Shown here one piece after another: positions 1 to 36,017 of a DNA stretch of 36,017 bases. The stretch comes from Deltaproteobacteria bacterium (GTDB taxonomy: Bacteria; Desulfobacterota; Syntrophobacteria; BM002): NCBI GenBank assembly GCA_020347625.1, contig CP070735.1:2358685-2394701 (forward strand), given 5' to 3'. Both the position numbers and the translations under genes were made by a program. The notes below the pieces were generated by a model. The model did not search any database. It was not told the origin of the DNA and worked only from the letters and a program-made list of their open reading frames with translations. How positions within the stretch are numbered: position 1 is the first letter of the stretch; every line of letters begins with the position of its first letter.

Positions 1-150
1 TACTACGTCCTCCTTGGTTTCATCACCCAGGACGCTCTGCCAGAATAGGCTCCAATCCGCCGTCTCTCCTCGTCTAAGCAAATCTAGGAGCTCCGCCCGT
101 TTCTCCTGATCCAGTTTACTACCCATTCCTGCATATCCTTGCATGACCAT
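1..150 (-). CDS. Unidentified protein, N-terminus only (runs off the left edge)
   Basis: An open frame runs from an ATG at 150 leftwards past the edge; 50 codons are visible without a stop. The visible protein is hydrophilic with a probable amphipathic helix (KLDQEKRAELLDLLRRG) followed by a Trp/Phe-containing stretch. I do not recognise the family and see no helix-turn-helix. A second in-frame ATG at 126, about ten bases after AAGG, is an equally good start. It is placed right behind a good sigma70-type promoter overlapped by a palindrome (166-210), so it is probably a regulated gene. Confidence 0.5.
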   Translation of the reverse strand, partial: MVMQGYAGMGSKLDQEKRAELLDLLRRGETADWSLFWQSVLGDETKEDVV

Positions 151-165
151 AACCCAAATAAAATG

Positions 166-210
166 TGACGGACCAGTCCGTCATTATCTTGATTTGATGC
201 GAGGTGTCAA
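166..210 (-). promoter_or_regulatory. Sigma70-type promoter overlapped by a palindromic operator
   Basis: On the minus strand, TTGACA (210-205) and GATAAT (188-183) are separated by 16 bases. The -10 box abuts a perfect inverted repeat, TGACGGAC-CA-GTCCGTCA (166-183), placed where transcription would start. A promoter overlapped by an 8-bp dyad is a typical repressor target. The size and symmetry suit TetR-family regulators, but that family choice is inference. It would control the gene at the left edge. Confidence 0.6.
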
Positions 211-258
211 GTCCTTTTTGCAGAAGACAGGAGGGAGCTTGCCATTGTAAGGGGAAAA

Positions 259-738
259 TTACGGTTGGACTATTCTATTTGTTTTGACCTTATAGAGTGC
301 AGGAGAGCCACCGTTGAGTTTTTGGTAAGCCCTGTTAATAACCTCTCTGGTTTCCCTGCTCAGCCGGTAACTGGCCAGCGCCGACAGGGGAATTTGGGCA
401 CATGAAAGTGCATCGCTACTTGCCCGAAGTTTGCCCGTGATCCTACGGCAGAGAAAGTCTGTAAGCACATAATGAAACTGAACCTGTTGTTCTTTGTCCA
501 AGAATATTCTCTCGAGAACTGCGACAAGATCTACTACTTCAACCTCAAGGCCAATCTCTTCTTCAACCTCGCGAACTAATGCTTCCTCCAAGGTCTCTCC
601 CAGCTCCACTGCGCCTCCAGGCAACGACCATTCGCCATATGCCGGTGCCTGACCTCTACGCACCAAAATAACCTGATCATTTTCGATGATAACAGCGGCG
701 ACCCCAACTATGGGGCGCTCTGGGTATTCTCGCGGCAC
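259..738 (-). CDS. Nudix hydrolase
   Basis: This 159-aa protein is the length of a single-domain Nudix pyrophosphatase. The Nudix box (G-x5-E-x7-REVxEExGL) runs from Gly42 to Leu64, with Arg56, Glu57, Glu60 and Glu61 as the catalytic and metal-binding residues. A strand-rich N-terminus (IVGVAAVIIENDQVILVRR) precedes it. Nudix enzymes hydrolyse nucleoside diphosphates linked to another group, such as ADP-ribose or oxidised nucleotides; the substrate cannot be told here. The start is GTG, nine bases after AAGGAG. It ends the long minus-strand gene series; the nuclease upstream is about 120 bases away. Confidence 0.9.
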   Translation of the reverse strand: MPREYPERPIVGVAAVIIENDQVILVRRGQAPAYGEWSLPGGAVELGETLEEALVREVEEEIGLEVEVVDLVAVLERIFLDKEQQVQFHYVLTDFLCRRITGKLRASSDALSCAQIPLSALASYRLSRETREVINRAYQKLNGGSPALYKVKTNRIVQP

Positions 739-857
739 AGCAGGAATCTCCTTGTAGACCCGTCTTAGATGTGGCCATTTATCCGTACAGATAGCAGCGG
801 GCAGCCAGTTGACTTATTTCGCTTGCTGCCGGCTGCCCTCTGGGCAATCTCAAACGC

Positions 858-1499
858 TCAGGGCTTACAGCGACGGCCGGGGCTAAAACCTTGGTAGAGC
901 GCTTCATAACGATTCCGGAATCGGACTCGATTACGTCCGGCTGTCTTGAGACCAAATTGACAGTGAGGGCGGTGGAAAACCCAGCTCCGTTTGTTGCCCA
1001 GATAGTATTCTTCCGGGTTAACTGCAGGCAACGACCAGATGCCTCTCTTCTCTCTCATGGCTTGGCGTTGAAGTTTCAGCAATCGTTCCCAGTAACTCAG
1101 CTGTGCCTGCCCGCGCAACAAATGAGCATAACCTTTACGGACGAGTTCACCATTTACAAAAGTGCCGTCCTCGAGGAAAACGTCCGCCAGCATGCGACCA
1201 TACTGATCGTGTTGCTGCTCACCGATCTCAAGTGTTACCATACGGCCCAGCACCAATGTTCGGTTATACGTCTTTGCCTCTTCACCAAATGGCTCTCCTG
1301 GCTCGTCGCCGTGTGCTATTTCAGGTGTATTTATGCCCACATACCGAACCCGCTTACCTCCTTGCAGCACAACAGTATCACCATCATCCACCCATCGCAC
1401 CAGAGCCCTCATCTGGACAGCCGCTGCCAGGTGAGTTAACAACCCGCAGGATAATAAAATCAAACTCAGGAGAGCTACTATACGTCTGACTACAAGCAT
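858..1499 (-). CDS. Secreted thermonuclease (SNase)-like protein
   Basis: From the ATG at 1499 the 213-aa product begins with positively charged residues and a hydrophobic stretch (ALLSLILLSCGLLTHLAAAV), a probable export signal. The staphylococcal-nuclease fold follows: WVDDGDTVVL, RYVGINTPE (with the conserved Arg/Asp metal-site region), a Glu-rich helix and QYGRMLADVF. A C-terminal module (LGNKRSWVFHRPHC ... PGRRCKP) resembles the Ada-like metal-binding tail often fused to these nucleases. One expected Cys near the C-terminus is Gly. A TTG at 1535 would add 12 residues ahead of the signal; neither start has a clear ribosome site. Likely a periplasmic or surface phosphodiesterase acting on DNA or RNA. 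Confidence 0.85.
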   Translation of the reverse strand: MLVVRRIVALLSLILLSCGLLTHLAAAVQMRALVRWVDDGDTVVLQGGKRVRYVGINTPEIAHGDEPGEPFGEEAKTYNRTLVLGRMVTLEIGEQQHDQYGRMLADVFLEDGTFVNGELVRKGYAHLLRGQAQLSYWERLLKLQRQAMREKRGIWSLPAVNPEEYYLGNKRSWVFHRPHCQFGLKTAGRNRVRFRNRYEALYQGFSPGRRCKP

Positions 1500-1562
1500 G
1501 GATACTGGAAAGTTGGCACTAGGATGATAGCACAATGCCTCATGTAGTGAGCCACAGGATCG

Positions 1563-2264
1563 TTATGTCTGGCCGCAGCGGCGATCAACCGTTTCCATCA
1601 AACTGTTCAACCGATTCTGGACCAATAAGCGATATTGCTCCAGGTCCTCACTGCTGCTATCTGCTGGAATGTGGATGGGCTCGCCCACCGCTACGCAAAC
1701 TCGGCTCCAGGGAAGTGGCAGCACAGTTTTGTCCCAACTGTTTTTCAAAGTAAGGGTGCGGGTGGCTGACCACATCACTGGCAAAAGCGGCGCCTCAGCG
1801 AGCTTAGCCAAAACGATCATACCTTTCTTGGCCACAAAGGCCGGTCCCCGAGGACCATCCAATACCGTTGCGCACGCCTTGCCGCCACTCGCCAGATGCT
1901 GGCGCATTCGTTCCAGAGCAGCACGACCCCCTCGACTCGAGGAGCCACGCACCGGAATGACCCCAAAACCAGCGGAATACTGGGCCAGCATTTCCCCGTC
2001 CTTGCTCTGGCTAATCATAATCATTGGTTGGAATTTACCGAAGAAGTAAAGAAAAAAGAGAGCGGCGCGGTGCCAGGTGCCGGCCACAACTGGCAGGTCA
2101 GAAAGGACATAGTCCTGATACAGCCTTTCATTGAGCACCTCCACCCTGCAACTGCCGAACCACACGCGCGCCAGTGGTACCAACACCTTGCGAATGAGCC
2201 TGGCAGTGAGGTTCTCAAAGGCATGGTCACGAATTCGCAAATGATCTTTAAGCTCTGGCGCCAC
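1563..2264 (-). CDS. DUF374 lysophospholipid acyltransferase-like protein
   Basis: The 233-aa protein has the DUF374 signatures: a Trp-His pair (GTWHRAALFF, residues 62-71) in place of the classic HX4D motif, then ISQSKDGEM, VRGSSSRGG (105-113) and LDGPRGP (135-141). The family belongs to the lysophospholipid acyltransferase fold and is thought to act at the inner membrane on lipid A or phospholipid precursors; the exact acceptor is unknown. The start is GTG, ten bases after AAGGAA. It lies 117 bases after the radical SAM gene on the same strand. Nothing looks broken. Confidence 0.85.
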   Translation of the reverse strand: MAPELKDHLRIRDHAFENLTARLIRKVLVPLARVWFGSCRVEVLNERLYQDYVLSDLPVVAGTWHRAALFFLYFFGKFQPMIMISQSKDGEMLAQYSAGFGVIPVRGSSSRGGRAALERMRQHLASGGKACATVLDGPRGPAFVAKKGMIVLAKLAEAPLLPVMWSATRTLTLKNSWDKTVLPLPWSRVCVAVGEPIHIPADSSSEDLEQYRLLVQNRLNSLMETVDRRCGQT

Positions 2265-2381
2265 TATTTATGCGTTCCTTTGCCAGGTAAAAGGTTCTTT
2301 GATCAGGGAAATACAGGCAGGTCTTCCTTCGCAGAAGCTAGCAGAGCCTTTTCAGCCTGTCAAATTTATGGTCACCTCGAT

Positions 2382-3449
2382 TCAAGGCAAGGCCTGTCCG
2401 TCCAGTATATCACTGAGACCACCGCATTCCGCCGGATCAAATCCCAGAGATTCACGCCAAATATCGTTGCTTTCCATGCAGAGATAGATACAAAGATCCT
2501 TATGCCAGTTACGCAACATCCGACTTAAGTAACCATACATTTCCACCCGGAGATCGCGAAAATAACGCATCTTGCCATCCAGACCCGGAATGAACTCCTC
2601 TTCAAGAATGGTACTTCTCGGATGGTTCTGTCGAATAATCGGCTTCAGTGAAGGCATGAACCGTAGAGTCCCGAGGCTAATCCAAGCAATGTCACCGGGG
2701 TCTACCGCGGAAGAGAGTTGATCAACCACCTCACTGTAGCCGTTTTGCCAGTCGGGATAAACCAGCAGCGGATCAAAGTGAAAGGCGAGGCGATAGCCCC
2801 ACTCCTGACAGCGTCTGGCTGCCTCCAGTCTCTCCTCAAGTGTGGCAGTAGCAGCTTCCTCGCTGGCGATTAAACTTGACGGGTTCAGTGACCAAGCAAC
2901 AATGGTGTGACCGCGGTGGTCTAAGCTCTCGAGAAGATCCACCTGCGTGGTCTTTGTTTTCAGTTCCAGGACCGCATTGGGTTGTGCGGCAAAAAAGGGC
3001 ACCAGATCCTCGGTCATGCGGGTCAAGGGATCCAGGAGCAGACTGTCGGTAAACTCGCCTGTACCGATACGGTGCACCCGCCTGGGGGAGCTTTGAAGAT
3101 GCTCTTCTAGCTGCTGCCACATATCCTCGAGGTTGCCAAAGAGTCTCAAATTAGGATTTGGAAAATAGGCTTGAAGAATGCAGTAGGTGCAGCCTAGAAA
3201 GCACTGGACACCTAGGTTGAGTATTTGATAACCACAGCAGGTATAAAAACGGGTTCCTGGGCAGGGTTTGATAAAACGTCCCTGAAACTTCACAATTTCC
3301 AGGACCTTACCATTCCTCGAGGTGGGATCATCTTTCAGCCGGTCAACCCAATCCACTGGTACATCTTGCAGGGCTGCCAGAATTCGCTGGACCAAACGGT
3401 TCTCTGCCACCGGTTTTTCAATGAGAAGTCTTTCCGGACGATAGTTCAT
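2382..3449 (-). CDS. Spore-photoproduct-lyase-like radical SAM protein
   Basis: The 355-aa protein carries a radical SAM cluster motif C-x3-C-x2-C (Cys83, Cys87, Cys90; CFLGCTYC) in the context GYQILNLGVQC...ILQAYF, typical of the SPL (SplB-like) family. Additional Cys71-Cys72 precede it. SplB proper repairs spore photoproduct thymine lesions in Firmicutes, but many non-sporulating bacteria carry this relative, where the substrate is unknown. It follows the ParB-domain gene by 13 bases on the same strand, so the two are probably cotranscribed. A DNA repair or modification role is plausible but not shown. Confidence 0.85.
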   Translation of the reverse strand: MNYRPERLLIEKPVAENRLVQRILAALQDVPVDWVDRLKDDPTSRNGKVLEIVKFQGRFIKPCPGTRFYTCCGYQILNLGVQCFLGCTYCILQAYFPNPNLRLFGNLEDMWQQLEEHLQSSPRRVHRIGTGEFTDSLLLDPLTRMTEDLVPFFAAQPNAVLELKTKTTQVDLLESLDHRGHTIVAWSLNPSSLIASEEAATATLEERLEAARRCQEWGYRLAFHFDPLLVYPDWQNGYSEVVDQLSSAVDPGDIAWISLGTLRFMPSLKPIIRQNHPRSTILEEEFIPGLDGKMRYFRDLRVEMYGYLSRMLRNWHKDLCIYLCMESNDIWRESLGFDPAECGGLSDILDGQALP

Positions 3450-3462
3450 AGGACATCAAGTC

Positions 3463-4431
3463 TCAGCATAGGCTTTTCATAATTCGTTGGAATTTACGTC
3501 GGTCGGCCAACTTGGTTAGATGTCGAAGTCTGGCTGCTAACTCGTCACCACTCTCGAAAGTACATTCCAGGTTCCATCTGGGTCCCTCAAAATGGGGCGG
3601 AGGCACCAAGCGCACCCCTGCCGGCAGCTTAAGATCACGTACCTCTTTGGCGAATCTCTCCTTTCGGGCTGTGAGCCGGGGAGACCGGAGCGCCTGTAGA
3701 TGTCTGCGAATATCTTGAGCTCTTTGCCGAGCCGGTTTGGTATCTGCCGCTCTTACCTTTCTAATCTCTCTCAAATTGATCACCTCTGCTGGCCCGATTC
3801 CTTGACGGCGCCCGATTTCCACCACCATTTCCACCAACTCCTCTTCTACGCTTACACTGAAGGGTAGCTCTTCAAATAGTTGAAAGAGGGCGAGACGGTC
3901 TGTTTGTTCCAGCGGTGTGAGGGCAAAGGCAACCCGTTCGTTGAGTCTACCGCTGGCAAGAGCATCGAGAACGAACGGCTCCAACTGCGCCAGTTTCTCA
4001 TACCGTTCAAGAAGGACAACACTGGGTTCCAAATCGAGAGGAGACATGAATTCTTCGATCACCTCGGACTTGTCCATATGATCGGCCATCTTGGTGAGGG
4101 CCAACGACTTTTCAACCGGGTTCAAACGCCTATGGGCCAGGTTGTCATAGATGGCCATACGCAGGCAAGTGTGCAGAGGTAACGAGTCGGGCAGAATTTG
4201 ACAGAGTAAAGGTTGCAGTCCCAGTTCCCTGCAAACCGCCAGCCGACGACTTCCGCAAATTATTCTCAAAAGACCGTTTTCTTTGCGCTGTAGCAGGGGT
4301 ATTTGCAGTAAACCAACGGCTTTAATGGAAAGAAACAGCTTATCGGGAAGTGGGCCGTAAGTGATCAGACAAACGGCGTCATTCCAGTCCACCTCAGCGA
4401 ACTGAATAGAGCCAAATTCTGTTGTGGGCAT
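3463..4431 (-). CDS. ParB/Srx N-terminal-domain protein (not part of a parAB locus)
   Basis: The frame stays open to 4659, but that extension lies inside purC. The ATG at 4431, behind GGAG with about eight bases of spacing, gives a 322-aa protein and a 10-base gap to purC. Residues 1-70 hold a ParB-N-like domain with the box II-like GSRRLAVCRELG. AHRRLNPVEKSLAL is then like the ParB segment preceding its helix-turn-helix. The rest is helical and charged. ParB-type domains bind CTP and load on DNA, but no parA or parS is visible here. It is coupled to the downstream SPL radical SAM gene. A DNA-binding regulator or repair partner is the best guess. Confidence 0.75.
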   Translation of the reverse strand: MPTTEFGSIQFAEVDWNDAVCLITYGPLPDKLFLSIKAVGLLQIPLLQRKENGLLRIICGSRRLAVCRELGLQPLLCQILPDSLPLHTCLRMAIYDNLAHRRLNPVEKSLALTKMADHMDKSEVIEEFMSPLDLEPSVVLLERYEKLAQLEPFVLDALASGRLNERVAFALTPLEQTDRLALFQLFEELPFSVSVEEELVEMVVEIGRRQGIGPAEVINLREIRKVRAADTKPARQRAQDIRRHLQALRSPRLTARKERFAKEVRDLKLPAGVRLVPPPHFEGPRWNLECTFESGDELAARLRHLTKLADRRKFQRIMKSLC

Positions 4432-4441
4432 GGTCCCGCTC

Positions 4442-5329
4442 CTACCCTCCGGTGAGACGTTCCAGAGCTTCCAGGTAGCGGGTCTTGGTATCGCGCACCA
4501 CCTCTTCGGGCAGCTCAGGCGCCGGCGGTCTGTGATCCCAGCCGCACCGATCCAAGTAGTCACGCAGATACTGTTTGTCAAAACTCTCCTGGCTGCCACC
4601 GGGCAGATATTTGTCCGCCGGCCAGAATCGTGACGAATCTGGAGTGAGTACCTCATCAATAAGAGTCAACTTACCAGCGACCAGGCCGAACTCAAACTTG
4701 GTATCGGCAATGAGAATCCCACGTTGCCTGGCCATGGCGGCCCCTTTCTCATAGAGGGCCAAGCTGAGATCACGTAGCTCTTCTGCCAAATTGGTCCCCA
4801 CCTTGTCACAGAGGGTAGTAAAGTCGATGTTTTCGTCATGGGTGCCCTTTTCAGCCTTTGTCGATGGGGTGAATATTGCAGAGTCTAGGCGAGCCGACTC
4901 CACGAGGCCGTCTTCAAGCAATATGCCGCAAACCGAGCCGTGCTTCTGATAATCCCTCCACCCGGATCCACTGAGATAACCACGAACAATACATTCCACC
5001 GGCAGGGGTTCGGCCCTCTTCACCAACATGCTCCTCTGGGCTAATTCTCCAGCATATGGTTGGCATTGCTGCGGAAACTCCTCTACTTCTGTGGTAACTA
5101 GATGATTGTCAACTAAGTCGGCCAGGGCTCTGAACCAGAAAGTGGAGATCTTGGTCAGAATCCTCCCTTTGTCCGGGATCGCCGTCGGCATTACCACATC
5201 GTAGGCAGAGATCCGGTCTGTAGCTACAATAAGCAGGTGCTCTCCCAAATCATATATGTCCCTCACCTTTCCTCGGCCTTGCAAGGTAAGGTTACTGAAG
5301 TTGGTCTCAAATACCGGGGCTGCTGCCAT
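4442..5329 (-). CDS. purC: SAICAR synthetase (phosphoribosylaminoimidazole-succinocarboxamide synthase)
   Basis: PurC joins CAIR and aspartate with ATP to give SAICAR in de novo purine synthesis, in the cytosol. The 295-aa product shows the family landmarks: [12 protein letters not shown] at the N-terminus, [35 protein letters not shown] (ATP and substrate binding), IADTKFEFG and [12 protein letters not shown]. Length suits the longer PurC subgroup. The ATG at 5329 has GGGGGA seven bases upstream. No other purine gene is adjacent; it sits between the biotin carboxyltransferase and the ParB-domain gene. Confidence 0.97.
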
Positions 5330-5444
5330 ACTATTTCCCCCTCGAATCCTCAGAGCGGCTGTGGGATCTGCTGTGGCTTAAGTCAGAAAGGGGCGAACCC
5401 ACAAATTGCCTGAGGTCCACCCCTTCTGTTGCCTTTAGCGAATT

Positions 5445-7430
5445 CTAGCCGATGACTGCCAGCGTATTTCCTTTTTGAACCGAGTCGCCATTCTTGAAAG
5501 GGATAGAAAGCACGGTCCCAGCAGTAGGCGCGGTGATGGAATTTTCCATCTTCATGGCCTCAAGGATGAGCACCACATCTCCCTCATTTACCGAATCACC
5601 TTCTTTAACTTCATAGCGAATAATCATTCCCGGCATGGGCGCTTCGATAGGAGTGCCGCCTTCCACCGCTGGCTTAACTTTGGGCTCAGCCGGTGCAGCC
5701 GCAGGAGTCGGTGCAGGAGCAGCAGGCGCAACCGCAGCAGGAGCAGGCGTTGGCGCAACTGGGGGCGCCATCGGCGTAACCGCTGTAACCACTGGTGCAC
5801 CACCCACCTCGTCCACTTCAACCTCAAAATACTCCTCATCCACAAAAACGTTGAAAGTACGTATTCCTGGACTCTTGTCCGGCGCGACCTTTTCAACCTT
5901 TTCAACCAGTTTACCTGCTCTTGCCAAACCCACCAGTCGATCTTCTTCTTTAACCTTTTCCAGGGTCTTGGGTTTTACTTCGTCCGGCACCTCCTCTTCA
6001 CCGTACTTCCATTTCAAGAAACGAATGCCGGTGGTGGGATAAAGGGCAACGATTAGCTCATCATCGATGTCTTTGGCCAGTCCTTTAGCCAAGGCTTTGG
6101 CCTTATCGAACTCTGGTTCCAACACATCCGCCGGCCTGGTCTTTATGGGCTTTTCTCCACGAGCGTACCCCTTCAGTGCCTTTTTCTGAACCTCGGGGTC
6201 GACGGGCACAGGGGTTTCGCCGTACAGCCCATAACAGAGATCCTTAACTTGGGCGGTGATCATCTTATAGCGTTCATCCTCGGTGTCAAACAGGACATTG
6301 TTGACCGTCTGGATCCCAACAATCTGGCTGGTTGGGGTGACCAGGGGCACCTGCCCCAATTCCTGGCGCACCCTTGGCAGCTCAGCAAACACCTCGTCGA
6401 TACGATCCAAGGCGTCCATCTCCCGGAGCTGGTTGACCAGATTCGAAAGCATGCCACCGGGCGTCTGATGCAGGAGCACATTGATGTCTATAACAGACAT
6501 CTTGGTGTCATCCAGAAGATAACGGTATTTGGGAGAAACTTTCTCCATGTGCTCGGTGAGCATTGCCAGGTGCTTGATATCAAAGCCGGGATCCCGACTG
6601 GTGCCCTTAAGGGCCATTGCCAAGGGCTCCAAGGCTGGATGCGAGGTGCGATAGGCCCAGGGAGACAGGCAGGTATCAACAATGTCTACCCCAGCCTCAA
6701 TTGCCTTGAGCAGTGCCATACACGACTGGCCCGAGGTAAAATGGCTGTGGAGATGCACGGGGGCTTTCACCGACTCTTTCAGGGCCTTGATCAGCATGTA
6801 GGCATCATAGGGTGAAATAAGACCGGCCATGTCCTTGATGCATACCGTGTCTGCACCCATATCTTCGAGCTGTTTAGCTTTCTTGACATAGTATTCGATG
6901 TTGTATACCGGGCCTCCCATCCGCGGTTCGGTCAACGAATAGCAGATGGCCCCCTGAAAGTGTTTGCCCATCTTCTTGATTATTGGCACAACAGTCTCAA
7001 AATTACGCAAATCATTCACTGCGTCGAAAACCCGGAAAACATCTATACCATTAGTGGCTGCACGCTCTACGAATGCCTCGGCCACATCGTCGGCGTAGTT
7101 GCGATACCCCACCAAGTTCTGACCCCTCAGCAACATTTGTAGTGGCGTATTCTTGACATACTTCTTCAATGTCCGCGGCCGTTCCCAAGGATCCTCCCCG
7201 AGAAACCGATGCATGGTATCAAAGGTCGCGCCTCCCCATACCCCCAAGGCCCAGAAGCCAACCTTATCCATCTCCTCCGCTATGGGTATCATGTCCTCTG
7301 TGCGTCCCCTGGTGGCAAAAAGCGATTGATGCCCATCGCGAAAAGTTAAATCCTGGATTTTGACCGGATTAGTCACCTTTACTTTCTCTTCCACCATTCC
7401 GGCCGTCAACTTTCCATGTTTGTCTGGCAT
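5445..7430 (-). CDS. Pyruvate carboxylase subunit B / oxaloacetate decarboxylase alpha-like, biotin-dependent
   Basis: The 661-aa protein has three parts: an HMGL-like carboxyltransferase barrel beginning at RDGHQS (31-36) with a metal-site HLHSHFTSG, a conserved PYC/OadA domain, and, after an Ala/Pro-rich flexible linker (about 548-595), a biotinyl domain with EAMKMEN; the biotin would be on Lys627. It transfers carboxyl groups between biotin and pyruvate/oxaloacetate. No biotin carboxylase subunit or membrane OadB is in the window, so pyruvate carboxylation, oxaloacetate decarboxylation and a transcarboxylase 5S-like role cannot be separated. Start ATG follows AAGGAG with six-base spacing. 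Two small ORFs lie upstream on the same strand. Confidence 0.9.
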   Translation of the reverse strand: MPDKHGKLTAGMVEEKVKVTNPVKIQDLTFRDGHQSLFATRGRTEDMIPIAEEMDKVGFWALGVWGGATFDTMHRFLGEDPWERPRTLKKYVKNTPLQMLLRGQNLVGYRNYADDVAEAFVERAATNGIDVFRVFDAVNDLRNFETVVPIIKKMGKHFQGAICYSLTEPRMGGPVYNIEYYVKKAKQLEDMGADTVCIKDMAGLISPYDAYMLIKALKESVKAPVHLHSHFTSGQSCMALLKAIEAGVDIVDTCLSPWAYRTSHPALEPLAMALKGTSRDPGFDIKHLAMLTEHMEKVSPKYRYLLDDTKMSVIDINVLLHQTPGGMLSNLVNQLREMDALDRIDEVFAELPRVRQELGQVPLVTPTSQIVGIQTVNNVLFDTEDERYKMITAQVKDLCYGLYGETPVPVDPEVQKKALKGYARGEKPIKTRPADVLEPEFDKAKALAKGLAKDIDDELIVALYPTTGIRFLKWKYGEEEVPDEVKPKTLEKVKEEDRLVGLARAGKLVEKVEKVAPDKSPGIRTFNVFVDEEYFEVEVDEVGGAPVVTAVTPMAPPVAPTPAPAAVAPAAPAPTPAAAPAEPKVKPAVEGGTPIEAPMPGMIIRYEVKEGDSVNEGDVVLILEAMKMENSITAPTAGTVLSIPFKNGDSVQKGNTLAVIG

Positions 7431-7613
7431 GATGTACTCCTTCTAACCTCTCCTTTACGGTGCCGTTATGAAAACGGCTCCAAAACGCTGGAACTCTTTC
7501 GCTCCCGGTTTGCGACTCGTCAGTTGGCAAATATCCATGAGGGTATTGCCAGTTTGTTGAGAAGCAGTGCCGCCGAATAATCGGTGAGAGCTATGAGACT
7601 AGAACCACCTTTT

Positions 7614-7823
7614 TTAACGTATCATGCGCAGCTGCAAAAGTCTGCGCATCTCCATCGTAGCCTGTCTCCCTGAGGCGGGCCAGAGACTTACCGCCGCCAC
7701 AGGTGGCGTAACCATTCGTTGACTCGCGGCTGCCATGGCAAGCTGCTGTTCTTCCTGGCTCCTCAGGTGACTGTACACTGCGGCAACTGCGGCAATCAGT
7801 CGTCTTTTCTTGAGCACGTCCAT
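7614..7823 (-). CDS. Small protein upstream of the biotin carboxyltransferase
   Basis: From the ATG at 7823 this gives 69 aa: a basic helix (LKKRRLIAAVAAVYSHLRSQEEQ), an Ala-rich middle and a C-terminus WPASGRQATMEMRRLLQLRM. The alternating pattern recalls small gamma-type or accessory subunits encoded beside biotin-dependent decarboxylases, whose ends often read W-x-x-x-GR...M-x-x-R; this is a resemblance, not an identification. A TTG at 7832, four bases after AGGA, is an alternative start and would make the gene begin one base after the stop of the preceding 47-aa ORF. No hydrophobic membrane span is clear. Confidence 0.5.
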   Translation of the reverse strand: MDVLKKRRLIAAVAAVYSHLRSQEEQQLAMAAASQRMVTPPVAAVSLWPASGRQATMEMRRLLQLRMIR

Positions 7824-7833
7824 TTTCTGCAAA

Positions 7834-7977
7834 TCATCCTTGCGAAATAGCGTGGCCGCTAACGGCCACCTCAACTACTGATCCGTGTCCCATATCCATA
7901 GAACCCAACTCGATTGCTTTCTTCACCTCAACCATAAACGGCTGGGCAGGTACCAACCTCGAAAGATATGGTGCCAT
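7834..7977 (-). CDS. Possible 47-aa protein between the HD gene and the small gamma-like ORF
   Basis: An ATG at 7977, one base after the HD gene's TAA and about eight bases after GGGA, opens a 47-codon frame (MAPYLSRLVPAQPFMVEVKK... ending SGHAISQG). It stops at 7834, one base before a possible TTG start of the next small ORF. The tight junctions on both sides favour translation. The sequence contains a beta-like VVEVAVSGHAI segment. I recognise no family. It could also be the 5' half of a gene split from the next ORF by a one-base frameshift. Confidence 0.35.
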   Translation of the reverse strand: MAPYLSRLVPAQPFMVEVKKAIELGSMDMGHGSVVEVAVSGHAISQG

Positions 7978-7978
7978 G

Positions 7979-8533
7979 TTAAAGTCCCAGTTCTTCGCTA
8001 ATACCCTGCATGGCCCGCAGACTCAATTCGGCAAAATCAGCGAGTGGTACGCCAATCTCCTCACAGAGCCTGATTTGGTCACGATTTACCCGTCTGGCGA
8101 AATCTTTTTGTTTCATGCGTTTAACAATGGATTTGGGCTTTACACTGGCCAGACGTTTGTCAGGATAGACTAAAGCTGTGGCAACAACCAGACCGGTAAT
8201 TGACTCGGCACAGCTGAGGGCAAAATCCATTTTAAAGCTTCGCGCCACACCTAGGGCTTCGGCGTTATGTGCCTTGATGGCCGTAATCACTTCAGGTGGC
8301 AAATCACTGTCGGCTAGAATTGCAGCTGTCCTCAGCCCGTGCTCTGAGGGCTGCCCCGCAGTCTCTTCATAATCTAGATCGTGGAGCAGTCCCGCAAGAC
8401 CCCAGAGGTCAACGGGTTCGTCTAGCCGCTCGGCCAAGGCCCGCATCACCGCCTCCGTGGCCAGGCAGTGTTTTAATAAATTGTCAGCGTCGACGTGTTC
8501 ATGTAACAGGTCGAGGGCCTGTTGTCGGTCCAT
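7979..8533 (-). CDS. HD-domain (HDIG) hydrolase
   Basis: The 184-aa protein carries the HD metal site: His22 in LLKHCLATE, then GLLHDLDYE (the His-Asp pair), a downstream EHG and a conserved Asp/His-bearing helix AIKAHN. This matches short HDIG proteins annotated as metal-dependent phosphohydrolases, usually of unknown nucleotide substrate. The C-terminal third (SVKPKSIVKRMKQKDFARRV) is basic. It is the first of a run of closely spaced minus-strand genes; the next possible ORF begins one base after its stop. A weak hairpin (8607-8632) separates it from the gene upstream. Confidence 0.85.
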   Translation of the reverse strand: MDRQQALDLLHEHVDADNLLKHCLATEAVMRALAERLDEPVDLWGLAGLLHDLDYEETAGQPSEHGLRTAAILADSDLPPEVITAIKAHNAEALGVARSFKMDFALSCAESITGLVVATALVYPDKRLASVKPKSIVKRMKQKDFARRVNRDQIRLCEEIGVPLADFAELSLRAMQGISEELGL

Positions 8534-8606
8534 AATGAAGTTCTCGGTTCCTTCGCTCAGCAGTAATTATCTCATCGGGAAATTGGTCCAGAGGTTTGAA
8601 GGAATT

Positions 8607-8632
8607 CTGCCTTCGCTATGAAATAAAGGCAG
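8607..8632 (-). terminator. Possible weak hairpin after the Rho_N-like gene
   Basis: CTGCCTT (8607-8613) and AAGGCAG (8626-8632) form a 7-bp stem with a 12-base loop, six bases after the stop codon of the Lys/Glu/Pro-repeat gene. No run of T follows, so intrinsic termination would be weak. It may instead protect the RNA end. Confidence 0.3.
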
Positions 8633-8637
8633 TCGCT

Positions 8638-9246
8638 TTAACCGGCCATAGCTACTCGGCGGGTCCTTTTCTTCAGCCGGCTAATCCGACGCCTGAGAAT
8701 CTGAACCTTGTCTTTTTCCCCTGCTTCCCTCATGGCCTCTTGCTGGTTGCGCAGCTCTTTTATTTTCCGCTTGATGGAACGAATATCACTATCGGTCCGT
8801 CGCACTTTCTTGTCTACAATCCCTTTGACTTTCTTGATGGCCGCAATCAGCTCGCTCTTATTCATAGCATGAACCCCGACGATACCTTCGAGGGTCAGTG
8901 CCATCTCCCGCAGCTCTTTGGCTGTCATCCGGTCCAAGGGCTTTTCTTTTTTTTCTTTTGGTTCTTTTTCCTTTTTGGGTTCCTTTTCCGCTTTAGCCTC
9001 TTTAGGCTCTTTTTCCGCTTTGGGTTCCTTTTCCGCTTTTGGCTCTTTTAACTTTTTTTCCTTTTTTGGTTCCTTTTCCGCTTGAGGCTCTTTAGGCTCT
9101 TTTTCCTTTTTGGGTTCCTTTTCCGCTTTAGGCTCTTTTAACTTTTTTTCCTTTTTGGGTTCCTTCGCCGCTTGAGGCTCTTTAGGCTCTTTTCCCGCTT
9201 TTGGTTCTTTTACCTCTTTTGGCTGCTTTTTCTCCTTTTCCGTCAT
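8638..9246 (-). CDS. Lys/Glu/Pro-repeat protein with a Rho_N-like domain
   Basis: The 202-aa protein has an extremely charged, proline-spaced N-terminal half (residues 1-103) made of a 30-aa unit based on KEPKEPQAEKEPKKEKKLKE, present about 2.8 times. Residues 104-140 (LDRMTAKELREMALTLEGI...MNKSELIAAIKK) match the helix-extended-helix Rho_N/SAP-like fold that binds nucleic acid. The last 60 residues are a basic coiled coil (IRSIKRKIKELRNQQE...RRRISRLKKRTRR). Cytosolic, likely RNA- or DNA-binding. The disordered acidic/basic repeat tail probably varies in length between strains. It follows the nfeD-slipin pair by 63 bases. Function is unknown. Confidence 0.8.
   Translation of the reverse strand: MTEKEKKQPKEVKEPKAGKEPKEPQAAKEPKKEKKLKEPKAEKEPKKEKEPKEPQAEKEPKKEKKLKEPKAEKEPKAEKEPKEAKAEKEPKKEKEPKEKKEKPLDRMTAKELREMALTLEGIVGVHAMNKSELIAAIKKVKGIVDKKVRRTDSDIRSIKRKIKELRNQQEAMREAGEKDKVQILRRRISRLKKRTRRVAMAG
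8941..9192 (-). repeat. 90-bp in-frame tandem repeat coding for the KEP-rich tail
   Basis: Three units lie at 9192-9103, 9102-9013 and 9012 to about 8941 (the last incomplete). On the plus strand they look like T/C-rich tracts with repeating GGTTCC, CCGCTT and GGCTCTTT blocks. The period is exactly 30 codons, so copy-number change keeps the reading frame. Confidence 0.8.
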
Positions 9247-9309
9247 CTACCCCAACTCCTTTGCCTTTCTAGGCTCAAAATCCGGTGCGTTCTACTGGCC
9301 GGTCCAGGA

Positions 9310-10095
9310 TTACGTGCCAGAGCCTTCCTTCTTGGACTTTTCAAACATTTCCTGCAGCTGCACAAATGGTTTGAACAGATCGATTGGAATCGGAAAAAGA
9401 GTGGTGGAATTGTTCTCAGCCGAAACCTCTCGCAAGGTTTGCAGGTAGCGCAGCTGGAGGGCCATGGGATGTTCAGCGATGATAGCGGCTGCTTGGGCTA
9501 GTCTGGTTGCCGCCTGGTGCTCACCTTCAGCATTGATAACCTTGGCGCGTCGCTCTCGCTCTGCCTCAGCTTGGCGAGCCATGGCTCTCTGCATATCTTG
9601 GGGTAAGTCGATGTGTTTGACTTCCACGGTCGTTACTTTTACACCCCAAGGATCGGTGTGTTTATCTAGGATCTCCTGGAGTTGCGTATTGATCTTTTCC
9701 CGGTCAGACAGCAGCTCGTCCAGCTCTGCCTGTCCACAGACGCTGCGTAGGGTGGTCTGGGCCAGTTGTGATGTGGCATAAAGATAATTTTCCACTTCCA
9801 CCACCGCTTTAATGGAATCCATCACTCGGAAATAAATCACCGCGTTGACCTTGACAGAAACGTTATCTCGGGTAATGACATCTTGAGGCGGAACGTCCAT
9901 TGCCACTAACCGCAGGCTAATTTTCACCAACCGATCAACTACAGGAATGATAATGATAAGTCCGGGTCCCTTGGCCCTGCTCATGACCCGACCCAGTCGG
10001 AATATAACCCCCCGCTCATACTCGTTGAGAATGCGAATTGCACTGGCGAGGAAAAGAACTACAAGTACCACCAAAAAAATGATGGAATAAGGCAT
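9310..10095 (-). CDS. Slipin, SPFH/band 7 (stomatin-like) membrane protein
   Basis: The 261-aa protein starts with one membrane anchor (residues 4-20, [16 protein letters not shown]), followed by the band 7 domain with [46 protein letters not shown] and the helical [18 protein letters not shown] stretch. Slipins form oligomeric rings or microdomains in the inner membrane. NfeD-type proteases are their usual partner, and the nfeD gene is just upstream, 58 bases away. The start has AGGAGG at a good distance. The role is inferred from the pair: membrane protein quality control. Confidence 0.93.
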
Positions 10096-10153
10096 GCCAT
10101 CCTCCTATTAATGCGGCAAGTAACACTGTAAATCCTTGCCGCAGGCGACTAAA

Positions 10154-11497
10154 TCATTGTTTTGTATCACCTATTTTTCGGACTTTCAACCACAAATTTT
10201 CCACCTCAACAACCTCCACTCTGCCACCTTCAGGGACAATATCCTCGCAGGTGGCATTCCACAGTTCCCCATGCACAAACACCTTTCCATCTGGCGCCAG
10301 AGGCTCTTGGGCCACCGCTATCTCGCCGATCAATCCCTGGTAACCTGTAAGCGGCTTGGCCATGTGAGCCCGCAGTGCAAGCAATGCCACAGTTATGAAA
10401 AAGCCGGAGATAACCATTACCGCCGGAATCAATACACTCCAGGAGACCCGTAAACCTGTGCTTCCTGTATTAAAAAGCATAATTGAGCCCAGGGTCAGAC
10501 AGATTACCCCTCCAATGCTGAGCAAACCGTAACTGGTCACCTTGATCTCGAGCAGAAAGAGAATGGCACCAAGGATTATCAGAAGGACACCGGCATAATT
10601 CACTGAAAGGGTCTGAAATGCATAGAAGGCTAGAATCAGGCAAATTCCGCCAATCACCCCTGGGAAAATAGCACCTGGATGAGAAAGTTCGAAGTAGAGA
10701 CCCGCCAAGCCGATGAGCATCAACAAATAGGCTATGTTCGGATTGCTAATGGTCTTGAGAACCTTATCTCGCAGATTCTCCTCAACCCTCTGAATGGGAA
10801 GCTCCTTGAGCGCCAGTTTCTTCTCACCCGCCTTGGTTTTAACCGTCCAGCCCTCCAGTTTCGTCAGCAGTTCCTCCAGATCTCGGGCAACCAGATCAAT
10901 AACCTTGAGCTTCAGGGCTTCCTCGGCTGTAACTGATACGCTTTCACGCACGGCTTCCTCAGCCCACTCAGCGTTGCGGCCACGCTGGGTGGCAATACTC
11001 TTGATGAAAGCCACCAGATCATTGACCACCTTGGTGTCCATGGTTTCATCCATCTCCTTACCACCGGCCACCACTGGATGGGCTGCGCCTATATTGGTGC
11101 CTGGCGCCATTGCGGCAATGTCAGCAGCCATGACAACAAAAACCCCCGCGGAAGCAGCCTGGGCACCGCTGGGCGAAACGAAAGTCACCACTGGGATTGG
11201 GGCATTCATGATGGTTTTGACCATGGTTCGCATGGAGGAAACCAAACCGCCGGGCGTATCCAGCTGGACTATCAGAAGAGTTGCCTCGTCATCCACTGCC
11301 TGCTCTACTCCTCTCGCCAAATAGGCAGCCGTTCCTGGATTTATGCTCTCCTCGATACGAATGACCTTAATGTGTTTATTAGCCGCCTGCGTAAAAGGAA
11401 GTGCACAAATCAGGAGGAGAATAAGCAAAGATCCCCCTAGTAACGACGAAGCTAGCCACCTTTTGATGGACCCATCCAACCGTATTGCAAACCGCAT
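10154..11497 (-). CDS. NfeD family membrane-bound serine protease (long form)
   Basis: The frame is open further, to 11797, but the ATG at 11497 with AAAGGA seven bases upstream gives a proper signal-anchor (LLGGSLLILLLICALPFTQA) and a 447-aa protein, the size of long NfeD. After the signal comes a ClpP/SppA-like domain: VQLDTPGGLV (78-87) and SPSGAQAASAG, with Ser116 as nucleophile and Lys156 as the likely general base, by spacing against the archaeal PH1510 enzyme. Several membrane helices then precede the C-terminal OB-like NfeD domain (GEIAVAQEPLAPDGKVFVHGELWNA). It pairs with the slipin gene downstream; such proteases cut stomatin tails. Confidence 0.93.
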   Translation of the reverse strand: MRFAIRLDGSIKRWLASSLLGGSLLILLLICALPFTQAANKHIKVIRIEESINPGTAAYLARGVEQAVDDEATLLIVQLDTPGGLVSSMRTMVKTIMNAPIPVVTFVSPSGAQAASAGVFVVMAADIAAMAPGTNIGAAHPVVAGGKEMDETMDTKVVNDLVAFIKSIATQRGRNAEWAEEAVRESVSVTAEEALKLKVIDLVARDLEELLTKLEGWTVKTKAGEKKLALKELPIQRVEENLRDKVLKTISNPNIAYLLMLIGLAGLYFELSHPGAIFPGVIGGICLILAFYAFQTLSVNYAGVLLIILGAILFLLEIKVTSYGLLSIGGVICLTLGSIMLFNTGSTGLRVSWSVLIPAVMVISGFFITVALLALRAHMAKPLTGYQGLIGEIAVAQEPLAPDGKVFVHGELWNATCEDIVPEGGRVEVVEVENLWLKVRKIGDTKQ

Positions 11498-11609
11498 CTT
11501 ATTGTCCTTTCTAAACACTTGGCTCGGCTTCTCCTTGCTTCGAACCGGAATGACCATGCACAATCCGGGTACAGCTCGCCATGCTGCAGACCTATACCGC
11601 CCACACTCC

Positions 11610-12368
11610 TCAATTCTTCCCCCGTGCCAGAGACAGCAGCAACTGGACATCCTCCCAGACCTGGCGCTTTTGGATTGGATTGCGGAGTAGGTACGCGGGG
11701 TGGTAGGTGGGTACCACGGGGATTCCCTCAAACTGATGGACCCGATTGCGAATTTTGGAGATAGGCTGCTGTGAAGAGAGCAGAAATTGGGCAGCAAAAC
11801 TTCCCAAAGCCAGTATGGCCTTGGGACGTATGGCTCTAAGTTGACGCCTCAAAAAGGGGCCGCACTCTTGAATTTCATCCGGATGCGGATTTCGGTTTCC
11901 AGGTGGTCTGCACTTGATCACGTTGCAAATGTAGATCTCATGGCGCCGCCTCCCCATGGCGGCGATAATAAGGTCAAGCAACTTGCCAGCAGCGCCCACA
12001 AAGGGTCTACCTAGCCGGTCCTCCTCCTGACCTGGACCCTCACCGACGAGGACCACTTTTGCTGCGGGGCTTCCCTCCCCGAACACTAGGTGAGTGCGAT
12101 CGGCGTGAAGTCTACAGCGTACACATTCTCCCAAGTCAGCACGAATTTGTTCCAGGGTTTCTGGGATGTCCTGCGGGTGCTGGAGGGCCTGTAGTGGTAG
12201 CCATTCCAGTCCCATTATGGCCTGGTAACCGAGATGTTGGCGTAGGGAACTTGCCAACTCAGCGAGACGTTGGCGCGTCGATCTTTCCAACTTTACTCCA
12301 TGGCTGCCTCTTGCAGTATGATCGGCAGAGCACATGCTCCTCTTGCCCAATACAAATTTTTTTGACAT
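11610..12368 (-). CDS. Type 4 (Fe-S) uracil-DNA glycosylase
   Basis: The 252-aa protein removes uracil from DNA as the first step of base excision repair. It has the four Cys of the family's 4Fe-4S cluster (Cys82, Cys85, Cys153, Cys169), the motif GEGPGQEED plus GRPFVGAAG, NVIKCRPPGNRNP, and the C-terminal YHPAYLLRNP. The start is uncertain. The ATG at 12368 has no ribosome site and a TATAAT lies immediately upstream. A TTG at 12290 follows GGAG with five-base spacing and would still leave a complete catalytic domain. Lies 75 bases after coaBC on the same strand. Confidence 0.92.
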   Translation of the reverse strand: MSKKFVLGKRSMCSADHTARGSHGVKLERSTRQRLAELASSLRQHLGYQAIMGLEWLPLQALQHPQDIPETLEQIRADLGECVRCRLHADRTHLVFGEGSPAAKVVLVGEGPGQEEDRLGRPFVGAAGKLLDLIIAAMGRRRHEIYICNVIKCRPPGNRNPHPDEIQECGPFLRRQLRAIRPKAILALGSFAAQFLLSSQQPISKIRNRVHQFEGIPVVPTYHPAYLLRNPIQKRQVWEDVQLLLSLARGKN

Positions 12369-12443
12369 TCATTATAACAGGTTTCATAAATACCCAAAAA
12401 CTGAAGTTTGACTTATCCTACGCCTTCATACTTGCTGATCCCC

Positions 12444-13643
12444 TCACCGCTGCCACAGACGCTCCACCCGATCCCAGATCTGCTTGGCGACCTCTTCCTT
12501 GGTTGCCTTGGTCAGGGTCTCCATCTCACCAGTTGGCCACAATATGGTTACTTCGTTGGTATCACTGGCGAAGCCGGCATTGGCTGCGGTAAGATCATTG
12601 GCCACAATAAAATCTAGATTTTTCTGCTGAAGCTTCTCCCTGGCATTCTCCAGCAGGTTCTCAGTCTCCGCTGCAAAGCCAATTAGAATCTGGTCTGCTT
12701 TAAGTTGTCCCAAACGAAAAAGAATATCCTCAGTGCGCTCTAACTTCAGGGATTCACCGCCTTTGTCCTTCTTCATCTTTTCGGATGCGGCCACTTTCGG
12801 CCGGTAATCGGAAACTGCCGCAGCCATCACCACAGCGTCCTTCTGGGGGAATTCTGCCATAACGGCTTCGTGCATCTGCTGGGCAGTGGTAACCTGGACA
12901 TCCTTCACGCCATGGGGCGGGGTAAGGGATGTCGGGCCGCTTATCAGGGTCACTTCGGCCCCCCTCCTTTTTGCCACTCTCGCCAGAGCATATCCCATTT
13001 TTCCCGAGGATGGGTTTGTTAGGTGGCGCACCGGATCCAGTATCTCCCTTGTGGGACCGGCTGTCACCAAAACCCTTTTTCCTTTCAGCGATGGAGGTGT
13101 TAGTACTTGATAGATCAACTCCAGGATCTCATCCAGCTGAGCCAAACGACCTAGTCCCTGGACGCCGCAAGCCAGATCACCGGAATCGGGGCCGACCTGA
13201 AGGAAGCCCCAGCTTCTGAGCTTGGCTAGATTTTCCTGAACCGTCGGGTTCTTAAACATGTTCTCATTCATTGCCGGGCAGATGATTTTGGGAGCGGTAC
13301 AGGCCAGTAGGGTTGTAGTCAAATAATCGTCGGCAATGCCGTGTGCAAGTTTACCGATGATATTGGCGGTAGCGGGGGCGATTACTGCCAGCTCTGCCTC
13401 CGTGGCCACCTGGATGTGGCCGATACGAGATTCTGCCTCGAGATCGAAAAGATTAGTGCAAACCTGCTGGCCTGAAAGCACTTGGAAAGAAAGGGGTTGG
13501 ACGAACTCCATGGCGCTGCGGGTCATCACTACCCGGACGCGGGCTTCCTCAATGGCTAAAAGCCTCGTCAACTCCAGGGCTTTGTAAGCGGCGATGCCGC
13601 CGGTCACACCGAGTAGAATCTTTCTGTCTTTTAATTCGGCCAT
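12444..13643 (-). CDS. coaBC: Bifunctional phosphopantothenoylcysteine decarboxylase / phosphopantothenate-cysteine ligase
   Basis: This 399-aa enzyme carries out two steps of coenzyme A synthesis: ligation of cysteine to 4'-phosphopantothenate (CoaB) and FMN-dependent decarboxylation (CoaC). The CoaC half shows TGGIAAYK, the catalytic His76 (RIGHIQ), PAMNENM (123-129) and the catalytic Cys159 in ACGVQGLGRL. The CoaB half begins near 190 with VLVTAGPTREILDPVRHLTN, then SGKMG, AAVSDYRP and FAAETE. Full length with no break. It sits between the lipoprotein gene and the uracil-DNA glycosylase. Confidence 0.97.
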   Translation of the reverse strand: MAELKDRKILLGVTGGIAAYKALELTRLLAIEEARVRVVMTRSAMEFVQPLSFQVLSGQQVCTNLFDLEAESRIGHIQVATEAELAVIAPATANIIGKLAHGIADDYLTTTLLACTAPKIICPAMNENMFKNPTVQENLAKLRSWGFLQVGPDSGDLACGVQGLGRLAQLDEILELIYQVLTPPSLKGKRVLVTAGPTREILDPVRHLTNPSSGKMGYALARVAKRRGAEVTLISGPTSLTPPHGVKDVQVTTAQQMHEAVMAEFPQKDAVVMAAAVSDYRPKVAASEKMKKDKGGESLKLERTEDILFRLGQLKADQILIGFAAETENLLENAREKLQQKNLDFIVANDLTAANAGFASDTNEVTILWPTGEMETLTKATKEEVAKQIWDRVERLWQR

Positions 13644-13689
13644 AAATCTCTCAACTAGTCACCCGTCAGCTAAGCGCGAATGGCTGAGT

Positions 13690-14169
13690 TCAGGGCATCG
13701 TTGCGGTTATCTGGGGTGCCACCCAAATCTCAACTTTGGTGTCCAGTGAATATTCAGCAACACTGATCAGGCAGCTGCGTTCACCCTTCTCGAAGTTAAG
13801 GATAACGCGACGGTAGCGAAAGCTGGACTTAAGTATCCAACCATCTTTAGCCATGTTAGTAGTAAAGAAATTGACTAGAGATTCTCCTGTCACACGGCCC
13901 TTAAACACCAGGACGCCCGCGGTAAAAGAGGGTGAACTGTAGACAAAAGAGTTATTCTTCTCCATGGTAAGCTCAGAAGGAATCAGGATATCAGGGAAAT
14001 CATAGTAAAGGGGTACTGGTCCCTCAACCGCGCTCTTTTCTTCGGTGGTTTCATCAGGCGAGCTTTCTGATTTTTTCATACCCGCACACCCGGCGCCGAC
14101 AAGGAGAAAAACCGAAAGCACCCAAACAAGCAAACGATAACCAATTGGAGCACGACCATCAATTTTCAT
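13690..14169 (-). CDS. Conserved lipoprotein of unknown function
   Basis: The 159-aa product starts with a hydrophobic signal (LLVWVLSVFLLVGAGC) ending at Cys28. The residues before Cys (VGAG) form a loose lipobox, with Gly instead of Leu at -3, so lipidation is probable rather than certain. An acidic linker follows, then a compact domain with PLYYDFPDILIPSELTMEKN, AGVLVFKGRV and NFFTTNMAKDGW. I have seen such short lipoproteins in deltaproteobacteria without a known role. A strong GGGGGGAAG ribosome site precedes the ATG. Likely anchored in an envelope membrane facing the periplasm. Confidence 0.8.
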   Translation of the reverse strand: MKIDGRAPIGYRLLVWVLSVFLLVGAGCAGMKKSESSPDETTEEKSAVEGPVPLYYDFPDILIPSELTMEKNNSFVYSSPSFTAGVLVFKGRVTGESLVNFFTTNMAKDGWILKSSFRYRRVILNFEKGERSCLISVAEYSLDTKVEIWVAPQITATMP

Positions 14170-14246
14170 GTCTTCCCCCCTTTTCCCCCACTGGGGCTAT
14201 CTCTCTGTAACCTTACCTTTTGGTTCCAATAAAGAGTTCTAAGCTA

Positions 14247-14262
14247 TTTTTGCCAAGGCAAA
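14247..14262. promoter_or_regulatory. Short inverted repeat between nitroreductase and lipoprotein genes
   Basis: A 7-bp dyad with a 2-base centre (TTTTGCC-AA-GGCAAAA) lies between the nitroreductase stop and the lipoprotein start. On the minus strand it contains TTGGCA, a poor -35 box, so it could be an operator for the lipoprotein gene or a small hairpin ending the nitroreductase transcript. Confidence 0.3.
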
Positions 14263-14307
14263 ACCTCCATCCCACAAAACCCCGAGCGGCTGCGATCCAG
14301 TTTGCTA

Positions 14308-14826
14308 TCATAGCTCCTTGAAGATAAGCTCTGAGACAGATTTTCTGTGGGACTTCTGCTTCCGATGTTGCGGATACCCAACGGCCAAAATCGCCATTAA
14401 TTCATACGTCTCGGGCGCCGTGAGAATATCAGCCACCTTATCCTTGTTCTTCAATATTTCACCGATCCAAACGCCTCCCAGTCCTAAGGCGTGGACAGCT
14501 AGCCACATGTTTTGCAGGCAGGCACCTATTGACTGACAGTCCTTGACCCGGTCGTAGCTGACTTCGTTATCCATAAAGACCGCGATGATGACCGGGGCAC
14601 CACGTATAATTTCCCCATACCGGGTCTGCTCGGCAATCTCATCCTTTACTTTCGTATCTCGAACAACCGCAAAACGCCATGGCTGGTTATTCAATCCGGA
14701 GGGCGCCCAGCGACCCGCCTCCAAGATGGCTCTTAAATCCTCATCATTTAACGATTCATCGCGGTACTTCCGAACACTTCTTCTGGCGCGGATAGCATCC
14801 AGCACCGCCACCCGGGCTTCGCCCAT
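14308..14826 (-). CDS. Nitroreductase family FMN oxidoreductase
   Basis: The 172-aa protein is a compact member of the family. It has the FMN-phosphate-binding RRSVRKY (residues 15-21), APSGLNNQPWRF (41-52), a central helix QSIGACLQNMWLAVHALGLGGVWIGE and the C-terminal GYPQHRKQKSHRKSV, which helps bind the cofactor. Such enzymes reduce nitro, quinone or related substrates with NAD(P)H; the natural substrate is not predictable. The ATG follows GGAGG at four bases. It has its own promoter at 14909-14937. Confidence 0.92.
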   Translation of the reverse strand: MGEARVAVLDAIRARRSVRKYRDESLNDEDLRAILEAGRWAPSGLNNQPWRFAVVRDTKVKDEIAEQTRYGEIIRGAPVIIAVFMDNEVSYDRVKDCQSIGACLQNMWLAVHALGLGGVWIGEILKNKDKVADILTAPETYELMAILAVGYPQHRKQKSHRKSVSELIFKEL

Positions 14827-14908
14827 TTGTCCTCCACAAACTAACCGCTACTGTTGACTTGCGCCCTCAGCAGGTTCATAACCCCCTTTAGTGCTTAATT
14901 TTTTTGAA

Positions 14909-14937
14909 AGTATAGCGATATCAATCAATACCGTCAA
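14909..14937 (-). promoter_or_regulatory. Sigma70-type promoter for the nitroreductase gene
   Basis: On the minus strand TTGACG (14937-14932) and TATACT (14914-14909) are 17 bases apart, giving five of six matches to consensus in each box. Transcription would begin near 14902, leaving a leader of about 75 bases before the nitroreductase ATG. Confidence 0.65.
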
Positions 14938-14944
14938 TAGATAA

Positions 14945-14972
14945 CGCATAGCGCATAGCGCATGGCGCAAAG
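14945..14972. repeat. Four tandem heptamers, CGCATAG type
   Basis: Units are CGCATAG (14945-14951), CGCATAG, CGCATGG and CGCAAAG. They lie just upstream of the nitroreductase promoter. No inverted partner was found next to them, unlike the arrays near 16.0, 30.3 and 35.0 kb. Confidence 0.7.
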
Positions 14973-15167
14973 CATTAGAGGGGCACGGGATATCGGGCGA
15001 TACGGGCGAGGCCTAGGAAGTCTTTCGTTATTCCCTAATCGTTATTTGTCCGTTTTCCAAAACTCCTCACCCAAACTGATGTCCAAAGTCGTGAAGTTTA
15101 ATTTTCCCGTATAACTAATAACATATAACAATTAACCTTCTTATCAACAGCGCACACTTCATAGTAT

Positions 15168-15821
15168 TCATTTCCTAGTGGGCTGCCATCTCAGTGCATT
15201 GATCACCCCGTGGCAACGGCAGGCGGTTGCAATCAGGACGTCTCTTTCTGTGGATCGCATCTCCTCGAGAAGCCGCCAAAGGATCGACAACTGGTAACCG
15301 CCCACCCCGGGTGCCAGTTGGTGGCTGCGAATCACCTGGATTAGATATCCCTCAATCTCGATCCGGCGAAAAACATCAAACAAATTAGCAAGACGAGGCT
15401 CTCCTGTCACCGTACAACAATCTACCGGTTCATCACAGTTGTCAGGACAGCGGAAGGTGGCAATACTTGCATAGAGGACGTTTGCCTCTTCCCTCATAGG
15501 ATTGGGAACTTGATGGTCTACAATAGATGGTACGGGTAGTGGTTTCACCCTACCCTCTCTGCCCAACCGCCGGCAGAGCCAAGCGAAGGCAACGTGGATT
15601 GGAATGGCCGGTACAACCCACTCTGGCCCTTGACCCGAGCGCTCCAAAAGAAAATCAATCGCATCCTGCTCGATTATCTCTACTCCTTTTTCACCTAGTT
15701 CTCTCAGGGACCTGCGATCACGATCTACTATTAGCACTTGAGAATCCTTCTTTAGCTGGAGGATACGTGCGAGCGCAAGAGATCCAAACCGCCCGGCCCC
15801 CAATATCCAAAAAGACTCCAT
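15168..15821 (-). CDS. Rossmann-fold (TrkA-N-like) protein with a cysteine cluster
   Basis: The 217-aa protein opens with a dinucleotide-binding fingerprint (WILGAGRFGSLAL, residues 5-17) and an acidic strand end (VLIVDRD), like TrkA-N domains. The second half has closely spaced Cys residues in FRCPDNCDEPVDCCTVTG and another pair in TACRCHGVINAL, around a conserved-looking QLAPGVGGYQLSILWRLL. The Cys pattern could bind a metal or Fe-S cluster. I know no characterised homologue; a redox or NAD(H)-sensing role is only a guess. The start is ATG with AAGGAG nine bases upstream. It is divergent from tatD. Confidence 0.75.
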   Translation of the reverse strand: MESFWILGAGRFGSLALARILQLKKDSQVLIVDRDRRSLRELGEKGVEIIEQDAIDFLLERSGQGPEWVVPAIPIHVAFAWLCRRLGREGRVKPLPVPSIVDHQVPNPMREEANVLYASIATFRCPDNCDEPVDCCTVTGEPRLANLFDVFRRIEIEGYLIQVIRSHQLAPGVGGYQLSILWRLLEEMRSTERDVLIATACRCHGVINALRWQPTRK

Positions 15822-15955
15822 CGAGCTAAACTCCTTTTCAACTCCTTTTTATCTCAACCGCAGGCCATATTAAACAACAAATATGGCGAGAGGACTGTTC
15901 ATCCACGACTCTTTTCCCCTGCACCGCAGGGACACCACTGGATATTAACCAATCG

Positions 15956-15984
15956 TTGACACCCCTTACTTTTCACCCTATAGT
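15956..15984 (+). promoter_or_regulatory. Sigma70-type promoter for tatD-maf
   Basis: TTGACA (15956-15961) and TATAGT (15979-15984) are separated by exactly 17 bases, eleven of twelve consensus bases. The start site would be near 15991, giving a leader of roughly 215 bases before tatD. That is long for a housekeeping operon. Confidence 0.7.
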
Positions 15985-15993
15985 GCAGCGGAT

Positions 15994-16173
15994 GTCAGCC
16001 TTCAGCTATCAGCGCTCAGCCCTTAGGGAAAAATGGTTTGTAATTTTTTCGCCATTACGCTTCGACAGGTTTCTGAGAAACCTCATTAGTTAGAGATCCC
16101 AATCTCCGGTACTATCTGTACTGATCATGCTGTACGTTCTGTTTTTACTGATAGCTGACTGCTGAATGCTGAC
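15994..16173 (+). repeat. Imperfect 26-bp inverted repeat built of heptamers in the tatD leader
   Basis: The left arm 15994-16019 is made of NTCAGCN heptamers; the right arm is 16148-16173. The reverse complement of the right arm matches the left at 21 of 26 positions. Inside, AGGTTTC-TGA-GAAACCT (16067-16083) forms a perfect small hairpin. In RNA the arms could close a long stem ending about 33 bases before the tatD ATG. Confidence 0.65.
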
Positions 16174-16206
16174 CATAGATAATAATAGTTGTAAGACAAA
16201 AAACAA

Positions 16207-17016
16207 ATGGACTCTTTTGTTGACACCCACTGTCATTTGGACTTTGAAGATTTTGCCGCCGACCTGGGCGACATCCTAATACGAGCCAAGGAAGCGGGTG
16301 TTGAGCAAATTATCACCATTGGAATCGAAGTTTCCAGTTCGCGGCGGGCCGCTTCACTGGCTGAGGCCAACAATGAGGTTTACGCCTCAGTGGGCATACA
16401 TCCCCACAATGCGTGTCAGCTCTCGTCCGAAAATATCCAGGAGCTTATAGCACTCGGAGGAAAATCAAAGGTCGTGGCTTACGGTGAGATCGGCCTTGAT
16501 TTTTACCGCAACTATCAGCCGCGTTCAGTGCAACTTTCATGTCTACTTGACCAAATCAGCTTGGCGCGTCAACTTGACCTTCCATTAGTCGTCCACGATC
16601 GTGACGCTCATGAAGAAATACTTCAGACCTTGCGGGACGAACGTGCATGGGAAATCGGAGGGGTTATGCACTGCTTTTCCGGGGACTGGTCATTTGCGCA
16701 GAGATGCCTTGATCTTGGCTTTTACCTTTCCATCGCAGGTCCGGTAACTTTTGCCAAATCACAAACACTTCAGCAGGTGGCTCTCAATTGCCCTCTCGAC
16801 AGACTGCTTCTAGAAACAGACGCTCCCTTTCTGGCCCCAGTGCCTAGACGGGGCAAGCGCAATGAACCCGCTTTCCTCGTCCATACAGCGAAGAAGATCG
16901 CATCTTTGAAAAAGCTGCCTTTGGCTGACGTTGCCCGGCAAACAACCTTTAACGCCCGCGACCTCTTTAAGTTGCCAGATCCAGCTGAGATAATAACAAT
17001 TGAGAAAAATGAATAA
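16207..17016 (+). CDS. tatD: TatD family metal-dependent DNase
   Basis: TatD proteins are cytosolic two-metal hydrolases with 3'-5' DNase activity. The 269-aa product has the metal ligands: His8 and His10 (DTHCHLDF), Glu94 (GEIGLDFYRN), His130 (HDRDAH), His155 (MHCFSG) and Asp205 (ETDAPFLAP). Length is typical. No good ribosome site precedes the ATG at 16207. It is the first gene of the tatD-maf unit; its last eight bases overlap the maf start, suggesting translational coupling. Members of this family are also annotated YcfH/YjjV-like. Confidence 0.93.
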   Translation: MDSFVDTHCHLDFEDFAADLGDILIRAKEAGVEQIITIGIEVSSSRRAASLAEANNEVYASVGIHPHNACQLSSENIQELIALGGKSKVVAYGEIGLDFYRNYQPRSVQLSCLLDQISLARQLDLPLVVHDRDAHEEILQTLRDERAWEIGGVMHCFSGDWSFAQRCLDLGFYLSIAGPVTFAKSQTLQQVALNCPLDRLLLETDAPFLAPVPRRGKRNEPAFLVHTAKKIASLKKLPLADVARQTTFNARDLFKLPDPAEIITIEKNE

Positions 17017-17611
17017 GAGCAGCAACAACGAAGACTTCATTCTCGCCTCTGCCTCACCTCGTCGCCAAGAACTCTTGCGCCAAGTGGGGCTATCCTTTCG
17101 GATAGTCCCCAGCAGGCTAAGGGAATCCAACCAAAGCGGAATGGCACCTCACCTTCATGCTTTTCATTGTGCAGCTGCAAAAGCTAAAGAAGTTGCTCAA
17201 CGGTATCCGGATGAATGGGTGCTGGGCGCAGACACAATTGTCGTTCTTGATGGGGTAATCCTTGGGAAACCAGACAATCACTCTGAGGCCTTGAACATGC
17301 TTTCTCGCCTGAGCGGACGCAGCCATTTTGTGATTACTGGCCTCTGCCTCATTCTCGAAAATGGTGGGGTGGAGACAAGCGAGTATGTGGAGACAAAGGT
17401 CTACATGAGGCAGTTGAGCCACAACGATATTCAAGGCTACGTGACCACCGGCGAGCCTCTAGACAAGGCGGGCGGTTATGGCATCCAGGGCATCGGTGGC
17501 TGTCTGGTCCAACGAATCGAGGGTTCCTATTCCAACGTAGTCGGTTTACCCCTCTGCGAGACAGTGGAACTATTACGTCGCCATAAGGTCGCCGATCCTT
17601 TTGAGAAGTAG
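17009..17611 (+). CDS. maf: Maf-like nucleoside triphosphate pyrophosphatase (dTTP/UTP type)
   Basis: Maf enzymes hydrolyse non-canonical or selected NTPs to monophosphates. Starting from the ATG at 17009, which overlaps the tatD stop, the protein is 200 aa with the signature ASASPRRQELL (13-23), GADTIVVLDG, GKP and DKAGGYGIQGIGG. The last motif points to the YhdE-type subgroup that prefers dTTP and UTP. A TTG at 17000 would add three residues only. The ATG lies inside the 3' end of tatD, so the pair is probably translated together. Confidence 0.93.
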   Translation: MNKSSNNEDFILASASPRRQELLRQVGLSFRIVPSRLRESNQSGMAPHLHAFHCAAAKAKEVAQRYPDEWVLGADTIVVLDGVILGKPDNHSEALNMLSRLSGRSHFVITGLCLILENGGVETSEYVETKVYMRQLSHNDIQGYVTTGEPLDKAGGYGIQGIGGCLVQRIEGSYSNVVGLPLCETVELLRRHKVADPFEK

Positions 17612-17743
17612 GGAGCGACCTCCAGAGGTTAAACTACCTCAGGTTGGAAGAATCTAGGAGTTAGTAAATCCGGTCGGCTTCGCAAAAAACGGCCTATAGC
17701 CACGATCGGTGCATAAGGGGTCCAACAAAGTTAGGATGAAGCG

Positions 17744-18430
17744 ATGTCAATTGCTGAAAATCTTGCTCAAGTGAAGGAAAGGATAGCTAACGCCGCCATT
17801 CGCTCAGACCGTTCACCAGAATCGGTCAAACTGGTTGGCGTCACCAAGACAGTAGACGTTGAGCGTATCCAAGCGGCGGTCTCAGCAGGGTTAGAGATAC
17901 TTGGAGAGAATTATGTCCAAGAAGCTCGAGACAAAATCGAACAGGTCGGAGAACAGGCAAAGTGGCATTTCGTCGGCCGACTACAAACCAACAAAGCAAA
18001 ATATGCGGTCAAGCTTTTTGATCTGATCCAGACGGTGGATTCCATGAAACTTGCAGTGGAATTGAACCGCCGTGCCCAACCACTGGGGCGGGTTATCCCA
18101 ATCCTCATTCAGTTAAACCTTGCCGGTGAAGAAACTAAAGGTGGTGTTGACCACGCCGAGTCTCTATCTCTGGTTCGCCAGATCTCCGAACTACCCCATC
18201 TACAGGTCCGGGGGCTGATGACCATGCCACCATTTTTTAATGATCCGGAACGCGCCAGACCTTATTTTCGACAATTGCGGAAACTCAGCCAGAAAATAGC
18301 TGCCGCTGGTGTGCCTGGGGTTGAGATGACAGAAATATCCATGGGCATGTCAGGTGACTTTGAGGCGGCGATCGAGGAGGGGGCTACTTTAGTCCGCGTA
18401 GGAACTGCTATTTTCGGGGAGCGGCCCTAA
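17744..18430 (+). CDS. yggS: YggS family pyridoxal phosphate-binding protein (PLPBP)
   Basis: The 228-aa protein has the fold of alanine racemase's barrel domain without its second domain. Lys35 in LVGVTKT would hold pyridoxal phosphate. Other family marks are LGENYVQEA, WHFVGRLQTNKAKY, QLNLAGEETKGG and the phosphate-binding SMGMSGDFEAAI. These proteins keep vitamin B6 and amino acid pools balanced and have no known catalytic activity. AGGA lies eight bases before the ATG. It is 132 bases after maf and its last 23 bases overlap, tail to tail, with rlmB. Confidence 0.95.
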   Translation: MSIAENLAQVKERIANAAIRSDRSPESVKLVGVTKTVDVERIQAAVSAGLEILGENYVQEARDKIEQVGEQAKWHFVGRLQTNKAKYAVKLFDLIQTVDSMKLAVELNRRAQPLGRVIPILIQLNLAGEETKGGVDHAESLSLVRQISELPHLQVRGLMTMPPFFNDPERARPYFRQLRKLSQKIAAAGVPGVEMTEISMGMSGDFEAAIEEGATLVRVGTAIFGERP

Positions 18431-19157
18431 GTCTTTGCCGCATTGCTTCATACAGGGCCATAGCGCCAGCTGTTGCCGCATTCAGGGAATCCAACTGCCC
18501 CTGTTGGGGAATCGCAGCTAGCAAATCACACGTCCGCCTTACCAGTGGTCTAATCCCACTAGCTTCTCCGCCAATCACCAGAGCGGTGGGTTGACAGAGG
18601 TCCAGCTCATAAATAAAATTGTCTGCTTCCATGGCCAGACCCACCACCCAGATTCCCTCTTTCTTGAAGCGCTCTAGCGTTCGTTTGAGATTTGTCACCC
18701 GGGCAACGTCGGTATGTTCAAGTGCGCCGGCAGAGGCCTTGTCCACCGCTGCGGTGAGCGGCGATGCGCGATCTTTCGGCACAACCACACCATGGGCACC
18801 ACAGACGTACGCCGTTCGAATCAAACCGCCGAGATTCTGGGGGTCCTGGATTCCATCCAGAACCAGGATGAGGGCGGGAGTTTCGTCCAAAGCCGCTGCA
18901 AGAATGGATTCCACATCCGCGAAAGAATAGGGAGAGAGAAAGGCTAAAATCCCTTGGTGGCCGCTAGTCCCTGCCCTTGCGTCCAAGCGCTGACGATCAG
19001 GGGAACGCACTTTAATGCCCAGCGCCCGCGCCTCGGTCAGAATTTCCCGTACAGCAACGCTGTGTCTCCTCCGGCTTATCCAGATTTCTTGAAACCGATG
19101 ACCGCGAGTTGCAAGTGCTTCACGCACCGGATGAATGCCGTAGATTATTTCAGTCAT
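18408..19157 (-). CDS. rlmB: 23S rRNA 2'-O-methyltransferase of the RlmB (SpoU) type
   Basis: The 249-aa protein has an L30e-like N-terminal RNA-binding part (1-85) and a SPOUT methyltransferase domain. SpoU motifs are visible: DGIQDPQNLGGLIRTA (101-116, with Asn108 and Arg114), IGGEASGIRP (195-204) and IPQQGQLDSLNAATAGAMALYE (216-237), which form the knotted SAM site. RlmB methylates the ribose of G2251 in 23S rRNA. The substrate position is assumed from the family. No clear ribosome site. Its 3' end overlaps yggS by 23 bases. Confidence 0.93.
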   Translation of the reverse strand: MTEIIYGIHPVREALATRGHRFQEIWISRRRHSVAVREILTEARALGIKVRSPDRQRLDARAGTSGHQGILAFLSPYSFADVESILAAALDETPALILVLDGIQDPQNLGGLIRTAYVCGAHGVVVPKDRASPLTAAVDKASAGALEHTDVARVTNLKRTLERFKKEGIWVVGLAMEADNFIYELDLCQPTALVIGGEASGIRPLVRRTCDLLAAIPQQGQLDSLNAATAGAMALYEAMRQRLRAAPRK

Positions 19158-19242
19158 AGAAACAATGGATTTCGGGATTGGTATTTCGAATAACGCCTAT
19201 TGCGTTAACTACGCATGAAAGTTTGAAGGCTGAGATCGTGTA

Positions 19243-19854
19243 TTAGTGAGGTTGAAAAAGGTTCTGCACTCGGGGAAGAATTGCCTCCCGGCGGCAGCGG
19301 GCGGACAGGATGATGGCGGCCAGGGCCTCGACAGCTTCCTCAAGATCGTCATTGATAACCAAGTAATCATACCATGACGCCTCTAGAAGTTCCCGAGAAG
19401 CGTTCTCGAGCCTGGTCTCTACATCTGCTCCTGGCTCGGTACCTCTTTCCAGAAGCCGTTTCTCCAGAGTCTCCCGATCAGGAGGTAAGACGAAAATAAA
19501 GCAGGCCTTAGGATAGTGACCCTTTACCTGGCGAGCACCCTGCACATCGATTTCCAGAAGTACATCTCGGTGTTTGTATAGATGCTCGTCTAATTGTTCT
19601 CGAGAAGTACCGTAATAATTCCCGTGAACTTGGGCCCATTCCACAAAACCGCCCGCCTCCTTCATTGCAAGAAAGGTTTCCGGCGACACGAAGTGGTAGT
19701 CCTTGCCATCCATCTCGCCATGCCGTGGGGAACGGGTCGAGTGGGAAATCGAGTATTCGAGCTCTGGAACCATCTGCAGCACTTGTTCCCGCAGGCTCGA
19801 TTTACCTACCCCTGAAGGTCCAGAAAGCACGAAGAGTTGCCCGGTAGAATCCAT
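19243..19854 (-). CDS. gmk: Guanylate kinase
   Basis: Gmk phosphorylates GMP to GDP with ATP. The 203-aa protein has the P-loop GPSGVGKSS (12-20), the GMP-binding SISHSTRSPRHGE (36-48), YYGTSREQLDE and LLEIDVQGARQVK, and the lid RLLERGTE. Its ATG shares one base with the stop of the RemA-like gene (TAATG), so the two are translationally coupled. The yicC - remA-like - gmk block is widely conserved in bacteria, often with rpoZ next, but rpoZ is not here. Confidence 0.97.
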   Translation of the reverse strand: MDSTGQLFVLSGPSGVGKSSLREQVLQMVPELEYSISHSTRSPRHGEMDGKDYHFVSPETFLAMKEAGGFVEWAQVHGNYYGTSREQLDEHLYKHRDVLLEIDVQGARQVKGHYPKACFIFVLPPDRETLEKRLLERGTEPGADVETRLENASRELLEASWYDYLVINDDLEEAVEALAAIILSARCRREAILPRVQNLFQPH

Positions 19855-20129
19855 TACTTTATCTTGCTATCACCATCTTTGCTAAGAGAATCGGCCATAA
19901 ACCGGTGCGCAATTGTCTCAGCCTGCACCCCAGAAAGAATAACATGGTTGCTGTCGGTGATAATGATTGCCCGGGTGCGGCGCCCCATGGTGGCATCAAT
20001 GAGTTTCTTGGCCATCTTGGCATCTTCTTTGAGGCGCTTCATGGGTGCTGAGCCCGGAGACACGATTGCAACCACTCGCTCTGCCACCACAGTATTGCCA
20101 AAACCGATGTTTAAAAGCTTTCCCTCCAT
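19854..20129 (-). CDS. RemA/DUF370-like regulatory protein
   Basis: From the ATG at 20129 the protein is 91 aa: [20 protein letters not shown], then [15 protein letters not shown], then [30 protein letters not shown]. This matches the DUF370 family, whose Bacillus member RemA is an oligomeric DNA-binding activator of matrix genes. The frame is open to 20219, but GGTGGGG seven bases before 20129 and family length fix the start. It is coupled to gmk by a one-base overlap. In Gram-negative bacteria the role is not established. Confidence 0.9.
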
Positions 20130-20381
20130 TTTTAATCCCCACCTTCTCACGAATGACGCTTCCAGACAATTCCGGCCTACTACTCTTGGTAGAAGCGTTT
20201 GACCCAGATTAAGCCCCAATATCTACCGGAACTGTCCCCCCATTCCTCCTCTCAACTCCACTGATTCAACCATCATCTCTTGGCGGCCTACTGCTCAAAG
20301 CCAATCTCGATGAGTTTGGCCACGGCCCAAGGAAACCATAAAGCAGACGAAGATCGCACAAGGACAACAGCCTGACACCCT

Positions 20382-21260
20382 CTATTCAACGTTTTGTATT
20401 TGTTCCCGCAATCTCTCTAGCTCTGTCTTGACATGTATTACCTTTTGAGAAATCTCGAGATCATTGGCCTTGGAGCCTATGGTGTTGATCTCTCTGTGCA
20501 TTTCCTGCAAAAGAAACTCCAGCTGACGTCCACGAGGTCCATTGGCCCCCAGCAAATCCCGAAACTGCTGAATATGGCTTTGCAAGCGAACCAACTCTTC
20601 GGTGATATCGCTTCGTTCCGCAAAAAACGCAACCTCTTGAGCCAACCGCGCCTCATCCAGTTCCACTTCCATAAGTAGATCCTGTATCCGCTTCTGAAGC
20701 CGGTCACGGACTTCCTGCACAACGAGCGGGGCCCGTTCTTCAACTTCACCGGTTAGATCTTGAAGTCGCTGAAGACGCGCGCCCAGATCACTTTGGATAG
20801 CCGCGCCTTCCTCTGCCCGCATTTGTAGGCAGTTAGTCACGGCTTGGTCGAGAGCCATCTCCAAGATTTGCCAGGCCTGTTTCCTCGTCTCCTCATCCTC
20901 CTTGAAAACAAAGATATCTCGAAAACCTAGAAGTGCCTCCAAACGTAGCGTACCCTCGAGTCCCAATTCGTCTTGGAGGTCGAGTAGTAACCTGTTGTAT
21001 GTTTTCGCCAGATCCGTATCCACGCTGAGATGCTGGACCTTATCCAGCGTTTCGTCGCAGAGAATACTGACCTCTATGCGCCCTCTAGAGAATTGAGTGC
21101 TGAGCCGCTTCTTGACCTCCTCCTCGAACTCACTATATCTCCTGGGCAATTTCACCCGAATGTCGCAAAAACGGTGGTTCAGGGTACGGAGTTCAACGGT
21201 AAACCGGTATCCGTCACCAATTGTTTCTCCACGTCCATAAGCGGTCATACTATAAAGCAA
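20382..21260 (-). CDS. yicC: YicC/YloC family endoribonuclease
   Basis: Starting at the TTG at 21260, seven bases after GGAG, the protein is 292 aa and begins MLYSMTAYGRG, which fits the family's usual MIxSMTGFGR opening. The ATG at 21248 would cut off the first conserved residues and has no ribosome site. Further landmarks are VELRTLNHRFCDIRVKLPR near the N-terminus and GRQLEFLLQEMHREINTIGSKAND near the C-terminus. YicC proteins are manganese-dependent RNases involved in small RNA and mRNA turnover. About 250 bases of non-coding DNA separate it from the remA-like gene; I see no motif there. Confidence 0.93.
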   Translation of the reverse strand: MLYSMTAYGRGETIGDGYRFTVELRTLNHRFCDIRVKLPRRYSEFEEEVKKRLSTQFSRGRIEVSILCDETLDKVQHLSVDTDLAKTYNRLLLDLQDELGLEGTLRLEALLGFRDIFVFKEDEETRKQAWQILEMALDQAVTNCLQMRAEEGAAIQSDLGARLQRLQDLTGEVEERAPLVVQEVRDRLQKRIQDLLMEVELDEARLAQEVAFFAERSDITEELVRLQSHIQQFRDLLGANGPRGRQLEFLLQEMHREINTIGSKANDLEISQKVIHVKTELERLREQIQNVE

Positions 21261-21356
21261 TGTTCCACTCCGTCTCAACCCACGCGGGAGTTACCTGATT
21301 TTAACCACATAGAACACAAAATATACAATGGAGTCATCTAAGGTTAACGTCCGGTT

Positions 21357-21914
21357 TCATTCATCCTTGGAGTTCTTCGTGATTACGTCGTCACTTCGCA
21401 GTTGGTGGAGATACTTTTGTCTTAGACTCCGGAGCCAGTTTCGAACTTTAGGCTCCGCATAGTCGGGATAGGTCCAAGCCAGTGTCCGATAGTCCTTATC
21501 CTGATAGATCAGGGTCAGCTCCGCGTAAATGCCTTGACTCAGATAGATCCGGTGCGCATAGTTCTTGCCGCTTGCCAACACAAGCCGCTCAGCCAATAGG
21601 TAGCCTGGATCAATGTTGACCGTCCGATTTCCCTCCCTGCTCAGCTCAGCTTCAAGGAAATTGGTCTGCACCTTAATCTGAGCCAAATCATCTTGTGATA
21701 TTAAACGGTCAAAGCTTGCAAAACGGCGGAACAAGGGTTGTCCCAGCTCAGCGTAGTAGTAATCCGTGTAATCGAATGGTAGCACCTCACTGACAAAATC
21801 CAGGGTGCCATACTTGTTTGAAAGCTTTGATAAAGCCGCTGCAATAAAGTCTTGGGAGGCAGAAATTAAACTCAAGAAAAGCTTTGCCGGTTTGGGTAGT
21901 TGGGGAGTACTCAT
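21357..21914 (-). CDS. DUF4416 family protein
   Basis: The 185-aa protein matches the DUF4416 pattern: an N-terminal AKLFLSLIS strand, VSEVLPFDYTDYYYAELGQPLFRRFASF, TNFLEAELSREGNRTVNIDPGYLLAERLVLASGKN and AHRIYLSQGIYAELTLIYQ with a conserved WTYPDY near the end. The family is common in Desulfobacterota and related anaerobes and has no known function. GAGGG precedes the ATG. It sits between ugd and yicC, 27 bases after ugd, so it may share the ugd transcript. Confidence 0.9.
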   Translation of the reverse strand: MSTPQLPKPAKLFLSLISASQDFIAAALSKLSNKYGTLDFVSEVLPFDYTDYYYAELGQPLFRRFASFDRLISQDDLAQIKVQTNFLEAELSREGNRTVNIDPGYLLAERLVLASGKNYAHRIYLSQGIYAELTLIYQDKDYRTLAWTYPDYAEPKVRNWLRSLRQKYLHQLRSDDVITKNSKDE

Positions 21915-21941
21915 ACACCCTCTGGAATGACCGAAAGTACC

Positions 21942-23252
21942 CTAATCCGCTCCCTGGCGGCCAACACAAGCATAGCGAAATCCCAACCCGCGCATTCTCT
22001 TTGGCTCATAGATATTTCTGAGATCAATCACCACCGGCTCCCGCAGAAGTTCGGACATCCGACTCCAGTTAAGATTGCGAAATTGGTTCCATTCAGTGAC
22101 TATCACCAATCCGTGGGCACCTCGGGCAGCCTCATAGGCATCCTCTGCATAGTGAACTTTCTTGAGGATTTTCTTAGCTCCCCCCATACCTGCCGGATCA
22201 AAGGCACGAATCTTGGCTCCCTGTCTCTGCAGACCTCTGACAATATCAATGGACGGTGCCTCGCGCATATCATCCGTGTTGGGCTTGAAGGTGAGGCCAA
22301 GGATCGCAAGGGTCTTGCCCTCAACTCCACCTAAGGCATGGTTGATTTTATCAACCATGAGCTTCCTCTGCCTCTTGTTAACTCGTCTGACGGCCTTGAC
22401 AATCTCGAAGCTGTATCCGTGATCGCGACCAATCCTTTCGATAGCCTTAATATCCTTGGGAAAACAGGAACCACCAAATCCAGGGCCTGGATGGAGAAAT
22501 TTTGGGCCTATGCGCCGATCCAGACCCATTCCTTTTGCTACCTGATGCACATCAGCACCCACCTGTTCACAGATATTGGCCATCTCGTTTATGAACGAAA
22601 CCTTGGTGGCCAAAAAAGCGTTCGATGCATATTTGATCATTTCTGAGGTTTGAACATCGGTGATCACAAACGGAGTCTCAATGAGATAGAGCGGGCTATA
22701 GAGATCCTTCAAAATAGCGATTGCCTGATCGCTCTCCGCGCCAATTACCACTCGATTTGGCCGCATGAAGTCCTCTATGGCCGAGCCCTCCCTGAGAAAT
22801 TCTGGATTTGAAACTACGTCAAAACTAATTTCGGTTTTTCGCTCCTCCTCGATAATTTGCGCGATCATCTGGCCCGTGCCCACAGGAACGGTACTCTTGG
22901 TGACGATCACCTTGTAACCGTCCAGGTTATGGCCAATGGTGGTCGCCACCTCACGAATATATTGGAGATCGGCGCTACCGTCAGGGGCAGAGGGAGTGCC
23001 CACGGCAATAAAAATGACCAGCGATTGACGGATACCGTTTCCAGCATCAGTGGTGAAAGACAACCGATCTTCCCTGAAGTTCTTACGAATGAGTTCTGTC
23101 AGCCCTGGCTCGTAAAATGGCACCTCGCCTTGCTTCAGGAGATCGATCTTGGCTGCATCTTTGTCCACACAGGTAACGTTGACCCCAAACTCGGCAAAGC
23201 AAGCACCGGTTACCAATCCCACGTAACCTACACCGACAACACAAATATGCAT
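21942..23252 (-). CDS. ugd: UDP-glucose 6-dehydrogenase
   Basis: This enzyme oxidises UDP-glucose twice with NAD to UDP-glucuronate, a precursor of capsule, exopolysaccharide and LPS sugars. From the ATG at 23252, eight bases after GGGAG, the protein is 436 aa. It has the NAD-binding GVGYVG (7-12), KSTVPVGTG, SNPEFLREGSA, and the catalytic Cys263 in PGFGGSCFPKD. The C-terminal UDP-binding domain has LGLTFKPNTDDMREAPS. A TTG at 23267 would add five residues but would place GGGAG inside the gene. It is followed by DUF4416 and preceded by rfaE1, a surface-sugar context. Confidence 0.95.
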   Translation of the reverse strand: MHICVVGVGYVGLVTGACFAEFGVNVTCVDKDAAKIDLLKQGEVPFYEPGLTELIRKNFREDRLSFTTDAGNGIRQSLVIFIAVGTPSAPDGSADLQYIREVATTIGHNLDGYKVIVTKSTVPVGTGQMIAQIIEEERKTEISFDVVSNPEFLREGSAIEDFMRPNRVVIGAESDQAIAILKDLYSPLYLIETPFVITDVQTSEMIKYASNAFLATKVSFINEMANICEQVGADVHQVAKGMGLDRRIGPKFLHPGPGFGGSCFPKDIKAIERIGRDHGYSFEIVKAVRRVNKRQRKLMVDKINHALGGVEGKTLAILGLTFKPNTDDMREAPSIDIVRGLQRQGAKIRAFDPAGMGGAKKILKKVHYAEDAYEAARGAHGLVIVTEWNQFRNLNWSRMSELLREPVVIDLRNIYEPKRMRGLGFRYACVGRQGAD

Positions 23253-23417
23253 GTGGAATACTCCCAACGATTAGGTTGGCAGGGTATCAAATAGCCTGAC
23301 TAACGGTTATCCATGCAGATGAGCCGAAAAATAACAGTCGGCATCTCCCCCATGCCTCTCAATGTAAACCCAAATCCCGCAGATTAGCCGGTGTTTTAAG
23401 CAATAACTATTCCAACT

Positions 23418-24428
23418 TCAGATCCCCGTCGGTGTGCCGTCAAGCAAGGCCTCCTTTAGTCGAGATGCTGAAACCGTGGCCGTGCCAACCTCAGCCACCA
23501 CTATTCCGGCAGCGAAATTTGCCAGGACCGCCGCCTGCCTGGGAGTTAGTCCCGCAGCCAATGCCAGAGTAAAGGTACTGGTCACCGTATCGCCTGCCCC
23601 AGAAACGTCGAAAACCTTTCTAGCTAGGGTGGGAATTTGGGTGATCCGGCCATTGCCTTCAAATAGTGTCATCCCCCTGTCACCCTGGGTGATGAGAACC
23701 ATTTGGCAACCAAGTTTCTGTAGTAGCTGATCTCCGACTCGATTGAGGCTTTCCTCGTCCTCAATGCTGATACCGGACATGACTTGAGCCTCGTAATTGT
23801 TGGGAGTGATCAATGTGACATCCCGATATACCTCCAGGTCCTGTACCTTGTTGGGATCTACTGTCACCACAATCTCGCTGTCCCGAGTGAGCGAGCGGAT
23901 ACCATCCATGAGACTTTTAGTCACCACGCCCTTGCCGTAATCGGCGACCACAATTGCGTTCGTAGATCCGAGTTGCTCCTTCAGAACCCCAAGTATCTTA
24001 TCTATGCTATCGGCATTTACGGGTCGCCGTTGCTCACGGTCAACCCTCACCACCTGCTGAGAGTGAGCAACCACACGGGTTTTTATGGTGGTGGGTCTCT
24101 CGTCCTCAACCACCAAGCCGTGGGTGGGGCTGTTCATCTTGCGCAGCATGTGCACCAGCTCCCGGCCCATGGCATCATTGCCAATCACCCCACAGAGAGT
24201 GAGTTGACCACCCAGAGCGATGATATTATTGGCCACATTTCCAGCACCACCCAACATCAATGATTCTTTATAGACATCCACCACCGGAACTGGGGCCTCA
24301 GGTGAAATCCGTTCAACTCTACCCCAGATAAACTCGTCCACAATCACATCGCCCACCACAAGCATCCGGCAGCTTGCGAAACGATTTACACCTTCACAGA
24401 GAGCTTGAGTGTCGTAGAGGTCTGCCAT
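23418..24428 (-). CDS. rfaE1: D-glycero-beta-D-manno-heptose-7-phosphate kinase
   Basis: The 336-aa PfkB-family kinase has the start-region signature LVVGDVIVDEFIWGRVERISPEAP, the glycine pair LGGAGNVANN (59-68), and DVSGAGDT with catalytic Asp280. It phosphorylates heptose 7-phosphate at C1 on the way to ADP-heptose for the LPS inner core. The adenylyltransferase half found in fused HldE is missing, so a separate RfaE2 must be encoded elsewhere. The heptosyltransferase-like gene divergent from it fits the same pathway. Ribosome site weak (GGACA). Confidence 0.93.
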   Translation of the reverse strand: MADLYDTQALCEGVNRFASCRMLVVGDVIVDEFIWGRVERISPEAPVPVVDVYKESLMLGGAGNVANNIIALGGQLTLCGVIGNDAMGRELVHMLRKMNSPTHGLVVEDERPTTIKTRVVAHSQQVVRVDREQRRPVNADSIDKILGVLKEQLGSTNAIVVADYGKGVVTKSLMDGIRSLTRDSEIVVTVDPNKVQDLEVYRDVTLITPNNYEAQVMSGISIEDEESLNRVGDQLLQKLGCQMVLITQGDRGMTLFEGNGRITQIPTLARKVFDVSGAGDTVTSTFTLALAAGLTPRQAAVLANFAAGIVVAEVGTATVSASRLKEALLDGTPTGI

Positions 24429-24865
24429 TGTCCAAATGAATCCGTATTAGAATCGGTGAACTTGATTAGGCTGTCGATGAATATAGCACAGCAATGAAAG
24501 GAAACCATCACTTTTTTGCTCCTAATGGCTTTTGCCCTGCTTTAAATAAGATAGGTCATCAACCACCGCAAATGAATTCAACCATCTCTTTTTGTCAAGA
24601 GGGTAAGTGGTGTCGCTGTTTTTGCTTTGGACGAGAGCCATCTTTCGTGGAACTGAAATCAACACCTTGGCCATTTACAAACTCATATGCTTTAATTACA
24701 CTACGCGCCGGGCTTGGTGAAAAGAGTTTCTGCTTGTTGCAACATTTGGCGGATGACATGTACCTGAAATGAAACGGTCTTGCATGTTGCAGTGCAAGCC
24801 CTCAGACCACGAGAGTTATTCACTAATTGAATTAGGGTCCGGGTAGAGGCTCGGGATGCAGGAAG
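24429..24865. other. Divergent intergenic region, no convincing gene
   Basis: These 437 bases lie between rfaE1 (minus) and the glycosyltransferase gene (plus). I see a perfect 10-base palindrome, TGTTGCAACA (24735-24744), and a nearby short CTTGCA...TGCAAG dyad around 24781. An open frame of 92 codons (24494-24772) has no ribosome site and a Cys/Phe-rich composition unlike a real protein. No strong promoter was found on either strand. Confidence 0.5.
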
Positions 24866-25978
24866 ATGCTGCTTGAGATGGATAAAATCCATACGGCCTT
24901 AGTGTTGATGCCTGATAAACACTTGGGAAACTTTGTGGTTTCACTCTCAGCCATCGAGGCATTGATAAATTATTTCAAGAATCAGGCTTGTTATCTCGCA
25001 ATCGATAATAGTTACAGAGAGATTGTCGAATATCTACACGATACCGAGAAGATATTTTACTATCCCAGCAATGAACTTTATCAAAGTACCTTGCCAAAAA
25101 GAATATTGTTGTATTTCAGATTTATCAATAAGCTCAGAGGTATACATCCTGATGCCGTCATTGACCTCCAGGGGGGCAACACTTCGTCCATAATGACCTT
25201 CTTGTCCGGTGCCCCCTATCGGGTCAGCAACTCTTCTGCCAAAAGATCGTACATCTACAACATCAGAATTAATCTATCCAGCGGAAAACACAAAGTTTAT
25301 AGCTACAACGAAATTGCTACAGCCATTGGGGCTACCATTCCGGATACATACTTTCGCTTGGAGGCATCAGATGATAAAAGAACCTCCGTAAACCACATCC
25401 TCAAACTTCAGGGAATCACGCCGGATAAACCAATTGTCTCCATCCACGTTGGAGCGGGAAAAATCGACAGACAGTGGACGACTGAAGGGTTTGCCGAGGT
25501 TGCAGACTGGCTGTCTGCAAAAGGCTTCCAAGTTGTCTTTATGGGAGCTGCCAGCGACATGGCAAAAATTGACGGGGTAATGTCCCTTCTGAGGCATAAA
25601 TCATACAATCTCGGGAACATTCTATCCTTGGGTGATTTGATGGCGCTCTTTGAAATGAGCTCTTTTTTCTTGGGAAATGACAGCGGGCCCATGCATCTTG
25701 CTGCTGCCATGGGCACACCAATTGTGGCGCTCTTTGGGTCAGAATATGAAAGTAGATGGCACCCTCTTTCTGCAAACTCGATTGTTCTGCGAGGCCAAGA
25801 ACCCTGTCTGGATTGCAAGCGAATACGCCAGAATTGTCAGCATTATGAATGCATCACCCGACTGTCACCCGCCACAGTGAAACAAGCCATCGACCAATTG
25901 CTGGAAAGCAATGCAGGAGATCGAGCACATTCTGAAGGATCTCGGTCCATTGGCAGTAATCACATAGACGACATATAG
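24866..25978 (+). CDS. Family 9 glycosyltransferase (heptosyltransferase-like)
   Basis: The 370-aa protein has the ADP-heptose-LPS heptosyltransferase layout: N-terminal LVLMPDKHLGNFVVSLSAIEAL (the usual Asp/Gly acceptor loop), central IVSIHVGAGKIDRQWTTEGFAEVADWL, and the C-terminal FFLGNDSGPMHLAAAMGTPIVALFG that binds the nucleotide sugar. Three Cys in PCLDCKRIRQNCQHYECI are also typical. It would add heptose or a similar sugar to the LPS core on the cytoplasmic face. Start ATG at 24866 is preceded by AGGA close by; an ATG at 24878 is possible. It ends 10 bases from the convergent Tam41-like gene. Confidence 0.9.
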   Translation: MLLEMDKIHTALVLMPDKHLGNFVVSLSAIEALINYFKNQACYLAIDNSYREIVEYLHDTEKIFYYPSNELYQSTLPKRILLYFRFINKLRGIHPDAVIDLQGGNTSSIMTFLSGAPYRVSNSSAKRSYIYNIRINLSSGKHKVYSYNEIATAIGATIPDTYFRLEASDDKRTSVNHILKLQGITPDKPIVSIHVGAGKIDRQWTTEGFAEVADWLSAKGFQVVFMGAASDMAKIDGVMSLLRHKSYNLGNILSLGDLMALFEMSSFFLGNDSGPMHLAAAMGTPIVALFGSEYESRWHPLSANSIVLRGQEPCLDCKRIRQNCQHYECITRLSPATVKQAIDQLLESNAGDRAHSEGSRSIGSNHIDDI

Positions 25979-25988
25979 AGAGAACCTG

Positions 25989-26942
25989 CTATCGGAAACC
26001 GCCTTTGCGGTATAACCGCCAGGAGAGCACACAGACTGATAACAGCGGATGCCGCCGCAAACGAGGAGTCAATTCTTCCTTTACCCCCGTATGCCGTTCT
26101 ATCTTCCACAGGATATAGTCCACTCCTCCTGCGAAGGTAGACAGACCCTTCAGAAGTCGCAAGACCGATAGCACTTTACCCTGCAACGCGCGCACCGCCC
26201 ATGCCAAGCGTCCAAATTGACGCATCCGGGCCGGTATACGTGCGTGATAGTAGACAGGGGTAGAATTCGTATCAACTTCTACAGGAAATGGGACCGCTGG
26301 CATGGCGGCGCGGGTCAGTTGCTCGTAATGCTCTTTTGAAGCGTCATAAAGATGGGTGAGGTTATCTGCTTGCTCTGCCCTGAGTTCGGCCCCGTAGCTG
26401 AGCGAGAGGCCTTTTGCCCATAGTTCTCGGGCTGTGAAGCGCTCCTCCACCTGGGGCAGCACTCGAGTGATGAAGGTAATAACAGCCTGTGCTAATGCCG
26501 CCTGTAGTTGTTCTGCGGCCTGTTCGTTGCGGGTATACAGTATCCCAGCAGGCTGAGCAAACCGCCCCCACAGATAGGAATGAAACCAACGCATCGAAGT
26601 ACCCCTTCGAAAGTCCCTGAGTGAGAGCACCGCATATTTGGCGCGCACTATGCGGTCTTCGAAAGGCAGTTCGAGATAAAACACATTTGGGGGCAGTAGT
26701 TTGTTCAGGAAGGGTTGCACGCGGTCACGGTAGGCTGAGCTGTAGCTGTCCACCAACAGGTAAAGGTCGACGAGTCCCTCACTATCGTCACCCGTGCGCA
26801 AACATGAGCCGTAAAATAAGAGGGCTTGGGCAGATTCGCCGTAGCGGACGCGGATTTCTTCAGCCAAGGCCCGCACTCCGGGAGGAGTGGGCAACGAAGA
26901 TTGCCGGCTGATCAGGGTGAGAAGTTGAGAAAGTTTGGGCAC
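25989..26942 (-). CDS. Tam41-like CTP:phosphatidate cytidylyltransferase (nucleotidyltransferase fold)
   Basis: The 317-aa protein has LLFYGSCLRT (42-50; YGS at 44-46) then VDLYLLVDSY (Asp59, Asp65), the nucleotidyltransferase core. Later segments AKYAVLS (101-107), HSYLWGRFAQPAGIL (121-135) and the helix ending LSLSYGAELR (179-188) match mitochondrial Tam41, as I remember it: IKYGVIS, YIAGRLQKPVKI, AGLSYSGDFR. Tam41 makes CDP-diacylglycerol from phosphatidate and CTP. The start is GTG, two bases after the lipid kinase stop, so it is the last gene of a three-gene operon. The product is predicted to activate the phosphorylated lipid made by that kinase. C-terminal 90 residues are basic and helical. 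Confidence 0.7.
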   Translation of the reverse strand: MPKLSQLLTLISRQSSLPTPPGVRALAEEIRVRYGESAQALLFYGSCLRTGDDSEGLVDLYLLVDSYSSAYRDRVQPFLNKLLPPNVFYLELPFEDRIVRAKYAVLSLRDFRRGTSMRWFHSYLWGRFAQPAGILYTRNEQAAEQLQAALAQAVITFITRVLPQVEERFTARELWAKGLSLSYGAELRAEQADNLTHLYDASKEHYEQLTRAAMPAVPFPVEVDTNSTPVYYHARIPARMRQFGRLAWAVRALQGKVLSVLRLLKGLSTFAGGVDYILWKIERHTGVKEELTPRLRRHPLLSVCVLSWRLYRKGGFR

Positions 26943-26944
26943 GA

Positions 26945-28000
26945 TTACAACCGCAGAAATGACGCCTGGCCACCGTCTTGCACCACCACGGGTCCTAGTC
27001 GAGCATCAGGCGTGTACAATTCGCCATCCAGAGTGAAACCACTATCGAACGTCAGCCTCACCTCATGAACGTTATGGCTGAAGTAGCCGTTTTCCGTAGT
27101 ACCATGGCGGCCCTTTCGCCCCCGCAGCAATGAAGCTAGTGCCCTGAACAAATATTGAGGGCGGGCACTGATGGCGGTGTAGTGGAGTGGCGCCTTTTCT
27201 GTTCCCCAAAATGGGCGCAGCCCAAAAACCAACCGTTCAAGCGTGCTGACTATTATTAGCAGGCAGTCCACTTGTACCGGGGGGTGTCGGTCCAATGCTA
27301 TGGTCATAGGCACTGGGGTCACATAGTCACTTTTTCTTCGTGTCAGCGCCAACAGGAATCTGGCCAAGGTAAGCCCAGGAGCCAATGAGCCGTACACGCC
27401 AAGCGTATACACTTTGCTGTGAGTAAATCGGATTCCCTGATAGATTCCGGCCGCCCCGAAAATCATTCCATAAAGAGGCCCCTGATTGACTGCTCCCTGC
27501 ACACGCAAGACCGGTCTTTCAACGATGGCAGGGTCACCCGTTCTGGTGTGCGCCCAAGTGAAGAGCTTCTGCAACGCCCGTTTCCGGGACCCCTTTAAAC
27601 CCACATCCCTGGCGGTAGAGCTGTCGGTGCCCGAGCGCAAGATTGCCAGCAGTGGCAACTTTCCAAAAGGTCGGCGGTGGAACAATGCCGTCAGCACCGC
27701 CTGTGTGGTGCCGTCGCCGCCGTTTACTGCCACTACGTCTACGCTGTTGTGGGCAAAGTCAACCAGTGCCGATGCTACATCTGCCGGTGTCTGCACCTCA
27801 CGGTGGATTGCCTGCGGCTGACCAGCCAAAAACGCTCGAACCTCGTCCAAACCTTTACGGTTACCCCTACTAAGCGGGTTGCTGAGTACTCCCACACGCA
27901 GCGTTCGGCCAGCATTAAAAATCTCTGGCGAGCGGTCAATTGGCTTTTCCGTTTGTGTGAGGAACCATTCTGAATTGGTGGCTGGTCGGCCACTATTCAT
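26945..28000 (-). CDS. Diacylglycerol kinase-family lipid kinase (possible ceramide kinase)
   Basis: The 351-aa protein has the DAGK catalytic fold: VLSNPLSRGN (38-47), VNGGDGTTQAVL (92-103, ATP-binding) and LRSGTDSSTARDVG (121-134), where diacylglycerol kinases usually read GTxNDxAR. A C-terminal beta domain has FTLDGELYT, the usual position of a substrate-site Asp-Gly-Glu. It would phosphorylate the hydroxyl of a lipid with ATP. The ATG follows AGGGGG and overlaps the upstream CDP-alcohol phosphatidyltransferase gene by eight bases. The neighbouring activation and transfer genes suggest a dedicated headgroup pathway; I recall a similar kinase acting on ceramide in Caulobacter (CpgB). Confidence 0.85.
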   Translation of the reverse strand: MNSGRPATNSEWFLTQTEKPIDRSPEIFNAGRTLRVGVLSNPLSRGNRKGLDEVRAFLAGQPQAIHREVQTPADVASALVDFAHNSVDVVAVNGGDGTTQAVLTALFHRRPFGKLPLLAILRSGTDSSTARDVGLKGSRKRALQKLFTWAHTRTGDPAIVERPVLRVQGAVNQGPLYGMIFGAAGIYQGIRFTHSKVYTLGVYGSLAPGLTLARFLLALTRRKSDYVTPVPMTIALDRHPPVQVDCLLIIVSTLERLVFGLRPFWGTEKAPLHYTAISARPQYLFRALASLLRGRKGRHGTTENGYFSHNVHEVRLTFDSGFTLDGELYTPDARLGPVVVQDGGQASFLRL

Positions 28001-29222
28001 AACTGCCCCCTGAGGTGGTGCTTTGACGTGTGAACAGCCTTACCGCTAGCGACCTTTTGTCAATACCTTGACCAATGTCTTGCAACCAGGTCCGCAAAGG
28101 ACCAGAAATATTCCGTTCATGCCAGGCCATGACCAGCCGCAATAGCAGGAAAAGGCTGGTCAACACCGTCCAGATGGCCACGGCCTCTAACCCCAGGTCA
28201 GGCCGACCCAACACAGCACTAATTGTCAAAAGGATCAGGTTAGGGTTACGCCTGCCGGTGATCAGCCTGAAGTAAGAATCTGTCGGACGCCAGCAGAATA
28301 TCCCAAAATTGCCCAGCCGCAGTTTAAAGGTGAGCTCAACAAGACGTCCCACGATATAACCGACCACGATCAGCCAGAGCATCGTATTCAGCGTCAGCCC
28401 CGGAACAGCAGGCTGGAATTGCGTTAGCCCAAGACCCCAGGCAATGTACCATAATGGCGGATGTATCAGGTCAATGGCGTGATCGAAAATATCACCAAAC
28501 CGGCTGGAGGTCACGGTCACCCGGGCCAGTTTGCCGTCCACCGTATCAAGAAAAGTCATCAGCCAACCAATCAACAGACCCCAGCCATATATGCCGTAAA
28601 AGAAAAATATCCCGGCGATCACAACCAGAAACAGACTCGCGATGGTTACGTGGTTGGGCCGAAATCCATAGCGAGCACACACTCCAGTGGCCCATCGCGC
28701 CGGGCGGGGCCACACCCACTTGGTGACCAGGTCGGTCACACCCTTATAAGACCAGGAAAAAAGTAGCTTTTCCAGATCGCGGCGATTTTCCGAAGAGATT
28801 GGTAATACGAAAACCGGATCCACCTTGCGCAGACGTTCGTCAAAAGATGAAGATAAGGTTTCAGGGGTCTCAATACGGACACCCTTCAGATCCTGCGAGC
28901 TGGCAGCTCCAGATAGAACGTCCCGCGCCTGCTGCGCTAAATTGGACGAAACATGCGCTGCAACCTCCTCTGCTGAAGACACCTGAAGAACTATGTTTTC
29001 CATCTTTGCCAGGCTCTTAATCACACGGTCGTCGTACAGGTAATCGCCGCGCAGAAGAAGGGCGGAGCCTTCTTTGGGAATAGACTCCAGATTTTCAACG
29101 ATCTCGGTGACACCAGCACGTTCCAGCACGCGTTCTAACCGCTGGCGAGACGAAAGTTCCCAGAGTCGCACTGCGCTTTCTTCAAAAATGTAAGCGTATA
29201 TGGACACAATCCTGTTCCTCAT
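27993..29222 (-). CDS. CDP-alcohol phosphatidyltransferase with an unusual N-terminal domain
   Basis: The 409-aa membrane enzyme carries the complete family motif D-x2-DG-x2-AR-x8-G-x3-D-x3-D: Asp226, Asp229, Gly230, Ala233, Arg234, Gly243, Asp247 and Asp251 in FLDTVDGKLAR...RFGDIFDHAID. Several hydrophobic helices flank it. Residues 1-150 (LERAGVTEIVENLES..., LLLRGDYLYDDRVIKSL) look like the middle of a sugar/inositol-phosphate nucleotidyltransferase lacking its GxGxR nucleotide loop. The enzyme would transfer a phospholipid unit from CDP-lipid, or a CDP-alcohol, to an acceptor. The ATG at 29222 has no ribosome site; a GTG at 29207 has AGGA eight bases upstream. First gene of the operon with the lipid kinase and the Tam41-like gene. 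Confidence 0.88.
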   Translation of the reverse strand: MRNRIVSIYAYIFEESAVRLWELSSRQRLERVLERAGVTEIVENLESIPKEGSALLLRGDYLYDDRVIKSLAKMENIVLQVSSAEEVAAHVSSNLAQQARDVLSGAASSQDLKGVRIETPETLSSSFDERLRKVDPVFVLPISSENRRDLEKLLFSWSYKGVTDLVTKWVWPRPARWATGVCARYGFRPNHVTIASLFLVVIAGIFFFYGIYGWGLLIGWLMTFLDTVDGKLARVTVTSSRFGDIFDHAIDLIHPPLWYIAWGLGLTQFQPAVPGLTLNTMLWLIVVGYIVGRLVELTFKLRLGNFGIFCWRPTDSYFRLITGRRNPNLILLTISAVLGRPDLGLEAVAIWTVLTSLFLLLRLVMAWHERNISGPLRTWLQDIGQGIDKRSLAVRLFTRQSTTSGGSYE

Positions 29223-29270
29223 TCAGTTTGAAGAATTCACGAGAAGCGTGAGCGTGAAGACGCATGGCAA

Positions 29271-29298
29271 AAAATAACGTACTATTGTATATTGTCAA
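29271..29298 (-). promoter_or_regulatory. Possible sigma70-type promoter for the lipid headgroup operon
   Basis: On the minus strand TTGACA (29298-29293) is followed after 16 bases by TATTTT (29276-29271). The -35 box is perfect and the -10 box matches four of six. It lies about 50 bases before the start of the CDP-alcohol phosphatidyltransferase gene, in the gap divergent from the phosphoesterase gene. Confidence 0.5.
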
Positions 29299-29369
29299 TA
29301 CGATTTCTGTAAAGCCCGCTGGACCAAAGGCCTGCAACTGCAACCGTTGGAAACTTGGGGCTAACAACC

Positions 29370-30311
29370 ATGGAAGATACTTTCACGCTTGCCCACCTCT
29401 CCGACCTTCATCTGTCTTCTCTGGACGGCGTCGCGGCGCGTGACCTGCTGAATAAACGGGTGTACGGCTATCTGATGTGGCAACTGCGGAGACGTTCGGA
29501 GCACCGGGGCGAGGTGCTGGAAGCCTTGGTCCGAGACCTGCAGTCTACTAACCCGGATCACATCGCCATCACTGGAGATTTGACCCACCTCGGTCTGCCC
29601 ATTGAGTTCCAAAAGGCAGCGCAATGGCTGCAGTCACTGGGTCCGCCCTCGCAGATAACCGTCATACCTGGAAACCACGACAGCTATGTCAAGACTCCTT
29701 GGGACCGCACCTTTGCCTTTTGGGCAAGCTACATGGTCTCCGATTCAATGCAGTTCCTTGCAGGAGAGGGCTCAAATCCCAACGCCACCTTTCCCAGCTT
29801 GCGGGTGCGAGGCAAAACGGCGTTAATCGGAATCTGCACCGCTCGACCCAGTGCTCCTTTTCTCGCCGTCGGCAGTGTCGGCCAACTACAATTGGAGAAG
29901 CTGGAAAAGATCTTCGCGGAGACTGGCCAACAACAGTTGTTACGGGTCGTGCTCATGCACCACCCACCCGTTAAGGGAACGGTGAGCTGGCGTAAGCGGC
30001 TCACAGACGGAGCCACATTCCGTTCGGTTTTAGCAAGGCATGGGGCAGAGCTGGTTTTGCACGGTCACGCCCATCGTACTTCCTTGACCCAGCTCCAGGT
30101 ACCTGGGGGAATAGCTCCAGCTGTGGGCGTGCCGTCAGCATCATCGCTGGGTCGCAAATTTAGGCGCCGTGCTCGGTACCATATTTACCATCTGTCTCAC
30201 GACTCTCAGGGACGGGAGATACGACTCTCGGTTCGCTGCTATTCACCGGCAGAGGGTCGTTTTACTCTGGAGGGTGAAAGACAGTTGAGACTGCCGCAGC
30301 CAGCTTTATGA
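29370..30311 (+). CDS. Calcineurin-like metallophosphoesterase
   Basis: The 313-aa protein has the full dinuclear metal set: LSDLHLSS (Asp12, His14), ITGDLTH, PGNHDSY, MHHPP and HGHAH. This matches the family that contains cyclic-nucleotide, Nudix-like and phospholipid-intermediate phosphatases. There is no signal peptide. The ATG at 29370 is 9 to 10 bases after GGGG; a TTG at 29355 is less likely. It is divergent from the lipid headgroup operon, so a role as a phosphatase in the same pathway, for example removing a phosphate from a phosphorylated headgroup intermediate, is a reasonable inference only. Confidence 0.88.
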   Translation: MEDTFTLAHLSDLHLSSLDGVAARDLLNKRVYGYLMWQLRRRSEHRGEVLEALVRDLQSTNPDHIAITGDLTHLGLPIEFQKAAQWLQSLGPPSQITVIPGNHDSYVKTPWDRTFAFWASYMVSDSMQFLAGEGSNPNATFPSLRVRGKTALIGICTARPSAPFLAVGSVGQLQLEKLEKIFAETGQQQLLRVVLMHHPPVKGTVSWRKRLTDGATFRSVLARHGAELVLHGHAHRTSLTQLQVPGGIAPAVGVPSASSLGRKFRRRARYHIYHLSHDSQGREIRLSVRCYSPAEGRFTLEGERQLRLPQPAL

Positions 30312-30326
30312 AGTCTAAAAACATGT

Positions 30327-30389
30327 TGGAGTAATGGAGTGGTGGAGCACTGAAAATATCAAATTCCAAGCACCAAATTCCAATATCCA
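30327..30389. repeat. TGGAG octamers with an inverted CCAAATTCC partner
   Basis: Three octamers, TGGAGTAA, TGGAGTGG and TGGAGCAC (30327-30350), are followed by two 14-base units AAATTCCAAGCACC and AAATTCCAATATCC ending near 30388. The second set is loosely the reverse complement of the first, so transcripts from either convergent gene (phosphoesterase or lptG) could fold back here. Confidence 0.55.
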
Positions 30390-30407
30390 AAGACAAAGGG
30401 ATGTTCG

Positions 30408-31475
30408 TTAAGGAACGCGGCGTATTAGCCAGAAGGCAACGAGCAGGATGGCAGTCACGGGTGCCAATGTGGTGAGCCCCGGATGGAGATTGAGCAGCAG
30501 TCCCAGACGGGCAATGATCTGATTGGCTAAATAGAATGCCAGCCCCGCCATGGCGCCCATCATTATTCTCCGTCCTGCAGTCGTCCCTCGGGGTGGCCCG
30601 AATACAAACGGCAGTGAAAGGAGAACCATAGCACCTGTGGTCAATGGTAGGGCCAGTTTTTGCCATAGAGCCAATATATAGCGATCGGCATTCTGTCCCC
30701 TCTCCCGCAACGTCTGGACGTACTGGTATAAATCGGAAGGTGACAGGCTGTCTGGCGGAAGTTCAAGTATATTGACCTGTTCTGAATCCAGGAAAGATTT
30801 CAGTGTCAGGCTTGGAAGGTGGCGTGTGGTGATACCTTGTTCCCCAACTATCTTCTGTTCGATATCCCTGAGCACCCATCGCTTGTCATCAGTGATGTCC
30901 GCTTCGCGAGCGTGAGTAAAAATGCGAAGCCGCCCATCTGGATCACGCACATATATATCGATATCGACTGCAGTTTCACCCCGAAGGCTACCACCAACCC
31001 GGACGAAAGAATCACCATGGCGAGCCCAAAACCCCTGTTTCGTCACCAGGATTCCCGGCTCAGATAGTGCCTGGGAGCGGCGCATCCGTCCGTCCTGCTC
31101 CATGGGGGGAACAACGAACTCTGCGAGCAGGCCAGTAGCCAGCATGAGAAGCAAGGTGGTGGCTAGAACTGACCAGCAAATCCGCAAAACTGATAACCCA
31201 ACAGCCCTCATGGCTATAAGTTCATTTTTGTCGGCCAGCAAACCCAGGGCAACGATGCTGCCCAGCAAAGTGCTTATCGGCACCAGATCCAGAAGTCGTC
31301 TGGGCATTGTCAGGGCGACAAACAAAGCAGCATCCTGCAGTTGGTATTGTCCCTTGCCAATTTCGTCCAGCTCCGCCACAAATTCAAGAAAACTGAACAA
31401 AGAAGCCAATATCACCAGGACAAGGAAGAAGCCCCATAGGAAGTTTATACCTATGTAACGATCAAGAGTTCTCAT
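30408..31475 (-). CDS. lptG: LPS export permease LptG
   Basis: LptG is one of two inner-membrane permeases of the LptB2FG transporter that extracts LPS from the inner membrane. From the ATG at 31475 (AGGTG eight to nine bases upstream) the protein is 355 aa. It opens MRTLDRYIGINFLWGFFLVLVILASLF, has the coupling-helix motif KNELIAMRAVGLSVLRI, a periplasmic beta-jellyroll domain in the middle and three C-terminal helices (MVLLSLPFVFG...). The frame is open to 31523, but that adds a hydrophilic leader before the first membrane helix. Second gene after lptF, 60 bases apart. Confidence 0.94.
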   Translation of the reverse strand: MRTLDRYIGINFLWGFFLVLVILASLFSFLEFVAELDEIGKGQYQLQDAALFVALTMPRRLLDLVPISTLLGSIVALGLLADKNELIAMRAVGLSVLRICWSVLATTLLLMLATGLLAEFVVPPMEQDGRMRRSQALSEPGILVTKQGFWARHGDSFVRVGGSLRGETAVDIDIYVRDPDGRLRIFTHAREADITDDKRWVLRDIEQKIVGEQGITTRHLPSLTLKSFLDSEQVNILELPPDSLSPSDLYQYVQTLRERGQNADRYILALWQKLALPLTTGAMVLLSLPFVFGPPRGTTAGRRIMMGAMAGLAFYLANQIIARLGLLLNLHPGLTTLAPVTAILLVAFWLIRRVP

Positions 31476-31535
31476 AGATTTTGCACCTGTGGAACAACTT
31501 CCAACGCACAAGCGGTCTATCAATTATGGACCGCC

Positions 31536-32633
31536 TTACTTGGCGGAAAATCGGCGCCAGGTGCGCCGCGATCGAAACACTAGACTTGGCTGCAATAGCA
31601 GAGCCAGCAATAAACCAGCCAGCAAAGCTTGAACCCACCAAATACCTGGTATTGAGCCCACCACCTCCTGCTCCACCCAGGTTTTAGCCATAGCGCCGAT
31701 GTTGTAGTAGATAGCGTAGACCAGAACAGCCGCAACCACCTTGGCATACTTGCCCTGGCGAGGGGACGCACGACTCAGAGGAACTCCGAGCAGCGCAAGA
31801 AGCATGGTTGAAAGAGGGGTGGAAAGGCGCCACTGCAGTTCCGCTATATCCTTGGGTTTGTCCGAGCGGGCCAAATCCATAGTAGCCGCAGCTTTACGTT
31901 TGTACCCAATTGGCTCTATCTCCTCGGGCCGCAAGGGCAGCGCGGACTGCTCGAACTTCATGATGTAGCCCCGGTCTCCGTGGCGGGGAAATTCATAAAG
32001 GTACCCGTCCAAGATCACCATTATGTCTTTTCCGCTCTTCTCATCCACAGCCTGATAGGCTTCCTTTGCGTAGATAACTTGCACCCTATCGCCACGCTCT
32101 CTTTGTATGAAAACCCCGTCCGCTCGATTCCGTTGGTGGTCAATTTCATCTGCGTAGATAATGCGGTCCCCCCGCGCAATTTCGTAAAATTTGTCGGCTT
32201 CCCATCGACTGATATCCAGTTCAGCCCGCGCTTGAGCCTTCAGCCTGTAACTTGCCTGGTACGCCCATGGACGAGCGTACAGCGATAAACTTGCAACTAT
32301 AGCCGCCACCAGCAGGGACAATCTGAAAACCGCCTTCAATACTCGGGTGACACTAACACCACTGGCCTGCAAAGCTGTCATCTCTGAGTCCGTGTACAGT
32401 CGCCCCAAAGCAATTACAACGGAGAGGTAGAGCGTCGTGGGCAGTAGAACCTCCAGGGCGATAACGACTTTAAGCAGGACCAGGGATATGACCGTCGTCC
32501 CAGAGAGCAGACCGCTTACTGCATCAGCCAGGTAGCGAGCTGCACTGTAGCTGGCAAAAATGATCACCAAAACCGTGCATATCACCACAAGCGGCTTGAT
32601 GATTTCTCGAATTAGATAGCGGTCTATGATCAA
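31536..32633 (-). CDS. lptF: LPS export permease LptF
   Basis: Partner permease of LptG. The 365-aa protein starts at a TTG (32633) that gives MIIDRYLIREIIKPLVVICTV, as expected for LptF, with AGGG eight bases upstream. Landmarks are the coupling motif DSEMTALQASGVSVTRVLKAVF, a periplasmic jellyroll domain with FYEIARGDRIIYADE and the C-terminal helices from STMLLALLGVPLSRA. Length and helix arrangement are normal. No lptB, lptA or lptC is nearby. A plausible promoter lies 60-90 bases upstream. Confidence 0.94.
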   Translation of the reverse strand: MIIDRYLIREIIKPLVVICTVLVIIFASYSAARYLADAVSGLLSGTTVISLVLLKVVIALEVLLPTTLYLSVVIALGRLYTDSEMTALQASGVSVTRVLKAVFRLSLLVAAIVASLSLYARPWAYQASYRLKAQARAELDISRWEADKFYEIARGDRIIYADEIDHQRNRADGVFIQRERGDRVQVIYAKEAYQAVDEKSGKDIMVILDGYLYEFPRHGDRGYIMKFEQSALPLRPEEIEPIGYKRKAAATMDLARSDKPKDIAELQWRLSTPLSTMLLALLGVPLSRASPRQGKYAKVVAAVLVYAIYYNIGAMAKTWVEQEVVGSIPGIWWVQALLAGLLLALLLQPSLVFRSRRTWRRFSAK

Positions 32634-32691
32634 AGTAACTGCCCTACAGAATCTTGCCGACCTTGCTGCTTTCTCGAGTTAATTACCATTA

Positions 32692-32719
32692 AACATATCG
32701 AGAGTACTTGCACTGCCAA
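32692..32719 (-). promoter_or_regulatory. Possible promoter for lptF-lptG
   Basis: On the minus strand TTGGCA (32719-32714) is followed after 16 bases by TATGTT (32697-32692). Five and four of six bases match consensus. The start site would be about 50 bases before the lptF TTG. Confidence 0.4.
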
Positions 32720-32984
32720 GCCGACCCAAAAATTTTTGAACAGAACCTTGAATCTGCTCTTTTCTCTTAAAGGTACCGACGATCTCGTCCGTAAATGATA
32801 TGAGGTTTATTTACAGAGATCAATGCGGTAGTCCGCCAAGTTTTGCTTTTCCTCAAGTGCGGCCTGAGGAAATACGTCGCACTCGGGTACTTTACCAGTA
32901 GTTGATTTCTCAGCCAACCACATTCGTGGCATGACCTCGTCTCTTCCTCTTTGCTTGAAAAATGCTACAGCGAGCGCATTCCCC

Positions 32985-33002
32985 GTCCCGCCCTGGCGGG
33001 AC
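32985..33002. repeat. GC-rich 8-bp inverted repeat
   Basis: GTCCCGCC-CT-GGCGGGAC is a perfect dyad with a 2-base centre. In RNA it would fold as a 7-bp stem with a four-base loop. No T run follows on either strand. It may be an operator, or one copy of a dispersed palindromic element. Confidence 0.5.
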
Positions 33003-33191
33003 CGGAGGGAGCTTCACTGTTTCAGCCCAGTAAGCCCCCCCATTCTGCTTGACAGTGAACATATCATTTTCTATTTTGTCAACAACTGTGAGAATGAATG
33101 GTGCTTTCCTTATTGGACATGCGTTCTGCGGCGACTTGATGTCGCATGAATCAACATGGTCCCGCAAACAACCAAGAGAGGAATAAACCAT

Positions 33192-34007
33192 ATGAAAGCG
33201 GTAATCTTGAGTGCGGGTCAGGGGCGACGGCTGTTGCCGCTCACTGTTGAATCTCCCAAATGCATATTGAACATCGATGGACAGTCTCTGATCGAGTGGC
33301 AAATAGATGAACTGGCCAAATGTGACATTGAACAGGTGACGGTAGTTGTCGGCTTTGGAGCCGAGCAGGTGGAACAACTTCTTAGCACCCGTTATGGGCC
33401 GCATCGGGTGCGGATTCTCTGTAACACGGCTTATGCCGACACGGACAACTTGGTCAGTTGCTGGGTTGCGCGCGAGGAGATGACCGAAGACTTTATTCTG
33501 TTGAACGGTGATACCTTATTCGAGGCGTCCGTGCTTCAGCGTTTGCTCCAGGCGCCGGTTCGACCCGTAACTCTGGTTACAGACCACAAGTTCAGCTACG
33601 ATGCCGATGACATGAAGGTTGCATTGGAAGGTGGCAGACTAGTCAGAATCGGCAAAGATCTCCCTCCTGACAACGTAGACGGAGAATCCATCGGGATGAT
33701 TCTCTTCCGCGGCGAGGGACCGACTCTATTCCGAGCGGCCATCGACCAGGCCTTGCTTGATCCTGCCGCACGCAAGCAGTGGTATCTGTCTGTCATCGAC
33801 CAGATGGCCCAGTCAATGCCAGTGTGGACATGTTCCATAGAAGGGTTGCAATGGTGTGAAGTGGACTATCCTGCCGATCTCCAGCAGGCGCAGCAGGTGG
33901 TAAGAGTGTGTGCTAACAACAAGGAACTATTGGGTGGGACGGGTGAAAGTTGCCGTATTACGGGCTACACCCGGCTTGCTGTACCTCCCAGGCGTCGTCG
34001 GCGCTAA
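33192..34007 (+). CDS. Sugar/choline-phosphate nucleotidyltransferase (LicC-like)
   Basis: From the ATG at 33192, about nine bases after GAGGA, the protein is 271 aa. It has the nucleotide-binding loop ILSAGQGRRLLPLT (residues 5-18), SPKCIL with Lys23, the segment YADTDNLVSCWVAREEM and the metal-binding LLNGDTLFE (Asp107). This arrangement is that of phosphocholine cytidylyltransferase-like enzymes, which make CDP-activated small alcohols or sugars. The last 20 residues are basic and unlike the family. It could supply a CDP-activated headgroup for the nearby phosphatidyltransferase, but the substrate cannot be read from the sequence. Convergent with a second nucleotidyltransferase gene. Confidence 0.85.
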   Translation: MKAVILSAGQGRRLLPLTVESPKCILNIDGQSLIEWQIDELAKCDIEQVTVVVGFGAEQVEQLLSTRYGPHRVRILCNTAYADTDNLVSCWVAREEMTEDFILLNGDTLFEASVLQRLLQAPVRPVTLVTDHKFSYDADDMKVALEGGRLVRIGKDLPPDNVDGESIGMILFRGEGPTLFRAAIDQALLDPAARKQWYLSVIDQMAQSMPVWTCSIEGLQWCEVDYPADLQQAQQVVRVCANNKELLGGTGESCRITGYTRLAVPPRRRRR

Positions 34008-34041
34008 ACAATGGATCGAGAGGATTCCTTGGTGTTGTGCC

Positions 34042-34851
34042 CTATGCTTTAGACCGTTGGTCAGCCACGATTTTTTCAACGAGCTTCCAGTCATCGACCG
34101 TATCGACATCTATACCAGCTTCCGGAAAAGGCATCAAAACTGCGCCAGCACTGAGTCCCAAACGGCGCGATATCTGCTTTAGACCCTCCGCAAGAGTCAG
34201 TCGACCTAATAAGTAACGCAAGACCGCCGTCCAACCCAAAACACTAATCACCCGTAAGGTTTTCTTGCGCTGGCTCTCTACCCTACGCCAAAAGTCAGCT
34301 GCAACCCGTGCACGAGGGCTCAGGAAACCAAAAAGGTTGCAGGAGCAGTAACCACCATCCTGCAATTTCGTCACTGTTCTTTGGGTCTCTGGGTATGTGC
34401 TGGCTACCAATTCATACGACACCAAGCCAACCGCTATGTCGCAACCAGAATTGCGTGCCTCGCGACAAAAGTAGTCCACCATCTCGCCACTCAGCAGTGC
34501 ATGGTCGGCAGTCGTTACTAGCACCGGGGAGTCGTCAGGAAGCGTCTGCAACACGTGGTAGGTGCTTGAGCTTGGTGTTGCCTGATTCTCAACCCACTTC
34601 ACCTCGCCTGAAGTGACTAGCCCACTGAGTTCCGCTTCCTGATCTATGGCGGCCTGATGAGGTCCACATAATATGCGGCTGTCTATTTCTTGAGCTGCAT
34701 TTAGGGCTTCCAGCACCCGCAGCACCATAGGAACACCGCCTAGAGGGACTAAAGCTTTACAGCAGACACCGGCGGTCTGGACCAGCGGATCGTCGGGCGC
34801 ACGATCCGCCGCAAGTACCAATGCAGCAAAAGCTCTTTTATCATTGCTCAT
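34042..34851 (-). CDS. MobA-like nucleotidyltransferase family protein
   Basis: The 269-aa protein has a GT-A-type nucleotidyltransferase start, AALVLAADRAPDDPL, followed by GVCCKALVPLGGVPMVLRVLEAL, then LVTTADHALLS with the expected metal-binding Asp. The usual glycine-rich GxGxR loop is replaced by DRAPDD, so nucleotide binding may differ. The C-terminal part has an unusual helical insert (LGWTAVLRYLLGRLTLAEGLKQISRRLG) before GIDVDTVDDW. Its ATG has no strong ribosome site. I cannot name a substrate; the neighbours suggest lipid or headgroup nucleotide chemistry. Confidence 0.75.
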   Translation of the reverse strand: MSNDKRAFAALVLAADRAPDDPLVQTAGVCCKALVPLGGVPMVLRVLEALNAAQEIDSRILCGPHQAAIDQEAELSGLVTSGEVKWVENQATPSSSTYHVLQTLPDDSPVLVTTADHALLSGEMVDYFCREARNSGCDIAVGLVSYELVASTYPETQRTVTKLQDGGYCSCNLFGFLSPRARVAADFWRRVESQRKKTLRVISVLGWTAVLRYLLGRLTLAEGLKQISRRLGLSAGAVLMPFPEAGIDVDTVDDWKLVEKIVADQRSKA

Positions 34852-35191
34852 GTAACTTTATCTCTTGCGCCAGTGAAGAATCCAAACCCATAGGATCTGG
34901 CTTTGAGTTGGCCCCCAAGGGCGTTTTAGAGTCTTTTCTTAATGCGATAGTCAGCTGGAGTAATGGAGTGGTGGAGTAATGGAGTAATGTAAAAACCTCT
35001 TAAGATTAAATCTTTGGGTTATAGCTTATTCCAACACTCCAATACTCCAGTACTCCAAAACCGCTTGACGTGCCTTCCGGCAAAACCATTGAAACTTGAC
35101 CTACCGCAAAGGACTAGGGGTTCTTTGACCAAATAATTCCGCTGAAAGAACAGCCTGGTTGGCCACGGTGACCATCACACACAGATGCCTC
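34852..35191. other. Intergenic region with an octamer inverted repeat
   Basis: These 340 bases between two minus-strand genes hold four TGGAG octamers and an inverted ACTCC array (34956-35057). The rest shows no gene, promoter or terminator that I would defend. Confidence 0.55.
34956..35057. repeat. TGGAG octamer array and its inverted copy
   Basis: Four tandem octamers, TGGAGTAA, TGGAGTGG, TGGAGTAA, TGGAGTAA, fill 34956-34987. After about 40 bases, 35029-35057 contains ACTCCAAT-type octamers. The reverse complement of the second array matches the first at 23 of 29 positions, forming an imperfect hairpin. Confidence 0.7.
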
Positions 35192-36017
35192 TTAGGCCAG
35201 TTCCTTACTGTAAATGCGGTAACGTTTATAAGCAATGCCCCCGATGGACTCGATGATGTTTTGCATGCCAATGTTGTCATCGAGAATCCAGGACATTTCC
35301 GCCTCCAGCACACCACGTCTGACGGCGGGCGCGCGCACTGCTTGTATTACCATTAAGGCAAGCGCCCCGCCCAAAAGGCCCTTCTGGTAGCGTTTGCGTA
35401 CACCCATAAGGGCAACCCGGACTGATTTCGGATGAGCAACTTTAAGACGCCAGAACAGTTTGAGCCAGCCGTAAGGCAAAAGTCTCCCGTTAAGGTCCTG
35501 AATAGCTTCATTGACGTTCGGCAAGGCCACCATCATGGCTGCGGGAACGCCCTCCACTTCTGCAATCTGAATGTAGTCTTCACGCACCAAGAGTTTCAAG
35601 GTTTCGCCCAAATGCTCAAATTCTGCCTCGGTAAACGGGACAAACCCCCAGTTCTGAGACCAGGCATCTTCAAAAATATCCTGCAGTATCTTTAGGTCCT
35701 CAGCAAAATGGGATTTACGCAACGGCCGAACACGCACGCGGCGGGATGCTCTTTTCATCGCAGCCAGCATGGCGGCGGAAAACTCGAAGTCTGTATTAAT
35801 GCGATAGGCCAGCAGGTCCTTCTCCTGGCGGTAGCCTTGTTCTTCGATCCTGGTGGCGTAGTGCGGACGGGCATGTCCCATCATGATTGATGGCGGGGTA
35901 TCATAACCTTCCACCAGCAAGCCGCATTCCTGATTAACTGACAGATTAAGGGGACCCAAAACACGACGCATTCCCTGATCGCGTAGCCATGTCTCCGCGG
36001 TATCCAGCAAGATCCGA
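35192..36017 (-). CDS. GNAT-fold acyltransferase, 5' end cut by the window edge (ceramide synthase-like)
   Basis: The frame is open to the right edge without a convincing start, so about 275 C-terminal residues are visible. They include RRVLGPLNLSVNQECGLLVEGYDTPP, MMGHARPHYATRIEEQGYRQEKDLLAYR, a central FEDAWSQNWGFVPFTEAEFEHLGETLKLL, and the acceptor-side core VALMGVRKRYQKGLLGGALALMVIQ with an acetyltransferase-like phosphopantetheine loop. The C-terminus reads EAEMSWILDDNIGMQNIIESIGGIAYKRYRIY. As I remember, this is the YghO-type group that includes the Caulobacter ceramide synthase (CCNA_01212), which N-acylates a sphingoid base. Function here is inferred from that and from the lipid kinase cluster. 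Confidence 0.65.
   Translation of the reverse strand, partial: RILLDTAETWLRDQGMRRVLGPLNLSVNQECGLLVEGYDTPPSIMMGHARPHYATRIEEQGYRQEKDLLAYRINTDFEFSAAMLAAMKRASRRVRVRPLRKSHFAEDLKILQDIFEDAWSQNWGFVPFTEAEFEHLGETLKLLVREDYIQIAEVEGVPAAMMVALPNVNEAIQDLNGRLLPYGWLKLFWRLKVAHPKSVRVALMGVRKRYQKGLLGGALALMVIQAVRAPAVRRGVLEAEMSWILDDNIGMQNIIESIGGIAYKRYRIYSKELA

Follow-up and report, generated by a model that had tools for sequence, protein, structure and literature searches.

An uncharacterised protein family of Desulfobacterota that joins a Rossmann-type nucleotide fold to a conserved cysteine site

Which role can be assigned to a small protein that combines a Rossmann-type nucleotide fold with a dense group of cysteines? 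The question is raised by a gene in a stretch of 36,017 nucleotides (the window) from a deltaproteobacterial genome of 3.22 Mb, a single contig that is 87.5% complete. The gene is an open frame of 217 amino acids with an ATG start (15168..15821, stop included). A preliminary description had placed it correctly and left the strand unstated; the open frame lies on the minus strand. Relatives occur in 48 of 59 related genomes, one of them (G043) matching over 25 residues only. The protein had been described as soluble, which agrees with its hydropathy: the mean over 19 residues peaks at 1.22 and stays under the value of about 1.6 that is commonly taken as the limit for membrane segments. We document here the gene, its two-part layout, its conservation and a confidently predicted fold, with a C-terminal half for which no known family was found; the identity of the nucleotide, the metal, the reaction and the substrate we infer. 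The family is sound and uncharacterised and is not a surprise in itself, and the protein looks like a real metal-cluster or redox protein.

The N-terminal half (residues 1 to about 95, boundary approximate, 15537..15821, minus strand) is an ordinary Rossmann half. Pfam TrkA_N (PF02254) matches residues 5-56 with 29.2 bits against a gathering cut-off of 23.8, which bears out the TrkA-N-like start proposed in the preliminary description, as the conserved cysteines of the second half bear out the proposed two-part layout. Among 80 members (Pfam, E up to 1), TrkA_N is matched by 75 and Sacchrp_dh_NADP by 56, while NCBIfam returns weak TrkA and dehydrogenase matches for the protein and its relatives. 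The GxGxxG nucleotide-binding loop (residues 8-13, 15783..15800, minus strand) is strictly conserved: G8, G10 and G13 are invariant in all 80 rows of an alignment of the family and in 33 of 34 more divergent proteins (both sets are described below). NAD(H) binding usually goes with an acidic residue where strand 2 ends; position 33 is indeed D in 73 of the 80 rows and E in the other 7, so that loop and acidic strand end occur together. In the divergent proteins D33 is replaced by E in nine and by A in one, and H76 is replaced in four of the 34. It is known that KTN domains can bind ATP or ADP in place of NAD(H), and KtrA-ATP entries are present among the structural matches of the model.

Comparison with known systems places the likeness in the Rossmann part. 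Structural matches of the whole model to Rossmann proteins reach Z 7-8 over approximately residues 1-80. With the KTN (RCK-N) domains of proteins such as TrkA (4g65, 4j9u) and KtrA, the protein shares the fold of residues 1-80 and the GxGxFG loop (4g65_A: Z 8.2, rmsd 2.1, 74 aligned), but differs from TrkA in that the cysteine half stands in place of the regulatory C-terminal domain, which has no match. The NADP-binding domain of saccharopine dehydrogenase (PF03435; 3ic5_A: Z 7.9, rmsd 2.2, 73 aligned) has a similar Rossmann start; its Pfam score of 18.3 bits is below the cut-off of 25.1, and the C-terminal half is not shared. SirC precorrin-2 dehydrogenase (3dfz: Z 7.0, rmsd 1.9, 66 aligned, residues 1-75) is likewise a small NAD-dependent Rossmann protein, but the match stops before the cysteine half, and no SirC model is among the NCBIfam matches listed. 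Rex-type NADH sensors are of similar size and have a Rossmann nucleotide half together with an N-terminal DNA-binding domain. Unlike Rex, the modelled protein begins at Rossmann strand 1, and Pfam finds no N-terminal winged-helix DNA-binding domain of the Rex type in it. A role as regulator of potassium transport (Trk/Ktr) was rejected: no NCBIfam TrkA equivalog model scores above 13.7 bits, where the cut-offs are 293-386, and the RCK-C domain (TrkA_C) is absent from the six Pfam matches of the protein up to E 10.

The C-terminal half (about residues 96-217, 15171..15536, minus strand) carries the cysteines. The protein contains seven (83, 125, 129, 135, 136, 201 and 203), six of which belong to two groups, CPDNCDEPVDCC (residues 125-136, 15414..15449, minus strand) and C-R-C-H (residues 201-204, 15210..15221, minus strand; CRC at 201-203). 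In a first alignment of 30 rows, C125, C129, C136, C201, C203 and H204 are invariant. The larger alignment of 80 rows consists of the window protein and 79 of the 80 loci retrieved as the best 80 of 155; the remaining locus (L104) is absent because its translation holds an X, and it shows the same cysteine motifs. In this alignment all 80 rows have C125, C129, C136, C203 and H204, and C201 is kept in 78, with serine in the other two (L099 and L103). Four cysteines and one histidine without exception, together with a fifth cysteine in 78 of 80, make up a candidate ligand set as in an iron-sulfur or zinc protein.

We note that one of the two retrieval patterns behind the 80 rows includes C201, C203 and H204 and thus favours these positions. 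Therefore 34 proteins from 33 loci, hand-chosen from the profile matches in genomes of the phylum and mostly low-scoring or long-framed, were checked separately. Three of them are identical to rows of the alignment; the other 31 differ from every row and share 29-41% identity with the window protein. All six site positions are kept in 34 of 34. C83 and C135 are variable, the commonest residues being L (29%) and I (36%), respectively, so the CC doublet is accidental and the conserved site comprises five cysteines, not six. The motifs named in the preliminary description hold six cysteines, of which five are conserved and C135 is not; conservation in homologues had been its proposed check, and on that count the cysteine site withstands the comparison. 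Many polar residues of the C-terminal half are also invariant in the 80 rows, including S166 and Q168, and a PGVGGY segment is found there too. A tandem paralogue (L122:4998-5690) has lost the GxGxxG loop and keeps all six site residues, and the site is therefore under a constraint of its own.

An AlphaFold2 model of the whole protein from the 80-row alignment is confident (pLDDT 93.9, pTM 0.91). The loop that follows strand 115-119 and precedes helix 147-152 contains C125-C136, while C201-C203 lie in the turn that links strand 194-200 to strand 204-214. Residues 97-217 modelled alone also fold with confidence (pLDDT 91.0, pTM 0.84). Because the confident model places four invariant cysteines and an invariant histidine in this loop and this turn, the cysteine half probably binds a cluster or a metal, as the preliminary description had suggested.

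Searches for relatives of this half returned no established family. Against PDB structures the best Foldseek match has E 0.77, which is not significant, a second structural comparison gives at best Z 3.1 (5yo9_B, rmsd 4.9, 95 aligned), and PDB sequences yield no match up to E 10. None of the 25 Pfam families listed for 80 members extends over the C-terminal half in two or more of them, and no NCBIfam model among the matches listed covers it. A search for the half in other proteins of 247 genomes gives 56 strong matches, all within family-bearing genomes (five weak rows with E 0.04-0.07 were disregarded). Two alignments of the whole model were set aside: a ubiquitin-E1-like alignment over residues 1-217 (3h8v, Z 6.8, rmsd 5.4, 111 aligned) is too loose, and 1vh3_A, the sole Foldseek match at E below 0.001, has an rmsd of 14.1. 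In a check for fusions, the eight longest frames (261-533 amino acids, eight loci) show only Rossmann-type families, and three of the eight have no match at all. The cysteine half is thus unnamed in the Pfam and NCBIfam libraries and has no PDB counterpart in the searches made, which is no proof of a new fold. A search of the open-access literature, judged by title, found no paper on the family.

Within one phylum the family is common. In a profile search of 394 genomes of the phylum, 104 match with E of 0.001 or lower. Those with E below 1e-30, 96 in number, are counted as family-bearing; the other eight (E 6e-5 to 9e-4) match the first 68-70 profile positions only, in frames of 407-482 amino acids, and were left out of the count. 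When a collection of 84,980 species was scanned, 155 stretches were confirmed. By title, the best 80 of the 155 are of Desulfobacterota type or Deltaproteobacteria, except for one SAR324 and two 'Proteobacteria' bins, and among these 80 the closest relatives that carry a name, at 66-69% identity, come from bins of Desulfobacteraceae, Deltaproteobacteria, Syntrophobacterales and Desulfobacterota. Named species with a member include Desulfosarcina widdelii (L087) and Desulfatibacillum alkenivorans (L059). In the phylum of the SAR324 bin the family occurs in one of 52 genomes, on a contig of 3034 bases, and this occurrence is possibly a binning error. Plasmid and phage searches gave no family match. 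Genomes of the Desulfobacterota type belong largely to anaerobes.

The gene context is mostly housekeeping and differs by lineage. In the window, the plus-strand genes on the other side of the gene encode TatD, Maf and a YggS-like frame (YggS assigned by eye). Downstream on its own strand follow a nitroreductase-family gene, a frame without an assigned family, coaBC and a family-4 uracil-DNA glycosylase. Among the best 80 of the 155 loci, the commonest neighbours are YggS-like (17 loci), Maf (17 loci) and a DJC28_CD gene (14 loci), all encoded on the other strand and in most cases upstream; since the frame caller retained the family gene in only 67 of the 80, the counts are minimum values. In more distant lineages, where neighbours were named by Pfam for one or two of each type and by eye for the remainder, a polyprenyl synthetase gene upstream and an endonuclease-III-like gene downstream flank the family gene in L111, L112 and L116 (upstream only in L120, downstream only in L114), PrmC is upstream in L113 and L118, and NAGPA is upstream in L115 and L117. 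No constant partner gene is found among the 80 loci or the more distant lineages. An operon partner was rejected, as the commonest neighbours, in at least 17 of 80 loci each, lie on the opposite strand. In one distant lineage (f14, L117) the order of family gene, lipoprotein-like frame, coaBC and uracil-DNA glycosylase is as in the window, which differs by a nitroreductase gene that also intervenes.

A further type of context is found in one lineage (f12), where all seven sampled family-bearing genomes have the gene in corrinoid, methyl-transfer or mutase surroundings. In six of the seven, the gene directly upstream in the same direction is Pterin_bind (L155, L157), URO-D (L158, L160) or Glyoxalase_4 (L156, L159); in the seventh (L161) the URO-D gene is one gene further away. 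The Glyoxalase_4 gene of L156 and L159 belongs to a mutase operon and is the one that we named 'epimerase'. Outside this lineage, a mutase gene lies about 0.5 kb downstream of the family gene in the same direction in G109 (f25). Of the 96 family-bearing genomes among the 394, 95 have PF01642, versus 185 of the 298 others, a comparison uncorrected for ancestry and made with a broad model that matches eight of 14 control genomes, E. coli included. A count by hand finds all 22 family-bearing taxonomic families among the 73 mutase-bearing ones of about 104 (p 1.3e-4). Two further genes are enriched in family-bearing genomes, likewise uncorrected for ancestry: CdhC (87 of 96 versus 182 of 298) and dsrA (75 of 96 versus 121 of 298; the dsrA list comprises 196 genomes at about E below 1e-60, compared with 192 over the official cut-off). 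A dedicated partner gene of sulfate respiration was rejected, since the genome of the window has only a weak dsrA match (2.8e-32) and many dsrA-bearing genomes lack the family. A Wood-Ljungdahl partner was rejected as well: despite the enrichment of CdhC, the genome of the window has none.

In the f12 lineage the family gene adjoins URO-D, B12-binding, Pterin_bind, DUF6125, C_GCAxxG_C_C or mutase-operon genes (L155-L161). At L122 two family copies (4998-5690 and 6438-7085) stand in tandem with a DUF6125 gene between them, and the same genes are found in L161.

The reading that we favour, if only tentatively, is that of a small oxidoreductase linked to NAD(H) and equipped with a single metal site, most likely of the iron-sulfur type. 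It would be a stand-alone soluble protein whose N-terminal half, of TrkA-N/KTN-like Rossmann fold, is the binding site of NAD(H) or of a similar adenine nucleotide. The C-terminal half would carry the metal, most likely a [4Fe-4S] cluster whose ligands are C125, C129, C136 and C203; C201 and H204 would lie next to it. By way of the cluster or of the C201/H204 pair, electrons may pass between the nucleotide and a substrate bound close to S166, Q168 and the PGVGGY segment. If the protein does bind a cluster, it would couple a KTN-like nucleotide fold to a metal domain in an undescribed combination, and spectroscopy and crystallography would gain a small soluble target. In favour of the oxidoreductase are the TrkA_N match above the cut-off, the GxGxxG loop with the acidic residue at position 33, the strictly invariant cysteines and histidine and their place in a loop and a turn, the paralogue that keeps the site without the nucleotide loop, the many invariant polar residues of the C-terminal half, the lack of an output domain among the Pfam families listed, the longest frames with nothing beyond Rossmann-type families, and a distribution nearly confined to genomes of Desulfobacterota type. 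Against it, zinc would leave the same mark in the sequence, KTN domains can bind ATP or ADP instead, D33 and H76 vary among divergent proteins, and no operon partner backs a given reaction. Zinc is accordingly the first rival: the cysteines, or three of them and the histidine, might hold a structural zinc that stabilises the C-terminal half of a Rossmann enzyme, with a chemistry independent of the metal. The four invariant cysteines and the adjacent invariant histidine fit zinc as well as a cluster, but the near-invariant C201 is more than a plain structural zinc needs; this is an argument only, and we regard structural zinc as possible, though rather unlikely. That the cysteines act without any metal, as a dithiol-disulfide relay of C201/C203 and the loop cysteines fed by NAD(H), is suggested by the CxC pair adjoining an invariant histidine. 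The serine in place of C201 in two of 80 rows (L099, L103) would break the pair, and a thiol enzyme appears improbable.

A different role for the same two halves is that of a redox or NADH sensor, in which nucleotide and cysteines jointly report the redox state to a partner. The KTN-type nucleotide-sensing fold and the conserved cysteines are consistent with such a sensor, which we nevertheless consider doubtful. The Pfam families listed for 80 members include no DNA-binding or other output domain, and no neighbour gene is constant; because of both, we lean towards an enzyme where the preliminary description had offered a redox sensor or an undescribed oxidoreductase. The surroundings in the f12 lineage point to yet another role, a helper of methylmalonyl-CoA-mutase-type or corrinoid methyltransferase enzymes that might, for instance, reduce or repair them. 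Its support comes from the arrangement directly upstream in six of seven genomes, the mutase gene downstream in G109 and the distribution of PF01642. Control stretches from the f12 genomes weaken the first point: such genes occur in 5 of 11 (12 places in 201 kb), compared with 7 of 7 family loci (15 places in 84 kb), in a comparison that is biased towards the test, since its queries are proteins of the test loci, and that was made after the arrangement had been sighted. Three CdhC-bearing control stretches were set aside, and all three hold a Pterin_bind match. Across L031-L143 such gene types were found only in L104 and L129 (mutase; one contig, judged by its length), L104 and L128 (meaB-like, 30% identity in L128), L075 (URO-D, 21% identity) and the f12 loci L122 and L133. 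In the window no mutase or corrinoid-type gene is adjacent to the family gene. Since the co-occurrence ignores ancestry, CdhC and dsrA are enriched too and PF01642 is broad, the link of the family to methylmalonyl-CoA-mutase-type and corrinoid genes is a weak lead, and a helper role seems quite improbable. We judge it most improbable that the members are NAD(H)-linked iron-sulfur proteins, with a C-terminal fold of their own, that keep the corrinoid enzymes of Desulfobacterota (methylmalonyl-CoA-type mutases and corrinoid methyltransferases) active and reduced.

Three further features of the window are recorded here. The gap from the family gene to the nitroreductase gene holds a short tandem repeat (14939-14970) with a 7-base GCATAGC-like unit, whose 18-base pattern has three matches versus 0.02 expected. 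The gap before the TatD gene contains an 18-nt inverted repeat (arms 15995-16012 and 16148-16165, 89% complementary, 135 nt apart). At 8638-9246 on the minus strand, a frame of 202 amino acids consists mostly of repeats rich in K, E and P, with a non-repetitive C-terminal third.

Follow-up and report, generated by a model that had tools for sequence, protein, structure and literature searches.

The phosphosphingolipid (ceramide-phosphoglycerate, CPG/CPG2) cluster of Caulobacter crescentus extends over CC_1168-CC_1152 and has already been described to include a second lptF/lptG pair (PMC11324152). Escherichia coli YghO is listed as an orthologue of CC_1154 (PMC9386255), and the yghO region carries serine palmitoyltransferase (SPT), acyl carrier protein (ACP), CerR-like (epimerase) and acyl-AMP ligase genes and a second lptF/lptG pair beside yghO, although the surrounding 27 kb holds no annotated counterparts of CpgA, B, C or D and contains additional genes whose role is not known. 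Largely the same gene set as in the locus studied here, including lptF2/lptG2, is found in one place in Pseudomonas sp. BYT-5 (plasmid pBYT5-2), Nitrosomonas, Nitrospirales and Desulfobulbus; the Pseudomonas locus differs by extra glycosyltransferase and aspartyl hydroxylase genes, and that of Nitrospirales by sterol-desaturase and HIT genes. In Desulfobacterota, SPT-like proteins have been reported from the Black Sea (PMC11334938). A preliminary description of the present DNA had proposed an extension of such a system to this phylum. Being first there is not supported in view of the Black Sea report; our literature search found no published description of the full anionic cluster in Desulfobacterota.

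Gene Content of the Locus

The window, i.e., the whole 36,017-nucleotide stretch analysed, contained nine genes at positions 25989-36016 that matched the half of the C. crescentus CPG/CPG2 cluster concerned with decorating and exporting the lipid (Table 1). Every gene named in the preliminary description was present in its place, with the Tam41 cytidylyltransferase lying just to the left of the piece described. Counterparts of CC_1161, 1160, 1159, 1158, 1156/1155 (lptF2/G2), 1154, 1153 and 1152 were present in the window, and those of CC_1165-1162 (aasR, cerR, acpR and spt) were adjacent in relatives of this genome. The locus differed from that of Caulobacter in belonging to another phylum, in its rearranged gene order, in the absence of aasR-cerR-acp-spt from the assembly and in the lack of the cpgA/cpgD pair in close relatives. 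Orthology to the Caulobacter genes rests on named orthologues, published residue positions and the gene set. A neighbourhood comparison showed these genes to be neighbours in numerous genomes from several phyla; the grouping is therefore not due to chance. Gene families, motifs, CpgD residues and linkage in relatives all agreed with the anionic (phospho)sphingolipid cluster suggested earlier, and the region is very probably the part of a CPG/CPG2-type cluster that serves decoration and export, truncated at the contig end.

TABLE 1 Genes of the putative anionic sphingolipid locus, with positions in the window
Gene product	Position	Strand	Counterpart and profile evidence
Tam41/Mmp37-like CDP-lipid synthase	25989..26942	-	CC_1161 (CpgC); PF09139, E 4e-6, above Pfam cut-off
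LCB5/DAGK-type lipid kinase	26945..28000	-	Ceramide kinase CC_1160 (CpgB); PF00781 DAGK_cat, E 1.7e-10
CDP-alcohol phosphotransferase	27993..29222	-	CC_1159 (CpgA); PF01066 CDP-OH_P_transf, E 4.9e-11
Calcineurin-type phosphoesterase	29355..30311	+	CC_1158; PF00149
LptG2, second LptG permease copy	30408..31523	-	TIGR04408, 356 bits (NCBIfam equivalog, above cut-off)
LptF2, second LptF permease copy	31536..32633	-	TIGR04407, 342 bits (NCBIfam equivalog, above cut-off)
CpgD-like CTP:phosphoglycerate cytidylyltransferase	33192..34007	+	CC_1152; LicC/MobA-type matches and CpgD active-site residues
MobA/CofC-like nucleotidyltransferase	34042..34851	-	CC_1153; PF12804
Bacterial ceramide synthase (tandem GNAT), C-terminal 274 residues	35192..36016	-	CC_1154/YghO; 5' part past scaffold gap

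The head-group enzymes retained the expected sequence signatures. The Tam41-like gene was found in 15 of 60 relatives and was conserved among its carriers, including the GS motif region of the protein. In a motif scan, the kinase lacked CxxxCxxC and carried GGDG at residue 94; by sequence it fits the published CpgB pattern of GGDG without CxxxCxxC (PMC10331486). The CpgA-like protein carried the full DxxDGxxAR-x8-GxxxDxxxD catalytic motif at residue 226. The phosphoesterase gene kept the same slot in relatives. In most relatives, the CofC-like gene adjoined the ceramide synthase gene. Using published positions, counterparts of all 11 CpgD active-site residues (PMC13228409, PMC12275187) were identified in the CpgD-like protein, with one Ser for Thr (G12->G21, R16->R25, K26->K35, T88->T96, N90->N98, T93->S101, G111->G118, D112->D119, M147->M153, K161->K167 and W201->W209). 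Its open reading frame spans 33156-34007, and the likely start is at 33192.

The GNAT protein had been likened to bacterial ceramide synthases in the preliminary description, and this assignment held. Over 272 residues it shared 50% identity with E. coli YghO, identities being 50-57% to the homologues from E. coli (YghO), Pseudomonas, Roseomonas, Nitrosospira and Desulfobulbus, and in the tree it fell inside a clade with YghO among bacterial ceramide synthases. Its N-terminal third lies past the scaffold gap. The open reading frame at 35192-36016 gave no Pfam or NCBIfam match, and a PDB sequence search returned nothing meaningful; a full-length orthologue is predicted to fold as a tandem GNAT protein (structural model with a PDB match).

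Scaffold Gap and Sphingoid-Base Genes

The GNAT gene was cut at base 36017 and a 100-N scaffold gap begins at 36018, leaving the cluster incomplete in the window. The preliminary description had named the absence of any SPT homologue from the genome as grounds against its reading and had pointed to SPT, ACP, acyl-ACP synthetase and CerR-like reductase as genes to be sought past the window end. No SPT or other alpha-oxoamine synthase was found in the 3.22 Mb assembly, an outcome that, taken literally, goes against that reading, nor was an acyl-AMP ligase of the cluster type or a close CerR-like reductase, and thus the pathway in this organism is not proven complete. Past the gap, the scaffold continued with unrelated genes (radical SAM and DinB-type polymerase). 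Because a same-family assembly (G010) split one gene between distant places, gene order across such gaps was not trusted. A DegT-type aminotransferase at C1:1954933, considered as an alternative base-forming enzyme, looked by sequence like an ordinary DegT-family member, lay far from the cluster and was rejected.

The expected neighbours were adjacent in relatives. A gapless contig of the same genus (G004:C434) carried, in this order, CofC, GNAT, NMO, acyl-AMP ligase, CerR-like, ACP-like and SPT genes. SPT was present in G004 and in four other genomes (G011, G012, G026 and G042), and CerR-like reductase, ACP and acyl-AMP ligase genes lay beside it in G004, G011 and G012. The SPTs of the family grouped with those of enterobacteria and pseudomonads in a single clade of a tree that still includes four apparent wrong-frame picks with huge branches (L075, L077, L091 and L092), which were ignored. 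Four further genomes with a close GNAT also had no SPT; three were 62-87% complete and the other (G008) was rated 92%. Given the truncated GNAT gene and the SPT of sister genomes, lost sequence is the likely cause of the missing SPT, and the backbone genes are probably missing only through the contig break.

Alternative Explanations

If SPT were truly absent, the GNAT protein, kinase and CDP-lipid enzymes might act on another lipid, such as one with a diacylglycerol-based or other N-acylated backbone. The negative search for an alpha-oxoamine synthase and the acceptance of diacylglycerol by the Caulobacter kinase in vitro would both accord with this explanation. It nevertheless appears improbable, as the assembly breaks the GNAT gene where SPT and its partners follow in the same-genus genome, contigs of sister genomes are also broken nearby, and a 98% identical acyl-AMP ligase fragment occurs in another genome of the genus without a detected GNAT. 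An inositol- or phosphocholine-type operon, in which the LicC-like protein, CDP-alcohol transferase and CDP-lipid synthase make an ordinary glycerophospholipid, could account for the generic family matches to archaetidylinositol-phosphate synthase and LicC. However, the LicC-like protein has the CpgD residue pattern, including the counterparts of Met147 and Lys161, which were conserved in 32/35 and 33/35 cluster orthologues, respectively. As the linkage to ceramide synthase and SPT genes is also fixed, we regard an ordinary glycerophospholipid product as very unlikely.

The permease genes of the window might likewise be the plain LPS exporter, beside which the lipid genes lie by chance, and both do score as LptF and LptG equivalogs. 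Yet the genome contains four LptF/G genes, of which the canonical lptF and lptG lie elsewhere (C1:1903388 and 1956224); the window pair thus looks like a dedicated second exporter, not the LPS one. The extra pair also tracked the cluster across relatives, being confined to its carriers (11/15 carriers, 0/45 others), and the same linkage was seen in the E. coli, Pseudomonas, Nitrosomonas, Nitrospirales and Desulfobulbus loci. A chance association with the LPS exporter therefore has hardly any probability. Since LpxC was present, LPS is presumably made as well. The possible co-management with LPS envisaged earlier is not supported, given the canonical genes, nor is a new arrangement, given lptF2/lptG2 in the Caulobacter cluster and in the other loci.

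Proposed Pathway and Possible Modularity of the Head-Group Genes

For the anionic sphingolipid reading, enzyme activities were carried over by inference from Caulobacter to genes whose identities, motifs and linkage were observed directly. The sphingoid base would be formed by SPT, a dedicated ACP, acyl-AMP ligase and CerR-like reductase, i.e., by the genes adjacent in sister genomes and not in this assembly. The GNAT protein would N-acylate this base towards ceramide, and the DAGK-type kinase would convert it to ceramide-1-phosphate. Addition of the first phosphoglycerate may fall to the Tam41-like enzyme, perhaps assisted by the phosphoesterase and the CofC-like nucleotidyltransferase; the CpgD-like enzyme would supply CDP-glycerate, with which the CDP-alcohol phosphotransferase could add the second. 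Transport of the product in the direction of the outer membrane may then be the task of the dedicated LptF/LptG pair. This transport role is presumed here, as is the order in which the CpgC, CofC-like and phosphoesterase steps occur; both are unsettled in Caulobacter too.

cpgA and cpgD occurred together in 15 genomes and were both missing in 15, with 2 exceptions; a tree-aware test of this co-occurrence comprised 2 independent pairs, too few for significance. Within the genus, both were present only in the window's genome, and no CpgA orthologue was found in the other nine genomes. The CofC-like gene was retained whether or not cpgA/cpgD were present. We tentatively suggest, as a possible but rather doubtful reading, that the cluster has a modular build, in which CpgA and CpgD would be a two-gene head-group extension swapped in and out as a unit and the CofC-like protein would belong to the core; lineages with CofC but without CpgA/CpgD would use the CofC-like protein to make a different anionic sphingolipid head group. 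Such lineages include other members of the genus where the gene slots were readable. This modular reading fits poorly with the current Caulobacter scheme, which places CC_1153 in the step from CPG to CPG2.

The tendency of cpgA and cpgD to be present or absent together supports, on comparative grounds, the proposed CDP-glycerate donor step and raises the question of where the CofC-like enzyme acts. The present findings extend the complete anionic sphingolipid pathway, including Lpt permeases of its own, beyond the alpha-, beta- and gamma-proteobacteria to relatives of Desulfobulbus and Geobacter and to Nitrospirota. Thus, outer-membrane sphingolipids able to replace LPS may be more common in such bacteria than has been described.

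Gene Content and Assembly Gap

The window carries an anionic sphingolipid cluster of the CPG/CPG2 type (lipids with one or two phosphoglycerates; model, Caulobacter crescentus CC_1168-CC_1152) that is real, well conserved and interrupted by an assembly gap. Pfam and NCBIfam confirmed every gene named in the preliminary description except the GNAT, and a further gene, encoding a Tam41-like cytidylyltransferase, was found immediately to the left of the region delimited there. A dispersed repeat with dozens of matches in the genome (70%–94% identity) occupies window positions 34871-35144, between the CofC-like and GNAT genes.

Genes of the cluster in map order, with known counterparts in brackets (window coordinates)
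Order	Gene	Position	Strand
1	Tam41-like cytidylyltransferase (CpgC)	25989-26942	-
2	Lipid kinase (CpgB)		-
3	CDP-alcohol phosphotransferase (CpgA)		-
4	Calcineurin phosphoesterase		+
5	lptG (lptG2)		-
6	lptF (lptF2)		-
7	LicC-like nucleotidyltransferase (CpgD)		+
8	MobA/CofC-like nucleotidyltransferase (CC_1153)		-
9	GNAT-like ORF (CC_1154/YghO)	extends past window end	-

The window's genome (G000; 3.22 Mb, 87.5% complete) is a single scaffold (C1), of which the window spans bases 2358685-2394701 and in which a run of 100 N (bases 2394702-2394801) lies directly past the window end, and the GNAT gene looks truncated by this apparent scaffold gap. Uniform 100-N runs recur in the single-scaffold genomes of this family (G000, G006 and G010). 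Since further runs occur elsewhere on the G000 scaffold and the CDP-alcohol gene of G010 (same family) is split into pieces at two distant places, gene order across such gaps is not to be relied on.

Probable Ceramide Synthase and CpgD-Like Enzyme

The proposal that the GNAT is of the bacterial ceramide synthase type was supported. A tree built on 53 sequences placed the window protein with its own genus within a clade containing Escherichia coli YghO and homologues from Pseudomonas, Roseomonas, Nitrosospira and Desulfobulbus, with 50%–57% identity to these proteins. Because yghO (ECD_02850) is the E. coli orthologue of CC_1154, which is needed for dihydroceramide formation (PMC9386255), this position separates the protein from unrelated acetyltransferases. 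The full-length orthologue in G004 (same genus; 391 aa, 71% identity across the shared part) gave a structure model (mean pLDDT 82) resembling tandem GNAT structures in the PDB.

The published active-site residues of Caulobacter CpgD (PMC13228409, PMC12275187) mapped onto the LicC-like protein with spacing kept within two residues, the comparison using published positions rather than the Caulobacter sequence; 10 were identical and Thr93 was replaced by Ser. Counterparts of Met147 and Lys161, which are positioned over glycerate in the Caulobacter enzyme (PMC13228409, PMC12275187), were conserved in 32/35 and 33/35 cluster orthologues, respectively.

Backbone Genes

Serine palmitoyltransferase (SPT), for which the preliminary description proposed a genome-wide search, was recovered in relatives and not in the G000 assembly. 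A direct search of the latter gave no match, and no alpha-oxoamine synthase was apparent by eye among its 11 PF00155 proteins, which looked like aspartate-type aminotransferases, HisC-, DapL-, GlyA-like and similar proteins; nor was a close CerR or acyl-AMP ligase found in that assembly. On a contig of G004, CofC, GNAT, an NMO-family gene, acyl-AMP ligase, a CerR-like reductase, an ACP-like gene and SPT follow one another in this order with no gap, and SPT is also close to the GNAT in G011, G012, G026 and G042. The family SPTs formed a single clade with those of E. coli, Pseudomonas, Nitrospirales and Geobacter records, separate from other oxoamine synthases. Contigs of other members of the genus break in the same region: G009, like the window, stops within the GNAT gene, G008 stops immediately before the acyl-AMP ligase, G001 starts inside CofC, and G003 retains an acyl-AMP ligase fragment with 98% identity to that of G004. 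By far the simplest reading is that the backbone genes are absent from the G000 assembly through lost sequence.

Co-occurrence of cpgA and cpgD

Genome-wide searches of 34 genomes, with G002, which has no cluster, and the distant-type G059 excluded from the counts, found both CpgA-like and CpgD-like orthologues in 15 genomes and neither in 15 other cluster carriers; only one of the two was present in G010 and G058, both fragmentary. The association (Fisher p 9e-7) is weak after allowing for relatedness, because the Tam41 tree implies only 5-6 changes and two starred independent pairs. The absences are supported by local gene order: the phosphoesterase adjoins the kinase gene without an intervening cpgA in G001, G005, G007, G009, G011 and G012, and lptF2 adjoins the CofC-like gene without an intervening cpgD in G001, G008 and G009. 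Within the genus, only G000 has the pair. Genomes with and without cpgA/cpgD alike carry the CofC-like gene. In Caulobacter, loss of this gene abolished CPG2 and increased both CPG and ceramide (PMC11324152). Its retention where CpgA and CpgD are absent suggests a core-pathway role or a part in a different head group.

Distribution and Related Arrangements

In a scan of named genomes and plasmids, this cluster was recovered from Desulfobulbus sp. Tol-SR, Desulfoprunum benzoelyticum, Geobacter and Desulfuromonadales MAGs, Nitrospirales, Nitrosomonas/Nitrosospira, Pseudomonas and Roseomonas; many of these records include lptF2/lptG2. As an additional lptF/lptG also adjoins the SPT genes of E. 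coli and the published Caulobacter cluster holds second versions of LptC, LptF and LptG (PMC11324152), the arrangement, initially suggested to be new, is already known. The assignment to Desulfobacterota is compatible with GlyA, a single gene, whose nearest matches among the named genomes tested were Geobacter and Thermodesulfobacteriaceae records (64%), with Nitrospirota (58%) and Pseudomonadota (56%–60%) more distant; two Desulfobulbaceae, however, reached just 54%. SPT-like proteins have been reported in Desulfobacterota (PMC11334938); we found no published description of a CPG-type cluster there in the open-licence literature.

Other arrangements were observed among relatives. Distant GNATs resembling ceramide synthase (about 34% identity; L057:70-7914 in G045, L064:10675-18801 in G038) adjoin type I polyketide synthases of 2,600-2,700 residues and CerR-like reductases in a single family belonging to the same class, and some genomes additionally have oxoamine synthases in frames of >1,100 residues; this is reminiscent of PKS-derived sphingolipids (PMC12134224). 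A third arrangement (L059 in G051, L063 in G054, L065 in G047) combines a distant GNAT and an MsbA-like ABC transporter with a divergent SPT-like oxoamine synthase, the inspected stretch containing no Cpg genes. In Nitrospirales and Desulfuromonadales loci (L122, L124, L126, L128, L129, L137 and others), a HIT-family gene with 49%–57% identity to that of Roseomonas lies between the genes for the acyl-AMP ligase and the ceramide synthase, joined in Nitrospirales by a sterol-desaturase-family gene; both may be additional pathway members.

Second LptF/LptG Pair

Four LptF/LptG genes were found in G000, the canonical ones (C1:1903388 and 1956224) sharing only 22%–26% identity with the window pair. 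Among 60 relatives, at least one member of a cluster-type second pair occurred in 11/15 carriers of the Tam41-like gene versus 0/45 others (Fisher p 4e-9, relatedness ignored). Several relatives have a gene for an MsbA-like ABC exporter linked with the cluster (L051:2046-3824, L055:3-1112, L201:8937-10760); this exporter is a candidate sphingolipid flippase. Given that LpxC is present in G000, the organism presumably makes LPS as well.
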